NCBI RefSeq assembly: GCF_028416635.1
Contig: NZ_CP114013.1
Span: 930,001-994,000 of the forward strand
Origin: Baekduia alba
GTDB taxonomy: Bacteria; Actinomycetota; Thermoleophilia; Solirubrobacterales; Solirubrobacteraceae
Length of the DNA stretch: 64,000 nucleotides
Direction: 5' to 3'
The translations under genes and the position numbers were made by a program. Positions 1 to 64,000 of this stretch are shown in pieces. Every line of letters begins with the position of its first letter. Positions within the stretch are counted from its first letter, which is position 1. Below the pieces are notes generated by a model. That model was not told where the DNA came from. It searched no databases and was given only the letters and a program-made list of their open reading frames with translations.

Positions 1-107
1 ACCCGACGCTGAGCGAGACCGTGATGCTCGCCGCCGAGATCGCCGACGGCACGATCACGGACCTGCCCAACAAGGCCGCGCAGCGCGCGGCGAAGGCGAA
101 GTCCTAG
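1..107 (+). CDS. lpdA: Dihydrolipoyl dehydrogenase, C-terminal end (partial)
   Basis: Only the last 34 codons are in the window, read from base 3 and ending at TAG 105-107. The peptide begins PTLSETVMLAAEIADG and continues TITDLPN, which matches the C-terminal dimer-interface end of dihydrolipoyl dehydrogenase (the E. coli protein ends with HPTL, then a helix, then GSITDLPN). This flavoprotein reoxidises the lipoyl group of 2-oxoacid dehydrogenase complexes and, in the interface, the His preceding PTL is the catalytic base; that His lies just outside the window. The match is short but distinctive. The 5' part is missing only because the window starts here. Confidence 0.82.
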   Translation, partial: PTLSETVMLAAEIADGTITDLPNKAAQRAAKAKS

Positions 108-118
108 AGTCCCGGGCG

Positions 119-652
119 ATGCGCGTCCGCCGCACCTTCTGCTTCCTCGACCTGTGTGGCTTCACGTCGTTCACGGACGAGCACGGCGATCAGCAGGCGG
201 TCGCGGTCCTGGGGCACCTGCGGGCGGTGCTGCGCGCCGAGGCCGAGAACCACGGAGTGCGCGTGACGAAGTGGCTCGGGGACGGCGCGATGCTCTCCGG
301 CGTCGACGCCGAGCCGGTGATCCGCTGCGCCGCGCTCGTGCGCGACGTGCTGCAGACCGACGGCAGGCTGGCCCTGCGCGGCGGGATCTGCGAGGGCAAG
401 GTCATCATGTTCGAGGGCGACGACTACATCGGGGCGGCCGTCAACGTCGCGGCGCGCCTGTGCACCAAGGCGATCCCGGGTCAGCTCCTGCTGACCGGCG
501 GGACGGCGCCGTCGGTGCCGGGCGACCTGTCGCCGGTCGCGCTCGGCGCGCTCGCGGTTCCCGGCGTCTCCCAGCCGATCGAAGTCCTCGCGCTGGACCC
601 CGGCCCACTGCGCGTGACCCGCGCGACGTCCGCCGTCCGACCGCAGGTCTAG
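119..652 (+). CDS. Class III adenylate/guanylate cyclase-domain protein
   Basis: A 177-residue protein that is almost entirely one class III nucleotidyl cyclase domain. The FLDLCGFT segment at residues 8-15 supplies the first metal-binding Asp, KWLGDG near residue 51 the second, and GAAVNVAARLC near residue 102 contains the Asn and Arg expected for transition-state stabilisation. There is no sensor domain or membrane segment, so it is a stand-alone soluble cyclase-like protein that would need to dimerise. It starts 11 bases after the lpdA stop. Whether it makes cAMP, cGMP or is only a regulator cannot be told; the substrate-selecting residues are not clear-cut. Confidence 0.78.
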   Translation: MRVRRTFCFLDLCGFTSFTDEHGDQQAVAVLGHLRAVLRAEAENHGVRVTKWLGDGAMLSGVDAEPVIRCAALVRDVLQTDGRLALRGGICEGKVIMFEGDDYIGAAVNVAARLCTKAIPGQLLLTGGTAPSVPGDLSPVALGALAVPGVSQPIEVLALDPGPLRVTRATSAVRPQV

Positions 653-663
653 GTTTCCGCGCC

Positions 664-999
664 ATGATCACGGCGCTCCTCGAGCCGGCGGACATCGGCC
701 GCTACCTGCGGTCCCTGCGCGACCATGATCGCGCGGCGATCGGGAGCGACGGGGAGGACGCCGAGGCGGTCGCGCGGCTGCTGGACGCGCACACGGTCGT
801 GATGGCGCACGACGCGCGCGGTGGCGAGCCGGTCGAGGAGTCGCTGGCGACGTGGCTGTCGCTGCTCGACGACGACGCGTGGCGCGAGCGGGTGCGCGAG
901 GTGCGGGTCGACGCGACGTACCTGCGCGTGCGCGAGCTGGAGCTTCTCGCGCGTGTGCGCGAGGGCGCGGCCGCGGGCGCCCTCACCGCCGCCGCGTAG
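664..999 (+). CDS. Hypothetical protein, 111 residues
   Basis: A small acidic and Arg-rich protein starting MITALLEPADIG at an ATG 11 bases after the cyclase-domain gene, with GC-rich third positions through its length. It is predicted mostly helical (alternating E/R/A/L), with no signal peptide, membrane segment or motif that I recognise. Its close spacing to the cyclase gene suggests co-transcription. The longer upstream extension of this frame overlaps the cyclase gene antiparallel to codon usage and was rejected. No function can be proposed. Confidence 0.55.
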   Translation: MITALLEPADIGRYLRSLRDHDRAAIGSDGEDAEAVARLLDAHTVVMAHDARGGEPVEESLATWLSLLDDDAWRERVREVRVDATYLRVRELELLARVREGAAAGALTAAA

Positions 1000-1077
1000 C
1001 GGCCCGCATCACCCCGCGCGGGGGACGAGCCGTCACCCGCCGCGCTGCCACCGTGCGGCCATGGGAGCGGACGAGGG

Positions 1078-1441
1078 CTATGGCGGGCGCTCGCCGTGGT
1101 CTACCGGCTCGACGACCGCCTGTTCTTCGCCAACGCCAACTACGTGAAGGGCCGGGTGCGCGAGGCGCTGCGGGGCGCGCCGTCGCCGCCGCGCGCGTCG
1201 TGCTCGACGCCGAGGCGATGACGCACTCGACGCGGCCGGGATGGACGCCCTGCGCGAGCTGGCGGAGGCGCTGGGCGAGGACGGCATCGCCGTGGTGGTC
1301 GCGCTCGCCAAGGCGCCGGTCCGCGAGCGGCTGGACGACGCGGGCGTCACCGCGGCGCTCGGCGGGGCCGGCGCGTTCCATCCGACGGTGCGTGCGGCGG
1401 TCGCCGCCCGCGCAGGGAATGACCCCGTCACACTTGGGTAG
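1078..1441 (+). pseudogene. Frameshifted STAS-domain remnant of a SulP-type transporter
   Basis: Three consecutive pieces of one STAS domain lie in three different forward frames. Frame 1 (from 1078) reads LWRALAVVYRLDDRLFFANA and on to VREALRG; frame 3 continues near 1193 with ARVVLDAEAMTH; frame 2 from 1241 continues MDALRELAEALG to the stop at 1441. The order and content match the STAS domain that ends SulP anion permeases (YR-x2-LFFANA, then VVLDAEA, then the DAAGMDAL helix). No transmembrane part precedes it, so both the membrane domain and the frame are lost. Two frameshifts plus the truncation make a sequencing error an unlikely full explanation. Confidence 0.7.
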
Positions 1442-1462
1442 GCACGTTCCAACAGGACACCC

Positions 1463-3613
1463 GTGGCGACCCAACAGCTGGACACGAGCGACGAGCAGGA
1501 GCTCGCGCGGGCGACCCCCGTGCGCGACGCGCTGCCGTGGACGCCGTCCGCGTTGGGGCCGGGCTCACGCTGGCGGCCCGAGATCCAGGCGCTGCGCGCG
1601 CTGGCGGTCTCGCTGGTCATCGCGGCGCACATCTGGCCGGACCTGGTCCCGGGCGGCTTCGTCGGGGTCGACGTCTTCTTCGCGGTCTCCGGCTTCCTGA
1701 TCACCTCGCTGCTGGTCGAGGAGATCGTCGAGAGCGGCCGGGTGAACCTGAGCGCGTTCTGGGCGCGGCGCGCGCGGCGGATCCTGCCGGCCGCGCTGCT
1801 GACGCTGCTCGTCACCGCGCTCGCGACGCTGATCGTCGTCCCGTCGCACCGGTGGGACGCGTTCCTGACCGAGATCGCGACGAGCGCGGCCTACGTCGAG
1901 AACTGGCAGCTCGCGCACTCGGCGGTCGACTACTTCGCCAAGGCCGACGGGATCTCGCCGGTCCAGCACTACTGGTCGCTGTCGGTCGAGGAGCAGTTCT
2001 ACATCGTGTGGCCGCTGCTGCTGCTCGGCACGCTGCTCGTGACGCGCGGGCGCGCGGTGCGGGTCCGGATCGGCGCGCTGGCGCTGGCGATGGGCGTGCT
2101 GACGGCCGTCAGCCTGTGGTGGTCGATCGTGCACACGCCGGCCGACCCGCAGGCCGCGTACTTCGTCACGCCCACGCGCGCGTGGGAGTTCGGCGCGGGC
2201 GGCGTCCTGGCGCTGCTGCCGCAGCTGGACCGCTCGCCGGCGCTGCTGCGAGCGTTGTTGTCGTGGTTGGGCTTCGTGGCGATCGGGGTCGCGGCGTTCG
2301 CGTACGGGTCGGGCACGATCTTCCCGGGGAGCGCGGCGCTGCTGCCGATCCTCGGCGCGCTCGCCGTCATCCGGGCGGGCGCACCGGACCATGCGCTGGC
2401 GCCGACGCGCGTGCTGCGGCTGGGCGCGGTCCAGCGCACGGGGGACTTGTCCTACAGCTTGTACCTGTGGCACTGGCCGTTGTTGGTGTTGATCCCGTAC
2501 GTGGTGCACCTGCCCGACGGCGTGTTCCAGGCGGTGGTGCTCGAGCTCACGGTGATGCTCGCGTGGGGGTCGAAGCGGTTCGTCGAGGACCCGGTGCGCC
2601 GGGCGGAGGGGCTGGCGCGTCGCCCGCGGCGGACGCTCGCGCTGGCCGGGCTGGCGACGCTGCTGGTGCTGGCGGTCCCGGCGACGGGCGCGCTGCACCT
2701 CCAGCACGAGCTGCACGCCGACCAGCAGTCGACGGCGGACCTGATCCGCGAGCACCCGCGCTGCTTCGGCGCGGCGGCGCGCCCGCCGGCGGCGGCGCCG
2801 TGCGACAACCCGGAGCTGCAGGGCAAGGTCGTCCCGACGCCGGTCGAGGCGTCGAGCTCGCCGAACACGCCGTGCCGGGTCGTCGAGCGCCTGGGCCGGG
2901 TGCGCGCGTGCGCGTTCGGGCAGCCGGCGCCGGGCGCGAGCGAGACGGTGGCGGTCGTCGGCGACAGCCACGCGTCGCACTGGCGGGCGGCGTTCGACTA
3001 CGTCGCGCGCCAGCGGCACTGGCACGGGCTGTCGGTGACGCACACCGGCTGCCCGTTCACGCGCGCGGTCGCGGCGCTGCCGCAGCCGGCCCGGACGCAG
3101 TGCGTGCAGTGGAACCGCGACACGCTGCGGTGGTTTGCGCAGCATCCGGAGATCCACCGGGTGTTCGTCGCGCAGCACACCGGCGGCGCGATCGTGGGGC
3201 ACAAGGGCCTGGACGCGCGGTTCGCGGCGCAGGTGAGCGGCTACCGCACGGCGTGGGCGATGCTGCCGCCGTCGGTCACGCAGGTGGTCGTGCTGCGCGA
3301 CACGCCGAAGATGCGGACCGCGACGCTGGACTGCGTGCAGAAGGCGATGGACGGCGGGCAACCGGCGGCGCGCGCGTGCGCGGTGCCGCGGGCGCTCGCG
3401 CTGGAGCGCGACCCGGCCGTGGCCGCTGCCGGCGGGCCGAGCGCGGCCCGCAAGATCGGCGTCGTCGATCTGACGAACACGCTCTGCGACCGTCGCTCCT
3501 GCTATCCAGTGGTCGGTGGTGCGCTCACCTTCAAGGACGTCGATCACCTCACCACGGTCTTCGCGGCGACGCTCGGGCCGTACCTGCAAGCGGCCGTACA
3601 GCGGCTCTCCTGA
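1463..3613 (+). CDS. Acyltransferase 3 / SGNH hydrolase fusion (OafA/YrhL family)
   Basis: A 716-residue membrane protein beginning with GTG. Residues about 40-380 form an acyltransferase-3 domain: the RALAVSLVIAAHIWP helix carries the conserved Arg and His, and about ten hydrophobic segments follow, with the YSLYLWHWPLLVL motif near residue 335. After a further membrane helix (about 390-410) the C-terminal 270 residues form an extracytoplasmic SGNH domain with the GDSH block near residue 498 and DVDH near residue 695 as catalytic Ser and Asp-His. Such fusions O-acetylate surface polysaccharide or peptidoglycan. The next gene encodes another SGNH hydrolase, 31 bases downstream, so the two may act together on the same envelope polymer. 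Confidence 0.9.
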   Translation: MATQQLDTSDEQELARATPVRDALPWTPSALGPGSRWRPEIQALRALAVSLVIAAHIWPDLVPGGFVGVDVFFAVSGFLITSLLVEEIVESGRVNLSAFWARRARRILPAALLTLLVTALATLIVVPSHRWDAFLTEIATSAAYVENWQLAHSAVDYFAKADGISPVQHYWSLSVEEQFYIVWPLLLLGTLLVTRGRAVRVRIGALALAMGVLTAVSLWWSIVHTPADPQAAYFVTPTRAWEFGAGGVLALLPQLDRSPALLRALLSWLGFVAIGVAAFAYGSGTIFPGSAALLPILGALAVIRAGAPDHALAPTRVLRLGAVQRTGDLSYSLYLWHWPLLVLIPYVVHLPDGVFQAVVLELTVMLAWGSKRFVEDPVRRAEGLARRPRRTLALAGLATLLVLAVPATGALHLQHELHADQQSTADLIREHPRCFGAAARPPAAAPCDNPELQGKVVPTPVEASSSPNTPCRVVERLGRVRACAFGQPAPGASETVAVVGDSHASHWRAAFDYVARQRHWHGLSVTHTGCPFTRAVAALPQPARTQCVQWNRDTLRWFAQHPEIHRVFVAQHTGGAIVGHKGLDARFAAQVSGYRTAWAMLPPSVTQVVVLRDTPKMRTATLDCVQKAMDGGQPAARACAVPRALALERDPAVAAAGGPSAARKIGVVDLTNTLCDRRSCYPVVGGALTFKDVDHLTTVFAATLGPYLQAAVQRLS

Positions 3614-3644
3614 CGCCGGCGCGTCCTGCCGATAGGGGAACTCG

Positions 3645-4307
3645 ATGGCCCTCCCTCGCCTGTCGACGGCGTTCTTCGCCGCCCTGCTCTTCTGCGTGGC
3701 GCTGCCCGCGGTCGCGTCCGCCCGGATCACGTCCGCCGACGCCTCCGCCGACGTGCTGGTGGTCGGCGACTCGCTGGCGGTGGGGCTGCGCCCGTCGCTG
3801 GGCGGCCTGCTCGACGGGGCCGACATCGCGTGGGACGCCAAGAGCGGCCGCACGACGCCGCAGGGCCTGCTCGCCCTGCGCTCGGCCCTGAAGGTCGTGC
3901 ATCCGAAGACCGTGATCATCTCGCTGGGCACCAACGACGGCCCGGACGGGACGCGCTTCGCCGACCGCATCGACCGCGCCCTGGCGGCGATCGGCCCGGA
4001 CGCCTGCGTCGTGTGGTCCGACATCTACCGCCCGGCGCGCAAGGGCCCCTACGCCGCGCTCAACACGACGCTGAGCCTGGAAGCCGCGCGCGTGAAGCGC
4101 CTTCATCTCGTCAACTGGCTGGGCGCCGTGTCCCGCCAGGCGGTGACGCTGCCCGACGGCCTGCACCCCGACGCCTCCGGCTTCGCGTTCCGGGCGAAGC
4201 TGATCGCCAACACGGTCCGGGCCCACTGCGGCCTGACGACGACCGTCGGCGACAACGTCCCCGCGCCGGTGGGCGACGCGACCACGGGCGGGACGACGGC
4301 GCCGTAG
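3645..4307 (+). CDS. Secreted SGNH/GDSL-family hydrolase
   Basis: A 220-residue protein with a signal peptide (residues 1-26, hydrophobic run AFFAALLFCVALPAVASA). The SGNH catalytic blocks are all visible: VVGDSLAVGL (block I Ser) near residue 41, SLGTNDGP (block III Asn) near residue 92 and DGLHPDASG (block V Asp and His) near residue 174. It should be an exported esterase, probably removing or transferring acyl groups on envelope glycans, consistent with its position directly after the acyltransferase-3/SGNH fusion. The last 25 residues are a low-complexity Gly/Thr/Pro tail. Confidence 0.85.
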   Translation: MALPRLSTAFFAALLFCVALPAVASARITSADASADVLVVGDSLAVGLRPSLGGLLDGADIAWDAKSGRTTPQGLLALRSALKVVHPKTVIISLGTNDGPDGTRFADRIDRALAAIGPDACVVWSDIYRPARKGPYAALNTTLSLEAARVKRLHLVNWLGAVSRQAVTLPDGLHPDASGFAFRAKLIANTVRAHCGLTTTVGDNVPAPVGDATTGGTTAP

Positions 4308-4394
4308 CGGCGTCGCGGCTCCGGTCGCGTGGTCGATGGGACTTAGGTCGGACCGCGCCCCCGGACGTGGGCCAGCACGCCACCATGTGGTCTG

Positions 4395-5696
4395 ATGTCG
4401 CCGCCCCGGACCTCGAGTGCCGTCCTGCGCTTCATGCTCGGCTCGCTCGTCGCGATCGCGGTCGTGGTCGTCGGCGGGTTCTTCGCGCTGCGGTCGGTGA
4501 CGATCCACCAGGCCGAGCGGGACACGAAGTCGCGGGTGGAGCTGCAGGGCGCGCTGGTCGAGTCCGCGGGGCTCACCGACGGTGTGCTGCGCCGGGATCC
4601 CAAGGCGCTGGCCAAGCTCGACGACCTCGTCGCCGCCCGGCTGCTCAGCCCCTCGGTCGTGCGCGTCAAGCTCTGGACCCGCGACGGGCGCATCCTCTAC
4701 TCCGACGAGCCGGCGATCATCGGCCGGCGCTTCGGCCTCGGCGCGGAGGAGCGGGAGCTGTTCGAGACTGGCGGCTCCGACGCGGAGCTCAGCGACCTCG
4801 CCAAGCCCGAGAACCGCTACGAGCGGCAGGAGGGCCGGCTGCTCGAGGCGCACACCGTGATCCGCACGCCGGACGGCACGCCGCTGCTGTTCGAGACCTA
4901 CCAGCGCTTCGACGCCCTGTCGGCGTCGGGGCACCGGTTGTTGAAGGCCTTGGCCCCGACGCTGCTCGCCGCGTTGTTGGTGCTCCTGCTCTTCCAGGTG
5001 CCGCTGTCCTGGTCGCTCGCGCGCCGCCTCCAGCGCGAGCACCGCGAGCGCGAGCGCCTGCTCGAGCGCGCGATCGAAGCATCCGACGCCGAGCGCCGCC
5101 GGATCGCGTCCGACCTGCACGACGGCGTGGTCCAGGACGTCGCCGGCGTCGCGTTCGGCCTCGCGCCGCTGGCCGACGACGCCGCCCGCCGCGGCGACGC
5201 CGCCGAGGCCGGCGCGCTGCGCGACAGCGCCGCGCGCCTGCGCCACGGGGTGCGCGCGCTGCGGACGCTCCTCGTCGAGATCCATCCTCCGACGCTCGCC
5301 TCCGCCGGCCTGCCGTCCGCGCTGAGCGACCTGCTCAGCCGCCTGGCGGCCGACGGCGTCGCGACCGACCTCGGCATCGACGACGCCGCCGCCGCCGGCA
5401 CGTCGCGCGACGAGCTGGTCTACCGCGTGGCCCGCGAGGCGCTGCGCAACGTCGAGCGCCACGCCGAGGCGCGCTCGGTGCGCGTCGCAGTGACGTGCGC
5501 AGGCGAGACGGTGCGGTTGGTCGTCGCCGACGACGGCCGCGGCTTCGACGCGGCCACCCGCGCGGCGCGCGGCGAGCACGGCCACGTCGGCCTGACGTTG
5601 TTGGAGGACTTGGTCAACCAGGAGGGTGGCACGTTGACGATCAGCGCAGCGGTCGGCGAGGGGACGCGCGTCGAGCTGGAGGTGCCGTCGCGATGA
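4395..5696 (+). CDS. Sensor histidine kinase (HisKA_3, NarL-type system)
   Basis: A 433-residue membrane sensor kinase. A membrane helix at residues 12-34 is followed by an extracytoplasmic region of about 150 residues, a second helix at about 180-202, a short linker coiled coil, and the HisKA_3 dimerisation domain with ERRRIASDLHDGVVQD (phospho-acceptor His) near residue 234. The HATPase_c domain follows, with the N-box around EALRNVERHAEA and the G-box DDGRGFD. The ligand sensed cannot be told. The stop overlaps the start of the response regulator gene by 4 bases (ATGA), indicating translational coupling. Confidence 0.92.
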   Translation: MSPPRTSSAVLRFMLGSLVAIAVVVVGGFFALRSVTIHQAERDTKSRVELQGALVESAGLTDGVLRRDPKALAKLDDLVAARLLSPSVVRVKLWTRDGRILYSDEPAIIGRRFGLGAEERELFETGGSDAELSDLAKPENRYERQEGRLLEAHTVIRTPDGTPLLFETYQRFDALSASGHRLLKALAPTLLAALLVLLLFQVPLSWSLARRLQREHRERERLLERAIEASDAERRRIASDLHDGVVQDVAGVAFGLAPLADDAARRGDAAEAGALRDSAARLRHGVRALRTLLVEIHPPTLASAGLPSALSDLLSRLAADGVATDLGIDDAAAAGTSRDELVYRVAREALRNVERHAEARSVRVAVTCAGETVRLVVADDGRGFDAATRAARGEHGHVGLTLLEDLVNQEGGTLTISAAVGEGTRVELEVPSR

Positions 5697-6334
5697 TCCG
5701 CGTCCTGCTGGCCGACGACCACGGCGTCATCCGCGACGGCCTCGGCCGCCTGATCGCCGGCCTCGACGACATCGAGCTCGTCGGCACCGCCGCCGACGGC
5801 CACGAGGCGGTCGCGCGCGCCGCCGAGCTCGAGCCCGACGTCGTGCTGATGGACCTCGACATGCCGGGGATGGACGGGATCGAGGCGACCCGGCGCGTCC
5901 TGGAGGGCCATCCGCGCATCGCGGTGCTCGTCCTGACGTCGTTCTCGGACCGCGCCCGGATCCTCGGCGCCGTCGAGGCCGGCGCGTGCGGCTACCTGCT
6001 CAAGGACGTCGAGGCCGAGGAGGTCGCCGACGGAATCCGCGCGGCCGCGCGCGGCGAGTCGCCGATCGACCCGCGGGCGGCGCGCGCGATCATCTCCGCG
6101 AAGTCCCAGCCCGACCCGGGGGACGGGCTGTCGGCGCGCGAGGGCGAGGTGCTGGCGCTCCTGGTCGAGGGGCTGCCGAACAAGCTCATCGCGCGCCGGC
6201 TGGAGATCAGCGAGAAGACCGTCAAGACGCACCTGACCGCGATCTTCCGGACGCTGGGCGTGACCGACCGGACGCAGGCGGCGCTGTGGGCCGAGCGCAA
6301 CGGCTTCACCGCGCGGCGCGGCGGCGGTGCTTAA
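5693..6334 (+). CDS. NarL/FixJ-family response regulator
   Basis: A 213-residue two-domain response regulator starting at the ATG that overlaps the kinase stop. The receiver domain has the acidic pair DDHG near residue 8, the phospho-acceptor Asp in LMDLDMPGMDG near residue 53, the Thr in VLTSF and the Lys in LLKDVE. The C-terminal LuxR-type helix-turn-helix has GLSAREGEVLALLVEG and the recognition-helix region EKTVKTHLTAIF. It is the cognate partner of the upstream kinase. Its targets are not visible from the window. Confidence 0.93.
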   Translation: MIRVLLADDHGVIRDGLGRLIAGLDDIELVGTAADGHEAVARAAELEPDVVLMDLDMPGMDGIEATRRVLEGHPRIAVLVLTSFSDRARILGAVEAGACGYLLKDVEAEEVADGIRAAARGESPIDPRAARAIISAKSQPDPGDGLSAREGEVLALLVEGLPNKLIARRLEISEKTVKTHLTAIFRTLGVTDRTQAALWAERNGFTARRGGGA

Positions 6335-6383
6335 GACACATGTCCCATTGCGGGCGGGCCGCGGGCGCGACACGCTGACGAGC

Positions 6384-6767
6384 GTGTGGGTCCGCGCGCT
6401 CCTCCTGGCCATCGCCCTGCTCGTCGCCGTTCCGGCCGCGGCCTCGGCGCGCCACGGCCACGACGACGAGGTGCGCGCCACCGGCACCTGCGGCGGCGGG
6501 GCGCAGGCCAAGTTGAAGGTCAAGGCCGACGACGGCGCGCTGGAGGTCGAGGTCGAGGTCGAGCACGTCCGCTCCGGCGCCACGTGGCGGCTGGCGCTGG
6601 TCCAGGAGGGCCGCATCGCGTGGCGCGGCTCGGTCCGGGCGCGCGGTGGGCGCTTCGAGGTGGAGCGCCGCCTGCGCGACCTCGCGGGCGCCGACCGCAT
6701 CCGCGTCACCGCGCGCGGACCGAGCGGCACGACCTGCCGCGCGGCGGCGACGATCGCCGGCGACTGA
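6384..6767 (+). CDS. Small secreted protein, unknown function
   Basis: I start it at the GTG at 6384, which gives VWVRALLLAIALLVAVPAA as a signal peptide; the upstream ATG at 6327 would overlap the response regulator and bury the signal peptide. The mature part of about 105 residues begins after ASA/RHGHDD, contains one early Cys and one late Cys (TGTCGGG and GTTCRAA) that could form a disulfide, and alternates charged beta-strand-like segments (KVKADDGALEVEVEVE). I do not recognise a family. It is likely an envelope or periplasmic-side protein of the neighbouring two-component system's locus, but no link is proven. Confidence 0.6.
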   Translation: MWVRALLLAIALLVAVPAAASARHGHDDEVRATGTCGGGAQAKLKVKADDGALEVEVEVEHVRSGATWRLALVQEGRIAWRGSVRARGGRFEVERRLRDLAGADRIRVTARGPSGTTCRAAATIAGD

Positions 6768-6815
6768 TCCCGGTCAAGAAGTCGGCGCGCTGGCCGAGGT
6801 AACGGGGGAAGCGGC

Positions 6816-8474
6816 ATGCGCGCGGACCCCGAGGAACAGACCGATGCGGTGGCGGCGTGGGCCCAGCTGGACCAGGCGCGCGCGGCCTACCACGAGGACC
6901 CGACCGGCGCGATGGCCGTCGCGCTCCGGGCCGAGCGGGTCGGCAACGAGGCGGACGACCCCGCGCTGCGCGGGCGCGCGCTCGCGCTCCAGACGCTGAT
7001 CACCATCCACGGCGGCGGGCTGCGGGCGGGCTTCGCGCTCGCGGCCGGCGCCGAGGTCGACGCCGAGGCCGCCCAGCATCCTGTCACGACCGTCGAGGTC
7101 GCCGCGATGGGCGCGCACCTCGCGTTCTTCTCCGGCTCCTTCCGCGAGGCGCTGCGGCACGCGGAGCGCTGCGTCGCCGTCGCCGACACCACCGACGACG
7201 ACGTGCTGCGGATCTTCGCCCGCCGTCAGTCGTGCATGGTCTTCGGCAACCTCGACGTCCCGGAGTGGCCGGCGCGGCTGGACGAGCTGCTCGCGCTGAC
7301 GATGGGCGCGGGCGACCGCTGGGAGGAGGCGATCTCCCGCAACGACCTCGCGCACCTGACGATGGTCCGCGGCGACGACGCGGGGGCGCTGGCCGAGGTC
7401 GCGCGGGGGATGGCGGTCGCCGAGGCGCTGGCGCCGCGCAACCGCTTCGCGCTCGGCGTCCTGAGCTGCACGCGCGCCGACATCCACCTCGCCGGCGGCC
7501 GGCCGATGGAGGCCCTGGGCGACGCGCGCGGCGCGATGGCCCACCTCTGCGCCCAGGGCGAGCCCAACCCCTACATCTTCGGCATGAGCGTCTGCGCCGA
7601 GGTGCGCGCGCTGCTGGCGCTGGAGCGCGTCGACGAGGCCAGCGCCTCGGGCCGCGCCGGCGTCGCGCGGCTGCACCGCACGGTCCCGCAGATCCGGGCG
7701 ATGATCCTCCAGGACATCTCCGCGGCGCTGCGCGCGGGCGGGCGCGCCGAGGAGGCCTACGACGCGCTCGCCGAGGCCGCCGAGCTGGAGCGCCTCGCGT
7801 TCCGCGAGCTGACCGAGCTGCACCGGGACTTCGAGCGCGCGGTCGCCGAGCACGGCGTCGCGCGCACCGAGGCCGACGCGCTGGCCGCCAAGAACCTCGA
7901 GCTGGAGCGGACCGTCGCCCAGCTCGCTGACGCCCACCGCGAGCTCGAGGAGCTGCAGGGCCGGCTCCGCGAGCAGGCCGAGCGCGACTGGCTCACGGGC
8001 CTGTTCAACCGCCGCTACCTGGCGGGCGTGCTCGAACGGGCCGACGCGCACGGCGACGACGACGCGCCGCTCAGCGTCGCCGCGCTGGACCTCGACCACT
8101 TCAAGGCGATCAACGACCGCTTCGGCCACGAGGTCGGCGACCAGGTGCTGGCCCGCGCGGCGCGCCTGCTCGAGGCGACGGTCCGGGCGACCGACGTCGT
8201 CGCGCGCACCGGCGGTGAGGAGTTCGTGGTGGTCATGCTCGGCACGAGCGCGGCCGACGCCGTCGCCTGCGCCGAGCGCCTGCGCGCGGCGATCGCCGAC
8301 GCGCCGTGGCACGCGGTGGCGCCGGGCCTGGAGATCACCGCCTCGATCGGCGTCGTCTCCGCGCACGCGACGCGCACCGACGAGCTCGTCCGCCTCGCCG
8401 ACCGGCGCCTGTACGCCGCGAAGGAGGCCGGGCGCAACCGCGTCGACGCGACCTCGTTCGCCGCGGCGGCCTGA
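6816..8474 (+). CDS. GGDEF diguanylate cyclase with helical-repeat sensor region
   Basis: A 552-residue soluble protein. Residues 1-330 are Ala/Glu/Arg-rich helices with the periodicity of TPR-like repeats (as in the ATPase-associated region of MalT-type regulators), followed by a coiled coil at about 340-390 (AKNLELERTVAQLADAHREL). The C-terminal GGDEF domain starts at RDWLTGLFNRRYL and carries the active-site signature GGEEF near residue 469, so it should synthesise c-di-GMP. An RxxD inhibitory site is not evident. No partner phosphodiesterase is in the window. Confidence 0.88.
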   Translation: MRADPEEQTDAVAAWAQLDQARAAYHEDPTGAMAVALRAERVGNEADDPALRGRALALQTLITIHGGGLRAGFALAAGAEVDAEAAQHPVTTVEVAAMGAHLAFFSGSFREALRHAERCVAVADTTDDDVLRIFARRQSCMVFGNLDVPEWPARLDELLALTMGAGDRWEEAISRNDLAHLTMVRGDDAGALAEVARGMAVAEALAPRNRFALGVLSCTRADIHLAGGRPMEALGDARGAMAHLCAQGEPNPYIFGMSVCAEVRALLALERVDEASASGRAGVARLHRTVPQIRAMILQDISAALRAGGRAEEAYDALAEAAELERLAFRELTELHRDFERAVAEHGVARTEADALAAKNLELERTVAQLADAHRELEELQGRLREQAERDWLTGLFNRRYLAGVLERADAHGDDDAPLSVAALDLDHFKAINDRFGHEVGDQVLARAARLLEATVRATDVVARTGGEEFVVVMLGTSAADAVACAERLRAAIADAPWHAVAPGLEITASIGVVSAHATRTDELVRLADRRLYAAKEAGRNRVDATSFAAAA

Positions 8475-8509
8475 GGCGCGCGCGCCGCCGCGCCGCGGCC
8501 ACGGCTAGC

Positions 8510-8875
8510 ATCGAGGGCATCGAGCACGACGTCTTCCTCGCCGACTGCCCAGCGCGCACGACGCTGGAGGTGATCGCCGACACCTGGGCGGTCGTCGTCG
8601 TGGTCGCGCTCGGCGAGCGCCCGCGGCGCCACGGCGAGCTCCTGGAGCGCATCGGCGGCATCAGCAAGAAGATGCTCACCCAGACGCTGCGGCGGCTGGA
8701 GGCGCGGGGCGTCGTCGCCCAGCGGCGGCTGCCGGGCGCGCCCGCCGGCGTGGAGTACCGCCTGACGGCGCTGGGCGAGTCGCTGCTCGGGCCGGTGCAG
8801 GCGCTGACGTCCTGGGCCGTCGAGCACGCCGACGAGCTGGGGCACCCCGAGGTGCCCCACGCCGCGTCAGCCTGA
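8510..8875 (+). CDS. HxlR-family winged-helix regulator
   Basis: The protein has the HxlR pattern: a Cys close to the N-terminus (LADCPARTTLEVIADTW), then the winged helix with HGELLERIGGISKKMLTQTL as helix-turn-helix and RLEARGVVAQRRLPG leading into the wing (VEYRLTALG). Many HxlR proteins sense electrophiles or redox state with that N-terminal Cys. The start codon is not settled: the frame is open upstream, no ATG is nearby, and I place the 5' end at ATC 8510, so the true start may be a few codons away. It ends 5 bases before the F420-oxidoreductase-like gene, which it may control. Confidence 0.68.
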   Translation: MEGIEHDVFLADCPARTTLEVIADTWAVVVVVALGERPRRHGELLERIGGISKKMLTQTLRRLEARGVVAQRRLPGAPAGVEYRLTALGESLLGPVQALTSWAVEHADELGHPEVPHAASA

Positions 8876-8880
8876 GGGTC

Positions 8881-9522
8881 ATGAACATCGCATTCCTGGG
8901 CGCCGGCCACATGGCCGAGGCGCTGGCGCCGGCCTGGCTCGCGGCCGGCCACGAGGTCACCATCGGCGGGCGGACGCCGAGCAAGGCGGAGGACTTGGCC
9001 GCGCGCGTCGGGGCGCGGCCGGCGGGGTCGCTGGCCGCGGCGGCCGCAGCGGCCGACGTGGTCGTGCTCGCCGTGCTCTACGCCGGGATCGAGGAGACCG
9101 TCCGGGCGGCGGGGCCGTTGGACGGCAAGGTGCTGATCGACGTCAACAACCCGGTCGAGGTCGAGCGGTTCACGTTGGTGGACTTCGACGGCGCGCCGTC
9201 GCTGGCGGCGTGGCTGGCGCGTGCGACGGGCGCCGAGGTGGTCAAGGCGATGAACCTGGTCCAGGCCGACGTCTGGCGGCGACGGGTCACGTTCGCCGGC
9301 GCGCCGCTCGTGGTCCCGGTGGCGACGGACTCGGCGCGCGCCCGCGGCGTCGCCGACGGGCTCGTCCGGGCCGCGGGCGGCGTGCCGCTGGACGCCGGCG
9401 GGCTGGAGCACGCCGGCTATGTGGAGGCGATGGGCGCCGTGATCGTCCGGCACCTCTGGGGCGGCGCGGACCCGCTGTCCGCGTTCCAGCTGGTGGTCGG
9501 CCAGGCGGCGACCGCGGACTAA
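8881..9522 (+). CDS. NADPH-dependent F420 reductase-like NAD(P)-binding protein
   Basis: A 213-residue Rossmann-fold protein. MNIAFLGAGHMAEALAPAW provides the GxGxMG-type dinucleotide-binding loop, TIGGRTPSK the second strand with Arg suited to NADP(H), and VVLAVLYAGIEE and GKVLIDVNNPV the expected later strands. The overall pattern is that of the F420H2:NADP oxidoreductase/NAD-binding F420_oxidored group, which is common in actinobacteria, though many members act on other substrates. It follows an HxlR regulator by 5 bases and converges with eda, whose stop overlaps its own by 4 bases. Confidence 0.75.
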   Translation: MNIAFLGAGHMAEALAPAWLAAGHEVTIGGRTPSKAEDLAARVGARPAGSLAAAAAAADVVVLAVLYAGIEETVRAAGPLDGKVLIDVNNPVEVERFTLVDFDGAPSLAAWLARATGAEVVKAMNLVQADVWRRRVTFAGAPLVVPVATDSARARGVADGLVRAAGGVPLDAGGLEHAGYVEAMGAVIVRHLWGGADPLSAFQLVVGQAATAD

Positions 9523-10192
9523 AGCGCCGCGGCCGCGCGGGCGGCGGTCTCGATCGCCGCCCAGTCCCGGCTCGCCACCGCGGCCGCGGGCACCATCCAG
9601 GAGCCGCCGACGCAGGCGACGTTGGGCAGCGCGAGGTAGGACGGCGCCTTGGCGGCGTCGATGCCGCCGGTCGGGCAGAAGCGCATCTCCGGGAAGGGTC
9701 CGGCGAGGGCCTTGAGCGTGGCGGTGCCGCCGTTGGCCTCGGCCGGGAAGAACTTCGCGGTGGCGATGCCGCGCTCGCGGAGCGCGACGAGGTCGGAGGC
9801 CGTCGCGGTCCCGGCCAGGAACGGCAGCTCGCTGCCTCCGAGCGCGTCGAGCAGCCGCTGCGTCTGCCCGGGCGCGACGAGGAAGCGCGCGCCGGCGGCG
9901 CGCGCCGCGTCGACCTGCACGGCGGTCGTGACGGTCCCGGCGCCGACGACGGCCGCGGGCACGTGCTCGGCGATCAGGTCGATGGCCTCGAGCGCGGCGC
10001 CGGTGCGCAGCGTCACCTCGATGGCCGGCAGGCCGCCGGCGACGAGCGCCCGCGCCAGCGGGACCGCCGCGGCGGCGTCGTCGAGCACGACCACCGGGAT
10101 GACCGGCGCGAGGCCGAGGAGGTCGTCGGAGGCGAGCGGCGGCACGGCCGGAGCATCGCCGATCGCGGCCGCGTCCAGCTGCGTGCCCTCGA

Positions 10193-10202
<10 letters not shown>
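9519..10202 (-). CDS. eda: 2-keto-3-deoxy-6-phosphogluconate aldolase
   Basis: A 227-residue class I aldolase of the KDPG/KHG family. The strand containing [14 protein letters not shown] carries the catalytic Glu, [14 protein letters not shown] follows, and [11 protein letters not shown] contains the Schiff-base Lys. It cleaves 2-keto-3-deoxy-6-phosphogluconate to pyruvate and glyceraldehyde 3-phosphate, completing the Entner-Doudoroff pathway. Its start overlaps the end of edd by 10 bases, so the two are one operon. The N-terminal 20 residues ([20 protein letters not shown]) precede the usual aldolase start, so a later start is possible. Confidence 0.93.
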
Positions 10203-11998
<1,796 letters not shown>

Positions 11999-12082
11999 GA
12001 CCGCAAGATGCGAGACGAGCGCCCGTCCTGCAAGGCGCGCGCCACCCAAGGCCACCCGGTCGGGCTCACCCGTCCGGGCTAC

Positions 12083-12703
12083 TCAGGGCGCCAGCCGGTC
12101 CACGGCCCACTCCGCGTGGGTCAGCAGCCGCTCGGGCGTGAAGCGCTCGGGGTCGGTCAGGACGAGCCGCGCGTACTCGTCGGCGACCGCCGACAGCAGA
12201 TGCGCGGTCAGCTCGGCGTCGGGGGAGTCGGCGCCCGCCGCCCCGGAGGCCGCCAGCGCGGGGCGGACCGCGCGCGTCAGCGTGGCCAGGACGCGCGCGC
12301 GGCCGCGCTCGATGCTCGCGCGCAGCAGCGGGGGCGCGCCCTCGGGCGCCATCAGCACGAGCCGCCAGGTCGTCGGGTGGTCGCGGACAGCCTGGAGGTA
12401 GGCCCTGAGGCTCTCGATCATCAGCTGGCGCGCCGAGCCGGCGGTCAGGTCGGTCAGCGCGGTCTCGCTCACCTGCGCGTACGCGCGGCCCATCTCGCGC
12501 TCGACGACGGCCTTCAACACCCCGGGCAGGTCGCCGAAGTGCTCGTAGACGATCGGCCGCGTGATCCCGGCGCGCTTGGCGATCGCCTCGATCGACACGG
12601 CGTGGAAGCCGTCCTCCGAGACGATCGCGGTCGTCACGTCGAGCAGCTGCTCGCGCCGCTGCGGCGCGCTGAGGCGGGTGGGGGAGCGGCTGGCGGGGGC
12701 CAC
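12083..12703 (-). CDS. TetR-family transcriptional regulator
   Basis: Start chosen at the GTG at 12703, giving MAPASRSPTRLSAPQRREQL, the usual lead-in to a TetR helix-turn-helix (GFHAVSIEAIAKRAGITRPI then VYEHFGDLPG). The total is 206 residues, normal for the family. The C-terminal ligand domain is helical and typical but not assignable to a ligand. Two identical-spacing palindromes lie just upstream of this start (12729-12757) and are the probable autoregulatory site. The gene reads toward edd-eda with an 84-base gap, so it may be co-transcribed with or control that operon. Confidence 0.9.
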   Translation of the reverse strand: MAPASRSPTRLSAPQRREQLLDVTTAIVSEDGFHAVSIEAIAKRAGITRPIVYEHFGDLPGVLKAVVEREMGRAYAQVSETALTDLTAGSARQLMIESLRAYLQAVRDHPTTWRLVLMAPEGAPPLLRASIERGRARVLATLTRAVRPALAASGAAGADSPDAELTAHLLSAVADEYARLVLTDPERFTPERLLTHAEWAVDRLAP

Positions 12704-12727
12704 GGTTGCGAGCGTACACAGAGGTCG

Positions 12728-12757
12728 GTTACGGTTGCGTAACTTACGTCGCCGTAA
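12728..12757. promoter_or_regulatory. Twin palindromic operator TTACG-N4-CGTAA
   Basis: Two copies of TTACG-N4-CGTAA occur back to back at 12729-12742 (spacer gttg; arms extend one base to GTTACG/CGTAAC) and 12744-12757 (spacer tcgc). Their centres are 15 bases apart. They lie 26 bases upstream of the TetR start. TetR proteins commonly bind such short palindromes and repress their own promoter, so this is probably the regulator's own site. Confidence 0.7.
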
Positions 12758-12758
12758 C

Positions 12759-13163
12759 TCTGGAGGCCCGTCGAGCCTCGCGCTGTTCCTGCACGGCAAG
12801 CAGCCGGACTGCACCGCGCCGATCAGCCAGGCGATCGACGGCAAGCTCGAGGTCGACCAGACCGGCGGCTCGTTGTCCTACACCGTGCCCCAGCAGCTGC
12901 TGCACCCAGTCGCCGGGCTCGACGCGGGCATCACAAGCGTCTCCTCGACGACCGCCAAGGGCAGCGGCGACAAGGGCCCGTTCACCTCGATCGGGTGCCG
13001 GGGCACGCGTGCGATCGACGTCACGTTCTCCGAGGTGGCCGGCGCCAAGCACAACGCGACGACCAGCGGGGGGAAGTGCGGATCGGGCGGTGCCCCAACC
13101 GCTAGGACGACGTCGACGGCGCTGCGCCGGTCGCCTCGGGCGAGCCGCGCAGCGCGTCGATGA
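12759..13163 (+). pseudogene. C-terminal fragment of an unrecognised secreted protein
   Basis: A forward frame reads GPSSLALFLHGKQPDCTAPI and continues with Ser/Thr/Gly-rich beta-type sequence (QTGGSLSYTVPQQLL, GCRGTRAIDVTF, TTSGGKCGSG), with protein-like composition up to about 13100. The cysteines and composition suggest an extracytoplasmic domain. There is no start codon, ribosome site or signal peptide upstream: the frame enters directly from the TetR promoter region. The last part overlaps the convergent methyltransferase gene and looks non-coding. It is best read as the C-terminal stump of a deleted gene; I cannot name the family. Confidence 0.45.
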
Positions 13164-13836
13164 CCTCGCGGAAGCCCATCCGGCCGGACTCGAGCTCGGC
13201 GGCGAAGTGGGTGATGCCCTCGGCGTCGGGGTCGCGCCCGAGCAGCTGGTGGTAGGCGCGGGTGAGGAAGTCGAGGGTGTCCTTGCTCGCGAGCAGCTCC
13301 TCGTAGGGCGCCCAGTGCTCGACGTAGTCGGAGTCGCGGACCTTGACCGCGTCGACGTCGAACAGCCACTCGTCCTTGATCGCGAGGCTGGCGACCTCGA
13401 AGCCCTCCTGCTCGAGGTAGTGCGTCAGCAGCGGCTCGGTGAACGACGCGTAGTGGAAGTCGCCGTTGTAGGCCTGGGTGCCGAAGACGCACTGGACCAA
13501 CAGCTCCTGCCGCGCCGAGCCCTGGTTCTCGGGCTTGCTGAACAGCTTGACGACGTCGACGAGGCTCGGGACGCGGATGCTCACCGTGCCGCCGACGGCC
13601 AGCAGCCGGTTCCACTCGGCGAGCACCGCCGGCGTCTTGGTCCGTGGGAGGTGCTCCAGGAGGTCCTGGGCGATGATCTCCCGGTAGCGGCCGGACGGCA
13701 GCATCGGCAGGTCGGTGACGTCGGCCACGAGGTCCGGCTTGTGGAAGTCGTTGAGGTCGACGTTCAAGTACCCCTCGCGGTGATCCCAACCGCAGCCGAG
13801 GTTGAGCCGGTCGGGCCATTGCTCCGGATCGAACAT
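13102..13836 (-). CDS. SAM-dependent methyltransferase with DUF4214-like tail
   Basis: A 244-residue protein starting MFDPEQWPDRLNLGCGWDHR, where LNLGCG is the SAM-binding motif I of class I methyltransferases; YLNVDLND supplies the acidic residue ending strand 2, and AQDLLEHLP and RLLAVGGTVSIRVP the later core strands. Residues about 185-235 (AYHQLLGRDPDAEGITHF) form a DUF4214-type module, found attached to glycosyl- and methyltransferases acting on surface glycans. Substrate unknown; a role in cell-envelope sugar modification is inferred from the DUF4214 association only. Confidence 0.82.
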   Translation of the reverse strand: MFDPEQWPDRLNLGCGWDHREGYLNVDLNDFHKPDLVADVTDLPMLPSGRYREIIAQDLLEHLPRTKTPAVLAEWNRLLAVGGTVSIRVPSLVDVVKLFSKPENQGSARQELLVQCVFGTQAYNGDFHYASFTEPLLTHYLEQEGFEVASLAIKDEWLFDVDAVKVRDSDYVEHWAPYEELLASKDTLDFLTRAYHQLLGRDPDAEGITHFAAELESGRMGFREVIDALRGSPEATGAAPSTSS

Positions 13837-13893
13837 TGCCTTCAGGATGCCAGGCGCGCAGCTAGGGTGCGGTCCTATCGACGGGCGACGGGC

Positions 13894-15420
13894 ATGACGC
13901 AGGGCCACATCGCGACGCCCCACCGGGCGGCGTCGGACGCCGGCGCGGCCGCGCTGGAGCGCGGCGGCAACGCGCTCGACGCGGCGCTGGCCGCGGCCGC
14001 GGTCCTGACCGTCGTCTACCCGCACAACTGCGCGCTGGGCGGGGACCTGTTCGCGCTCGTGCACGAGCCCGGCGGGCGCGTCGTGGCGGTCAACGCGAGC
14101 GGGCCGGCGGCGGGGGCGACCGACGTCGACGCGCTGCGCGCGCGGACCGGCGGCGCGATGCCGACCCACGGTCCCGACACGGTCACCCTGCCGGGCCTGG
14201 TCGCAGGCTGGGGCGAGCTGCACGCGCTCGGCGCGCGGCTGCCGTGGCGCGACGCGCTGGCCACTGCAGCGCGGTTCGCCGAGGAGGGCGCGGTCGTCGT
14301 GCCGGGCCTGGCGGCGGCGATCGCCGAGGCGCCGAGCATCGCGACCGATCCGGGGATGGGCGCGGTCTTCGCGCCCGACGGCGCGCGGCTGCGGGCGGGG
14401 GAGACGCTGCGTCAGCCCGCGCTGGCCGGCACGCTCGCCCGGCTGATGGCCGGCGGCGCGCGGGCGTTCTACGACGGCTCGGTCGCCGAGGTGCTCGTGG
14501 ACGGCGTGCGCGCGCTGGGCAGCGCGCTCGCGGTGGAGGACTTCGCGACCTACGCGGCGCAGCGCACCGACCCGCTGGCCGTGGCGGTCGGCGCGGAGCT
14601 GGAGGTGCTGACCAGCCCGCCGAACTCGGCCGGCGTCCTGCTGGCGCAGGCGCTGCTCGCGCTGGACGCCGCCGACCTCCGCGATCCGCTCGGGGCCGAC
14701 GCCGGCGTGCTCGCGCGCGTGTTCGCCGCCGGCGCCGCGCAGCGCGACCGCGAGCTCGCCGATCCCAAGGCCCACGCCTTCGACCGCGAGGGCTGGCTGG
14801 GCGCCGACCGGATCGCCGCGCTCGCGGGCGAGCCGGGCGTCGTCGGCGGCCCGCGGCCCACCGGCGACACGGTCGCGGTCGTCGCCGCCGACGCCGACGG
14901 CTGGGCGGTCTCGCTCATCCAGAGCCTGTTCCACGCCTTCGGCGCCGGGATCCTCGAGCCGGGCACCGGCGTCATCCTCCAGAACCGCGGCGCCAGCTTC
15001 TCGCTCGCGCCCGACCACCCCAACGTGCTCGCCCCCGGCAAGCGCCCGGCGCACACGCTGATGCCGGTGATGGTCCGGCGGGACGGCCGGCTGGCCGGCG
15101 TCCTCGGCACGATGGGCGGCCGCGCCCAGGCCCAGATCCACGTCCAGGTGCTCCTGCGCCTGCTCGCCGGCGCGACGGCCGCCGAGGCCGTCGCGGCCCC
15201 GCGCTTCGCCGTCGGGGCGATCGAGATGGGCGATACCGCCGCGACCGTGCGGGTCGAGCAGGACTGCGACACCGCCGCGATCGCGTCCCTGGCCGCCGCC
15301 GGCTTCGCGGCCCGCGTCGTCGAGCGCCACAGCGACGACCTCGGGCACGCGCAGGCGATCTGGCTCGACGGCGCCGGCTCCGACCCCCGCGCCGACGGCG
15401 CCGCGCGGTCGCGTGTCTGA
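13894..15420 (+). CDS. Gamma-glutamyltransferase family protein
   Basis: A 508-residue Ntn-hydrolase of the gamma-glutamyltranspeptidase family. The large-subunit region begins HIATPHRAASDAGAAALERG and GGNALDAALAA with the family pattern NCALGGDLFALVH. The autoprocessing site is PTGDTVAVVAADADG, where the Thr after GD should become the N-terminal nucleophile of the small subunit; the usual second Thr and His (TTH) are replaced by Val-Ala, so activity may differ from classic glutathione hydrolysis. GGRAQAQIHVQVLL and the C-terminal AQAIWLDG are also typical. No signal peptide is seen, so it is probably cytoplasmic, unlike E. coli Ggt. Confidence 0.86.
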   Translation: MTQGHIATPHRAASDAGAAALERGGNALDAALAAAAVLTVVYPHNCALGGDLFALVHEPGGRVVAVNASGPAAGATDVDALRARTGGAMPTHGPDTVTLPGLVAGWGELHALGARLPWRDALATAARFAEEGAVVVPGLAAAIAEAPSIATDPGMGAVFAPDGARLRAGETLRQPALAGTLARLMAGGARAFYDGSVAEVLVDGVRALGSALAVEDFATYAAQRTDPLAVAVGAELEVLTSPPNSAGVLLAQALLALDAADLRDPLGADAGVLARVFAAGAAQRDRELADPKAHAFDREGWLGADRIAALAGEPGVVGGPRPTGDTVAVVAADADGWAVSLIQSLFHAFGAGILEPGTGVILQNRGASFSLAPDHPNVLAPGKRPAHTLMPVMVRRDGRLAGVLGTMGGRAQAQIHVQVLLRLLAGATAAEAVAAPRFAVGAIEMGDTAATVRVEQDCDTAAIASLAAAGFAARVVERHSDDLGHAQAIWLDGAGSDPRADGAARSRV

Positions 15421-15459
15421 TTGCGGTCAATCCGGCGCATCTCCTGAACCAACGGCGGG

Positions 15460-16112
15460 GTGACGCCGGCTCCGGCTTCCCGTACGGTCGCGCCGGTCGG
15501 GCAACGGCGCAGGGGGAGCTACTACGGCCCGAAGGACTGCTACCGCAGCTCCCGCAACTGGGTCGAGCGCTACCTCGACACGGTGCGCGCGTCGCGCAAC
15601 GTGACGTTCGTCAACCGGGCCTGCTCGGGCGGCGTGCTCAACGACCTCACCAACAAGCGGTCGATGGACGACAAGGACGTGCCGGTCTGGGTCCCCGGCA
15701 CCGTGGACGAGGACGAGGACGACGCCGGCGCCCGCGCGGCGCTCGTCAGCCGCGGCGACTGCACGTCGCGCTACCGCGACGACGAGGCCTACACCATCAG
15801 CCCCTACGCGGCGGTGCCGCAGCTCGGCGGCACGTCGGTGTACTTCACGTGCAAGCGCTCCATGTTGCCCCAGATCGACGCGGTCGGCCTGCCCGCGGCC
15901 GGCGACGGCGCCCCGGCGCTGACGGCGACCGTCGCCGCGGCGCGTGCGGCCGGCTGGACCGTCGACACCGTCCCCGGCCTCGGCGCCACCGGCCGCAAGC
16001 GCCTCCCGACCGGGACGCCACCATGTCGGTCTCGCTGCTGAGCACCGCCGAGCAGATCCCGGGCGGCACGCCACCGCCCGTGCTCAGCCTCGCGCTGGAG
16101 CACACGCGGTAG
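15460..16112 (+). pseudogene. Degenerate SGNH-type lipase/esterase
   Basis: The frame from about 15500 reads YYGPKDCYRSSRNWVERYLD, NVTFVNRACSGGVLNDL and YAAVPQLGGTSVYFTCKRS, which is the region after block I of a secreted actinobacterial SGNH lipase. The block I GDSYSSGEG segment and signal peptide are absent upstream, the block III GGND segment is deleted (QIDAVGL jumps to an AALTATVAAARAAG-like C-terminal helix), and the reading frame breaks near 16015, with the sequence MSVSLLSTAEQIPGG continuing in another frame to the stop at 16112. It is an inactivated gene with both point and deletion damage. Confidence 0.6.
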
Positions 16113-16168
16113 CGCCGCCGTCCTGGGTACGGCCCAGTTGGAGGGGTTGTTCCCGCCCCGGGCGCGTG

Positions 16169-16909
16169 CTACCAGCGCACGGGCCCGCTCTGGTCGAAGA
16201 AGCCGCCGGTCGGGCCGTCGTCGCCGATCAGCGCCAACTTGGTGATGATGCTCGCGCCCTCGTCGGGCGTCAGCGGCGCGGCGGCCTTGTTGTCGGCCCC
16301 GCCGAGGTCGGTCTGGACCCAGCCCGGGCAGACGGCGTTGACCTTGACCGCGGTGCCGGCCAACGCCTTCGACAACGCGATCGTCATGGAGTTCAGCGCG
16401 GCCTTCGAGGTCTGGTAGGCCGGCAGGACCATGCCGTAGTAGCCCGACTGCGGATCCGCCTGGTCGGCCAGCGAGCCCATGGTGCTGGAGACGTTGACGA
16501 TGCGCGCGGCCGGCGCCGCCCGCAGCAGCGGGAGGAACGCCTCGGTGACGGCGACCGCGCCGAACACGTTGGTGTCGAACGTGTCCTTGAACATGCGCAC
16601 GTCCATCGGACCGGTGACCCGATCGGCGCCCGTCGCCTCCGGCAGGACGCCCGCGTTGTTGATGAGGATGTCGAGCTGGCCGTGCTCGTCGCGGACGCGC
16701 GCGGCGGCGGCGCGCACGCTGGCCAGGTCGACGACGTCGATCTTGACGGCCTCGGCGTCGATGTCCTGCTCGCGCAGGCGCGCGGCGGCCGCCGCGCCCT
16801 TCCCGGCGTCCCGCGCGCCGAGGATGACCTTGGCGCCGGACCGGCCGAGCTGGCCGGCCGCGGCGAAGCCGAGGCCCTTGTTGGCGCCGGTGATGAACGC
16901 GATTGTCAC
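16169..16909 (-). CDS. Short-chain dehydrogenase/reductase
   Basis: Start chosen at the GTG at 16909 (MTIAFITGANKGLGFAAAG), giving 246 residues, the classic SDR length. TGANKGLG is the cofactor-binding loop, LINNAGV the strand-4 motif, NVSSTMGS carries the catalytic Ser and AYQTSKAALN the Tyr-x3-Lys. RDAGKGA after the second strand suggests NADP(H). It resembles plant-type carbonyl reductases (SDR superfamily with TGANKG). Substrate unknown. The next gene on the same strand upstream is a truncated HD-domain gene, so no operon function can be inferred. Confidence 0.88.
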   Translation of the reverse strand: MTIAFITGANKGLGFAAAGQLGRSGAKVILGARDAGKGAAAAARLREQDIDAEAVKIDVVDLASVRAAAARVRDEHGQLDILINNAGVLPEATGADRVTGPMDVRMFKDTFDTNVFGAVAVTEAFLPLLRAAPAARIVNVSSTMGSLADQADPQSGYYGMVLPAYQTSKAALNSMTIALSKALAGTAVKVNAVCPGWVQTDLGGADNKAAAPLTPDEGASIITKLALIGDDGPTGGFFDQSGPVRW

Positions 16910-16951
16910 GTTTGCTGCTCCTGGTTCGGATGATGGACATCCGGACAACGG

Positions 16952-17404
16952 TCAGGGGCGGTGCGGCGTGAGAGCGCGGCGCTGCATGAGCGTCTCGAGG
17001 CGCGTCAGGAACTCCCGCGCGGCGCGCTCGGGCGGCCACGGCTCGATCGTGAGGTCGAGCGGCGCGAAGCCCTCGAGCTCGGGCCAGGAGCCGGCCGTCG
17101 AGGTGAACAGCGACCGCTCGGTCGCCAGCAGACGCCGGTCGAGCGCCTTGTAGGCCTTGTCCATCGGGGGCACGGCGAAGCGCTCCGCGATCGCCGCCTC
17201 CAGCAGCGCCTCGGCACGCCGGTAGGGCGGCCCCAGCTCGCTGCGGTGCTTGAGGGGATGGGGGAGGTCGACGAGGTAGGCCTCGCCGGCGTCGTGCAGC
17301 AGCGCCGCGAGCACGTCGGTCGTCGATCCGCCGCGCTCCGCGACGAGGTCGCTCACGATCGCCGAGTGCTGAGCGACGGAGGAGAAGACGCGGCTGTGGC
17401 CTGC
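16952..17404 (-). pseudogene. 5'-truncated HD-domain phosphohydrolase (YfbR-like)
   Basis: The sequence AGHSRVFSSVAQHSAIVSDL followed by ALLHDAGEAYLVDLPHPLK is the YfbR/HD-type nucleotidase signature (first metal His in AQHS, then HD). A GTG at 17356 could start translation, but it lies after the first metal-binding His, and no ATG, GTG or TTG precedes it in this frame before the beta-lactamase stop. The N-terminal roughly 30 residues seen in the family are missing because the preceding gene ends there. The rest, to GFAPLDLTIEPWPPERA, is intact. Either a non-standard start is used or the gene has lost its 5' end; I favour the latter. Confidence 0.6.
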
Positions 17405-17429
17405 CGCTGATCCGTGAGCGATCCACGGG

Positions 17430-18317
17430 TCAGGGCGCGCGGAGTCGCTCGACGGCCGCCCGCGCGACGCTGCCGATCGCCGCGTCGACCTGCGGCTGCG
17501 TGGCGGCGATCGCCGCCGCCTGGGTCAGGACCGCGACGGCGTAGCGGCCGCCGTCGGGGTACTCGACCACGCCGATCTCGTGGCGCATCGTCGGCAGCGT
17601 CCCGGTCTTGCCGCTCACGCGCACGTCGTCGTACGGGAAGCCGGAGGCGAGGCGGTGCGGCCAGACCTGCAGGCCGAGCATGCGCCGCATGCTCGCGCAC
17701 GCCGCGGGCGTCGCCGCCTCGTCGCGCCAGATCGCGCGCAGCAGCCCGGTGAGGTCGCGCGGCGAGGCGCTGTTGGAGCGCTCCGGGTCCAGCATCCGCA
17801 GCTGGCTGCGCAGCTCGGGATCGGCCAGCCGAGCGGAGGCGTCGAGCGGCCCGACGCCGCCCGAGTCGTCGCGCAGCGCGTCGAACATCTCGTGCAGGCT
17901 CTCGCGCACCGCGATGCCCGAGAGGCCGATCGCGCGCATCTCGGCCTGCACCTCCGCGACCCCGACGGCGTCGAAGACGAGGTCGGCGGCCGCGTTGTCG
18001 CTGATCGTGATCATCAACAACGCCAGGTCGCGCAGCGAGATCGTCGCCGCGTCGGCGAACAGCGAGACGCCGGTGATGCCCGCGGTGCGCCCCGCGACCG
18101 GCACCGCGCAGGGCCGCGCCGGGTCGAGCCGGCCGGCGTCGGCCTGCCGGAAGAACGCGACGAGCAGCGGGAGCTTGACGACCGAGGACACGGCGACGCG
18201 CCGGTCGGGCTCGAGCCCCACCTCGCGGCCCGTGTCGATGTCGACCGCGTGGACCCACCCGACGGCGCCGGCCGCGCGCAGCGGCGCCGCGAGGTCGACG
18301 CGCGTCGGGGCGCTCAC
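17430..18317 (-). CDS. Class A beta-lactamase-like serine hydrolase
   Basis: A 295-residue protein starting at GTG 18317. All landmark motifs of class A beta-lactamases are present: SVVK (Ser-x-x-Lys) near residue 45, SDN at about 107, an omega-loop-like PERSNSASPRDL near 178 and SGKTGT near 235. It has no signal peptide, which is unusual because these enzymes act outside the membrane; the start could be mis-set, or export may occur by another route, or the substrate may be intracellular. Its start overlaps the LysR gene stop by 4 bases, recalling ampR-controlled beta-lactamase loci. Confidence 0.85.
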   Translation of the reverse strand: MSAPTRVDLAAPLRAAGAVGWVHAVDIDTGREVGLEPDRRVAVSSVVKLPLLVAFFRQADAGRLDPARPCAVPVAGRTAGITGVSLFADAATISLRDLALLMITISDNAAADLVFDAVGVAEVQAEMRAIGLSGIAVRESLHEMFDALRDDSGGVGPLDASARLADPELRSQLRMLDPERSNSASPRDLTGLLRAIWRDEAATPAACASMRRMLGLQVWPHRLASGFPYDDVRVSGKTGTLPTMRHEIGVVEYPDGGRYAVAVLTQAAAIAATQPQVDAAIGSVARAAVERLRAP

Positions 18318-19270
18318 GCGAACGACCCGGGTCGGAGCGCCGGGCCGCGCTGCTCGGGGAGCTGCTCCTCGCGCCGCCACGCCCCGCCGGCGCACAGCGC
18401 GTCGACGGCGATCTCCGCGAACGCGCGCCCGCGACCCATGTCGTCGCCGGCGTCCTGCCACACCGGCTGCAGCCGGCGCCGCGCCGGCGTGCCGACGATC
18501 GGGATCCAGGTCAGGCCCGCCCCGGCGCTCTCGGCGGCGCCCAAGGCCACGGCGTCGTCGGCGAGGACGAGCCCGAGCGCGAACTCCAGCTGCTGGGGAC
18601 GGTGCACCGTGGTGGGCTCGAAGCCGCCGGCGCGGCACGCGGCGAGGAGCTGCGGCTCCCACGCCGACTGGTCCATCGGCAGCAGGGCGAGCGCCCGGCC
18701 GGCGAGATCGGCGAGGTGCAGCTCGGCGTGGGAGGCGAAGGCGCCGGCCGCCGACGCGATGACGCCGAGCTCCTGCAGGGCGACGGGTCCGCGCCGCAGG
18801 CCCGCGGAGTGCTCGTCGTCGGGTACGAGGAGGGCGACGTCCAGGCCCGCGGCGAGTTGCGTTCCGGGGCGCTGCTCGCGCAGGTCGAGGCCGACCGCGG
18901 GATGGCGCTCGCGGAAGCTGCGCGTCAGCGTGGCCATGGTCTCGGCCGGCAGGCCGAGCGGCACGCCGGCGCGGATCGTGCCGATCTCGCCGCGCGCGGC
19001 CTGCGCGGCGAGCGCCACGAACCCGTCCGCGCCGTCGACCAGGCGCTCGGCGTCGGGGAACAGCAGCTCGCCGACGCCGCTGAGGCGGACGGTGCGCGAG
19101 GTGCGGTCGAACAGGCGCGCGCCGAGCGTGCGCTCCAGCCGCGCGATCGTCCGGCTCAACGCGGGCTGGGTGACGTGCAGCCGCGCCGCGGCGCGGCCGA
19201 AGTGCCGCTCCTCGGCGACGGCGACGAAGCACCGCAGATGGGTCAGGAGATCCACGTCGCCGACATTCAT
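18314..19270 (-). CDS. LysR-family transcriptional regulator
   Basis: A 318-residue regulator with the canonical N-terminal winged helix (LLTHLRCFVAVAEERHFGRAA, then HVTQPALSRTIARLE) and a periplasmic-binding-like effector domain (residues about 90-295). It overlaps the downstream beta-lactamase gene by 4 bases and reads away from the divergent penicillin-binding protein gene, with 64 bases between the two starts. LysR proteins usually bind such divergent gaps, so it may control both cell-wall genes; effector unknown. The last 25 residues are a low-complexity tail. Confidence 0.92.
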   Translation of the reverse strand: MNVGDVDLLTHLRCFVAVAEERHFGRAAARLHVTQPALSRTIARLERTLGARLFDRTSRTVRLSGVGELLFPDAERLVDGADGFVALAAQAARGEIGTIRAGVPLGLPAETMATLTRSFRERHPAVGLDLREQRPGTQLAAGLDVALLVPDDEHSAGLRRGPVALQELGVIASAAGAFASHAELHLADLAGRALALLPMDQSAWEPQLLAACRAGGFEPTTVHRPQQLEFALGLVLADDAVALGAAESAGAGLTWIPIVGTPARRRLQPVWQDAGDDMGRGRAFAEIAVDALCAGGAWRREEQLPEQRGPALRPGSFA

Positions 19271-19334
19271 ACCAAGACCGCTATCTCTGATGGGTCGTTA
19301 TCGGCCTTGGACATCGTGGCGTGCGCGCGCTGTC

Positions 19335-21245
19335 ATGGATCCGATGGCCCCTCCCTCCCCACGTACCGCGACGCTGTTCGCCGGCAGCCTCGCGGTGGTC
19401 CTCGGCGCCGTCGCGCTGCACCACCACCACAAAGCGCGCGGCGGCGACGAGCGCGCGGCCGCGACCGCCGCGATCACCCGCTTCGCCGCCGCGCGGTCGC
19501 ACGGCGACGACGCTGCCGCCGCGGCGCTGACCGACCGGCCGCGCACGCTGCTGCGCGCCCTGCGGGTCAACCGGTCCGGGCTCGACGGCGCGCGCGCCGC
19601 GGTGCGGGTGGGGCGCGTCGTGATGGGCAAGGACGAGCGGACCGCGTCGGCGACGCTGACGGTCCGGTGGGCCGTTCCCGCGATCGGCGCGTGGCGCTCG
19701 ACCGCGCGGGCGACGCTGCGCCGCGGCGACGCCGGCTGGCGCGTGCGGTTCACGCCGCGGCTCGTCGACGCGCACCTCAGCGCGGGGACGCGCCTGGGGA
19801 CGGCCAGCGAGGGCGCCGCGCGCGCGACGATCCTGGACCGCGACGGCCGCGCGCTCGTGCGTCAGCGCGCCGTCGTGGAAGTCGGTCTGCGGCGCGACCG
19901 GGTCGCGGACACGGCCGCGAGCGCGCGGGCGCTGGCGGCGATCGTCGACGTCGACGCCAAGGCGCTGCGGCGCCAGCTCGTGGGCGCCGGCAAGCGCCAG
20001 TTCGTCCTCGCGACGACGCTGCGGGCCGAGGACTACAACGCGCTCGCCGGCCGCCTGCACGCGGTCCCGGGCCTCGAGACGGTCGCGACGACGCAGCCGC
20101 TCGCGCCCTCGCGGACCTTCGCGCGTGCGCTGCTGGGCGGCATCGGCCCGGCCACCGCCGAGCAGGTCGCGGCGTCGGGTGGGCGGCTGCGCGCGGGCGA
20201 CGACACCGGCCAGTGGGGGCTGCAGCGGCAGTTCGACGCGCGGCTGCGGAGCACCGGCGCGCGGCGCGTGGTCGTCCGCGACGACAAGACGGAAGAGGTG
20301 GTCCGAACGATCAAGGCTTCTGCGGGCGATCGCGGCCACGCGCTCCGCACGCTGCTGTCGCGGCGGGCGCAGGACGCCGCGGAGGCGGCGCTCGGACCGC
20401 AGCCGCGGGCCGCGTCGCTGGTCGCCGTCCAGCCGTCGACCGGCGACGTGCTCGCGGTCGCCAACCGCCCGACCGACGACACGTTCGACCGCGCGCTCAA
20501 CGGCGTCTACCCGCCCGGATCGACGTTCAAGGTCGTCACGACCGACGCGCTGCTGCGTCGCGGGCTCGACGTCGACACGGTCGTCCCGTGCCCGAAGACG
20601 CTGGCGGTCGACGGCCGCGGCTTCCACAACTTCGAGGGCGAGGCCGGCGCGTCGCCGACGTTCGCCTCCGACTTCGCGACGTCGTGCAACACCGCGTTGA
20701 TCTCGCTCGCCGGCCGGCTGCGCGACGGCGACCTGACCGCGGTCGCCAAGGACTTCGGCGTCGGACGGTCGGCGCCGACGAGCGTGGACGTCGCCGCGTC
20801 CCGCGTGCCCAAGCCGCAGGGCGAGGTCGCGCACGCCGCCGCCATGATCGGCCAGGACCGCATCACGGTCACGCCGCTGGCGATGGCCGGCGTGGCGGCG
20901 ACCGTGGCGGCCGGGCGCTGGAACGCGCCGCGGATCCTCGCCGACGACCCGTCGCGCAGCGGCCCGGCGCTGCCCGCCGGCGAGCTCCAGAAGCTGCGCA
21001 AGATCATGCGGCTGGTCGTGACCTCGGGCACCGGGACGCCGCTGGCCGGCATCCCGGGCGAGGTGATCGGCAAGAGCGGCACCGCCGAGTTCGGCAGCGG
21101 CGACCCACCGCCGACGCACGCCTGGTTCATCGCGGCGCGCGGCGACCTCGCGCTCGCCGTCATCGTCGAGCGCGGGCGATCCGGCAGCAGCGTCGCGGCG
21201 CCGATCGCCGCGAGCTTCTTCCGCGCCTACGACGAGGCGGGCTGA
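19335..21245 (+). CDS. Penicillin-binding protein with MecA_N-type domain
   Basis: Start at ATG 19335 gives a 636-residue protein: a membrane anchor at residues 10-27 (TATLFAGSLAVVLGAVAL), an NTF2-like MecA_N domain (about 30-150), a dimerisation domain (about 155-330) and a transpeptidase domain. Catalytic motifs are PPGSTFKVVT (Ser-x-x-Lys), TSCNTAL (Ser-x-Asn) and IGKSGTAEFG (Lys-Ser-Gly). It is a class B peptidoglycan transpeptidase. The MecA_N architecture is common in actinobacterial PbpA/PBP2a-like proteins. It is divergent from the LysR/beta-lactamase pair, so this locus is concerned with cell-wall synthesis and beta-lactam response. Confidence 0.93.
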   Translation: MDPMAPPSPRTATLFAGSLAVVLGAVALHHHHKARGGDERAAATAAITRFAAARSHGDDAAAAALTDRPRTLLRALRVNRSGLDGARAAVRVGRVVMGKDERTASATLTVRWAVPAIGAWRSTARATLRRGDAGWRVRFTPRLVDAHLSAGTRLGTASEGAARATILDRDGRALVRQRAVVEVGLRRDRVADTAASARALAAIVDVDAKALRRQLVGAGKRQFVLATTLRAEDYNALAGRLHAVPGLETVATTQPLAPSRTFARALLGGIGPATAEQVAASGGRLRAGDDTGQWGLQRQFDARLRSTGARRVVVRDDKTEEVVRTIKASAGDRGHALRTLLSRRAQDAAEAALGPQPRAASLVAVQPSTGDVLAVANRPTDDTFDRALNGVYPPGSTFKVVTTDALLRRGLDVDTVVPCPKTLAVDGRGFHNFEGEAGASPTFASDFATSCNTALISLAGRLRDGDLTAVAKDFGVGRSAPTSVDVAASRVPKPQGEVAHAAAMIGQDRITVTPLAMAGVAATVAAGRWNAPRILADDPSRSGPALPAGELQKLRKIMRLVVTSGTGTPLAGIPGEVIGKSGTAEFGSGDPPPTHAWFIAARGDLALAVIVERGRSGSSVAAPIAASFFRAYDEAG

Positions 21246-21393
21246 GCTGCCCCGGAATCCAGTGGTCGTGATCGGACAGCGATGCACCGCGGTGTGGGTT
21301 TGAACTCGGGTCCGGATGGCAAAGGGGAGCGCGCGGCGCCAGCAGGAGGAGGAGCAGGCGCCGGGTCCATCGATCCTCGAGGGAGGAACAACC

Positions 21394-22932
21394 TTGAAGC
21401 GAGCAGCTCTCGCGCTCATCGCCGCTGCGGCGATGGCACCTGCCGCCGTTCCCGCCGTGTCGTCGGCGCAGAAGGTCAAGAACGACAAGTCCGAGAAGGC
21501 GGCCACCAAGTTGGCCAACGCCGTGACGGTCAGCGGCATCCTGCGCCACGAGCGCGCGCTGGCGAACATCGCCGAGCGCAACGGCGGCACCCGCGTGTCG
21601 GGGTCGGCCGGATTCGACAAGTCCCGCGACTACGTCGTGGGTCAGCTGCAGAACGCGGGGTGGACGGTCAACGTCCAGCCGTTCGAGTTCCCGTACTTCC
21701 AGGAGCTCGCGCCGACGACGCTGGAGCGCACCGCGCCCGACCAGCACCCGTACGCCGACGACGAGTTCGCCACGATGGAGTACTCGGGCAGCGGTGACGT
21801 CACCGCCAACGTCCAGGCCGTCGACCTGACGCTTCCGCCCGCCGACGAGCCCAGCTCGACGAGCGGCTGTGAGGCGAGCGACTTCGCCGGCTTCACGGCC
21901 GGCGACATCGCGCTGGTCCAGCGCGGCACGTGCACGTTCGGCGAGAAGGTCGCCAACGCGACCGCGGCCGGCGCCAGCGCCGTGCTGATCTTCAACGAGG
22001 GCCAGCCCGGCCGGCAGGAGACGCTGAGCGGCACGCTCGGCGGCCCGGCGACGATCCCGGTCGTGGGCCTCAGCTTCGCGGGCGGCAACGAGCTCGCGAC
22101 GCTGCTCGCGGGCGGCGACGTGACGATCCACGTCACGACCTCGACGCTGTCGGAGACGCGCACGACCTACAACACGATCGCCGACGCGCCCGGTGGGCGC
22201 GCCGACCACACCGTGGTCGTCGGCTCGCACCTGGACTCCGTGGCCGCCGGCCCCGGGATCAACGACGACGGGTCGGGCTCCTCGCAGGACCTCGAGATCG
22301 CGCTCCAGTACCAGAAGGCGATCAAGAACCCGAAGAACCACCTGCGGTTCCTCTTCTTCGGGGCCGAGGAGGAGGGCCTGCTCGGGTCGGCGCACTACGT
22401 CGACTCGCTCGACCAGGCGTCTCGTGACCAGATCATGGCCATGGTCGACCTCGACATGATGGCCTCGCCGAACTACGCCCGCTTCGTCTACGACGGCGAC
22501 GGGTCGGACAACCCCGGCGAAGAGGGCCCGACCGGCTCGGACATCATCGAGTCGTTGTTCACCGGCTACTGGGCCGGCCGCGGCCTGGTCAGCGAGACCA
22601 CCCCGTTCGACGGACGCTCCGACTACGTCGCCTTCACGGACGTCGGGATCCCGGCCGGCGGCATCTTCGCCGGTGCCGAGGGCATCAAGACCCCGGAGCA
22701 GGCCGCCAAGTACGGCGGGACGGCCGGCATCGCGTTCGACAAGTGCTACCACCAGGCGTGCGACACCCTGGCCAACCTCAACACCCAGGCACTGGACGAG
22801 TTCTCCGACGCCTCCGCGTACGTGACCGGCAAGCTGGTCATGCGTGAGAACGACCTGTCCGACAACACCGAGACGCTCAAGGCCAAGCGCGTCAAGCAGT
22901 CCGACTACAAGGGTCCGCAGCTGATCCGCTGA
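21394..22932 (+). CDS. Secreted M28 aminopeptidase with PA domain
   Basis: I start it at the TTG at 21394 because a strong ribosome site (gggagga at 21381-21387) sits six bases upstream and it yields a clean signal peptide, MKRAALALIAAAAMAPAAVP, cut near SSAQ. The 512-residue protein has a protease-associated insert (ASDFAGFTAGDIALVQRGTC region, about residues 150-260) and an M28 zinc peptidase domain: GSHLDSVAAGPGINDDGSG (His and bridging Asp), EEEGLLGS (catalytic Glu and zinc Glu) and a later MVDLDMMAS Asp. CYHQACDT near the C-terminus supplies the last His. It should trim N-terminal residues from extracellular peptides. Confidence 0.93.
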   Translation: MKRAALALIAAAAMAPAAVPAVSSAQKVKNDKSEKAATKLANAVTVSGILRHERALANIAERNGGTRVSGSAGFDKSRDYVVGQLQNAGWTVNVQPFEFPYFQELAPTTLERTAPDQHPYADDEFATMEYSGSGDVTANVQAVDLTLPPADEPSSTSGCEASDFAGFTAGDIALVQRGTCTFGEKVANATAAGASAVLIFNEGQPGRQETLSGTLGGPATIPVVGLSFAGGNELATLLAGGDVTIHVTTSTLSETRTTYNTIADAPGGRADHTVVVGSHLDSVAAGPGINDDGSGSSQDLEIALQYQKAIKNPKNHLRFLFFGAEEEGLLGSAHYVDSLDQASRDQIMAMVDLDMMASPNYARFVYDGDGSDNPGEEGPTGSDIIESLFTGYWAGRGLVSETTPFDGRSDYVAFTDVGIPAGGIFAGAEGIKTPEQAAKYGGTAGIAFDKCYHQACDTLANLNTQALDEFSDASAYVTGKLVMRENDLSDNTETLKAKRVKQSDYKGPQLIR

Positions 22933-22956
22933 GTCACCGCAGGACCACGCACCGCC

Positions 22957-22984
22957 GAAGGCCCCGCTGCGACGCGGGGCCTTC
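22957..22984 (+). terminator. GC-rich hairpin after the M28 peptidase gene
   Basis: A perfect 11-bp stem (GAAGGCCCCGC paired with GCGGGGCCTTC) with a 6-base loop, 24 bases after the peptidase stop. There is no T-run, so it is a terminator candidate only, and may serve both converging genes. Confidence 0.6.
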
Positions 22985-23004
22985 GTGCGTCGTGCCGTCC
23001 CGGA

Positions 23005-23358
23005 CTACCGGGTCGTGTGCGCGCCGCCGTCGACGTGGAGGGTCTGGCCGGTGATGTGCCGGGCGTCGGGGGAGGGGAGGAAGCGCGCGGTCGCGGCGAC
23101 GTCCCCGGGCCGGCCGGCCCGCCGGTCGTGGGTGGCGGCCACGAGCTGGGCACGGCGGTCGTCGGTGAGCTGGTCGCGGAAGAAGCCCGTGTCGGCGACG
23201 TAGCCGGGCGCGATGGCGTTCGCGGTGATGCCCCGGGGCCCGACCCGGGCGGACAGGCCGGCGGTCCACGGCGCGACCGCGGCCTTGGCCGCGTCGTCGG
23301 AGCTCGCGGCGTACTTCGCGCCGATCGAGCCGACGTTGACGATGGCGCCGCCCGTGGG
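23005..23358 (-). pseudogene. C-terminal half of an SDR oxidoreductase
   Basis: From about 23352 the frame reads GGAIVNVGSIGAKYAAS, with PRGITANAIAPGYVADTGF and ITGQTLHVDGGAHTTR at the end, which is the second half of a classic short-chain dehydrogenase (FabG-like). The cofactor-binding half is gone, and the expected Tyr-x3-Lys segment reads YAASSDDAAKAAV, with an insertion. The lost 5' end coincides to within a few bases with the start of the oppositely oriented MarR gene, so a deletion joined the two. Not functional as an oxidoreductase. Confidence 0.75.
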
Positions 23359-23881
23359 GATCGCCCTCGCCTGGCTGCGCGAGCGCCCGGGCACGCCGGT
23401 CGACGCGATCGGGATCGTCACCCGGGTGTGGCAGTGCTCGATGCTCCTGGGGGCCGACCGCCGCCGCGTCCTCGCCGACGCCCAGGCGGACTCCGCGACG
23501 CTGGACCTGCTGAGCGTCCTGCGGCGCAGCGGCCCGCCCTACCGGCTGACGACCCGCGAGCTCACCGACCGCACCCTGATCACCGCCGGCGCGATCTCCC
23601 AGCGCGTGGCGCGGGCCGAGAGCGAGGGCCTGGTCGAGCGCTCGGCCCAGGCGGACGGCAGCCGTGCGGTCGCGGTGACGCTCACCGCCGCCGGGCACCG
23701 GCTCGTCGACCGGCTCGTCGACCGGGTCCTCGGGCGGGAGGCCGAGCTCGTGTCCGGGCTCACCCCGGACCAGCAGGCCCAGCTGACCGAGCTGCTGCGC
23801 CTGTTCCTCGCCACGCTGCGCACCCAGGTCGGACCCGAGCGGCCGACCCAGGTGGGCGCGCCGCCGGCGTCAGCCCTTTGA
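23354..23881 (+). CDS. MarR-family transcriptional regulator
   Basis: Starting at GTG 23354 gives MGIALAWLRERPGTPVDAIG and 175 residues, about normal for a MarR protein. The winged helix contains LRRSGPPYRLTTRELTDRT, ITAGAISQRVARAESEGL and VERSAQADGSRAVAVTLTAAG as the wing. The gene begins exactly at the junction with a truncated SDR gene, so its own promoter and perhaps a few N-terminal codons may have been lost. It converges with the DUF1801 gene, overlapping its stop by 12 bases. Ligand unknown. Confidence 0.75.
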   Translation: MGIALAWLRERPGTPVDAIGIVTRVWQCSMLLGADRRRVLADAQADSATLDLLSVLRRSGPPYRLTTRELTDRTLITAGAISQRVARAESEGLVERSAQADGSRAVAVTLTAAGHRLVDRLVDRVLGREAELVSGLTPDQQAQLTELLRLFLATLRTQVGPERPTQVGAPPASAL

Positions 23882-24262
23882 CGCGTTGAGCGCCACGGCG
23901 GCGCGCACGAGGTCCTTGAAGGCCTGCTCGTCGATCTCCTCGCCCTCGCGGAAGTCGATGGCCCGCCGGGTGTTGCCGTCGAGGCTGGAGTTGAAGATCC
24001 CCGCCGGGTCCTCCAGGGACGCGCCCTTGGCGAAGGTCACCTTCACCACCTGCTTGTACGTCTCGCCCGTGCACAGCATCCCGTCGTGGTACCACGTCGG
24101 AACGCCTCTCCACTTCCACTCCTCGACCACCTCGGGATCGGCCTCCTTGACCAGACCCCGGAGATCGCTCAGCATCGCCCCGCGCCAGTCGCCGAGCTCC
24201 TCGATCCGGGCGTCGATCAGCTCCGAGGGAGACTTCTCGTCCTGCGATCCACTCGTCGTCAT
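23870..24262 (-). CDS. DUF1801 domain protein
   Basis: A 130-residue protein starting at ATG 24262, behind a good ribosome site (aaggaagg on the minus strand). The core WKWRGVPTWYHDGMLCTGE, followed by VVKVTFAKGASL and the DGNTRRAIDFREG segment, is typical of the DUF1801/YdhG family, a small fold related to the iron-chaperone frataxin in some annotations but without established biochemical role. It is a single gene with no operon partner. Confidence 0.82.
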   Translation of the reverse strand: MTTSGSQDEKSPSELIDARIEELGDWRGAMLSDLRGLVKEADPEVVEEWKWRGVPTWYHDGMLCTGETYKQVVKVTFAKGASLEDPAGIFNSSLDGNTRRAIDFREGEEIDEQAFKDLVRAAVALNASKG

Positions 24263-24844
24263 TCCCGCGTCCTTCCTTTGGTGGTGACCCGCCCGGGCAG
24301 GATACGGCGCCTCGCGCACGCGCGCGCGAGAAGCACTGCGCGCTGGAAGGCGACCACCGGCGCGCGAGGGGGTTCGCCGAATACGGGGCGGCAAGAACTT
24401 GCGCGGCCGAGGTGCTCGTCGTGGCCGCGGGAGATCCTCGTCCCAGAGCCAAAAGTCGACCACATCGGGTGTTCGTTGAATGCGCGGCGGACCGCCAGCG
24501 CTCGCTTTTCGTGCCCACGGGCGGCCATCCCGCTGATAGCCTGACGCTCCTCTTCACCTTTCTTCTTCTTCTCGTTCAGCACCCGCAGTTCGCACCACCT
24601 TCAGCACGCAGTACCCGGCTCTCCCGCAGCGCCTCGCGTTGCTCGCAGCCACCGCCTGCTGAACCGCTCACGGACCAGGCACGTGCGCTTCGCACCCTGA
24701 TCCTGCTCCGCCCCTAGGGATCGACGCTTCCACGTCGGTCCCGTTCCGGCGTTCTCTGCCGGGCACCTCGCACGACCCGTCCCGCGCACCACTCCACGGG
24801 ACACCCGGAGGACCAGCTCCTCCCCCGCTCGTTGCACGGCTGCC
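24263..24844. other. Gene-poor stretch, no coding feature supported
   Basis: About 580 bases with lower GC locally (a CT-rich run ccttTcttcttcttctcg near 24560) and only short frames with poor composition on both strands. The sequence tgatagcctgac near 24535 could be a weak -10 element for the downstream operon. I see no RNA gene, repeat or protein fragment here. Confidence 0.5.
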
Positions 24845-24918
24845 GATGCTCACCACGAGCATCACCAGGTTCGACTCCTGGACTGAGCGCGACCTCGACC
24901 CCAACCCCGGGGCCGAGG
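24845..24918 (+). promoter_or_regulatory. Structured 5' leader of the PLP-enzyme operon (candidate riboregulator)
   Basis: Three stem-loops follow each other directly before the gene: 24845-24863 (7-bp stem GATGCTC/GAGCATC, 5-base loop), 24865-24881 (CCAGG-TTCGACT-CCTGG, a tRNA T-arm look-alike) and 24893-24918 (outer CCTCG/CGAGG, inner CCCC/GGGG). The ribosome site (agaaggg, 24927-24933) follows. The adjacent first two hairpins resemble the variable plus T arms of a long-armed tRNA, but no anticodon arm or acceptor mate is visible upstream, so it is not called a tRNA. A regulatory leader or a tRNA-derived scar are both possible. Confidence 0.4.
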
Positions 24919-24942
24919 CGACTCACAGAAGGGCGCATCAAC

Positions 24943-26475
24943 ATGCGCAAGTTCGACCTGTCCTCCCCGGAGGGCATGAACCCCCTGGCCTCCCCGGAGG
25001 CCCAGATGGAGACGCCGTACCGGACCGCGCTCGACGTGGCGGCCGACTGGTACGACGTCCGCGGCCAGGCGCCGGCGTCCGGCGGGACCTTCCCCGTGGC
25101 GGTCGAGTCCGCCGTGGGGGGCGAGTCGTACGCCCACCGCGACATGAGCGTCGTCCGCGGGCTCGGCGTCGCACTGCCGGGCAAGAAGTCCGCGCTGGTG
25201 CGGAGCGAGGAGCTGCTCGCCGGCGCGATGCCCGGCGCGAAGTTGGCCACGTACCTCACCACCGGCGCCAGCGGCGCAGCGGAGGCGACCACCAGCGCGC
25301 TCATCGACACCGCGCTGGAGCAGGTGAAGCCGGGCGAGAAGCCCTGCTTCCTCGTCACCAGGAACGTCCACATCTCCGTCGCCAACCGCCTGAAGGCGCG
25401 CGGCGTGCGGGTCGAGTGGATCGCCGTCCCGATGCACCCGCTCGGGATGGCGGACGTGGTGGACGCATCCGCCCTCGAGGCCAAGCTCCGCACGGGCAAC
25501 TACCACGGCGTCATCGTCAGCTCGCCCACCTACGAGGGCAAGCAGGCGGACGCCAAGAAGTGCATCGACGCCGCGCACGCGCACGGGGTCCCGATCATGT
25601 GGGACATGTCGTGGGCGACCGAGATGGCGTTCACGGACCTGATGGGAGACAGCCCGCTCAAGCTCGGCGCCGACGCCGTGGTGTTGAGCCTCCACAAGAG
25701 CCTGTTCTTCCCGGGTCAAATGGCCGCGGGGGCGCTCGGTTACAACAGCCTGATCCCGGAACGGGTGTGGCGGGCCGCGATGCTGGCCGACAAGTCCACC
25801 TCGCAGTCGAGCAACTGGCTCGCGGCGGCGGACGAGGCCCGGAAGGACGCGTTCCTCAACGCGACCGCTCACCTCGAGCGCCTCTGGGCGGCGATCGAGC
25901 GCTCCCGTCGCTACCTCCCCCAGGACATGCTCGTCGACTGGGACGAGGAGAAGCGCGCCGGACGGACGCACAGCGCGGACCACATGCCGCACCGTCTGAC
26001 CTTCCGGACGCACCACCTCGGTTACACCGGGTACGAGCTGGCGGCCCTCATGGACGAGCGTCGCGTGCAGACGGCGCAGGCGCACCGCGCGTTCTTTTTC
26101 GACGGATTCGGCGCCGGAGGCGCCGAGGCGATCCCGGAGCTGTTCAAGCGGCTGGGGGCCGTGGTCGACGAGCTGCCGCGCAAGCGGCCGTTCGAGCTCG
26201 ACCAGATCCCCCGGATCCAGCTCCGGGACGCCACGGTCGACTACAGCCAGGCGGTCGGCCCGGTCGACGTCGTGCCGGTGCGCGACGCGGTCGACCGGGA
26301 GCTCGCCCAGTTCGTCGGCGCTTACCCGCCCGGGATCGCGATCGCGGGGCCGACGGAGCTGCTCAGTCACGAGAACGCCGGGTTCCTCCTGACCACCAAG
26401 GACGGGGGCGGATCGCTGTGGGGTGGCGACCTGGTGACGACGGGCTCGGGTGAGCTCATGGTCTACAGGCGGTGA
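24943..26475 (+). CDS. Orn/Lys/Arg-decarboxylase-like PLP enzyme (fold type I)
   Basis: A 510-residue fold-type I PLP enzyme starting at ATG 24943. TYLTTGASGAAEATTSALID corresponds to the cofactor-phosphate loop, FLVTRNVHISVANRLKARG carries the His stacking on the ring, PIMWDMSWATEMAF the Asp that pairs with the pyridine nitrogen, and VVLSLHKSLFFPGQMA the Schiff-base Lys after His. That order is the Orn/Lys/Arg decarboxylase major-domain pattern, but the sequence is divergent and lacks the N-terminal wing domain, so decarboxylase, aminotransferase or other activity cannot be fixed. A transporter gene follows, suggesting an amine or amino-acid exchange or export module. Confidence 0.7.
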   Translation: MRKFDLSSPEGMNPLASPEAQMETPYRTALDVAADWYDVRGQAPASGGTFPVAVESAVGGESYAHRDMSVVRGLGVALPGKKSALVRSEELLAGAMPGAKLATYLTTGASGAAEATTSALIDTALEQVKPGEKPCFLVTRNVHISVANRLKARGVRVEWIAVPMHPLGMADVVDASALEAKLRTGNYHGVIVSSPTYEGKQADAKKCIDAAHAHGVPIMWDMSWATEMAFTDLMGDSPLKLGADAVVLSLHKSLFFPGQMAAGALGYNSLIPERVWRAAMLADKSTSQSSNWLAAADEARKDAFLNATAHLERLWAAIERSRRYLPQDMLVDWDEEKRAGRTHSADHMPHRLTFRTHHLGYTGYELAALMDERRVQTAQAHRAFFFDGFGAGGAEAIPELFKRLGAVVDELPRKRPFELDQIPRIQLRDATVDYSQAVGPVDVVPVRDAVDRELAQFVGAYPPGIAIAGPTELLSHENAGFLLTTKDGGGSLWGGDLVTTGSGELMVYRR

Positions 26476-26672
26476 CCCACACCCAGCCGTCCGCCTGAAC
26501 CCAGGCTGACCCCCTGAGCGCCTCGTGCGCGAAGGGGTCCATGGCTGATCTCACCGCCGCGCGGGTGCCGACGACCCTGTCGGCCCCGCGCGGCTCCCAT
26601 GAAGGAATCGCAGGTTGGAACGGGTGGCCCGAACGGCCGCCCGTTCCGCCGTTCGCAGGAAGCAGGTCCTCC

Positions 26673-27932
26673 ATGTTCGTCTTCGCATGGCTGTTCGGCA
26701 CCGTTGCCGCAGCCATCGTCTTCCTCGCTCAGCTCCGCTCCTACCGCAAAAAAGCCCTGCCCATCGCGCTGCCGATCGCCATCTGGCTCGGCGTCGGCCA
26801 GATCGCCATCCTGTTCGGCAACCTCATGGTGTCCTTCGGGGCGCCGGACATCGCCGACGAGTTCGGCCTCCCCGCGTGGCTGGTCGTGGTCATCAACCAC
26901 GCCGGCAACTTCGGCGGGTTCGTCGGCTGCCTCGTCGCCGCCCTCTGGATCGGGCTCCCCCGGCGCATGCCGGTGATCCTCGGGTTGGCCGGGGTGTCCA
27001 TCGCCGTGTCGCCCTTCATGGGCGGGGCCTTCGTGCCGGCGGCGAGCCTCTCCCTGCTCGTCTTCGGCGCCCTCGCGGCGTGGGCCGTGTTCAACGTCCA
27101 CGTCCGCGTCCTCGCGGCGGTGCCGAAAGACCGGCGCGCCGAGACCATGGGCCTGATCCTGTCGCCGTGCCTCCTGGTCGGCGTGGCCCTCGTCGGCGTC
27201 CCGCTGCTGGGTGGCTGGCACCTCGGGCTCTGGACCATCGCCGTGGTGGTCGTGCTCCTCGCCGTGACCTACCCGCTGCTCAAGGGCGTCCCGAAGGCGA
27301 CGCGGCTGGAGCGGCACGGGTTCGACTCCATGCTCGGGCTCGCCAAGGAGCACCGGCGCTTGATCGTCGGGGTGTGCGCGAACTTCTCGGGGTGGGTCGC
27401 GCTTTACACGATCCCAAGCCTGGCCGGCGCCTCCTCCGACGGCATCGAGCTCATGGCCGTGGCCGGTCAGTTGGTCGCTGCCGGACTCGCGCCGCTGGTC
27501 GGCCGCCTGGCCGACCTGAACCCGCGCAAGGTCGGCTACGCGGCCGCGTGCGGGCTCGCCGTCGCGCTGGTCGGGACCGCCGTGGCCCCGACAGGGTCGC
27601 TGCCGCTGCTGGCGGTGCCGCTGCTCGGACTGAAGCTCGGGTGGTGGCTGTGCGCGCTGTTCTTCGCCGTCGGTGAGGCCTGCGGCAACTTCAACCAGGG
27701 CCTCATGGAGGCCGCGGTGTCGCGCGTCAACAGCGACTCGGTGCGCGTGCAGCTCATCGCTCTGGCCCCGCGCTTCGCGGTCGTCGCCCTGCTCAACATC
27801 ACGCTGGCCATCGTGTCGGCGGTGGTCGGCGGAGCCATGGTCGGCATGATCATTGGCGGCGTCTGCACCGCGGTCGTGCTGGGCGGTCTCGTGCCGGCGC
27901 TGCGCAAGATGCCGGCGGTGGGCACCGCCTGA
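26673..27932 (+). CDS. MFS-like membrane transporter
   Basis: Starting at ATG 26673 (MFVFAWLFGTVAAAIVFLAQ; ribosome site aggaag upstream) gives 419 residues with about twelve hydrophobic segments in two halves split by a basic loop (KGVPKATRLERHGFD). Charged loops such as WIGLPRRMP and DLNPRKVGY lie where MFS motif A repeats are found. An ATG at 26541 in the same frame would add 44 soluble residues without hydrophobicity, so I prefer the later start. Substrate unknown; its place after the PLP enzyme suggests transport of that enzyme's substrate or product. A good intrinsic terminator follows. Confidence 0.75.
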   Translation: MFVFAWLFGTVAAAIVFLAQLRSYRKKALPIALPIAIWLGVGQIAILFGNLMVSFGAPDIADEFGLPAWLVVVINHAGNFGGFVGCLVAALWIGLPRRMPVILGLAGVSIAVSPFMGGAFVPAASLSLLVFGALAAWAVFNVHVRVLAAVPKDRRAETMGLILSPCLLVGVALVGVPLLGGWHLGLWTIAVVVVLLAVTYPLLKGVPKATRLERHGFDSMLGLAKEHRRLIVGVCANFSGWVALYTIPSLAGASSDGIELMAVAGQLVAAGLAPLVGRLADLNPRKVGYAAACGLAVALVGTAVAPTGSLPLLAVPLLGLKLGWWLCALFFAVGEACGNFNQGLMEAAVSRVNSDSVRVQLIALAPRFAVVALLNITLAIVSAVVGGAMVGMIIGGVCTAVVLGGLVPALRKMPAVGTA

Positions 27933-27937
27933 GCACC

Positions 27938-27982
27938 GAGGGAGGTCCGCGCCATCCGGCCCGGGCCTCCCTCCCCTTTTTT
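27938..27982 (+). terminator. Intrinsic terminator after the MFS gene
   Basis: An 8-bp stem (GAGGGAGG, 27938-27945, with CCTCCCTC, 27966-27973) is followed by CCC and six T residues (27977-27982), six bases after the stop. This is one of the few T-run terminators in the window. Confidence 0.8.
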
Positions 27983-28022
27983 GCCCTCCAGCCTGAGTAG
28001 TGAAGAGAGAAGGGAACGGGAC

Positions 28023-28685
28023 ATGGTTGTTCCAAAGGAGTACGGCGGGATCGACGCCCGGCTGGTCGAGGTGACGCGCCGCATGAGGCCGTTCGCGCCG
28101 ATGAGCCTGGCGCCGTTCGGGTCGCCGGAGTTCGCCGTCGCGCTGCTCGGCGCGGTCGCCGAGCTCGGGGCGTCGACGGAGCGCCCCGAGACCGGCGCGG
28201 AGGTGATCGTGTCGAAGTGGGTGAGGCTGGTCGAGGGCGAGTCGGCGGAGAACGTCCGCTGCCGGATCGGAGGTCAGGGTGGCCGGTGCGCCGTCACCGT
28301 GGACGAGCGCCTCGGAGTCCTGGTCGCACTGGGCGAGACCCCGCGGGTCGTGGGCGTCATGGTGCTCGCGCCGCGGAGCGACGACACGCTCCAGCCGCTG
28401 TCGATCACCTGCCGTCTCGACGACGACGGCGGTGCCACGTACGAGTGGCGGTTCGGTCGCGACGGTCGGGTCTACGTCGTGCAGGCGCGGCGCGACGGGG
28501 AGCACTGGGTGGCCACGCTCGAACGGGTGCTGAGCCCGATCGAGGTCGGCGTCGTCGACCCCCACCTCGCGCGGGAGACCGGCGCGACGCCGGCTGAGGC
28601 GTTCGACCGAGTCGTCCCGGCGATGCCGCAGCCCCAGCACGCGGCCGCAGGAGTGCTCCCGCGACACGGCCTCGGGACCGACTGA
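28023..28685 (+). CDS. Hypothetical protein, 220 residues
   Basis: ATG at 28023 behind a purine-rich ribosome site (gagaaggga). The protein begins MVVPKEYGGIDARLVEVTRR and contains a beta-rich middle (VSKWVRLVEGESAENVRCRI, then GGRCAVTVDERLGVLVAL) with two Cys, ending in an unstructured Pro/Gln tail. It has no signal peptide or membrane segment. I do not recognise a family. It sits between two intrinsic terminators, so it is a single-gene transcription unit, and it is adjacent to the PLP enzyme/transporter pair. Confidence 0.65.
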   Translation: MVVPKEYGGIDARLVEVTRRMRPFAPMSLAPFGSPEFAVALLGAVAELGASTERPETGAEVIVSKWVRLVEGESAENVRCRIGGQGGRCAVTVDERLGVLVALGETPRVVGVMVLAPRSDDTLQPLSITCRLDDDGGATYEWRFGRDGRVYVVQARRDGEHWVATLERVLSPIEVGVVDPHLARETGATPAEAFDRVVPAMPQPQHAAAGVLPRHGLGTD

Positions 28686-28699
28686 GCCAGCCCACCCGC

Positions 28700-28759
28700 G
28701 CAAGCGGCGCCCGCACCAGCGGGCGCCGCTTGCCGCGGTGCTCAGCCGCCCCTTTTTTT
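28700..28759 (+). terminator. Long hairpin with downstream T-run
   Basis: A perfect 14-bp stem (GCAAGCGGCGCCCG, 28700-28713, with its complement 28720-28733) and a 6-base loop, followed 20 bases later by seven T residues (28753-28759). The stem is very strong; the T-run is displaced, so it may be a terminator or an end-protecting 3' structure. Confidence 0.65.
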
Positions 28760-28767
28760 GCCATCAC

Positions 28768-28785
28768 ATGAACGTTTACGTTCAT
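28768..28785. promoter_or_regulatory. Perfect palindrome upstream of the PucR gene
   Basis: ATGAACG-ttta-CGTTCAT, 7-bp arms with a 4-base spacer, 65 bases before the pucR-type start. It is AT-richer than its surroundings. A regulator-binding site is likely, possibly for the PucR protein itself. Confidence 0.6.
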
Positions 28786-28849
28786 CTATACCCGTTCCGT
28801 AGGTTCCGCGCGCTCCGCATGGTGCTACGGTCCCGGCCGGCGGCGGTAC

Positions 28850-30502
28850 ATGACGATCCCGGTTCGAGACCTCCTCGGTGCACCCGCGCTCGGAGGCGCA
28901 CGGCTGATCGGCGGCCACGACGGCGTCGAGCGCGAGGTGACGTGGACCTCGGTGATCGAGTGGCAGGCCGTCGACTTCGTCCGGCCCGGCGAGCTCGTGC
29001 TGACGACCGGGATCGGGCTCGACGAGCCGACGCTCACGCAGTTCCTCGGCCAGCTCCTGGAGTCCGACGCGGCGGCGGTCGCCGTCAGCCTGTCGCCCAG
29101 CGAGCCCGTCGCGGCCCCGCCGGCGGCCGCGATCGCGCTCGCGGACCAGTGCGGCGTTCCGCTCATCGACCTCCCGTGGGACGTCGGGTTCGCCGACGTC
29201 AGCCGGTGGGTGGTCGACGAGCTGATCCGGCGCCGGTTCGGCGGCTCGATCGACGCGCCGGCCGGGATCCACACCCGCTTCGCCGCCGTGCTGCTGGACG
29301 GCCTCGGCATGAACGGCATCGCCGCGGCGCTGGAGGCCGCCCTCGAGCGGCCGGTGCTGGTCTTCGACGCCCGGCTGGAGCTCGCGGGTCACGGGCCGCT
29401 GGCCGACGGCGCGCTCGGCGGCCCGGGGCTCAGGGCGCTGCGGCTACGCGCCGCGGGCCTCTCGGCCGCCGACGCGGGGACGCTCGCGGCGCAGTTCGAC
29501 GGCGAGCATCCGCGGCACTTCGCCGGCCTCGACGCCCTCGGACTCGGCGCGGGCACGGGACGGGCCGCGCTCGCGCGGCACGACACGCTCGGGTTCCTCT
29601 ACGTCCTGGACGCCGACGGGCATCCCGAGGAGCTGCCGAACCTGGCGCTGCGCGCGCTCGGCGAAGCGGCCGACTCGGTGGCCATCGAGGGGCTGCGCCA
29701 GCGATCGGCCGCCGACGATCGCGCGCGCGAGGACTTCGTGTGGCAGCTCGTCGCCGGTCTGGCCGGCCCGCCGGACCACATCCTCGCGCGCGCGGGGCTG
29801 CTGGGCTTCGACGGTCGCGTCCCGCACGAGCTGGCCGTGGCGCGCGGTGACGGCGCCGAGAGTCGCGCGACGCTGGAGCGGCTGGCGCGCGAGCTGCGCG
29901 CGCGGGCCGCGCGTGCGACCGCCGAGGTCACGCTCGGCGTGCGCGAGGACGTCATGGTGGCGATCGCCACGGCGCCCGGCGACCAGCCGGGGCCGCTGCG
30001 CCGGCTGCTGGTCGAGGTGCAGGCCGCCGTCGAGCCCGAGCAGCGCGCGTCCTGGGGCATCGCGGCCATGGCGCGCCCCCTCGGCGAGTTGACGGTGTCC
30101 TACGGCGAGGCCCAACGGGCCCTCGAGGTCGGCAGGACCGTCGTCGGGCCGGCGAACGTCGGCGACGCCGCCGACCTGGCGCCGTACATGATGCTGGCCA
30201 AGCTCGGCGCGGACCCGGAGGCCCTGGCGATCGCGCGGGCCATCATCCAGCCGCTGCTCGCCTACGACCGCGCGAAGGGGCGCAACCTGGTCGAGACCCT
30301 CGACGTCTACCTCCAGGAGAGCGGCAACACGAGCGCGGCGGCGCGGCGCCTGTTCTTCAACCGCCGCTCGCTCGTCTACCGCCTGCACAAGATCGAGGAG
30401 TTGACCGGCCGGGCGCTCGACCAGCCGGCGGATCGGTTTGTCCTCGACCTCAGCATCAAGCTCCTGCGCTTCGGCATCGTGGACGACGTCCCACCGCGCT
30501 GA
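28850..30502 (+). CDS. PucR-family transcriptional regulator
   Basis: A 550-residue regulator. The N-terminal PucR ligand domain covers residues about 5-130 (MTIPVRDLLGAPALGGARLI, FVRPGELVLTTGIGL), a GGDEF-like degenerate central domain lies about 290-430, and the C-terminal PucR helix-turn-helix is NTSAAARRLFFNRRSLVYRL near residue 495 with TGRALDQPADRFVLDLSIKL. PucR regulators control purine and allantoin catabolism in Bacillus and amine or amide use in actinobacteria. The next genes, an amidase and an APC permease in the same direction, are its probable targets. Confidence 0.92.
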   Translation: MTIPVRDLLGAPALGGARLIGGHDGVEREVTWTSVIEWQAVDFVRPGELVLTTGIGLDEPTLTQFLGQLLESDAAAVAVSLSPSEPVAAPPAAAIALADQCGVPLIDLPWDVGFADVSRWVVDELIRRRFGGSIDAPAGIHTRFAAVLLDGLGMNGIAAALEAALERPVLVFDARLELAGHGPLADGALGGPGLRALRLRAAGLSAADAGTLAAQFDGEHPRHFAGLDALGLGAGTGRAALARHDTLGFLYVLDADGHPEELPNLALRALGEAADSVAIEGLRQRSAADDRAREDFVWQLVAGLAGPPDHILARAGLLGFDGRVPHELAVARGDGAESRATLERLARELRARAARATAEVTLGVREDVMVAIATAPGDQPGPLRRLLVEVQAAVEPEQRASWGIAAMARPLGELTVSYGEAQRALEVGRTVVGPANVGDAADLAPYMMLAKLGADPEALAIARAIIQPLLAYDRAKGRNLVETLDVYLQESGNTSAAARRLFFNRRSLVYRLHKIEELTGRALDQPADRFVLDLSIKLLRFGIVDDVPPR

Positions 30503-30642
30503 CGCCTCCACCGGTCGACGGCCGTGTCGACTGTGCGCAGCGTCACAGGGTGACGCAATGGCCGCCGTGTTTTTCGCCGGATCCGTGGTTTACGCCTGGT
30601 TGGCGCGCTGAAAGCCTGTCGCAGTCGGAGACAGGAGAAGTA

Positions 30643-32106
30643 GTGGATCTGGACGATGTGTTGTGGGACGACGGCCTCGCGCAGGCCGCGCTCGTACGTG
30701 CCGGCGAGGTGACGGCACGCGAGCTGGTGGAGGGCGCGATCGAGCGCATCGAGCGCGTCGACGCGCTGCTCAACGCCGTGGTCACGCCGCTGTTCACCCA
30801 AGCGCTTCGGGCGGCGCAGGACGGCGACCTCGCCGCGACCCCGTTCGCCGGCGTGCCGATGCTGCTCAAGGACCACCTCGCCACGTACGGCGGCGCCCGT
30901 CACACGAGCGGCTCGATCTTCCTGCGCAACAACGTCGCGAAGAGCGACAGCGAGCTCGTCACGCGGTTCAAGCGCGCCGGGATGATCCCCGTCGGCCTGA
31001 CCAACACCTGTGAGCTGGCGCTGCTCTCCACGAGCGAGCCGGCCCTGCACGGCGCGACGCTGAACCCGTGGAGCCTCACCCACTCCACGGGTGGGTCGAG
31101 CGGCGGGTCGGCCGCGGCGGTGGCCGCCGGTCTGGTGGCGTTCGCGCACGGCAACGACTCGGCGGGATCGCTGCGGATCCCGGCGTCCTGTTGCGGCATC
31201 TTCGGGCTCAAGCCGAGCCGCGGGCGCGTGTCGCCCGGGCCGCGCGGCGACATCGCGCCGGGCATCTGGTCCGAGCACGTGATGACCCGCTCCGTGCGTG
31301 ACTGCGCCGCGGTCCTGGATGCCACGGCCGGCGCGCTGCCGCACGACCAGTACTCGCGCCCGAGGCCGGCGCGGGCGTTCCAGGACAGCGCCGGCGCGGA
31401 TCCCGGGCGGCTCCGGATCGCCGTCAGCGATCGGCCGCTCCAGGGCGGCGAGGTCGACGCCGAGTGCGTGCGCGCGGTCTGGGAGACGGCGGAGCTCTGC
31501 GCCGAGCTGGGCCACGAGATCGTCGAGGCGGCGCCGGTGGTCGACGGCGCGGCCCTCGAGGCCGACTTCTTCGCGCTGTACACCGTCGCCGCGGCGGCGC
31601 GCATCGCCGAGTGGGTCGAGTGGATGGGCCGCGAGCCGGATCCGGCGGAGCTCGAGCCGCTGACCTGGGCGGTGCGCGAAGCCGGGCTGCGGCACTCCGC
31701 CGTCGACCACGTGGTCACGGTGCAGCGCCTGCAGCGCGCGGCGCGCGACATCGTCGCGTTCTTCGACACGGTCGACGTCTGGCTGACGCCGACGCTGGCG
31801 GAGCCGCCGGCGCCGCTCGGGTACTTCGACCCGTCGCCGCTGGATCCGCTGGCCACGCTCGACCTCGACGCGCGCTTCTCGCCGTTCACCTGGGTCGCCA
31901 ACGTCACGGGGCAGCCGGGGATGTCTGTCCCGCTGGCCTGGAACGACGACGGCCTGCCGATCGGCAGCCACTTCCTGGCGCGCCTCGGCGCCGAGCGCGT
32001 GCTCTTCGGCCTCGCCGCGCAGCTCGAGCAGGCACGGCCCTGGGCGCATCGCCGGCCGCCGGTCTCCGCCGGCTCGCCTGCCGCGACCGCGGCAACGAAC
32101 TGTTGA
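30643..32106 (+). CDS. Amidase (amidase signature family)
   Basis: A 487-residue amidase-signature enzyme starting at GTG 30643 behind aggagaag. The Ser-cisSer-Lys triad is visible: Lys76 in PMLLKDHLA, the cis-Ser in STGGSSGGSAAAVAAG near 152 and the nucleophile Ser176 in GNDSAGSLRIPAS. It hydrolyses an amide, releasing ammonia or an amine and a carboxylate; the family cannot be assigned to a substrate by eye. It lies between a PucR regulator and an APC-type permease, which suggests uptake and hydrolysis of a nitrogen compound. Confidence 0.9.
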   Translation: MDLDDVLWDDGLAQAALVRAGEVTARELVEGAIERIERVDALLNAVVTPLFTQALRAAQDGDLAATPFAGVPMLLKDHLATYGGARHTSGSIFLRNNVAKSDSELVTRFKRAGMIPVGLTNTCELALLSTSEPALHGATLNPWSLTHSTGGSSGGSAAAVAAGLVAFAHGNDSAGSLRIPASCCGIFGLKPSRGRVSPGPRGDIAPGIWSEHVMTRSVRDCAAVLDATAGALPHDQYSRPRPARAFQDSAGADPGRLRIAVSDRPLQGGEVDAECVRAVWETAELCAELGHEIVEAAPVVDGAALEADFFALYTVAAAARIAEWVEWMGREPDPAELEPLTWAVREAGLRHSAVDHVVTVQRLQRAARDIVAFFDTVDVWLTPTLAEPPAPLGYFDPSPLDPLATLDLDARFSPFTWVANVTGQPGMSVPLAWNDDGLPIGSHFLARLGAERVLFGLAAQLEQARPWAHRRPPVSAGSPAATAATNC

Positions 32107-32139
32107 CCAACCAACCATCACACCGAGGGACGGGGAACC

Positions 32140-33561
32140 ATGCAAGGCAGCCCTACGCAGGTCACTGACGGCGCACCACAGCTCGAACGCACGCTCGGGC
32201 TCAAGCAGGTCGTGATGTTCGGGTTGGCGTACATGACGCCACTCATCGTGCTCGGGACGTTCGGCCTGCTCGCATCGGGCACCGGGGGCGCGGTGCCGTC
32301 CGCGTACCTGCTGGCGCTCGTCGCGATGCTGTTCACCGCCTACAGCTACGGGCGGATGGCGCAGGCGTATCCGGTCGCCGGGTCGGCGTACTCCTACGTG
32401 CGTCGCGCCATCGACCCGCGGATCGGGTTCCTGGTCGGCTGGGCGGTGCTCCTCGACTACCTGTTCCTGCCGATGGTCATCTGGCTGATCGGCGGCGCGT
32501 ACCTCTCGGCGCAGTTCCCCGACGTCCCGACCTGGGTGTGGATCGTCGGCTTCATCGCCATCAGCACGGCGCTCAACATCCTCGGGGTGCGTGTCGCCGC
32601 CAACGTCAACACGCTGCTGATGACGTTCCAGGTGCTGGTGCTCGTGCTCTTCGTGGGGTTCTCGATCGGCTACGTCATCGACCACAAGGGCGGCGGCGCG
32701 CTGCTGAGCACGGCGCCGTTCGGCAACGACGCGACGACCCTGTCGACCCTGGCGAGTGGCGCGGCGATCGCCGCGTACTCGTTCCTCGGCTTCGACGCCG
32801 TCACGACGCTCACCGAAGAGACGATCGACCCCAAGCGCACGATCCCGCGCGCGATCCTGCTCGTGACCATCATCGGCGGGGTCATCTTCGTGCTCACGGC
32901 GTACACGACGCAGCTCGTGCACCCGGGCGGGACGTTCTCCGACCCCGACTCGGCGGCTTTCGACATCGCCAAGACGATGGGCGGCAGCCTCCTCTCGTCG
33001 ATCGTGGTGGCCGGCCTGATCGTCGCCCAGGGCGCCTCCGGATTGGCGGCGCAGGCGAGCGGCTCGCGCCTGATGTACGCCATGGGACGCGACGCGGTCC
33101 TCCCGCGGAAGGTCTTCGGGTACCTCCATCCGCGGCTGCGCACGCCGACGCTCAACATCGCGGTGACCGGCGTGGTGGGCCTCATCGCCCTCAAGTCGAG
33201 CGTTGCGACGTCGACGTCGTTCATCAACTTCGGCGCGTTCACGGCCTTCACGTTCGTCAACCTGTCGGTCATCGCGCACTTCTTCCGCCAGCGGGAGGAC
33301 CGCGACCGGTCGCAGGTGCTGTCGCGCGTGGTCGTCCCCGCCATCGGCGCCGGGTTCGACGTGTGGCTGCTGACGAAGCTCGACAGCAAGGCCATCACGA
33401 TCGGCGTGATCTGGCTCGCCCTCGGCGTGCTCGTGCTCTGCTACCTCACCAAGCTCTTCCGCGTCCCGCCTCCGGAGATGCACTTCGAGGACGAGGACTC
33501 GGCACCGGCTCCCCAAGCGCGACCGGCGGCGGACGCGCAGCCGCAGGGCGCGATCGCCTGA
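32140..33561 (+). CDS. APC-superfamily amino acid/amine permease
   Basis: A 473-residue membrane protein with about twelve transmembrane segments. The first segment after TLGLKQVVMFGLAYMTPLIV and the second (YSYGRMAQAYPVAGSAYSYV) carry the APC pattern, and SFLGFDAVTTLTEETIDPKR is the characteristic helix-6 region with the conserved Glu pair. It imports an amino acid, amine or related compound. It is 33 bases after the amidase and is followed by a strong hairpin, so pucR-type gene, amidase and permease end here as one unit. Confidence 0.9.
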   Translation: MQGSPTQVTDGAPQLERTLGLKQVVMFGLAYMTPLIVLGTFGLLASGTGGAVPSAYLLALVAMLFTAYSYGRMAQAYPVAGSAYSYVRRAIDPRIGFLVGWAVLLDYLFLPMVIWLIGGAYLSAQFPDVPTWVWIVGFIAISTALNILGVRVAANVNTLLMTFQVLVLVLFVGFSIGYVIDHKGGGALLSTAPFGNDATTLSTLASGAAIAAYSFLGFDAVTTLTEETIDPKRTIPRAILLVTIIGGVIFVLTAYTTQLVHPGGTFSDPDSAAFDIAKTMGGSLLSSIVVAGLIVAQGASGLAAQASGSRLMYAMGRDAVLPRKVFGYLHPRLRTPTLNIAVTGVVGLIALKSSVATSTSFINFGAFTAFTFVNLSVIAHFFRQREDRDRSQVLSRVVVPAIGAGFDVWLLTKLDSKAITIGVIWLALGVLVLCYLTKLFRVPPPEMHFEDEDSAPAPQARPAADAQPQGAIA

Positions 33562-33575
33562 GGCTAGGCGAGGCG

Positions 33576-33615
33576 GGCGGCACGAGTCGGGCCGTCGCGG
33601 CCCGCTCGTGCCGCC
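33576..33615. terminator. Bidirectional terminator hairpin
   Basis: An 11-bp stem (GGCGGCACGAG with CTCGTGCCGCC) with an inner GGGCC/GGCCC pair, between the convergent APC permease and methyltransferase genes. No T-run on either side. Confidence 0.65.
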
Positions 33616-33645
33616 GGACGACGTTCGCCGCGGACCGGGCGATCG

Positions 33646-34533
33646 TCACCCGGCGGCCGGCGCGTGGGCGCTGACGACCCAGGCCGAGGCCGGCGCGACG
33701 ATCGCGCCCGACGCGCTGGTGTACTCGCCGGCGAGCGCGCGCAGATCGCGCTCGATCAGCGGGCGCACGCGCTCCGCGTCGTCGCCGGCCAAGCGGACCG
33801 TCTCGGCGGCGGGCCCGAGGGCGAGCGCGACCTCGACGGCCTCCTGGGCATCCTGGCCGACGAGCATGTCGAGGTCCACGCGCCGCAACGCGATCCGCTC
33901 GAAGCCGGCCGCCCGGAGGATGTCCGAGGTCGTGTCGGCGTTCGCCATCGAGAACGGGCCTGGGCCGCAGGTCAGCGCGTCGGACTCTTCGGCGTTCGGC
34001 TTGGGGACGAGGCGATCGACGACCTCCTCGGACCGCTGCATCCACTCGTTGTCGAGCTTGCGGCGCCACACGACCATGGTGAGCGTGCCGTCGGGGCGCA
34101 GCGACTGGCGGACGTTGCGCAGGGCGGCGACCGGGTTGGCGAAGAACATCGTCCCCATGCGCGCGAAGGCGTAGTCATAAGGGCCGCTCAGCGGTTCGGT
34201 CTGCACGTCGGCGACGACGAACTCGACGTTCTCGACGCCGGCCCGCGCCGCCTCATCACGGGCCGCGTCGATGAAGCGCTCGGCGGCGTCGACGCCGACG
34301 ACGTGGCTCGACGGTCCCGCGACCTGCGCCAACTGCTGGGCGGTGTCGCCAAAGCCGCAGCCGATGTCGAGGATGCGGTCGCCGGCGCGCGGCGGGCCCT
34401 CGGCGATCGCGACGTCGCCGAAGCGCTTGAGCGCCACCACGAAGATGTGACGGTACTGGCTGAACCGGTCGAAGAGGACCGTGTTCCAGGCTGCCGTCGC
34501 TTCCGTGTTGTCGACGTAGACCTTGTCAGCCAT
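33646..34533 (-). CDS. Class I SAM-dependent methyltransferase
   Basis: A 295-residue methyltransferase of the UbiE/Coq5-like group. RILDIGCGFGDTAQQLAQV is SAM motif I, VGVDAAERF the acidic end of strand 2, VENVEFVVADVQTEPL motif II region and NPVAALRNVRQSLRPDGTLT the strand-4 to strand-5 segment. The start at ATG 34533 gives MADKVYVDNTEATAAWNTVL. The substrate is unknown. The terminal 60 residues (LAGDDAERVRPLIERDLRAL) are a helical extension. It reads toward the APC permease and is not in an obvious operon. Confidence 0.88.
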   Translation of the reverse strand: MADKVYVDNTEATAAWNTVLFDRFSQYRHIFVVALKRFGDVAIAEGPPRAGDRILDIGCGFGDTAQQLAQVAGPSSHVVGVDAAERFIDAARDEAARAGVENVEFVVADVQTEPLSGPYDYAFARMGTMFFANPVAALRNVRQSLRPDGTLTMVVWRRKLDNEWMQRSEEVVDRLVPKPNAEESDALTCGPGPFSMANADTTSDILRAAGFERIALRRVDLDMLVGQDAQEAVEVALALGPAAETVRLAGDDAERVRPLIERDLRALAGEYTSASGAIVAPASAWVVSAHAPAAG

Positions 34534-34575
34534 GGGGGCCGAGGATACGCCTGCCCGGCAGGCGCGTGGGAGCGA

Positions 34576-34761
34576 TCACGCGTCGGGCGGAGGATCGTCG
34601 AAGCTCCGCGTGCCCGGTCGCGCCTGCTTGTCCGCGCCGGCGTCGGGAACGGGCGAACGGCGGGCGAATCGTGCCGACCGCTGGCCGGTGGACGTTCGCA
34701 AGGATGCGAGGTAGCGCTGGACGACGGCCACCTCATGTCGTAGCTGCGCGCGGTCGCGCAT
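34576..34761 (-). CDS. Small hypothetical protein, 61 residues
   Basis: ATG at 34761 on the minus strand has a convincing ribosome site (gaggagaag, six bases upstream). The protein begins MRDRAQLRHEVAVVQRYLAS and is charged and probably helical at its N-terminus, then Pro/Arg/Asp-rich. It ends 42 bases before the methyltransferase start on the same strand, so it may be co-transcribed. Its short length and compositional bias leave real doubt that it is a gene. Confidence 0.4.
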   Translation of the reverse strand: MRDRAQLRHEVAVVQRYLASLRTSTGQRSARFARRSPVPDAGADKQARPGTRSFDDPPPDA

Positions 34762-34981
34762 GAGCTCTTCTCCTCGATCGCTTCTGCTCTGATCGGGAGA
34801 CTCGGCGCGGCCTGCTGCCGCCGATCACGCCGCTCCTTCCGCTGTCCGTGCCGAACACGCCCACGCACGCCGCCTGCGTGTCCGGCGAGAACGACGTACC
34901 CGGTCGCGTCGCCCGGATACGCCAAGTCTGCGCCCCGCCCCCGATTCGCGATGGCAGCAACGTATAACCAGACAGCTTGTT

Positions 34982-34999
34982 CATAACCGTTTGGTTGTG
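34982..34999 (+). promoter_or_regulatory. ArsR-type operator palindrome
   Basis: CATAACC-gttt-GGTTGTG, arms matching at six of seven positions, ends one base before the preferred arsR ATG. The surrounding 30 bases (cgtataaccagacagcttgt) are AT-rich for this genome. Position and shape fit autorepression by the ArsR protein. Confidence 0.6.
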
Positions 35000-35000
35000 T

Positions 35001-35366
35001 ATGTTGCCCGTCGTGAGCGCTGCCCTTCCCGTCATCAGTCCCCGTGAACGCCAGGCCGGCGGATGTTGTGAGGCGCCGGTGCAGCCGGACCTGACGGCCG
35101 AGGCGGCAGCCGTGCTGGCCGCGACCGTCAAGGCGCTGGCGGACCCGACGCGGCTGCGGATCGTGGACACGCTGCGCAAGGCCACGCCCGAGGCGGTGTG
35201 CCAGTGCGAGCTGATGCCGCTCTTCGACATGTCTCAGCCCGCGCTGTCCAAGCACCTCAAGGTGCTGGTCGGCGCCGGGGTGATCGGGACCGAGCGGCGC
35301 GGGCTGTGGGCCTACTACTACATGTTGCCGGGATCGACCGAGGAGCTGATCGCGTGGCTGAGCTGA
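35001..35366 (+). CDS. arsR: ArsR-family arsenic-responsive repressor
   Basis: A 121-residue winged-helix repressor from ATG 35001 (GTG 35013 is an alternative). KALADPTRLRIVDTLRKA and AVCQCELMPLFDMSQPALSKH contain the Cys-x-Cys pair in the helix-3 region expected for trivalent arsenic binding, with an additional Cys pair near the N-terminus (GGCCEAP). Binding of As(III) to such cysteines releases the protein from DNA. A palindrome overlaps the region just before the start codon. It is the first gene of the arsenic operon; the arsM start lies inside its last codons. Confidence 0.93.
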   Translation: MLPVVSAALPVISPRERQAGGCCEAPVQPDLTAEAAAVLAATVKALADPTRLRIVDTLRKATPEAVCQCELMPLFDMSQPALSKHLKVLVGAGVIGTERRGLWAYYYMLPGSTEELIAWLS

Positions 35367-36178
35367 AATCGGAGTGCTGTGCACCGCCCGCGCACGCGGC
35401 GGGCAGCTGTGGGTGCTCGGCCGCACCTGACACGGGCGGCGACGTGCGCGAGGTCGTGCGAGAGCGCTACGCGGCTGCCGCGCGCGAGGCGGCCTCGGGC
35501 GGCGGGTGCTGCTCGGCGGTCGCTCTCACGGACGCCAGCGGGACCGAGGTCTTCGGCAACGCCGTCTATGCGGGCGCCGAGGTCGACGGCGCGGGCGATG
35601 CGCTCAGCGCCTCGCTGGGCTGCGGAGTGCCGACCGCCGTCGCCGACCTTCTCCCCGGCGAGGTCGTGCTCGACCTCGGCGCTGGCGCCGGCGCCGACGT
35701 GCTCATCTCCGCGCGGCGTGTCGGGCCGGCCGGCAAGGCGTACGGGTTGGACATGACGGACGAGATGCTGGAGCTGGCTCGAGCCAACGCGGCGCAGGCC
35801 GGCGCGGAGAACGTCGAGTTCGTCAAGGGCTACATCGAAGACGTCCCGCTGCCGGACGGCGCGGTCGACGTCGTCATCTCGAACTGCGTCATCAACCTGG
35901 CCGGCGACAAGAACAAGGTGTTCGCCGAGGCCGCGCGCGTCCTGAAGCCCGGTGGCCGGTTCGCCGTCTCCGACGTGATCGCCGACGCCGGGATGGACGA
36001 CGCGACGCGCGCCGACATGGCGCAGTGGACCGGCTGCATCGCCGGGGCGCTGACGCGCGAGGAGTTCCAGGACGGGCTGCGCGCTGCGGGGTTCGAGGAC
36101 GTCGAGATCCGCGAGACGCACCGCGTCCACGAGCACGCCGGCTCGGCGATCATCCGCGCCCGCAAGGCGACGGCATGA
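35354..36178 (+). CDS. arsM: Arsenite S-adenosylmethionine methyltransferase
   Basis: From GTG 35354 (overlapping the arsR stop by 13 bases) the protein has 274 residues. [20 protein letters not shown] is the SAM motif I. The Cys residues used by ArsM enzymes are present: [12 protein letters not shown] near residue 52, [12 protein letters not shown] and [12 protein letters not shown]. The family converts As(III) stepwise to methylated arsenicals with SAM and thiols. The N-terminal Cys-rich stretch ([17 protein letters not shown]) is an extra metal-binding candidate. It forms one operon with aqpS-like and arsC genes. Confidence 0.93.
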
Positions 36179-36249
36179 CGCTTCACCGGCTCCTGGTCGC
36201 AAAGCACGGCCGCGAGATGGCCGCGAAGGTCGCCGAGGCCTGCTGCTAG
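36175..36249 (+). CDS. 24-residue micro-ORF ending in Cys-Cys
   Basis: An ATG (36175) overlaps the arsM stop as ATGA, and its TAG (36247-36249) abuts the next ATG exactly. The predicted peptide starts [14 protein letters not shown] and ends VAEACC; it is basic-amphipathic with a terminal vicinal Cys pair. Double overlap or abutment with both neighbours is what a translationally coupled gene looks like, and a terminal Cys-Cys could bind As(III). It could equally be a chance spacer frame; no family is known to me. Confidence 0.4.
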   Translation: MTLHRLLVAKHGREMAAKVAEACC

Positions 36250-36948
36250 ATGGCCGACCTGCGCCGGCGCCTGGTCGCCGAGTTCCTCGGGTCGATGCTC
36301 CTGGCCGCGATCGTCGTCGGCTCGGGGATCGCCGCCGCGCAGCTGTCGCCCGGCGACACCGGGTTGCAGCTGTTGGAGAACTCCGCCGCGACGGCGGCCG
36401 GCCTGTTCGCCATCATCTTGATGTTCGGCCCGATCTCCGGCGCGCACTTCAACCCGGTGGTGTCGCTGGTCGACGCCGCGTTCGGCGGCGCCTCCCGCCG
36501 TGACGCGTTGTCCTACACGTCGGCTCAGGTCGCTGGCTGCGTCGCGGGCGCTGTGCTCGCCAACGCGATGTTCGCCAAGGCAGCGGTGAGCATCGCCACG
36601 ACGCATCGCGCCACCGGCGCGCACTTGCTGGCCGAGGTCGTCGCGACGGTCGGCTTGTTGTTGGTGATCTTCTCGCTGGCTCGCACAGGTCGCGCGGCGA
36701 CCGCCCCGGCGGCGGTCGGCGCCTACATCGGCGCGGCCTACTGGTTCACCAGCAGCACCAGCTTCGCCAACCCCGCGATCACGGTCGGCCGCATGTTCTC
36801 CGACAGCTTCGCCGGGATCGCCCCGGCGTCGGCGCCCGCCTACGTGGTCGCGCAGCTGGTCGGCGGCGGCGTCGCGGTCGCGCTGATCCAGACGCTGTAT
36901 CCCGGCGTCACGCCGCAGGCCGCGCACCCGGCCGAGGCCACCGCGTGA
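36250..36948 (+). CDS. aqpS: AqpS-like aquaglyceroporin for arsenicals
   Basis: A 232-residue MIP-family channel with six membrane segments. The two half-helix motifs are HFNPVVS (Asn-Pro-Val) near residue 65 and FANPAITVGR (Asn-Pro-Ala) near residue 176. In ordinary aquaporins an Arg directly follows the second NPA and narrows the filter; here it is Ile, as hydrophobic residues occur in described AqpS channels, which is compatible with passage of arsenite or methylarsenicals. In this operon it would let arsenite or ArsM products leave the cell down their gradient. arsC overlaps its stop. Confidence 0.88.
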   Translation: MADLRRRLVAEFLGSMLLAAIVVGSGIAAAQLSPGDTGLQLLENSAATAAGLFAIILMFGPISGAHFNPVVSLVDAAFGGASRRDALSYTSAQVAGCVAGAVLANAMFAKAAVSIATTHRATGAHLLAEVVATVGLLLVIFSLARTGRAATAPAAVGAYIGAAYWFTSSTSFANPAITVGRMFSDSFAGIAPASAPAYVVAQLVGGGVAVALIQTLYPGVTPQAAHPAEATA

Positions 36949-37340
36949 TGCCCACCGTGTTGTTCGTCTGCCTGCACAACGCCGGCCGCTCGCAGATGAG
37001 CCGCGCGTTGTTCGAGCAGGCGGCTGGAGGCGAGCATCAGGCGCTGAGCGCCGGCAGCGTCGCGGACCCCGACGGCCACGTCCATCCCGAGGTCGTGGAG
37101 GTCATGCGAGAAGTCGGCGTCGACCTGGCCGACGTCCGGCCCGTCCGCCTGACCCAACTGCTGGCCGAGCAGGCGGACGTGGTGGTCACGATGGGCTGCG
37201 GCGACGCCTGCCCGTACATCCCCGCCAAGCGCTACATCGACTGGGACCTGCCCGACCCCAAGGGCCGCCCGATCGAAGAAGTCCGCGCCACGCGCGACGA
37301 GATCGCCCGCCGCGTGGCGAGCCTCGTCCAAGAGCTGTGA
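36948..37340 (+). CDS. arsC: Arsenate reductase, low-molecular-weight PTPase type
   Basis: A 130-residue arsenate reductase of the LMW tyrosine phosphatase fold. VLFVCLHNAGRSQMS is the Cys-x5-Arg phosphate/arsenate loop near the N-terminus, and VTMGCGDACPYIP carries the second and third Cys. DWDLPDPKGRP provides the general-acid Asp region. It reduces As(V) to As(III) using thioredoxin or mycothiol. Its ATG overlaps the aqpS-like stop (TGATG). It ends 82 bases before the first tRNA-Val repeat. Confidence 0.92.
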   Translation: MPTVLFVCLHNAGRSQMSRALFEQAAGGEHQALSAGSVADPDGHVHPEVVEVMREVGVDLADVRPVRLTQLLAEQADVVVTMGCGDACPYIPAKRYIDWDLPDPKGRPIEEVRATRDEIARRVASLVQEL

Positions 37341-37392
37341 GAAGGTCGGCCGGCTGTAGGAGCTCCTGGGCAGCGACGGCCTCCAGAACGCC

Positions 37393-37472
37393 GGAAGCCC
37401 CGCGTTTGCGGGGCTTCCGAGTGATGGGCGCGGCGGGTTTCGAACCTGCGACCTCTCGCGTGTGAAGCGCTC
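37393..37472 (-). repeat. tRNA-Val(CAC) 3'-half repeat, copy 1, with hairpin
   Basis: Bases 37423-37467 are a 45-bp block identical at three places in the window; copy 1 and copy 2 stay identical for five more bases (cgctc). On the minus strand the block reads anticodon loop TTCACAC (anticodon CAC), GCGAG, variable AGGTC, T-arm GCAGG-TTCGAAA-CCCGC (one A:C mismatch), acceptor strand CGCGCCC and discriminator A. A perfect 11-bp hairpin (37393-37403 with 37408-37418) lies beyond the tRNA end. No D arm or 5' acceptor mate (GGGCGCG) follows, so it is not a complete tRNA. Interpreted as an attachment-site scar. Confidence 0.78.
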
Positions 37473-38104
37473 GCCCGCGCGCATCAGGGACTCTAGGACG
37501 ACGGCCTGGAGCTGCTCGTCAGATTGCACGAGCCGGCGGCGTGGGTCCTCAACAAGGCGCACGAGTTCGCGCGCGCTGGGCGGGCGCCAATGCTCCTCTG
37601 CGAATAGGACCTCGGCCCTTCGGAGCGCGAAGGCGAGGCGGGAGTGCTCGGTACGAAGGGTCTGCAGTGCCGCTGCGCCTTCGGACGTGCGGCGGTTGAC
37701 GAGCCCCTCGATGATGTGGTTGCGCCACCAGCTGACGGCCTGCCGCGGCGTCACCCAGCCGTCCTCCTCGTCGACGGCGTTCTGGGTCGGATACTGCTCC
37801 TCGAGCCAGAGGTAAAGCTCCGCCACATCGTGCGCGGGCAAATGTACAGCGACGTCGAACGACTCGTGCTGCGTCAGCGCCGGTACCACCTCGCGCCCGA
37901 ACGCCGGGTGCGCGCGCATTGCCGGCCACACGATCGGCCAGGCCGCGACCGGCGAGCGTCGCAGCAGCGCTCCCCGGGATCCGGGTTCGCCTGCCGGTAG
38001 CGGGCCCGGTGCTCGTCGGCCTGTTGGGACGCGAGCACGACATCGGTGAGCCAAAACGCGAGCGCGTCGCGCAGCACGGTCACCTCGTCGGCCGTGTCGA
38101 GCAC
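37473..38104 (-). pseudogene. Truncated, frameshifted fragment of a large NTPase-like protein
   Basis: From 38104 the minus strand reads DEVTVLRDALAFWLTDVVLA, then after a frameshift near 37970 AAWPIVWPAMRAHPAFGREV, SWWRNHIIEGLVNRRTSEGA, EEHWRPPSARELVRLVEDP and RRLVQSDEQLQAVVLESLM, before running into the first tRNA repeat. The last segments resemble the helical C-terminal region of large NACHT/AVAST-type antiphage NTPases, which carry similar WRPP and RLV-x4-QL-x2-VLESL patterns; this match is from memory and tentative. A frame stop lies just upstream of 38104, so the ATPase part is absent. A defence gene cut at an att site. Confidence 0.45.
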
Positions 38105-38173
38105 GACGTCTATGGGTCCCTGCTCCCGCCACCGCTGAGGATCGTCTCAGCCATACGGTGTACTTGACGTTCA

Positions 38174-38204
38174 TTGGTATGCCAAGCTAGAGTTCGCATA
38201 CTAA
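38174..38204. promoter_or_regulatory. Operator pair TTGGTATGCCAA in the ABC-operon promoter
   Basis: TTGGTATGCCAA (38174-38185, arms TTGG/CCAA) is followed by TTCGCATACTAA (38193-38204), whose complement matches it at 10 of 12 positions. They lie 42-72 bases before the binding-protein ATG. The same GGTAT-type element recurs at 43870-43917 in this cluster, next to a GntR gene, which is the likely binder. Confidence 0.6.
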
Positions 38205-38245
38205 TCGTTCGCGACCGCGAGCGGGTCTGTTCAAGGAGGAGAGAG

Positions 38246-39280
38246 ATGCCAGGCATGCTTCGGGCCCTCGGGCCCTTGCTGACGGCTGCGCTGGTGCTGG
38301 CCACCTGCGGCTGCGGCTCGAGTAGTGAGACATCGACGGCGAAGGGCGCTTCTGCGTCCGGCGCTCAGGCGAGCAAGCGCGTGCGGCTCGCGTACTTCGC
38401 TCCAGGTACCGCGAACGCGTTGAGCGCGGGCCATCAGAAGGGCATCGAGGAGGCGGCGGACAGGCTGGGCGCGACGGTGACCACGTTCGACGCGAAGCTG
38501 GACCCGCGTGAGCAGCTCAACCAGATCCAGACCGCGACGAGCAGTGGGAAGTTCGATGCATTCGTGATCTTCCCGCTGGACGGGAACGCGATCGCCCCGG
38601 TGGTCCGGCAAGCCATCCAACAAGGGGTGAAGGTCGTCTCGATCTTCTCGACGATCGGACCCGACCCGAACAAGCTCGAGCCGCAGGTCCCCGGCCTGAG
38701 CTCGACCGTGGCGACGGGAATCGACGACGCCGGGCGTCGCCTCGGCCAGCTCACCGTCGACGCGTGCGGCCACCAGGATCCCTGCAAGGTCGCGTACCTG
38801 CCGGGTCTGGCGAACTTCTTTCCCGAGAAGGTTCGACTCGACGCCTTCAAGCGCGCGATCGCGGGCTCCCACGTCGACCTGGTGGCCGTCCAGAACGGCC
38901 AATACGCCGCGGCTCCGGCGCTGAAGGTCACCCAGGACGTGCTCCAGGCGCATCCGGATCTGGACGTCGTGACCACCAGCGGCGACCAGATGACCGAAGG
39001 TGCCGCTCAAGCCGTGGCGAGCGCCGGCAAGGCTGACAGCGTCCGGCTGATCGGCGGCGGGGCGAGCGTCAAGGCGGTCGACGCGGTGCGCTCGGGCCGC
39101 TGGTTCGGCAGCTACGTGATCCTGCCTGAGACGGAAGGGCAGCTCGGCGCTCGGTACGCGATCGCGGCGGCTCGTGGCAAGAAGGTGCCGGGCGCGGTGC
39201 GCTCGATCGACAAGAGCCCGATCGGCCCGGTGCTGCTCAAGTCAAACGCGGGCCGCTTCACGGGGCAGTGGGATGGCTGA
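38246..39280 (+). CDS. Ribose-type ABC transporter substrate-binding lipoprotein
   Basis: ATG 38246 behind aaggagga. The 344-residue protein has a lipoprotein signal (ALVLATC, lipid-anchored Cys near residue 21) and a Ser/Thr-rich linker, followed by a periplasmic-binding-protein type 1 (sugar-binding, Peripla_BP_4-like) fold: RVRLAYFAPGTANALSAGH, KFDAFVIFPLDGNAIAP and VRLIGGGASVKAVDAVRSG. It captures the substrate outside the membrane for the importer encoded by the next two genes. Family members bind sugars, autoinducer-2 or other small ring molecules, so the name does not prove a sugar. Confidence 0.9.
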   Translation: MPGMLRALGPLLTAALVLATCGCGSSSETSTAKGASASGAQASKRVRLAYFAPGTANALSAGHQKGIEEAADRLGATVTTFDAKLDPREQLNQIQTATSSGKFDAFVIFPLDGNAIAPVVRQAIQQGVKVVSIFSTIGPDPNKLEPQVPGLSSTVATGIDDAGRRLGQLTVDACGHQDPCKVAYLPGLANFFPEKVRLDAFKRAIAGSHVDLVAVQNGQYAAAPALKVTQDVLQAHPDLDVVTTSGDQMTEGAAQAVASAGKADSVRLIGGGASVKAVDAVRSGRWFGSYVILPETEGQLGARYAIAAARGKKVPGAVRSIDKSPIGPVLLKSNAGRFTGQWDG

Positions 39281-40784
39281 CGCGCACGTGCGGCTCGACC
39301 GGGTCGCTCGGCGATTCGGCGCCACGGTCGCGCTCGACGACGTCAGCGTCGAGATCGGGCGGGGGACGATCCACGCGATCGTGGGGGAGAACGGCGCCGG
39401 GAAGTCGACGCTCGGCAAGGTGGTCTCCGGCCGCGTCCGCCCGCAGGCCGGCACGATCCACGTCGACGGGCGGGCCGTCGCGTTCCGCACGCCTCGCGAC
39501 GCGCTCCGCGCAGGAATCGCGACCATCTCGCAGGAGGTCGCGCTCGCGCCGCGGCTGTCGGTGCTCGACAACGTCCTGCTGGGCGTCGAGAGCGCGCGCG
39601 CCGGGGTGCTGCTCGGCAAGCGAGCCGGCGCTCGCTTCCGGAGGTTGGCGGAGGTCAACGGGCTTTCGGTGGACCCGTCGTCCCTCGCCGGCTCGCTTCG
39701 GGTGGCGGAGCAGCTCAAGGTCGAGTTGCTGCGCGCGTTCGCGCGTGACGCCGCGCTGATCGTGATGGACGAGCCGACGGCTGGGATGGACGCGCACGAT
39801 GTCCGCAGCCTTCTGGCGACGATGCGGACGCTCCGCGATCGCGGGACGACGGTCGTCTACGTGTCGCACTTCCTGTCCGAGGTCCTGGAGGTGGCCGACA
39901 CCATCACGATCCTGCGCAACGGCCGGCTCGTGCGCACCGCGCCCGCTCGCGAGGAGACGCACGACTCGCTCGTCGCGGGCATGATCGGCGGTGCGGGCCG
40001 CGACGCCGGCGAGCGGGGAACGAGCGCCAGGCATCGCGCCGACGCGGTCGCCCTCGAGGTCCGCGGCTTGACCGGCCGAGGCTTCCAGGACGTCGACCTG
40101 CGTGTGCACGAAGGTGAGGTCGTTGGCCTCGCCGGTCTCGTCGGAGCGGGCCGCACGGAGCTCGCGCGCGCTCTGTACGGCGCCGAACGACCACTGCGCG
40201 GCAGCGTCCATGTGTGCGGTCAGCCGGTCTCCCGGGGAAGGCCGTGCAGCGCGATCCAGGCGGGCCTCGTGATGATCCCCGAAGACCGGCGGGCGTCGGG
40301 GCTGATCGGCGGCCTGTGCGTCGCCGACAACGTCGCGCTGCCGAGCCTGTCGCGCATCTCGCGGCGCGGCGTCGTCGCTCGCCGAGGGACGCGCGCGGAG
40401 GCCGGCCGGCTGCTCGACGGCTTCGACGTGCGGCCGGCCAACCTCGACGTGCCGGCGGCGTCGTTGTCGGGCGGCAACCAGCAGAAGATGATCTTCGCCA
40501 AGTGGGCCGGCTGCCGGCCGCGTGTCCTGATCGTCGACGAGCCCACGCGCGGCATCGACGTCGCGGCCAAGCAGCAGATCCACGCCCGCATCGCGGAGCT
40601 CGCCGAGGGCGGGACCGGGATCCTCCTGATCTCTTCCGACCAGGAGGAGCTGCTGCAGCTCGCCGATCGCATCGCCGTGATGCACAAGGGCCGGTTGGTC
40701 GCGCACTTCGACCCACCCCCCGGCGACGAGGACGTCCTGGTGCGCGCGATGTTCGGCGGTTCGACCGTGACGAGGGCCGCGTGA
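39273..40784 (+). CDS. Ribose-type ABC transporter ATP-binding protein
   Basis: A 503-residue double ATPase of the RbsA/MglA group. Domain 1 has Walker A GENGAGKST, signature-like LAGSLRVAEQLK (degenerate) and Walker B LIVMDEPTAGMD. Domain 2 has the relaxed Walker A GLVGAGRTE usual in this family, signature LSGGNQQK and Walker B LIVDEPTRGID. Its ATG overlaps the binding-protein gene by 8 bases. One double ATPase serves a homodimeric permease; only one permease gene follows. Confidence 0.93.
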   Translation: MADAHVRLDRVARRFGATVALDDVSVEIGRGTIHAIVGENGAGKSTLGKVVSGRVRPQAGTIHVDGRAVAFRTPRDALRAGIATISQEVALAPRLSVLDNVLLGVESARAGVLLGKRAGARFRRLAEVNGLSVDPSSLAGSLRVAEQLKVELLRAFARDAALIVMDEPTAGMDAHDVRSLLATMRTLRDRGTTVVYVSHFLSEVLEVADTITILRNGRLVRTAPAREETHDSLVAGMIGGAGRDAGERGTSARHRADAVALEVRGLTGRGFQDVDLRVHEGEVVGLAGLVGAGRTELARALYGAERPLRGSVHVCGQPVSRGRPCSAIQAGLVMIPEDRRASGLIGGLCVADNVALPSLSRISRRGVVARRGTRAEAGRLLDGFDVRPANLDVPAASLSGGNQQKMIFAKWAGCRPRVLIVDEPTRGIDVAAKQQIHARIAELAEGGTGILLISSDQEELLQLADRIAVMHKGRLVAHFDPPPGDEDVLVRAMFGGSTVTRAA

Positions 40785-41755
40785 TGGAGGCGGCGACGCT
40801 CGCCGGACGGCGCAGCGCCACGAGGCGGCTGCTCAACCCGGCACGGCTGCGCGACGGCGGCATCGTCGTCAGCTTCCTCACCGTCTTCCTCGCGCTGTCG
40901 CTGTCCAGCGGCGCCTTCCTCACCAAGGCGAACCTGCTCAACATCCTCGACCAGCAGGCGGGCACGGGCGTGATCGCGCTCGGCGTCACGGTCGTCGTGA
41001 TCGGCGGCGGGTTCGACCTCTCCGTCGGCGCAGGGATGGCGCTCTGCGGCGTCGTCGCGGCCTACGTGGCGACGCATGTGGGCGTCGGCGCCGGGCTGCT
41101 GCTCGGCGTGCTCTCGGGCGTGCTGCTCGGCGCGTTCAACGGCTGGCTGGTGGTCGGCATGGGCGTGAGCGCGTTCGTCGCCACGCTCGCGGCGGGGCTC
41201 ATGTTCCGCGGGGCGGCAGAGCTGATCACCGACGGTCAGCTGATCAGCGTGACGTCGCCCGGGTTCGCGACGCTCGGTCAAGACGAGCTGCTCGGCGTGA
41301 AGCTCACGGTCCTCGTGCTCGCCCTTTCGTTCGTCGTGGTGTCGCTGCTGCTGTCGCAGACGAGCTTCGGCCGCTGGCTCTACGCCACCGGTGGGAACGA
41401 CGAGGCGGCGCATCTGTCGGGCGTGCCGGTCTCACGCGTGCGCGTGATCAGCTTCCTGATCTGCGGACTGGCCGTCGGACTCGCCGGGGCGATCGAGACG
41501 TCTCGCGTCGCGACCGGGCAGGCGGACACGGGTGTCGGGCTCGAGCTCACGGCGATGGCGGCGGTCGTCGTGGGCGGCACCAGCATCGCCGGCGGCCAAG
41601 GGGCAGCCTGGCGCACGCTCCTGGGCCTGTTGCTGCTCGCGCTGATCGACAACGGCTTCAACCTGCTCGGCGTGGCGCCGACCTATCAGCAACTCGTGCG
41701 CGGAGCCCTGATCGTCGGCGCCGTCGCGCTCGACGCACGCGCTCGACGCCGCTAG
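40784..41755 (+). CDS. Ribose-type ABC transporter permease
   Basis: A 323-residue permease of the RbsC family with eight to ten membrane segments, from the ATG that overlaps the ATPase stop. TVVVIGGGFDLSVGAGMALC is the family hallmark (GGIDLSVG in RbsC), and the coupling region is YATGGNDEAAHLSGVPVSRV. The GTG three bases earlier is an alternative. With its upstream neighbours it forms a complete importer dedicated to the catabolic cluster that follows. Confidence 0.92.
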   Translation: MEAATLAGRRSATRRLLNPARLRDGGIVVSFLTVFLALSLSSGAFLTKANLLNILDQQAGTGVIALGVTVVVIGGGFDLSVGAGMALCGVVAAYVATHVGVGAGLLLGVLSGVLLGAFNGWLVVGMGVSAFVATLAAGLMFRGAAELITDGQLISVTSPGFATLGQDELLGVKLTVLVLALSFVVVSLLLSQTSFGRWLYATGGNDEAAHLSGVPVSRVRVISFLICGLAVGLAGAIETSRVATGQADTGVGLELTAMAAVVVGGTSIAGGQGAAWRTLLGLLLLALIDNGFNLLGVAPTYQQLVRGALIVGAVALDARARRR

Positions 41756-41775
41756 AACACCAAGGTGATGAGAGT

Positions 41776-42390
41776 ATGCTCAACGTAAATATGTGTGCAG
41801 ACGCACCAGATGTCGATCGCCAGGATGAGGAGCCGCCGCTGATGGCGGCCACGCGCCGGAGGCTGCGGCGTTCGAGCGCCGGGGGAGACGTCGGGGCGGG
41901 CTTCCGCGAGGCGATGCGCCATCTCGCGGCGACCGTGGTGATGGTCACGTGCGAAGTCGACGGGCGACCCTGGGGGCTCACGATCTCCTCCTGCTGCTCG
42001 GTGAGCGTGACGCCGCCGATGATCCTGATCTCGCTCGGGGCTCACACCGCGACCGCGAACGCGATCCGGGAGCAACAGCGCTTCGGTGTGAGCATCCTCG
42101 GGCAGCGCGGCCGGGATGCGGCTGTCGCGGGCGCCGTCCAGGGCCAGCCGAAGTTCGTGGACACCTACTGCGTGCCGCACGAAGGCGACGACGACCTGCG
42201 CGCCGCCCCGGTCGTGCGCGGGGCGCTGGCCCATCTCGACTGCCGGGCCGTCGAGCAGACCACCGTCGCCGATCACGTCGTCTTCTTCGGCGCGGTCGAG
42301 GACGTGATCCTGTTCAAGGGTGAACGGCCGCTCATCTACTACGCGCGCGACTACACCGCGATCGCCGACGCCGACCCCTGGTGGTGCTAG
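41776..42390 (+). CDS. Flavin reductase-like FMN-binding protein
   Basis: ATG 41776 gives 204 residues; ATG 41842 (MAATRRRL) is an equally possible start. The core GFREAMRHLAATVVMVTCEV, WGLTISSCCSVSVTPPMILI and FGVSILGQRGRDAAVAGAVQ is the flavin reductase domain of HpaC/two-component monooxygenase partners. It would supply reduced flavin to the HpaB-type oxygenase encoded 2.3 kb downstream. Such reductases use NAD(P)H. The end is WWC. It begins 20 bases after the permease stop. Confidence 0.85.
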   Translation: MLNVNMCADAPDVDRQDEEPPLMAATRRRLRRSSAGGDVGAGFREAMRHLAATVVMVTCEVDGRPWGLTISSCCSVSVTPPMILISLGAHTATANAIREQQRFGVSILGQRGRDAAVAGAVQGQPKFVDTYCVPHEGDDDLRAAPVVRGALAHLDCRAVEQTTVADHVVFFGAVEDVILFKGERPLIYYARDYTAIADADPWWC

Positions 42391-42392
42391 CG

Positions 42393-43223
42393 ATGGCGCC
42401 GGCGAGGACGCTCCGCGCCGCGTGCCTGCAGGTGCACGCGGGTCGCGACCGCGCGGCCAACATGCTGCTCGCCGAGGAGCTCGTGCGCCGCGCGGCGGCG
42501 GACGGAGCGACGCTGGTGGTCCTGCCGGAGAAGTGGACGGGCTACGGCACGGACGACCTGCTCGACGCGCTTGCGGAGGACGCCGACGGCGGGCCCGCCG
42601 CCGCGGCGATGTCGTCGTGGGCGGCCGCTCTGGGAATTACGCTGATCGGCGGCTCGATCACCGAGCGGCGTCCCGGGCGCGAGCGCTACTCGAACACGAC
42701 GCTCGCGTTCGGACCCGACGGCAAGGAGATCGGCCGCTACCGCAAGATCCACCTCTTCGACGTGGACGTCGACGGCCGCTGCTATCGCGAATCGGACCGG
42801 CAGGAGCCGGGAGGGGAGCTTACGAGCGTGCGCGCGGAGGGGTGGTCGATCGGCCTCAGCATCTGCTACGACCTGCGGTTCCCCGAGTTGTATCGCGAGC
42901 TGTCGGCCGAGGGTGTGCATGCGGTGGTCGTCCCCGCGGCGTTCACCGCGACCACCGGCGAGGCACACTGGGAGACGCTCGTCCGCGCGCGCGCGATCGA
43001 GAACCAGGCGTTCGTCCTCGCGCCGAACCAGTGGGGCGACCACGGCGACGGCGTGACGACGTACGGGCACTCGCTGATCGTCGATCCGTGGGGCCGCGTC
43101 CTGGCTCGGACCGGCGGAAGTGGGGACGCGGTCGTGACCGCCGAGCTCGACTTCGAGGTGCTCGAGCGGGTGCGCGCGACGCTGCCGTCGCTGGCGCACC
43201 GCCGGCTCTCCCTTCACACTTGA
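42393..43223 (+). CDS. Carbon-nitrogen hydrolase (nitrilase superfamily)
   Basis: A 276-residue nitrilase-superfamily enzyme from ATG 42393, two bases after the reductase stop. The Glu-Lys-Cys triad is visible: Glu in LVVLPEKWTG, Lys in GRYRKIHLFD and Cys in LSICYDLRFPELYR. The FPELYR context and short length fit the omega-amidase/Nit2 or similar amidase branch rather than true nitrilases. It removes ammonia from an amide, so the cluster's substrate or intermediate probably contains nitrogen. Confidence 0.88.
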   Translation: MAPARTLRAACLQVHAGRDRAANMLLAEELVRRAAADGATLVVLPEKWTGYGTDDLLDALAEDADGGPAAAAMSSWAAALGITLIGGSITERRPGRERYSNTTLAFGPDGKEIGRYRKIHLFDVDVDGRCYRESDRQEPGGELTSVRAEGWSIGLSICYDLRFPELYRELSAEGVHAVVVPAAFTATTGEAHWETLVRARAIENQAFVLAPNQWGDHGDGVTTYGHSLIVDPWGRVLARTGGSGDAVVTAELDFEVLERVRATLPSLAHRRLSLHT

Positions 43224-43228
43224 CCCGC

Positions 43229-43870
43229 ATGCAACGCGATCCGAACCATGGTGCCGGCGAACATGCGTACCAGGTGCTTCGAGGCGGCATCCTCCGGGGC
43301 GAGTACCCGCCTGGCACGATCTTGGCGGAGGCGGAGCTGGCGAATGACCTCGGCGTCTCCCGCACGCCGGTGCGAGAGGCCCTCCAGCGACTCGTCCGCG
43401 ACGAGCTGCTCGAGCAGGCGCCGCGCCGCCAGCTGATCGTCTCGGGCGTCTCCCCCGAGAGGCGTGACGAGGTCCTGCTGCTCCGCGACGCGCTCGAGGC
43501 CGTGTCGGTCAGAGAGGCGTGCCGTCGCATGACCGAAGAGCAGCTCGATCAGCTGCGCCTGAGCGTCTTCCGCCAGCAGCGCGTCGCGCGCGGCGAGGAC
43601 GTCGACGCGTTCCTCGAGCTCGACGACGAGTTCCACCTGGCGATCGCGCATGCCGCGGGCACGCCGACGCTCGAGCGGTTCCTCGGTCAGCTCCGGGCCT
43701 TCATGCGCTTGATCGGCCGCGATGCCCTGCGTGAGCCGGACCGGGTCGCCCAGGTGCTCGTCGAGCATGAGTCGATCCTCGACGCGCTCGAGGCGCGCGA
43801 CGAGGTCGCCGCTCTGCGGGCCATGCACGACCACTTGGAGGCAACGGCCCGCAGCGTCGCCCGCGAGTAA
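43229..43870 (+). CDS. GntR-family regulator with FCD domain
   Basis: A 213-residue FadR-type regulator. The N-terminal winged helix contains GEYPPGTILAEAELANDLGV and SRTPVREALQRL, and the C-terminal FCD domain the metal-binding Asp and His residues (ELDDEFHLAIAHAAG, ERFLGQLRAF). It lies in the middle of the catabolic cluster. A 9-bp inverted repeat overlaps its own stop codon at 43870 and a related element lies before the binding-protein gene, so it probably represses both halves of the cluster until the substrate or an intermediate appears. Confidence 0.9.
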   Translation: MQRDPNHGAGEHAYQVLRGGILRGEYPPGTILAEAELANDLGVSRTPVREALQRLVRDELLEQAPRRQLIVSGVSPERRDEVLLLRDALEAVSVREACRRMTEEQLDQLRLSVFRQQRVARGEDVDAFLELDDEFHLAIAHAAGTPTLERFLGQLRAFMRLIGRDALREPDRVAQVLVEHESILDALEARDEVAALRAMHDHLEATARSVARE

Positions 43871-43917
43871 AGTATACCGTGATACCACTTGCGTGCCAGA
43901 GTGCGTTTGGTATACTT
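43870..43917. promoter_or_regulatory. GntR-type operator, GGTATAC inverted repeat
   Basis: AAGTATACC (43870-43878) and its exact complement GGTATACTT (43909-43917) flank 30 bases that contain a further GATACCAC. The right half-site TTTGGTATACTT matches the element at 38174 (TTGGTAT). The DUF2848 start is 9 bases after it. Two half-sites three turns apart suggest two dimers or a loop. Confidence 0.65.
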
Positions 43918-43925
43918 ATCTCCTG

Positions 43926-44675
43926 ATGAGGCACCCCACCGTCGAGACGATGCCCAGCGGCCGCCCCGCACGCCAGTTGGACCTGCGCGACGCGATGTTG
44001 GTCGTCGCGGGATTCACCGGACGTGACCAGCAGGCGCTCGACGCGCACGTCGCGGAGCTGCGCACGCTCGGCGTGCCGGCTCCGTCCCACACCCCCCTGA
44101 TCTTCGTCCTGCCGAGTTGGCTCCTGCAGATCGACCCCGGGCGCGTGCACGTCGCCAGCGAGCACACCTCGGGCGAGGTCGAGCCGGTCCTGATCCGCGA
44201 GGCGGGCGGCGAGCTGCATGTGACCGTCGGCAGCGATCACACCGACCGCCACCTCGAGCAGGCCTCGTACGGGGCGTCGAAGTTCGCCTGCCCGAAGCCG
44301 ATCGCCTCGGTGGCATGGCCACTGATGGAGGTCGCTGATCGCTGGGACGAGCTGCGCTTGGACGCCGGCGTCGACCAGCACCTCGCCCCCTATCAATCTG
44401 CGTCCGTCTCAACCCTGTGCGACCCCGGCGAACTGCTGGCCGAGGTCGACTGCCGACTCGACACCGCGGGACGACCGCTCGTGCTCTTCCTCGGGACCGT
44501 GCCGGTCCTCGACGAGAGCGCGCGCTTCGCGTCCGCGTTCTCGTGCGGTCTTCATGACCGCTCGCGGTCGATCCGGCTCGCCTACGCGGTCGACGTCATC
44601 GATCCACTCGACGCGTCGCTCGCAAGCCTCGTACCCCCAAGCACCGCCGACGCGGCGGGCACCTCAACCGTCTAG
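43926..44675 (+). CDS. DUF2848 family protein
   Basis: A 249-residue protein from ATG 43926. The family pattern is clear: AMLVVAGFTGRDQQALDAHV, HVASEHTSGEVEPVLI, TVGSDHTDRHLEQASYGASK and FACPKPIASVAWPLMEVADR, with conserved His/Asp and Cys residues. DUF2848 has no settled function, but its fold resembles fumarylacetoacetate-hydrolase-like enzymes and members are commonly found in catabolic clusters; that second statement is from general knowledge, not shown here. It is 9 bases upstream of the HpaB-type gene and probably acts on the ring-cleavage or hydroxylated product. Confidence 0.8.
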   Translation: MRHPTVETMPSGRPARQLDLRDAMLVVAGFTGRDQQALDAHVAELRTLGVPAPSHTPLIFVLPSWLLQIDPGRVHVASEHTSGEVEPVLIREAGGELHVTVGSDHTDRHLEQASYGASKFACPKPIASVAWPLMEVADRWDELRLDAGVDQHLAPYQSASVSTLCDPGELLAEVDCRLDTAGRPLVLFLGTVPVLDESARFASAFSCGLHDRSRSIRLAYAVDVIDPLDASLASLVPPSTADAAGTSTV

Positions 44676-44684
44676 GAGAACATC

Positions 44685-46172
44685 GTGCGCACTGGAGATG
44701 AGTACCTGAGCGCGATCGCTCGGCCACGCAGCGTCTACCTCAACGGCGAGCGCATCGAGAACGTTCCCGCGCACCCGGCCTTCCGGGGCCCGGCACGCAC
44801 GATCGCCGGCTTCTTCGACAGCGCGGCGGACCCGGCGAACGGCATGACCTACGTCGCGCCCGAGACCGGCCGCGAGGCCAACCGGGTCTTCGGGGTCCCG
44901 CGCAGTCGCGAGGACCTGAGCGCGCGCCGGGAGGCGATCGAGCTGTGGGCGGATGCCTCGCAGGGCTTCATCGGGCGCGGGCCCGAGCACGTCGGCGGCT
45001 TCTTCGCGGGCTTCGCCGGTGGCGCGGACGTGTTCGGCGGTTCACCCGACCGCGACTACGCCGAGAACGTGCGCGCCTTCCATCGGCGCATCCTCGACGA
45101 GTCGCTGTTCGTCTCCTACACGATCCTGCCTCCGCAGTTCGACCGCAGCACCTCCGCCGGCGGCTGGGACGACGAGTTCATCCAGGCGGGCGTGGTCGAC
45201 GAGTCGTCCCAGGGCATCATCGTTCGCGGTTCGATGGCGCTCGGCACCGCCGCGCCGCTGTCGGACTACTTGTTCGTCTCCTGCATCAAGCCGCTCGCCG
45301 CGGGCGACGAGTTGTACGCGAACTCGTTCGTCGTCCCGATCGACGCGCCCGGGCTCCGCCTCATCTGCCGCAAGGCGTACGGCACCGACCCGACCGCGGC
45401 ATACGACTACCCGCTGTCCAGCCGGTTCGACGAGTCGGACTGCTTCGCGGTGTTCGATGACGTGTTCGTCCCGTGGGAGCACGTGTTCGTGCTCGGCGAC
45501 CCCGACCGACTCCGCGAGCAGTTCTTCCGCACGTCGGCGCATATCCTCGGCAACGCCCAGGCGCAGGTTCGCTTCGCCACCAAGCTGAAGTTCCTGCTCG
45601 GCGTGGCGCGCAAGATCACCCAGGTCAACGGCATCGACCGCCTGCCGCCGGTGCAGGACAAGCTCGGCGAGCTCGCCAGCCTGGCCTCGCTCGTGGAGGG
45701 CATGACGCTTGCGGCCGAGGTGTCGTCGGGCAAGGACGAGTTCGGCGTCGAGCGGCCCAACCCGCGGTTCCTCTACGGGATCATGGCGCAGCAGCAGGAC
45801 CTGTACCCGCGCATGTTGCAGATCCTGCGCGACCTTTCGGGCGTCGGCGTGCTCCAGCTTCCCTCGAGCGCGGCGGACTTCGACAGCCGCGAGATCGGGC
45901 CCGACATCGAGCGCTACATCCGGTCGCCGTCCGTCAACGCCGAGGAGCGCGTGAAGCTGTTCCGGCTCGCGTGGGACCTCGTCGGTTCGGAGTTCGCGGG
46001 TCGCCACCAGCAGTACGAGCTCTTCTACGCGGGAGCGCCGTTCATCGTGCGCGGCTACGCGTTCCGCAACTACGGCTACGACGAGCCGCTCGCGCGCGTC
46101 GACGCGTTCCTGGGCAGTTACCGCCGTGACACGGCGTCCGCGTCGAGCGCGGCCCGCGTCGCCACCTCGTAG
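44685..46172 (+). CDS. HpaB-type flavin-dependent monooxygenase
   Basis: A 495-residue protein of the 4-hydroxyphenylacetate 3-hydroxylase family, starting at GTG 44685 behind taggagaa. The N-terminal MRTGDEYLSAI and GERIENVPAHPAF are the family signature, followed by VSYTILPPQFDRS, FDDVFVPWEHVFVLGD and AHILGNAQAQVRFATKLKFL. It uses FADH2 from the upstream flavin reductase to hydroxylate a phenolic or heteroaromatic substrate. Substrate specificity cannot be read from the sequence; the family also contains pyrrole, nicotinate-type and chlorophenol hydroxylases. Confidence 0.9.
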   Translation: MRTGDEYLSAIARPRSVYLNGERIENVPAHPAFRGPARTIAGFFDSAADPANGMTYVAPETGREANRVFGVPRSREDLSARREAIELWADASQGFIGRGPEHVGGFFAGFAGGADVFGGSPDRDYAENVRAFHRRILDESLFVSYTILPPQFDRSTSAGGWDDEFIQAGVVDESSQGIIVRGSMALGTAAPLSDYLFVSCIKPLAAGDELYANSFVVPIDAPGLRLICRKAYGTDPTAAYDYPLSSRFDESDCFAVFDDVFVPWEHVFVLGDPDRLREQFFRTSAHILGNAQAQVRFATKLKFLLGVARKITQVNGIDRLPPVQDKLGELASLASLVEGMTLAAEVSSGKDEFGVERPNPRFLYGIMAQQQDLYPRMLQILRDLSGVGVLQLPSSAADFDSREIGPDIERYIRSPSVNAEERVKLFRLAWDLVGSEFAGRHQQYELFYAGAPFIVRGYAFRNYGYDEPLARVDAFLGSYRRDTASASSAARVATS

Positions 46173-46199
46173 AAGTCACACAACTCGACCGGAGGACAC

Positions 46200-46856
46200 A
46201 TGTCAGATAGCGCGACAGGCGCGGGCTCGCTCAACGACGAGCTCGCGCGGCAGCGGGAGAAGACCGATGCGCAGGCGGTCAGAACGATCACGGCCGCCAA
46301 CCAGGCGCTCGCGGCCAGCGGCGAGGTGCAGGGACTCGAGCTCGGGCAGCTCGCGCCGGAGTTCGAGCTCCCGGATGCCACCGGGCGGCCGGTGCGGCTG
46401 AGCGAGCGGCTTGCGCTTGGACCCGTCGTGTTGACGTTCTACCGCGGCGAGTGGTGTCCCTACTGCAACATCACCCTCGCGGCGTTGCAGGGCGTGCTCG
46501 GCGAGGTCAAGGACGCGGGCGCGAGCCTGATCGCGATCAGCCCGCAGCGGCCCGATGACGCGCTGACGATGAGCGAGAAGCACGGACTCGGCTTCGACGT
46601 CCTCTCTGACGCCGAGCAGAGCGTGATCCGTGCGTACGGCGTGCAGTTCCGCGTCCCCGCCGAGATCGAGGACGTGCACATGACGTTCTTCAAGAAGGAC
46701 ATCTCGGAGCTCAACGCCGACGGCTCGTGGAACCTCCCGGTGCCGGCGACGTTCGTGCTGGACGCCGACGGCTTGGTGCGGGCCCGCCACGTCGGCGTCG
46801 AGTACACGAGCCGCATGGAGCCCGGCGAGATCCTCGCGGCGCTGCGGGAGCTGTAG
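46200..46856 (+). CDS. Peroxiredoxin-like AhpC/TSA protein
   Basis: A 218-residue thioredoxin-fold protein. FELPDATGRPVRLSERL precedes the active-site segment TFYRGEWCPYCNITLAALQ, which has a Cys-x-x-Cys pair rather than the single peroxidatic Cys of classic AhpC, as in the AhpC/TSA-like group. ISPQRPDDALTMSEKHGLGF and VPATFVLDADG are typical later elements. Beside an oxygenase it may remove peroxide formed by uncoupled flavin oxidation. Confidence 0.88.
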   Translation: MSDSATGAGSLNDELARQREKTDAQAVRTITAANQALAASGEVQGLELGQLAPEFELPDATGRPVRLSERLALGPVVLTFYRGEWCPYCNITLAALQGVLGEVKDAGASLIAISPQRPDDALTMSEKHGLGFDVLSDAEQSVIRAYGVQFRVPAEIEDVHMTFFKKDISELNADGSWNLPVPATFVLDADGLVRARHVGVEYTSRMEPGEILAALREL

Positions 46857-46858
46857 CC

Positions 46859-47146
46859 ATGGAGTTCCTCACGCACATCGTCGTCGACCTGCCGGCGGAG
46901 CTCAGCGACGGGCAGCGCGCCGAGATCATGGCCGAGGAGCGGGAGCGCAGCGCCGCGCTCGCCGCGCGGGGCATCCAGAAGCGCCTGTGGCGCGACCCGG
47001 CGCGCCGCGCCGTGTGGGCGCTCTGGGAGGCCGACGACGCGACGGCGCTGCACGAGGCTGTCTCCAGCCTGGCGCTGTTCCCGTACATGACGTTCGACGT
47101 GCATCCGTTGGCGCGACACGCGAACGACCCGGCGCTGGGGAGCTGA
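46859..47146 (+). CDS. Muconolactone delta-isomerase-like protein
   Basis: A 95-residue protein starting at ATG 46859, two bases after the peroxiredoxin stop. MEFLTHIVVDLP followed by AAEERERSAALAARG-type helix (EIMAEERERSAALAARG) and LWRDPARRAVWALWEADD matches muconolactone isomerase (CatC), a ferredoxin-like fold that shifts the double bond of muconolactone in the beta-ketoadipate pathway. The conserved Glu near the N-terminus is present. It is stronger evidence than its neighbours that a ring-cleavage product is processed here. Confidence 0.85.
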   Translation: MEFLTHIVVDLPAELSDGQRAEIMAEERERSAALAARGIQKRLWRDPARRAVWALWEADDATALHEAVSSLALFPYMTFDVHPLARHANDPALGS

Positions 47147-47148
47147 CG

Positions 47149-47568
47149 ATGGGCATCTCTCCCGAGGACCGCGCCGCGATCGCGGAGCTGAACACGCGGT
47201 TCTTCTTCGCATTGGACGGGCACGACGTTGAAGGGTGGTGCGCGACCTTCACCACTGACGGCGTGTTCGCCTCGCCGTATGGCGAGTTCCCTGGCCATGA
47301 CGCTCGCGCGGAGTTCCTGCGGGGGCACATCGCCGCTGGCCGCGAGGACGGCACGCGTCACATGACCGTCAACTTCGCGATCGACGACGGGGGCGATGTG
47401 ACGATGCGCTCCTACGTGGTCAAGGTTCAGGTCGAGACGTCGCCCGGCATCGTCGCCACCGGGGTCTACGACGACGTGCTCGTGCCCACCAGCGACGGCT
47501 GGCGCTTCGCGCGCCGCAGCCTGTCGATCGATCCGGGCGCCTTCGCGGCGCAGGCGGCGGCGCCATGA
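47149..47568 (+). CDS. SnoaL-like (NTF2-fold) protein
   Basis: A 139-residue protein from ATG 47149. AAIAELNTRFFFALDGHDVE and WCATFTTDGVFASPYGEFPG are the SnoaL-type NTF2 fold opening, followed by VNFAIDDGGDVTMRSYVVKV. The family includes ring cyclases, dehydratases, small isomerases and subunits of ring-hydroxylating dioxygenases. Two bases separate it from the isomerase-like gene and it overlaps the hydrolase gene by 4 bases, so it belongs to the same pathway. Confidence 0.85.
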   Translation: MGISPEDRAAIAELNTRFFFALDGHDVEGWCATFTTDGVFASPYGEFPGHDARAEFLRGHIAAGREDGTRHMTVNFAIDDGGDVTMRSYVVKVQVETSPGIVATGVYDDVLVPTSDGWRFARRSLSIDPGAFAAQAAAP

Positions 47569-48344
47569 CGCCGCGCGTGGAGCACCTCGGCCGGTCCGGG
47601 GAGCGGGTGGTGCTCGTACACGGCTCCCTGATCGCCGGAATGGCCGCCTGGCAGGAGCAGCGCGACCTCGCGCGGCAGCGCCGGCTGGTGATCGTCGAGC
47701 GCCACGGATACGGCGAGCATGCCTCCACTGGTCGCGTCGACCTCGAGCGCGACGAGCGCGACCTGATCGAGGTGCTGGAGGACGGAGCGCACCTCGTCGG
47801 CACGTCGATGGGCGGCGTCGTCGCGCTGCGGGTCGCCGGCCGGCGGCCGGAGCTGATCCGGTCGCTGACGGTGATCGAGCCGCCGCTGCTGGCCGATCAT
47901 GGCGGCGACGCGATCGTCGACCGCGCGATCGAGCAGGTGCGCGAGGCATATCGGCGCGGCAGGGACGAGCCGGACTCGGCGTTCCTGCGGCGCTTCCTGG
48001 CGGCGATCGAGTTCGACATGCCGCTGCCCGACCCGCTGCCGGCCCCGCTCGTGCAGGCGACGACCCTGCTGCGCAGCGAGCAGCCGTGGGCCGTGCGGGC
48101 GCCGCTGTTGGAGGTCGCGAGCGCGTCGTACGCGAAGCTCGTGATCTCGGGCGGCAGCTCGCCGGTGTTCGAACGGGTCTGCGACGCGCTCGCCCGGGAC
48201 GTCGGCGCCGAGCGGATGCTGTTCTCGGGCTCGCCGCATGCGGTGCAACGGATCGGCGGGCCGTTCAACGACTACCTCGAGGGCTTCCTGTCGCGCGTCG
48301 AGGCGCAGACCGCCGAGAAGATGTCATCCGATGCCAAAGCCTGA
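47565..48344 (+). CDS. Alpha/beta hydrolase
   Basis: A 259-residue alpha/beta-hydrolase-fold enzyme. VVLVHGSLIAGM is the oxyanion HG motif, HLVGTSMGGVVALR the nucleophile elbow (Ser in GTSMG), and FSGSPHAVQRIGGPFN contains the catalytic His. The acid is probably the Asp/Glu before VFERVCDALARDV. Such enzymes in aromatic clusters hydrolyse enol-lactones or C-C bonds of ring-cleavage products. It overlaps the SnoaL gene (ATGA) and the cupin gene. Confidence 0.88.
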   Translation: MTPRVEHLGRSGERVVLVHGSLIAGMAAWQEQRDLARQRRLVIVERHGYGEHASTGRVDLERDERDLIEVLEDGAHLVGTSMGGVVALRVAGRRPELIRSLTVIEPPLLADHGGDAIVDRAIEQVREAYRRGRDEPDSAFLRRFLAAIEFDMPLPDPLPAPLVQATTLLRSEQPWAVRAPLLEVASASYAKLVISGGSSPVFERVCDALARDVGAERMLFSGSPHAVQRIGGPFNDYLEGFLSRVEAQTAEKMSSDAKA

Positions 48345-48690
48345 GCTCGAGTTCCATCGGCCGATGGGCGCGTGGGAGACGCCGCCGGGCTCGGTGGCCC
48401 CAGGCGTCTCAGAGCAGATCCTTGCGAGCGATCCCGAGGGCGGCGCGTACACGCGGCTGCTGCGCTTCGATCCCGGCGCGGACTCCACGCTCAACGGCGT
48501 CCAGGTGCACGACTTCTGGGAGGAGGTGTACATCGTGAGTGGCGACATCACCGACCTCACGCTGGGTGAGCGGTTCACGGCAGGGATGTACGCCTGCCGC
48601 CCTCCCGGGATGAGGCATGGCCCCTGGCGTTCAGACGGCGGCGTGCTGATGCTGGAGATCCGCTCGGGAGGGCCTCGCCGGCTCCCCTAG
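48331..48690 (+). CDS. Cupin-domain protein
   Basis: A 119-residue single cupin starting at ATG 48331 inside the end of the hydrolase gene. VQVHDFWEEVYIVSGDITDL is cupin motif 1 (one His and the Glu of a metal site) and GMYACRPPGMRHGPWRSDGG motif 2 (His). It may be a small metal-dependent dioxygenase, isomerase or a substrate-binding accessory protein. It is the last intact gene of the first element and converges with a broken response-regulator gene. Confidence 0.85.
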   Translation: MPKPELEFHRPMGAWETPPGSVAPGVSEQILASDPEGGAYTRLLRFDPGADSTLNGVQVHDFWEEVYIVSGDITDLTLGERFTAGMYACRPPGMRHGPWRSDGGVLMLEIRSGGPRRLP

Positions 48691-48936
48691 AGCTCCTCGC
48701 GGGAGTCGAGATGCTCGAGCAGACCGTCGTGCTCGCTCGATGCCGCCCATGCCTGGCATGTTCATCGTGACGACGTCGCATTCGATCTCGTCGATCAGGT
48801 CGAGCGCCGCCTCGCGGTGGTCGGCCTCACCCACCACGGCGATCCCGTTGGCGGCAAGGACCTGGCGCAGCAGATCGCGAACGGCCGGCGAGTCGTCCAC
48901 CACCAGGACTCGCAACGCGGGTGAGGCCGTGCTCAT
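48687..48936 (-). pseudogene. Truncated CheY-like receiver domain
   Basis: From ATG 48936 the minus strand reads VLVVDDSPAVRDLLRQVLAA and VVTMNMPGMGGIERARRS: a receiver domain whose phospho-acceptor Asp (usual D-x-x-MP) is replaced by an Asn-Met-Pro context (TMNMPG). After about 68 residues it degenerates into unrelated sequence (ASRLPRGALGEPARPS). The remaining two thirds of a receiver and any output domain are absent. A decayed fragment at the right end of element 1. Confidence 0.6.
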
Positions 48937-49030
48937 CCTTCATTGACGATGCCGGCCGCCGAAGTGTGACGTGCGGCGGGCAGGTCATCTGCGCCTATGC
49001 CGTTGGGGGCGAAGAAGTCGATGAGCAGCT

Positions 49031-49168
49031 GGCCAACGTTTCGGCCAAAGCAGGGGATCTCGCCTCGACGCTGAGTGACGCCCCGACGCAGAAGGCCCCG
49101 CAGAGCAGGGCCTTCCAGGATGGGCGCGGCGGGTTTCGAACCTGCGACCTCTCGCGTGTGAAGCGCTC
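49031..49168 (-). repeat. tRNA-Val(CAC) 3'-half repeat, copy 2, with flank block
   Basis: Bases 49119-49163 are the same 45-bp tRNA-derived block as in copies 1 and 3, extended five more bases like copy 1. A hairpin (GAAGGCCC 49091-49098 with GGGCCTTC 49108-49115) precedes it. A 26-bp block, ggccaacgtttcggccaaag plus caggggg-like end (49031-49056), containing TTTCGGCCAA-like direct repeats, also occurs at 62224-62249 before copy 3 but not before copy 1. This is what integrase arm or element-end sequence would look like. Confidence 0.78.
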
Positions 49169-49239
49169 CGAGGCGAGAACAGAAGTCCCTCAATAGCAGG
49201 CACTTCCTGCGACTACGGAACTCCCGAGGGGAGGGTTGA

Positions 49240-49890
49240 TTCGGGAGTTTCCGGGCGTTTGGGGGCGGTCCGCCGCCGCGCGACCGCGAGCTCGAGGACG
49301 TCTTGGCACGCATCCGCGCAGGCGTCTGGACGCCGCCGGTCAAGGAAGAAGAACGTCGGCCGGCGGGGGAGCAGACGTTCCACGAGTTCGCGACGGCGTA
49401 CCTCACGGGCCGGAGAGGCGAGCTTGCCGACAGCACCTATGCCGACTACTCCTGGCGGCTGTCGTGCCATCTGCTGCCGTTCTTCGCACAGCATCGGGTT
49501 TCGACGATCGACGTGCAGCTCGTCGACGAGTACCGCGGGCACAAGGTCGCCGAACGGGAGCGCATCAAGGACATGATCAAGGCCGGTACGCCGCCGCGCG
49601 ACGAGACGGGCCGACGGAGCCGGCCGCTCGGGAACGAGTCCATTAACAAGACGCTTGGCCTGCTGGCGTCGATCCTCGACGTGGCGGTCGACCACGACAT
49701 CCTCGCCAGCAAGCCGGCGCGCGGTCGGCGACGGCGGCTCAAGGCCGTGCGGCCGCGCCGTCCGTTCCTGGAGAGCGACGAGGTCCAGTCGCTGCTCGTC
49801 GCGGCCGAGCAGCTCGACCGCGAGAAGGTCGCGCCCAGCCCGCGGGCGCGCCTGGTGAAGCGCCTGCGAGACGAGCAGCACCTCTCGTAC
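49240..49890 (+). pseudogene. Tyrosine-integrase remnant, N-terminal and core-binding domains
   Basis: Just right of tRNA repeat 2 a forward frame opens after a stop at 49237 and reads DRELEDVLARIRAGVWTPPV, TFHEFATAYLTGRRGE, LADSTYADYSWRLSCHLLPF and SINKTLGLLASILDVAVDHD, then RPFLESDEVQSLLVAAEQLD: the arm and SAM-like core-binding parts of a phage-type tyrosine integrase, including the linker into the catalytic domain. The sequence then breaks at about 49890, so the Arg-His-x-x-Arg-Tyr catalytic domain is absent, and no start codon exists upstream. A dead integrase next to its likely attachment site. Confidence 0.7.
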
Positions 49891-49985
49891 GTGGTGGCGC
49901 CGCGTCCGCGCTTGACACCGCGACGTCATGCTGCCAAGCTGTCATATAGCTCGTCCGATGCGTCGAGCCGTCACACTTCTCGTCC

Positions 49986-50696
49986 ATGCCCGTCGTCCCA
50001 CGACAGATCTCACGCCAGACCGCCGCCGAGGCCGTGCGCGACCAGCTGCTGGCGCTCATCCAGGCCGGGACCTACCCGGTGGACACCAAGCTGCCCTCCG
50101 AGCAGGAGCTGGCCAGGTCCTTCGGCGTCAGCCGGCCGATCGTGCGGGAGGCCCTCGGCACGCTGCGCGCGGCCGGGGTCCTGGAGTCGCTGTCGGGCTC
50201 AGGGTCGTTCGTGCGCGCGACGGAGCCGACCAAGAGCGGCCTGCTCCTCCTCGGCCACTACTCGCCCGACGACCTGCACGAGGTCCGCACCCATCTCGAG
50301 GTGCCCGCGGCGGGACTCGCGGCCAAGCGCCGGACGGCGGGTCAGCTGGCCGCGCTCGAGGAGATCGTCGCGCGCCACGCGACGCGGACCGACGTCGTCG
50401 ACTGGGTGCAGGACGACCTCGCCTTCCACGTGGCGCTCGCCGAGGCGAGCGGAAACGAGCTGCAGGCCAAGCTGGTCGCCGAGCTCCGGGAGCTGCAGTT
50501 CGAGCAGACCGTGGTGATGGCGCGGATCGCCGGCGGGCTCGGCGTGCCGGAGGCGGAGCATCGAGCCATCCTCGACGCCGTCGGCGCGCAGGACGCCGCG
50601 GCGGCGCGCAAGGCGATGACCGCCCATCTGGTGGCGATCAGGCAGCGCTCGAGCGTGGCGCGCGAAGCGCCGCCGTTCAAGAGGGTGGCCGGATGA
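49986..50696 (+). CDS. GntR-family (FadR-type) regulator
   Basis: A 236-residue regulator with a FadR-type winged helix (TKLPSEQELARSFGVSRPIV, REALGTLRAAG) and an FCD domain (DDLAFHVALAEASGNEL, AEHRAILDAVGAQDA). ATG 49986 is preceded by the sequence cttgacaccg, a weak -35 candidate. It starts the second element's catabolic cluster and probably represses it. FCD ligands are usually small acids, which fits an aldolase or amidase product as inducer. Confidence 0.9.
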   Translation: MPVVPRQISRQTAAEAVRDQLLALIQAGTYPVDTKLPSEQELARSFGVSRPIVREALGTLRAAGVLESLSGSGSFVRATEPTKSGLLLLGHYSPDDLHEVRTHLEVPAAGLAAKRRTAGQLAALEEIVARHATRTDVVDWVQDDLAFHVALAEASGNELQAKLVAELRELQFEQTVVMARIAGGLGVPEAEHRAILDAVGAQDAAAARKAMTAHLVAIRQRSSVAREAPPFKRVAG

Positions 50697-50813
50697 CCGG
50701 CGTCACGCCGGCGTAGGTCGGCTCGGCCGCGGAGGTCCGAGTCACGGGTCGTGGTGCCGCGCCAAGGGCGCACAGCAGGAACGTACGTCAGCTGTTTCGG
50801 AGGAAGAGAGAGC

Positions 50814-51797
50814 ATGCAGCATTCGGGACCCCATGACGACGCGGCGCCACGCCAGGAGCTGGATGCGGTTCCGTCGCACAACCGATTCGCCTACGCGGCG
50901 ATCCGCGACCGACCGGCCTACCGATGGCCCAACGGCGCGGGGCTGGCCGTCTACGTCGCCGTGGCGCTGGAGCACTTCTCCTACAACGCGGACGCCGTTG
51001 GCCTCTCGTACTCGCCCGGGATCCCGCATCCCAACACCTACAACTGGGCGTGGCGCGAGTACGGCAACCGCGTCGGCGGCTGGCGGATGTTGGAGGCGTT
51101 GACCGCCCACGCGATCCCGCCCACGGTGCTGCTGAACACCGCGTGCTATGAGCACTGTCCCGAGCTGGTGGCCGCCTACCGCGCCGCGGACGCCGAGATC
51201 GTCGCGCACGGCCGGACGAACTCGGTCGCGCCCAACGGCCTCAGCGTCGAGGAGGAGACGCGGCTGGTGCTCGACGTCCGCGACGCCATCGCCGCCGCGG
51301 AGGGGACGCCGCCCGGCGGCTGGATGAGCCCGGGCGCCAACCCGAGCGAGCGCACCGAGGACCTGTTGGCCCACGCCGGCTACCGCTACACGCTCGACTG
51401 GCCGATGGACGAGCAGCCGGTGTGGATGACCACCGACGCCGGCCCGCTGCTGGCCATGCCCTACCCGCATGAGATCAACGACGTCCCGATGGTCGCGCTG
51501 CACCACGCCTCGGGCCGCGACTTCGCCGACGCGGTCGTCGACACGGTCGACGAGCTGCTCGAGCGCTCCCATGAGCAGGCGCTGGTCTGCGGGATCGTCG
51601 TGCACAGCTTCATCGTCGGGCAGCCGCACCGGCTGCGGCATTTCCGCACGGCGCTGGAGCGCCTCGCCGGCCTGGGCGACCAGCTGTGGCTCACCACGCC
51701 GGGCGCCGTCGCCGAGCACTTCACGTCGCTCGTGCCGCCGCCCCAGCGGACGTCCGCCGCCGCGCTGTCGGCGCAGCGCCCAGCGTCGATCGGCTGA
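50814..51797 (+). CDS. PuuE-like polysaccharide-deacetylase-fold hydrolase
   Basis: A 327-residue NodB/polysaccharide-deacetylase-fold protein from ATG 50814 (ribosome site ggaggaagag). The typical secreted signal is absent; it is cytoplasmic. YVAVALEHFSYN and NTYNWAWREYGNRVGGWRML are followed by EIVAHGRTNS and LDWPMDEQPVWMT. This pattern belongs to the subgroup containing PuuE allantoinase and cyclic-imide hydrolases, which open a cyclic amide with metal-bound water, rather than sugar deacetylases. It is therefore the probable ring-opening enzyme of this cluster. Confidence 0.83.
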   Translation: MQHSGPHDDAAPRQELDAVPSHNRFAYAAIRDRPAYRWPNGAGLAVYVAVALEHFSYNADAVGLSYSPGIPHPNTYNWAWREYGNRVGGWRMLEALTAHAIPPTVLLNTACYEHCPELVAAYRAADAEIVAHGRTNSVAPNGLSVEEETRLVLDVRDAIAAAEGTPPGGWMSPGANPSERTEDLLAHAGYRYTLDWPMDEQPVWMTTDAGPLLAMPYPHEINDVPMVALHHASGRDFADAVVDTVDELLERSHEQALVCGIVVHSFIVGQPHRLRHFRTALERLAGLGDQLWLTTPGAVAEHFTSLVPPPQRTSAAALSAQRPASIG

Positions 51798-51889
51798 GGA
51801 GCCCTCACCATGCTGGCCCTCCGTGGGACCCATCCGCATCAGACCTGTCTGGCAGCTTGGCTGCATGATCACACAAGGACGGCATCATC

Positions 51890-52744
51890 ATGAACTTCTC
51901 GCCGCTGGCGGCGGGCTCGCGCTCCGAGACCTCGACCACCCCGCTCACGCGCGTCGGCGTCGCGGGCCTCGGAGCGATCGGCCAGGAGCTCGTGCGGCAT
52001 CTCGCCCACGGCGTCCCGGGCGTCGCGCTCACCGCGGTCTCGGCCCACGACCGCGAGCGCGCCGGCGAGCGCCTGGAGCGGCTCGGCGTCGACGTCCCCG
52101 TCGTCGCGCTGGACGAGCTCGAACCGCTGGCCGACGTCGTCGTCGAGTGCGCGCCCGCGCGCCTGCTCGCGGAGCTTGCGACCCCGGTGCTCGAGGCAGG
52201 CAAGGAGGTGATCGTGCTCAGCGCCGGCGCGCTGCTCGAGCGCCCGGAGCTGATCGACCTGGCCGCCCGCCACGGTGGGCGCATCACCGTGCCCACCGGC
52301 GCGCTCCTGGGCCTGGACGCGGTGCGGGCCGCCGCGGAGGGCGACGTCGCCTCCGTGCGCATGGTCACGCGCAAGCCCGCGCGTGGCCTGGCGGGAGCGC
52401 CCTACCTGGTGGAGAACGGCGTCGACCCCGAGCACGCCGACGAGGCCGTGCGCGTCTTCTCCGGCACCGCGCACGAGGCGGCGCGCGGCTTCCCGGCCAA
52501 CCTCAACGTGGCCGCGGCGCTGGCCCTGGCCGGGATCGGGCCCGAGCGCACGCACGTGGAGATCTGGGTCGACCCGGCGGTGGAGCGCAACACGCACACC
52601 ATCGAGGTCGACGCCGACGTCGCGCGGCTCACGATGACCATCGAGAACGTGCCGTCGGCCAACCCGCGCACGGGGCGTATCACCGCGCTGTCGGTGGTCA
52701 GCCTCCTGCGGACGCGGCACGCGACCCTGCGCGTGGGGAGCTAG
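51890..52744 (+). CDS. L-aspartate dehydrogenase-like oxidoreductase
   Basis: A 284-residue Rossmann-fold protein. RVGVAGLGAIGQELVRHLAH is the dinucleotide-binding motif. VECAPARLLAELA and VPTGALLGLDAVRAAAEGDV are typical of the aspartate dehydrogenase (NadX) family, as is NPRTGRITALSVVSLLR near the C-terminus. NadX enzymes interconvert L-aspartate with iminoaspartate or oxaloacetate plus ammonia. In this cluster it may release nitrogen from an aspartate-like intermediate; substrate unproven. Confidence 0.83.
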   Translation: MNFSPLAAGSRSETSTTPLTRVGVAGLGAIGQELVRHLAHGVPGVALTAVSAHDRERAGERLERLGVDVPVVALDELEPLADVVVECAPARLLAELATPVLEAGKEVIVLSAGALLERPELIDLAARHGGRITVPTGALLGLDAVRAAAEGDVASVRMVTRKPARGLAGAPYLVENGVDPEHADEAVRVFSGTAHEAARGFPANLNVAAALALAGIGPERTHVEIWVDPAVERNTHTIEVDADVARLTMTIENVPSANPRTGRITALSVVSLLRTRHATLRVGS

Positions 52745-52748
52745 GGCC

Positions 52749-53534
52749 ATGGACCTCGGAATCGCCGGTCGCTGCGCGCTGGTGCTCGGAGGCGGTGGCG
52801 GACTCGGCTCGGCCATCGCCACGGCCCTGGCCGACGAAGGGGCCATCGTCGCCGTGGCCGACCTGTCGCTGCCGGCCGCCGAGGCCACCGCGGCGCGGAT
52901 CGTCGAGCGCGGCGGAGCGGCCCTGCCCATCGGCTGGGACCTCGCCGACCTCGATGCGTTCCCGGCGCTGCACGCCGACGTGGCCGCTCGGCTCGGGGCC
53001 GTCGACATCTTGGTCAACAACACCGGCGGCCCGCCGCCGGGCCCGGCGGCCGGCGTGCCCGCCGAGACCTGGGAGCGGCACTTCCGCTCGATGGTGCTCG
53101 GCGTCATCGCGGTCACCGACCTCGTGCTGCCCGACATGCGCGCCCGCGGCTGGGGCCGCGTCATCACCAGCACGTCGTCGGGCGTGGTCGCGCCGATCCC
53201 GAGCCTGGCGATCTCCAACGCGCTGCGGATGGCGCTGGTCGGGTGGTCCAAGACGCTGGCAGGCGAGGTCGGCGGCGACGGCGTCACGGCCAACGTGATC
53301 CTGCCGGGCCGGATCGCGACGGCGCGCATCGAGCAGCTCGACCAGGCCCGGGCGGAGCGCGAGGCCACCACCGTCGACGCGGTGCGTGCGGCGAGCACCG
53401 GCTCCATCCCGCTCGGACGCTACGGGCGTCCGGAGGAGTACGGCGCCGCCGTCGCCTTCCTGGCCAGCGCGGCCGCGTCCTACCTCACCGGGTCGATCGT
53501 CCGCGTGGACGGCGGCCTCATCCCTTCGATCTGA
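52749..53534 (+). CDS. SDR-family protein without the Tyr-x3-Lys motif
   Basis: A 261-residue SDR-fold protein. ALVLGGGGGLGSAIATALAD is a Gly-rich cofactor loop (GGGGGLG in place of TGxxxGxG) and LVNNTGGPPPGPAAG the strand-4 region. STSSGVVAPIPSLAIS carries Ser, but where Tyr-x3-Lys is expected the sequence is SLAISNALRMALVGWSKTLA. This Ser-Asn-Ala-Leu-Arg substitution is a recognisable SDR subgroup rather than damage, since the whole protein is otherwise intact to VRVDGGLIPS. The catalytic mechanism must differ or be lost; a lyase or structural role is possible. It overlaps nothing and lies 4 bases after the aspartate-dehydrogenase-like gene. Confidence 0.85.
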   Translation: MDLGIAGRCALVLGGGGGLGSAIATALADEGAIVAVADLSLPAAEATAARIVERGGAALPIGWDLADLDAFPALHADVAARLGAVDILVNNTGGPPPGPAAGVPAETWERHFRSMVLGVIAVTDLVLPDMRARGWGRVITSTSSGVVAPIPSLAISNALRMALVGWSKTLAGEVGGDGVTANVILPGRIATARIEQLDQARAEREATTVDAVRAASTGSIPLGRYGRPEEYGAAVAFLASAAASYLTGSIVRVDGGLIPSI

Positions 53535-53554
53535 ACCCGACCAGAGAGGCACCG

Positions 53555-54241
53555 ATGACCGCCACCCAATCCACCGTCGATCGCGCCGCGATCCGCGAGC
53601 GCTTCCAGTCCGTCGACACGTCCAACGTCGCCGACGTCCTGGACGCCCTCGGGTTGCCCGACCAGGGGCTGGACAGCTCCTTCGCGCCGATCGCCGGTCA
53701 GGGGCGCCTGGCCGGCTGGGCCTTCACGATCAGCGGGCGGCTCACCCCGTACGCGTCGGACGGCGGGGACCCGCTCAAGATGGAGGCCTGCGGCGCGCTG
53801 ACGCCCGACAGCATCTCGGTGTGGTCGGGCGCCGGTGCCGGCGTGTGCTTCTTCGGCGAGCTGATCGCCCTCGGCATGCAGGAGCGCGGCTGCGTCGGCG
53901 CGCTGGTCGACGGCGGCGTCCGCGACGTGCGCTGGCTCGAGCAGCTGAGCTTCCCGGTGTTCGCCCGCTACCGCACGCCGGTGCAGTCGATCGGGCGTTG
54001 GAAGGTCGAGGCCTATGCCACGCCCGTGTCGATGCCCGGGGCGACACGGCCGGCCGTCGCGGTGGCGCCCGGCGACTTCGTCCTCGCCGACGCCGACGGC
54101 GCGATCGTCGTGCCGGCCGACGTCGTGACGACCGTCCTCGAGCGCGCGGAGGAGATGGGGCGCCGCGAGGCCGAGATCCGGGCCCAGCTGGCCGGCGGCA
54201 TGACGCTCGGCGCGGCGCTGGAGCGCTTCGGCCATGTCTAG
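53555..54241 (+). CDS. RraA-like aldolase/decarboxylase
   Basis: A 228-residue member of the RraA/HMG-aldolase fold, from ATG 53555. VDTSNVADVLDALGL opens the family pattern, LMQERGCVGALVDGGVRDVR-type sequence (LGMQERGCVGALVDGGVRDV) holds the metal-binding Arg-Asp, and VAVAPGDFVLADADGAIVVP is typical. Members are divalent-metal aldolases cleaving 4-hydroxy-4-methyl-2-oxoglutarate or decarboxylating oxaloacetate, or regulate RNase E. In a catabolic cluster the aldolase role is more likely. The next small gene overlaps its end by 8 bases. Confidence 0.86.
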   Translation: MTATQSTVDRAAIRERFQSVDTSNVADVLDALGLPDQGLDSSFAPIAGQGRLAGWAFTISGRLTPYASDGGDPLKMEACGALTPDSISVWSGAGAGVCFFGELIALGMQERGCVGALVDGGVRDVRWLEQLSFPVFARYRTPVQSIGRWKVEAYATPVSMPGATRPAVAVAPGDFVLADADGAIVVPADVVTTVLERAEEMGRREAEIRAQLAGGMTLGAALERFGHV

Positions 54242-54395
54242 CCCGACCGACGCTCGCCCGCACGAGGACGCCGGCCAAGCGCGGAGCGGCGCCGGCGACC
54301 CCGACCGCGTCGCCCAGTTGGTCGCCACGCTGACGGTCGACGACGACATGTACGAGTTCCGCCGGCTGCTGGCCGCCCTGGTGCCCCGTGGGTGA
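54234..54395 (+). CDS. 53-residue AtzG/GatC-like small protein
   Basis: A 53-residue frame, ATG 54234, overlapping the RraA-like gene by 8 bases and the amidase gene by 8 bases (GTG 54388), so it is doubly coupled. The N-terminal part (SSPTDARPHEDAGQARSG) is disordered; the C-terminal part DRVAQLVATLTVDDDMYEFR then RLLAALVPRG is one helix ending in a short beta-like tail. AtzG, the small subunit of AtzE, and GatC have the same size class and place (immediately upstream of the amidase). Similarity is by context and length, not by a motif match. Confidence 0.5.
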   Translation: MSSPTDARPHEDAGQARSGAGDPDRVAQLVATLTVDDDMYEFRRLLAALVPRG

Positions 54396-55856
54396 CGGAC
54401 CGCACTGGACCGTGGCCGAGGCCGCCCGCGCGATCCGCACGCGGGAGGTCGCCTGCGTCGAGTTGACCGGCGAGCTGCTGGACCGCGCGCGCGTCGCCGA
54501 CGAGCAACTGCACTGCTTCGTCGGCATCGACGGGCGCCGGGCCATGGCCGTGGCGGGCGAGCTCGATCAGGCCCTGGCCGCGGGTGCGCCCAGCGGGTCG
54601 CTGACCGGCGTCCCCTATGCCTACAAGGACATCTTCGTCCGCGACGGCGTGGCTCCCTCTCAGGGCTCGCGCACGCTGCGGCTGCCGTTCCGCGGCCGGG
54701 ACGCGACGCTGCTGCAGCGCCTCGACCGGGCGGGCGCCGTGCCCCTCGGCCGCCTGAACCTCGACCAGTTCGGCTACGCCGCCACGGGTGCGAACCCCGA
54801 CTTCGGCGACACGCGCAACCCATGGGACCCGTCGTGCGTGGCGGGCGGATCCTCCAGCGGCGCCGCCGCTGCCGTCGCGGCGGGCGTGCTGCCGTTCGCC
54901 ATCGGGTCGGACACCGGCGGCTCGGTGCGGATCCCGGCGGCGTTCTGCGGGATCGTCGGGCTCAAGCCCACCTACGGGCGCGTGCCCAAGCGCGGCGCGG
55001 CGGCGATGTGCTTCTCCCAGGACACGCCGGGCGTCCTGGCACGCTCGGTGCTCGACGCGGCCATCGTGCTCGACGCGATCGCCGGCCACGACCCGCTGGA
55101 CGCCTCGTCGGTCGACGCGCCTGTCGCCGATCACGCGAGCGCGGCGAGCCCCGACCCAAGCGTCCGAGGCCTCCGCGTGGGGGTCGACCGCGCCTACAAC
55201 GAGGCGGTCGCGGACGCCGAGGTGCTCGACGCGCTGAACGCGGCGCTCGGGGTCCTCGAGGGCGCCGGCGCCGAGGTCGTCGACGTGGACCTCTCGGCGC
55301 TGCCCGACTACGACCTCGTCGCGACGCTCCTGACCAGTGCCGAGGTCTCCGCGGTCCACGCCCAGACGTTCTCCGCGCGCCCCGAGGCCTACGCGCCGGC
55401 GACCCGGGCCCGGCTGGGCACCGCGCGCTCTGCGACCGGCATGGACCACGTCAACGCGCTGCGGCTGCAGGGTCGCGCGCTCTCCGCCTTCGTCGACGGC
55501 GTGCTGTCGCGGGTCGAGCTGATCGCCATGCCGGCGACGCCGACCGCGGCGCCGACGCTGGTCGACGCGCTGGATCGCGCCGGTGACGACGGCGTCTCCG
55601 CGTCGATCCGCGCGTTGACGCTCAACCGAGCGTTCAACCTGCTGGGTCTGCCGGCGATGTCCGTGCCGATGGGCTTCGACGCCGCCGGGCTGCCGCTGGG
55701 GCTGCAGCTGGTCGCCGGACCCTGGCGGGAGGCGCGGCTCCTGCGGTGCGGCGCGGCGTTCCAGGCCAACAGCGGGTGGCACTTGGAAGCCCCGCGGGAC
55801 TGGCGGTGGGTCGTCGGTCAACCATCTGGATCACTCGAGGACAAGGAGCGAAGCAG

Positions 55857-55860
<4 letters not shown>
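54388..55860 (+). CDS. Amidase (amidase signature family, AtzE/GatA-like)
   Basis: A 490-residue amidase-signature enzyme starting at GTG 54388. Lys80 (VPYAYKDIF), cis-Ser in VAGGSSSGAAAAVAAG near 155 and nucleophile Ser179 in GSDTGGSVRIPAA form the triad. GLKPTYGRVPKRGA and QDTPGVLARSVLDAA are typical. It hydrolyses a linear amide, probably the product of the PuuE-like ring opening. Its upstream 53-residue partner is placed like GatC or AtzG for GatA or AtzE. The ABC ATPase GTG overlaps its stop. Confidence 0.9.
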
Positions 55861-57406
<1,546 letters not shown>

Positions 57407-57410
<4 letters not shown>

Positions 57411-58420
57411 GCGATCGCGCCACGAGCGGACGCTGGTCCGACCTCGCGCCGACCGCGGCGCTGCTCGCCGTCCTCGTCGTCGGCCTCGCGCTGTTCGCGC
57501 CGGGCTTCCTGACGAGCGGCAACGTGGCCAACCTCGGCCGCAACGCGTCGATCCTCGGGCTCGCCGCCTGCGGGCAGGCCGTCGTGATCATCACGCGGGG
57601 CCTGGACCTGTCGTCGGGCTCGGTGGTCGCGTTGATGAGCGTCGTCGTGATCAAGGAGCTGGACCACGGCCCGACCGTCGCGTTCGCGCTCGCCATCCTC
57701 GTGGCGCTGGCGGTCGGCGTGGTCAACGGCGTGCTCATCGGCTTGCTGAGCGTCCCCGCGTTCCTGGTGACGCTCGGGATGCTCACCGGCCTGCACGGCC
57801 TCGCGTCCTACATCGTCGGCGGCGTGTCGGTCCAGGCGCCCACCGGGGTCGACGTCACCTGGGCCAGCAATGCGCAGGTCGGCTTCGTGCCCGTCCCGGT
57901 GGTCCTGGCGCTCGCCGGGCTGGCGCTGCTGTCGCTGCTGCTGCGCCGCACGACGGCCGGGCGCTGCTGGTACCTGATCGGCGCCAATCCCGAGGCGGGG
58001 CGCCAGGCCGGGCTGCGGGTCGGGCGGCTGATCCTGATGGCCTACGTCGTGGCGGCCGGCTTCGTCGCGGTGGCGGGCGTGATCCTCGCCGCGCGCGTGC
58101 AGTCCGGCCAGCCGAACCTCCAGCCGACGCTGCCCTTCGAGGCGATCGCCGCGTGCGCGATCGGCGGCCTCTCGATGAGCGGCGGCGCGGGCCGGGTCGC
58201 GGGCGTGCTGACCGGCGTGCTGATCGTGTCGGTGACCGAGAACGGCCTGGTGCTGCTCAACGTGTCCGACGACGCGCAGACGATCGTCGTCGGCGTGGTG
58301 ACGGTGGCGTCGGTGATCCTCGCCGGTCGCGGGCTCCCGTTGGGTCGGCTGCGGCTGCGGCGGGCGCGTCCGGCGCCGGCCGGGTCCTTCGCGGGCACGG
58401 AGCGGGGGTTGGCGTCATGA
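57407..58420 (+). CDS. Ribose-type ABC transporter permease 1
   Basis: A 337-residue RbsC-type permease with about nine membrane segments. VVIITRGLDLSSGSVVALMS is the family hallmark (GLDLSSGS), and YLIGANPEAGRQAGLRVGR the coupling region. Its ATG overlaps the ATPase stop, and its own stop overlaps the next permease (ATGA). The paired permeases suggest a heterodimeric channel. Confidence 0.92.
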
Positions 58421-59403
58421 CCGTCCCGAACGCCCTGCGCGAGCGGACGGCGCCGATCATGCGCAACGCGCTCGCGCCCCTGTGCCTGGCCGCTTCTCTG
58501 ATCACGTTCTTCAACCTGGCGCCGGGCGAGCTGGAGCCGACGAACTTCAAGAACGTCCTGGCGCAGTGCTCGCCGCTGGCCATCGTCGCCGTCGGGCAGA
58601 TGGTCGTGCTCGTCACGCGCGGCTTCGACATCTCCGTCGGCTCGGTCACGGCGCTGTCGGCGGTCGCCGGCGCGCTGGCGATCCGCGCCTTCGGCGCCGC
58701 CGGCATCGTCGCCGCTCCGCTGGCCGGCTTGGCCTGCGGGCTCGTCAACGGCGGCCTGATCGGTCGTCTGGGCGTGCAGCCGGTTATCGCGACGCTCGGC
58801 ATGCTGTCGGTCGCGCGTGGCCTCGCGCTGCTGATCAGCGGCGATCGCGCGGTCATCCTGCACGACGGCAACCCGCTGTCGGGGCTGGGCTACGACGAGG
58901 TGCTCGGCGTTCCGGCCGCGTTCGTCCTGGCGCTGGCGTTCGCGGCGCTGCTGGCCGGCTTCCTGCGACGGGCGGCGGCGGGGCGCCGCGTCTACATGCT
59001 GGGCAGCAACCCGGCGGGCGCCGAGATGGTCGGCGTCTCGCGGCGCGTGACGCTGGCTTGGGCGTACGGGATCGCGGGCCTGTCGGCGGGCGTGGCGGCC
59101 ACGATCCTGGTCGGCCGCGCGGGAGGCGGCCTGCCGACCGATGGGCAGGGGCTCGAGCTGCAAGCCATCGCCGCTGCGGTCATCGGTGGAGTGAGCCTCG
59201 CAGGAGGGATGGGTCGACCATGGCTGGTGCTCGTCGGCGCCTTGTTCATCGAGTCGTTGAACAACGGCCTGACGCTCGCCGGCTACTCGCAGTTCCTACA
59301 AGAGATCATCCTGGGCGCGGTGATCTTGCTCGCGGGTCTGGCCGACCACCTGATCCGCCGGGCCGCTGCGTCCCAACGCCTCAAGGAGGCCATCGATGCA
59401 TAG
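58417..59403 (+). CDS. Ribose-type ABC transporter permease 2
   Basis: A 328-residue RbsC-type permease. VVLVTRGFDISVGSVTALSA is the hallmark and MLGSNPAGAEMVGVSRRVTL the coupling region. It differs clearly from permease 1, so the importer likely uses two unlike permease subunits, as in the LsrC/LsrD and related systems. The binding-protein ATG overlaps its end by 8 bases. Confidence 0.92.
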   Translation: MTVPNALRERTAPIMRNALAPLCLAASLITFFNLAPGELEPTNFKNVLAQCSPLAIVAVGQMVVLVTRGFDISVGSVTALSAVAGALAIRAFGAAGIVAAPLAGLACGLVNGGLIGRLGVQPVIATLGMLSVARGLALLISGDRAVILHDGNPLSGLGYDEVLGVPAAFVLALAFAALLAGFLRRAAAGRRVYMLGSNPAGAEMVGVSRRVTLAWAYGIAGLSAGVAATILVGRAGGGLPTDGQGLELQAIAAAVIGGVSLAGGMGRPWLVLVGALFIESLNNGLTLAGYSQFLQEIILGAVILLAGLADHLIRRAAASQRLKEAIDA

Positions 59404-60376
59404 GTTCACCACGATTGCGATCGTCGCGACGCTCGGCGTCGCGACGACCGCGGCGACCGGCTGTGGAGCGAAGAGCAGCTCGACGAGCGGCGGCAAGGCG
59501 CAGACCACGATCGGGTTCTCGATGCCCGACAGCTCGGAGTCGTTCTGGGTGTCGTTGCTCTACGGCGCCCAGCAGGAGGCGCGACGCCAGGGTGTCAAGC
59601 TCGTGGCCGTAAGCGCCGGGGGCGACACGAACGCCAACCAGCAGATCTCGCAGATCCAGGACCTCGTGCACCGCGACGTCAAGGCGCTGCTGGTGGGCGC
59701 CACCGACGCCGATGCGATCTCGGCGGTGGTCGACCAAGCCGCCGCGCAGATCCCGGTGATCGGCACGTCCAGCGCACCCAACTCGACCAAGTTGACGTCC
59801 TCGGTGTTCACCGACAACCCGGCCATGGGCAAGATCGAGGCCCAGTGCCTCGGGCGGGCGCTCGGCGGCAAGGGGCAGGTCGCGATGCTCACCGGTCCGG
59901 CGGGCCAGGTCTGGGCGACCGCCCGCGCGAAGGGCTTCACCGACACGTTGAAGAGCGAGTACCCCAACATGAAGGTGGTCGCGACCTCCCGCCTGGCCGA
60001 CAACACCAACGCGGCGCTGAAGGTCACGGGGGACTGGCTGCAGCGCTTCCCCGACCTCGCGGGCGTCTACAGCGTCACCGACGACACCGGCGCCGGGGCG
60101 GTCGCGGCGATCAAGGCCGCGCACCGCGACGTGAAGGTCGCGACGTCCAACTACAGCCAGACCGCGCAGCAGCTGCTCGACCAGGGGGCGTTCGTCTGCA
60201 CTGCGGCCCAGCGGATCGTCACCCAGGGGGCCGCGGCGGTCCGCCAGGCGATGGCAGCGATCGGCAAGCGCCCGGTGACCAAGACGGTGTACACCCCGGT
60301 CACCGAGGTCGACAAGGCCAACCTGCAGGACGTCGACCTCTCGACCGTCCGCGCGCCGGACGGCTTCAAGCCCTGA
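59396..60376 (+). CDS. Ribose-type ABC transporter substrate-binding lipoprotein
   Basis: A 326-residue periplasmic-binding-protein type 1 lipoprotein from ATG 59396 (ribosome site aaggagg). The signal MHRFTTIAIVATLGVATTAA ends with a lipobox at Gly-Cys near residue 23. TTIGFSMPDSSESFWVSLLY, VKALLVGATDADAISAVVDQ and FPDLAGVYSVTDDTGAGAVA are the family's ligand-binding strands. It delivers the substrate to the two-permease importer. It is the last intact gene of element 2's operon, and a 13-bp hairpin follows. Confidence 0.9.
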   Translation: MHRFTTIAIVATLGVATTAATGCGAKSSSTSGGKAQTTIGFSMPDSSESFWVSLLYGAQQEARRQGVKLVAVSAGGDTNANQQISQIQDLVHRDVKALLVGATDADAISAVVDQAAAQIPVIGTSSAPNSTKLTSSVFTDNPAMGKIEAQCLGRALGGKGQVAMLTGPAGQVWATARAKGFTDTLKSEYPNMKVVATSRLADNTNAALKVTGDWLQRFPDLAGVYSVTDDTGAGAVAAIKAAHRDVKVATSNYSQTAQQLLDQGAFVCTAAQRIVTQGAAAVRQAMAAIGKRPVTKTVYTPVTEVDKANLQDVDLSTVRAPDGFKP

Positions 60377-60385
60377 GCGCCGCGC

Positions 60386-60419
60386 GTCGTGCGGACCGCT
60401 CGCGGGCGGTCCGCACGAC
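60386..60419 (+). terminator. Terminator hairpin after the second ABC operon
   Basis: A perfect 13-bp stem (GTCGTGCGGACCG, 60386-60398, with 60407-60419) and an 8-base loop, 9 bases after the binding-protein stop. No T-run. Ends the cluster from 49986. Confidence 0.7.
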
Positions 60420-60694
60420 CACGCTCGACCGGGGAGCGGCGCTCAGCACGCCCTCCGATCCCACGCGCACACCACGTACCTTCGCCGACACCTATGACTT
60501 CTCGGGGTGCCGCGGCCGGCCTTGGCACCCTTGGGGTCGAACCGGCACCGCGTCGATCGTCCGCTGCGACGACGGTGCCCGCGCGTGCGTGGTGATGTCG
60601 GGTGACGTCTACCCCGCGAAGGCAAACGCCGATGGATTCCTGGCCCGTATCCGGCGACCGGCGACCGGCGACCGGCTAGCGAAAGGCAACGGAG
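60420..60694 (+). other. Intergenic debris with 7-bp tandem repeat
   Basis: About 275 bases. A forward frame reads TFADTYDFSGCRGRPWHPWG and VRCDDGARACVVMSGDVYPA, protein-like but with no start, stop context or family that I recognise, so it is probably a decayed coding remnant. Around 60652 a 7-base unit cggcgac is repeated three times in tandem. Confidence 0.4.
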
Positions 60695-61036
60695 ATGTAC
60701 GACGACCCAGACGCTGGATCGGACCGCGACGCGCTGGCGCAGAGCGCGGTCGGTCTCGCGCACGCGATACGAACCGGCCAGGCGACGGCTCGAGCGGCCC
60801 TCGAGGCGTGCATCACACGTATCGAAGCAGCGGATGCCACAGTCAACGCGGTGGTGCTCAGACGCTTCGACCAGGCCAGGCAGGAAGCCGACCAGGCCGA
60901 CAAGCGTCTCGCCGAAGGCCAGCCGACCGGGCTGCTGCACGGTGTGCCTATCACGGTCAAGGACCAGTTCAACGTCGCAGGTCTGCCAACGACGCTTGGG
61001 CTGGCCTCACGCCGGAGCGACGTCGAACCCGCCGAC
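60695..61036 (+). pseudogene. N-terminal fragment of an amidase
   Basis: ATG 60695 starts ALAQSAVGLAHAIRTGQATA-type sequence: RTGQATARAALEACITRIEA, DATVNAVVLRRFDQARQEAD and LLHGVPITVKDQFNVAGLPT, which is the first 110 residues of an amidase-signature enzyme, with the catalytic Lys (ITVKDQ) present. At about 61036 the coding sequence ends at a junction: the next bases are in another frame and belong to a TetR C-terminal domain. Both catalytic serines are lost. Confidence 0.75.
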
Positions 61037-61475
61037 GGCCACCGACCCGGTCAAGCGGCTCCTGGCGGTCGCCGGGACCTACCGGGACTGGGCGGTCGAG
61101 CACCCGGCGGAGTTCCAGCTTGTCTACGGCGCCCCAATCCCGGGCTACTCGCCCCCCGAAGGCGGCGCGGCTGCCGCCGAGGCCCACCGCGCCTGCGCCG
61201 TGCTCATCGACGTGGTGGCGGACGCGGCGCCGCGGCCCTCGACGGAGCGCGCCCGTTGGGCGGACTTCGAGCCGGCCTTCGCCGCCGCCGCCCGTGCCGA
61301 CCATCCCGGCCTGACGCCGCAAGTTCTCGCGCTGGCGCTGCGCTTCTGGGGCCGGATGCACGGCCTCGTGGCGCTCGATGTCTACGGCCACCTGCCGCCG
61401 CAGCTGCGGGAGCGCGACAAGCACTTCCGCGACGAGATGCGCGAGCTGGGCGTCACGCTCGCGCCTGGCGATTGA
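61035..61475 (+). pseudogene. C-terminal fragment of a TetR-family regulator (WHG domain)
   Basis: From 61035 the frame reads DPVKRLLAVAGTYRDWAVEH, EFQLVYGAPIPGYSPPEGGA and ALRFWGRMHGLVALDVYGH, ending LAPGD. This is the WHG/TetR_C_13 ligand domain of an actinobacterial TetR regulator (WGRMHG is its signature). The DNA-binding half is missing, replaced by the amidase fragment immediately upstream. A rearrangement joined the two halves. Confidence 0.75.
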
Positions 61476-61671
61476 CACCCGCCACTCCGACGCCATGCGC
61501 ACGAACGTGCGTATTACGCGTATGAGGATTCGGCACCCGAGCCATCGGCGAACGGGTTCCTCGAGGACGACCACGGTGATGAAGCTCACGCGGCTCCTCG
61601 CGTGGGCGGCCGCGACGGAGAAGCGGTGGCTGTCGGACTTCTTCGCCCCCGAGCCGGTCGACCTCGCCGCC

Positions 61672-61848
61672 TTAGCCGACCTGGGCACCGGGCTGCGCGA
61701 GCGCGACGGCGCGCGCGTCGCGCTGATCGAGTCGGATGGCTCGCCGGCCCGCCGGGTGCGCCCAATCGGCGTAGTCACCGTCCTTGGTTCCCGGCTCGGC
61801 GAACGGCGTCATCCCGACCCCAGCGAAGCTGCACTGCTGCGAGGGCAT
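61672..61848 (-). pseudogene. N-terminal fragment of a thiolase/lipid-transfer protein
   Basis: From ATG 61848 the minus strand reads MPSQQCSFAGVGMTPFAEPG followed by TKDGDYADWAHPAGRRAI, resembling the N-terminal strand of thiolase-like lipid-transfer proteins (VAGVGMTRF-type start). It then degenerates into Arg/Ala-rich sequence and ends at 61672 after about 58 residues. The remaining 300-plus residues are absent. Short match; tentative. Confidence 0.4.
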
Positions 61849-62223
61849 GACGAACGGGCGATGACGAGACGGCGCGCGCCCGGCTCTCGTCCTAACGCGA
61901 GCACGTAGATCTAGAGGCTGGTCGAGGAGACCGGGCCCGGTCGCGGTCGTGACCGACCTCGCCGCGAGGCCGGCCGGATCGTCGATCTGGGCCGATCTGG
62001 TCAAGCCCGATGCCCGCGAGGCCGACCTGCAAATGTTCTACTTCGACTTTCTCAAGGGCGGCCTCCTCGGCGACATCACATGAGACGCCGCGCGTAGCCG
62101 GGGGCCGCGCTGACCGCTGCTTCGCCTATGGCGCGCTCGGCCTCCTCATCATCGTGGACAGGCGTGAGCGCGATGTATCGATAGTCCGGTGCCGCGTTAC
62201 CCTGCCCGCATGACCCGAGTTTC
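61849..62223. other. Gene debris, no intact feature
   Basis: A forward frame near 61950-62083 reads DLAARPAGSSIWADLVKPDA and LQMFYFDFLKGGLLGDIT before a stop at 62083; it looks protein-like but I cannot place it. Nothing else is supported. Part of the decayed right end of element 2. Confidence 0.35.
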
Positions 62224-62357
62224 GGCCAACGTTTCGGCCAAAGCAGGGGGTTTGCTGTTCTCGGTCGCGGAGCCCCGAACGACGGAAGGCCCCGGTTTGC
62301 GGGGCCTTCCAGGATGGGCGCGGCGGGTTTCGAACCTGCGACCTCTCGCGTGTGAAG
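62224..62357 (-). repeat. tRNA-Val(CAC) 3'-half repeat, copy 3, with flank block
   Basis: Bases 62313-62357 are the third identical copy of the 45-bp tRNA-derived block. It lacks the five extra bases shared by copies 1 and 2 (here ggacg follows). A perfect 11-bp hairpin (62284-62294 with 62300-62310) precedes it, and the 26-bp block seen before copy 2 recurs at 62224-62249, at the same distance (89 versus 88 bases). As with the others there is no tRNA 5' half. Confidence 0.78.
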
Positions 62358-62800
62358 GACGAGGACGATCAGGGCGAAACGCCCGGGAACGCTGAAGAAC
62401 ACGGGGGATAGGGGCTGGGCGCCCTCGTTGGATGCTGCCGAATCGTGGGCGATATCGGCGGATACGGGCACCGAGCCCGGCCCAGTGCCCGTTGCGCCAT
62501 GACTTACATCTATCGCCCGCGCTCCTTCCTACGCTTGCTTCCGGGGCTCTGCTGAGGGGCGCGTGGCGACTGAGATCCGGACGGCGGCGGGCGGGATCAT
62601 CATCGCGGTCGTCTCGTACGGGGTGCCCAACGGCGAGTAGTCTGCCGGTCCGGCTAGGACGGTCGTCCGCTGGACGTCAACTTATCCGTGTACAGGGCCG
62701 ATCCTGTTCAGATAGAATGACACTCACGCGATGGAGCCCATAGTCCGGCCGTCCGCAGTACCCAAGGCCTCGCAGGACGACGAAGCCGCAGGATGACGTT
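62358..62800. other. Gene-poor left end of a third element
   Basis: About 440 bases without a convincing gene. A 26-codon frame from GTG 62564 (VATEIRTAAGGIIIAVVSYG) ends at 62638 and is probably a remnant. Near 62706 the sequence tgttcagatagaat could be a promoter for the following genes. No integrase frame is visible here. Confidence 0.4.
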
Positions 62801-63250
62801 ATGAGCACCACCGAACTCGCGAGCCCGCCACGGCCAACTGAGGAGACCCCGGAGCACGGGGTCATCTCTATCGGCGACGTGACCCTGTCGCAGGTCGTCC
62901 ACTGGATGGAGCACGATCTGTTCGTGTTCCGGTCGACGGAGTTCGATGTGATCGCCGCCGACGAAGACCTTCAGACGGCAATCCGGGCGTTCGTCGAGAG
63001 CGCACAGGACTACGCGCGCATGGTGGGCGATCTCGGCGCCGACGAGCTCACACAGGATGAGGCAGAAACCGCCTTGCTGATCTACCGCCGGCTCAACGAC
63101 GCCTACCAGGGCATCGCGGCTGACCTGCGCGCAAGATTGGCACATCGCGTACGAATCGTTAGCATTCTGCGCAAGCGCGGCCACGACGCGCCCCGCTCGT
63201 GGTACCGCAAGTCCTCACTGCCGACCTCATCGCCGCAGCCACACGGCTAG
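62801..63250 (+). CDS. Hypothetical protein, 149 residues
   Basis: ATG 62801 gives a soluble protein with an acidic helical middle (SQVVHWMEHDLFVFRSTEFD, AAIRAFVESAQDYARMVGDL-like, DEAETALLIYRRLNDAYQGI) and a basic C-terminal end (ARLAHRVRIVSILRKRGHDA). It is AT-richer than typical genes here. I do not recognise a family. It overlaps the next gene by 52 bases, an arrangement common for toxin-antitoxin or other paired accessory proteins, but neither has a known toxin motif. Confidence 0.65.
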   Translation: MSTTELASPPRPTEETPEHGVISIGDVTLSQVVHWMEHDLFVFRSTEFDVIAADEDLQTAIRAFVESAQDYARMVGDLGADELTQDEAETALLIYRRLNDAYQGIAADLRARLAHRVRIVSILRKRGHDAPRSWYRKSSLPTSSPQPHG

Positions 63251-63519
63251 CTGGCGCCGAACCCCGCAAAGCACGCCACGGGATGCTGTTCCGCGTCCCG
63301 GTCACGTCCAGCGACGGCGTCAAAACGGCGGTCACGTTCCAGATCGACGGGCACCGGAAGTGGGCGATGTCCTACGTACTCAACGACATCGCGCGGAATC
63401 TCCGCCTTGAACGGGACCAGGTAGTCCAGGTGATGAGCGACTGGACGCACGACGACCTCCTGACCCACCTCGGGCAGTTCACGGCCGCCGACCTTCGCCC
63501 GTCGGCACTGCGCCGCTAG
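63199..63519 (+). CDS. Hypothetical protein, 106 residues
   Basis: Starts at GTG 63199, inside the 3' end of the preceding gene. The protein MVPQVLTADLIAAATRLAGA then GMLFRVPVTSSDGVKTAVTF and HRKWAMSYVLNDIARNLRLE has a helix-beta-beta-helix look reminiscent of small dsRNA-like or HicA-like folds, but lacks the HicA Gly-Ser-His active site. Translation is probably coupled to the upstream gene. Function unknown. Confidence 0.6.
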   Translation: MVPQVLTADLIAAATRLAGAEPRKARHGMLFRVPVTSSDGVKTAVTFQIDGHRKWAMSYVLNDIARNLRLERDQVVQVMSDWTHDDLLTHLGQFTAADLRPSALRR

Positions 63520-63595
63520 GCCCGGCCTCACCTACAACTTCATGCAGCACCTCAGCGCCCCGTCGGCTACGTGCCGGCGGGGCGCTTCGTACGTT

Positions 63596-64000
63596 CTAGC
63601 GGTGCTGGGCTCGACGCTCCGCCAGCAGCCTGGCGTACCGCCTCGTGCCCTCAAATCGATCTACGGCCCGCGCGGCGACGGCCTGCCCGCTTGCGGCGCA
63701 GTTCGCATACACCGTCTGGCTGTAGGTCGACGTGTTGCCGTAGGTGTCGACGCCCGCGCTCCACGTGCCTCCGACGCCATCGCTGAGGAACGCGAAGCCG
63801 ACGACGCCGAAGCCTCCGGATACGACGCTTTGGCCGGCGGGACACGCGACCGAAATCAGCTGTACCTGGTCGGGGCCGATCGCCACGGTGTTTGAGACGT
63901 GCGTGAGACGACTGACCGCGGCGGGGCCTGCCGGACCGGCGGGTCCTGCGGCGCCGGGGAGGCCGATGCCGTCGGTGCCGTCGTGTCCGGGGTCGCCTTC
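63596..64000 (-). CDS. Collagen-like repeat protein, C-terminal part
   Basis: The frame runs in from the window edge as EGDPGHDGTDGIGLPGAAGP then AGPAGPAA (Gly-x-y triplets) and continues VSNTVAIGPDQVQLISVACP, VVSGGFGVVGFAFLSDGVGG and VYANCAASGQAVAARAVDRF, to the stop at 63596. It is a collagen-triplet domain followed by a C-terminal beta-rich domain with two Cys, a layout common in actinobacterial exported proteins. The N-terminus lies beyond the window. An internal ATG at 63886 is not the start. Confidence 0.72.
   Translation of the reverse strand, partial: EGDPGHDGTDGIGLPGAAGPAGPAGPAAVSRLTHVSNTVAIGPDQVQLISVACPAGQSVVSGGFGVVGFAFLSDGVGGTWSAGVDTYGNTSTYSQTVYANCAASGQAVAARAVDRFEGTRRYARLLAERRAQHR

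What the first reader, a model, noticed from the sequence alone, without database searches (positions are those of the whole stretch)
24845..26475. Structured leader before a divergent PLP enzyme, with tRNA-like arms
Three stem-loops in 74 bases precede the gene, the first two resembling a long variable arm and T arm of a tRNA (loop TTCGACT). The leader could be a riboregulator responding to the enzyme's amino acid, or a tRNA-derived insertion scar at the edge of an acquired block (24.9-28.7 kb, which also has the window's two clearest T-run terminators).
Basis: partly seen in the sequence, partly recalled or inferred. Interest (0 to 1): 0.5.

Follow-up and report, generated by a model that had tools for sequence, protein, structure and literature searches.

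The report
Orphan folded leader, not tRNA-derived
The RNA stretch just before a lineage-specific decarboxylase-like gene folds much more stably than chance and may control how that gene is translated, but no relative of it could be found, so its function is untested, and the tRNA resemblance looks like coincidence.

Summary
The three stem-loops are real and correctly placed (24845-24863, 24865-24881, 24884-24925). The leader folds better than all 200 dinucleotide shuffles (z -4.9), and the core better than all 300 (z -6.1). It is one of three strongly folded spacers in one predicted operon: PLP enzyme, MFS transporter, unknown ORF. The PLP-MFS spacer folds even better (z -7.0); the third holds a strong intrinsic terminator. 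A plain count of perfect hairpins is not unusual for this GC.

The tRNA reading fails. There is no tRNA or Rfam match, and 17 of 18 bases match one tRNA-Ile T-arm without the acceptor strand. Eleven of 300 random segments match a tRNA as well. No att-like repeat or mobility gene was found.

The riboregulator reading stays open. Part of the Shine-Dalgarno and the start codon can pair, and the T-arm-like hairpin competes with the first codons. No homologous leader was found: the enzyme's best relatives are about 30-36% identical, and a one-sequence covariance model gave only chance-level hits in 232 genomes. The conservation test could not be run. Verdict: real structure, probable cis-regulatory leader, orphan, modest interest.

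The parts
24717..24823 (+). Upstream hairpins of the same C-rich stretch: 24717-24742 (10 bp with one U-G pair), 24746-24762, 24807-24823
   Evidence: 24717-24942 as a whole z -5.05, 0 of 100 shuffles as stable; whether they are in the transcript is unknown
24845..24863 (+). First stem-loop (P2), perfect 7-bp dyad with 5-base loop
24865..24881 (+). Second stem-loop (P3), 5 bp, T-loop-like loop TTCGACT
24884..24925 (+). Third stem-loop (P4), long imperfect stem
   Evidence: folds better on the opposite strand (-28.7 against -21.5 kcal/mol)
24927..24948 (+). Shine-Dalgarno-like GAAGGG and start-codon hairpin GCGCAT-CAAC-ATGCGC (24933-24948), alternative to pairing of GGGCGC with the leader's 5' end
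24943..26475 (+). Divergent PLP enzyme of the Orn/Lys/Arg decarboxylase superfamily, 510 aa
   Evidence: Pfam OKR_DC_1 E 3.8e-11; fold
26476..26672 (+). PLP-MFS spacer, very strongly folded (several hairpins, one multi-branched)
   Evidence: z -7.0, 0 of 100 shuffles as stable; structure; no Rfam match at gathering score. Partly coding if the MFS gene starts at 26541
26673..27932 (+). MFS-type transporter, weak family match
   Evidence: MFS_1 E 3.3e-5, under the curated cut-off; start chosen by the rough gene caller
27981..28685 (+). Unknown ORF (start 27981 or 28023)
   Evidence: no family match
28693..28759 (+). Strong intrinsic terminator with seven T, end of the predicted unit

Best explanation
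It is the structured 5' untranslated leader of a lineage-specific three-gene unit (OKR_DC-type PLP enzyme, MFS transporter, unknown ORF) in an actinobacterium of the family that holds Solirubrobacter. The most likely mode of action is in cis, on translation of the first gene. In one fold the three hairpins form and a short closing helix takes the end of the Shine-Dalgarno sequence. In the other, P3 opens and pairs with the first codons while the start codon enters its own hairpin. A ligand, protein or temperature could shift this balance. Shown: unusual fold stability, position, no match to known families, and competing folds in silico. Inferred: that the leader is transcribed, that the two states exist in the cell, and any signal. 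The T-loop-like hairpin is at most a common RNA building block, not a tRNA relic.
For: Stability far beyond shuffles. Position directly before a gene with a plausible Shine-Dalgarno. Shine-Dalgarno end paired with probability 0.93-0.99 in the short fold and start codon paired with probability 0.77-1.0 in the longer one. The three spacers of this unit have the lowest + strand z of 25 intergenic regions. The upstream stem 24717-24742 holds a U-G pair that favours RNA of the + strand.
Against: No homologous leader, hence no covariation. The closing helix depends on the chosen ends. A count of perfect hairpins is not unusual. P4 folds better on the - strand, and P2 and P3 are symmetric dyads that say nothing of strand. 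No promoter was recognised and the transcription start is unknown. Distant family members do not as a rule have structured leaders (25 scored, mean z -0.60).
Confidence: 0.42

Rival explanations
1. The stems are general mRNA architecture: they stabilise the transcript ends and cistron borders of this unit, with no specific signal and no switching.
For: The PLP-MFS spacer and the 3' end are as strongly folded as the leader, and the 3' element is an ordinary terminator.
Against: A leader that ties up part of the Shine-Dalgarno and the start codon would be costly without regulation; inference only.
Confidence: 0.27
2. The dyads act as double-stranded DNA: operator sites for one or more repressors near the promoter, the RNA fold being a by-product.
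For: P2 and P3 are perfect dyads with no G-U pair; z is as low on the - strand as on the + strand (-5.3 and -5.2). Patterns like P2 with up to 3 mismatches occur 12 times in the window against 5.2 expected, though the others are poor dyads.
Against: The only other perfect copies in fetched loci are in two weak covariance hits inside coding-like ORFs. The dyads lie 60-100 bases before the start codon without a recognisable promoter. The stretch holds several unrelated dyads.
Confidence: 0.18
3. Chance: a GC-rich, C-biased intergenic stretch that happens to fold well, picked from 64 kb.
For: Hairpins are common at this GC: 778 perfect ones in the window, and 12.8% of windows have as many stem pairs. 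No conservation could be shown.
Against: 0 of 200 and 0 of 300 shuffles as stable; rank 4 and 5 of 2130 windows; clustering of the three lowest + strand spacers in one unit.
Confidence: 0.1
4. A tRNA-derived insertion scar at the edge of an acquired block.
For: A 17-of-18 match to the tRNA-Ile(GAT) T-arm; close homologues of the PLP and MFS genes are absent from relatives.
Against: The identity ends one base after the T-stem, with no acceptor strand, and 11 of 300 random 56-mers score as high. No repeat pair joins the block's two ends, no integrase or transposase among the 29 proteins scanned, and GC is in line with the flanks.
Confidence: 0.03

Closest known systems
Translational T-box riboswitches of Actinobacteria (ileS type)
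   Same: A structured leader of an amino-acid-related gene in an actinobacterium that could control access to the Shine-Dalgarno sequence; translational T-boxes work by sequestering it (passages of PMC7583486)
   Different: No Rfam match even at E 5. The T-box is a receptor for tRNA and does not itself resemble a T-arm; its bulge UGGN (PMC7583486) occurs here only inside the P3 stem
tRNA T-arm of tRNA-Ile(GAT)
   Same: 17 of 18 bases of stem and loop
   Different: No acceptor, anticodon or D part; no tRNA found by ARAGORN or Rfam
Orphan riboswitch candidates from intergenic surveys (e.g. PMC6429828, PMC2864571)
   Same: A structured intergenic element before a metabolic gene without known ligand
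   Different: Those are ranked by several unique representatives and covariation (PMC6429828 passages; PMC2864571 seen as search listing only); here there is one representative and no covariation
SAR0482 (2x3l) and Rv2531c (9n0o), Orn/Lys/Arg decarboxylase family proteins
   Same: The PLP enzyme has their fold: Foldseek E 6e-18 and 8e-17
   Different: 15-17% identity; the near-invariant H227 of its relatives is E here, so substrate and reaction are unknown

Membership tests
tRNA / tRNA-derived sequence | Cloverleaf, or a recognisable 3' half including the acceptor strand | tested here: not met
Integrated mobile element | Integrase or transposase near by, or repeats flanking the block | tested here: not met
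   None among the 29 proteins scanned between 12.1 and 43.2 kb; no repeat pair joining both block ends
T-box riboswitch | Match to the Rfam T-box model | tested here: not met
   no match to any Rfam family up to E 5 in 24600-25000
Riboswitch / cis-regulatory RNA (in general) | Structure more stable than chance, upstream of a gene | tested here: met
Riboswitch / cis-regulatory RNA (in general) | Structure conserved with covariation in homologous leaders | tested here: inconclusive
   no homologous leaders found
Riboswitch / cis-regulatory RNA (in general) | Ligand binding and control of expression | not testable with these tools
   needs probing and reporter assays
Orn/Lys/Arg decarboxylase superfamily (enzyme) | Family profile and fold, PLP lysine kept | tested here: met
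   OKR_DC_1 42.8 bits against cut-off 27; fold; K252 and D221 invariant in 50 sequences (their roles are recalled from the family)
Orn/Lys/Arg decarboxylase superfamily (enzyme) | Decarboxylase activity | not testable with these tools
   near-invariant H227 replaced by E makes the substrate uncertain

The most novel reading that the evidence does not exclude
A new riboregulator with a single known representative so far. It would use a T-loop module and a P3-versus-coding-region switch to control translation of a divergent decarboxylase-like enzyme and its transporter, sensing the amino acid or amine they handle, with a second structured element in the PLP-MFS spacer.
Probability: 0.12. Interest if true: 0.6.

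Novelty: new member of a known kind. Interest (0 to 1): 0.25.

Why it matters
If the leader is regulatory, it would point to the substrate of a divergent branch of the OKR decarboxylase family and add a rare RNA element from a little-studied actinobacterial group. As it stands it is one orphan sequence. The useful outcomes are that the fold is real, that the tRNA-scar reading can be dropped, and that the PLP-MFS spacer deserves the same attention.

Tried and rejected
Rejected: a tRNA gene or fragment; a T-box or any other Rfam family; an insertion scar; a repeated element in the genome.

Led nowhere: close homologues of the enzyme by protein search in relatives, order, class and phylum, genome contigs, viral contigs, plasmids and phages; MFS homologues; synteny with G004 and G006, which in the stretches fetched share only the DUF1801 gene; leader DNA in the phage and plasmid collections (only pieces of about 29 to 46 bases at E 0.03 to 0.1); the first structure model, with 7 sequences, which was poor (pLDDT 58.9). 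Weak covariance hits: of the 14 loci fetched for them, 11 have the hit inside an ORF with coding-like composition, as expected by chance.

Literature (seen as search listings unless said). Passages were read of PMC7583486 (T-box review) and PMC6429828. In the held library, the search for the enzyme family name with 'riboswitch' gave 0 papers and 'Solirubrobacter' with 'riboswitch' gave 1, a Mycobacterium genome paper with one mention of each word.

Full report
What is there. The reported hairpins are in the sequence as described. They are a perfect 7-bp stem at 24845-24863, a 5-bp stem with loop TTCGACT at 24865-24881, and a long imperfect stem at 24884-24925. They stand before an ATG at 24943 with GAAGGG upstream, which opens a 510-codon gene ending at 26475. 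Folding 24840-24942 gives -44.7 kcal/mol against a shuffle mean of -29.4, z -4.94, with 0 of 200 shuffles as stable. The core 24845-24925 has z -6.11 with 0 of 300. In 2130 windows of 120 bases on both strands (mean z -0.30, sd 1.21) the leader ranks 4th and 5th, below the 28.7-kb terminator and a site inside the MFS gene. A cruder measure disagrees: counting perfect hairpins only, 12.8% of 103-base windows have as many stem pairs. The signal is thus in the combined stability relative to composition, not in an unusual number of hairpins.

Wider anatomy. The leader is part of a longer hairpin-rich stretch: 24717-24942 has z -5.05 with 0 of 100 shuffles as stable. With a rough gene map of the window, 25 intergenic regions of 70-900 bases were folded. 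On the + strand the three lowest z values belong to this unit: 26476-26672 (-6.4), 28686-28849 (-5.7) and 24263-24942 (-3.7). The second holds an ordinary strong intrinsic terminator with seven T. On the - strand the first two are also low (-4.95 and -3.85), but 24263-24942 as a whole is not (-1.0). The PLP-MFS spacer is more striking than the leader itself, though part of it would be coding if the MFS gene starts at 26541.

The genes. The first protein is a divergent member of the Orn/Lys/Arg decarboxylase superfamily (Pfam OKR_DC_1 E 3.8e-11). A model built with 49 relatives (pLDDT 82.2) matches SAR0482 (2x3l), Rv2531c and ornithine decarboxylases first, at 15-17% identity. In a 50-sequence alignment D221 and K252 are invariant, while the near-invariant H227 is E here, and G225 is A. 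The second gene is a weak MFS match and the third matches no family. Downstream lie a PucR-type regulator, an amidase and an amino-acid permease.

Which organism. The window's genome has 5.86 Mb in one contig.

Relatives. Matches to the enzyme at E 0.001 or better were found in 73 of 101 genomes (own included), but apart from the gene itself those listed are 26-36% identical. At stricter cut-offs only the own genome passed in the order (1 of 232 at 1e-40) and in the phylum sample (1 of 396 at 1e-36); in the class 3 of 399 passed at 1e-36, own included. In genome contigs, 249 of 280 pattern hits encode relatives; the 80 kept are 26-32% identical. The MFS protein had no match outside its own genome among 61 genomes at 1e-10 or 396 genomes at 1e-15, own included in both counts. 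The unit is therefore lineage-restricted in what was searched; acquisition is possible but not shown.

Homologous leaders. None was found. Leader DNA has no second copy in the genome (best other match 33 bases at E 0.05) and no match in the 6 other genomes of the genus. A covariance model built from this one sequence found only itself at a convincing score in 100 sources (next best E 0.03). In 232 genomes of the order the next best was E 0.003 for a single genome, which is what so many genomes would give by chance. Of the 14 loci fetched for such weak hits, 11 carry the hit inside a coding-like ORF; one of them (L188) even has a T-arm-like stretch similar to P3. Among 25 family members scored, leader z averaged -0.60 (sd 1.41); one (L086, -4.5) was lower than the window's -3.9 in the same test.

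tRNA question. ARAGORN and Rfam find no tRNA. The genome's tRNAs were located (46 Rfam matches), the loci fetched and compared (51 ARAGORN records, some repeated because loci overlap). The best is tRNA-Ile(GAT): 17 of 18 bases over the T-arm plus one base, with nothing of the acceptor strand. No long-variable-arm tRNA scored above 11, and 11 of 300 random 56-mers of the window reach the observed score of 16. The perfect T-arm pattern is the only one in the window (0.06 expected per strand), but it was noticed first and tested afterwards. No mobility gene appears in the 29 proteins scanned (27 of the 28 genes predicted in 12.1-43.2 kb, plus two other ORFs), no repeat joins the block's ends, and GC is in line with the flanks. 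The scar reading is rejected.

How it may work. In the short leader fold the end of the Shine-Dalgarno (24932-24933) is paired with probability 0.93-0.99 in a closing helix while the start codon is free. With 35 more bases P3 opens, its strand pairs with the first codons, and the start codon enters the hairpin 24933-24948 (probability 0.77-1.0). This is a plausible translational switch, but the closing helix depends on the chosen ends. The strand evidence is mixed: an upstream stem has a U-G pair favouring +, P4 folds better on -, and P2 and P3 are perfect dyads that would serve equally as DNA operators. My ranking is: cis-acting leader 0.42; plain mRNA architecture 0.27; operator dyads 0.18; chance 0.10; tRNA scar 0.03.

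Verdict. A real, unusually stable, orphan structured leader of a lineage-specific decarboxylase-like operon. It matches no RNA family tested. Its regulatory role is plausible and unproven; interest is modest unless relatives or probing data appear.

Noticed in passing
26476-26672: The spacer between the PLP and MFS genes folds even better than the leader (z -7.0, 0 of 100 shuffles as stable), with a 13-bp hairpin at about 26615-26646 and a multi-branched part; no Rfam family at gathering score.
   Followed up: partly
28768-28785: ATGAACGTTTACGTTCAT, a near-perfect 18-base palindrome before the PucR-type regulator gene, a possible operator; the only copy in the window with up to 3 mismatches.
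   Followed up: partly
24943-26475: In the PLP enzyme the histidine H227 that is nearly invariant in 49 relatives is glutamate and G225 is alanine, while D221 and K252 are kept: a changed substrate or reaction is possible.
   Followed up: partly
24480-24830: Strongly C-rich, G-poor intergenic stretch on the + strand (GC skew down to -0.26) between divergent genes.
   Followed up: no
27001-27120: Second most negative fold z of the window scan (-6.9 on +), inside the MFS coding sequence.
   Followed up: no
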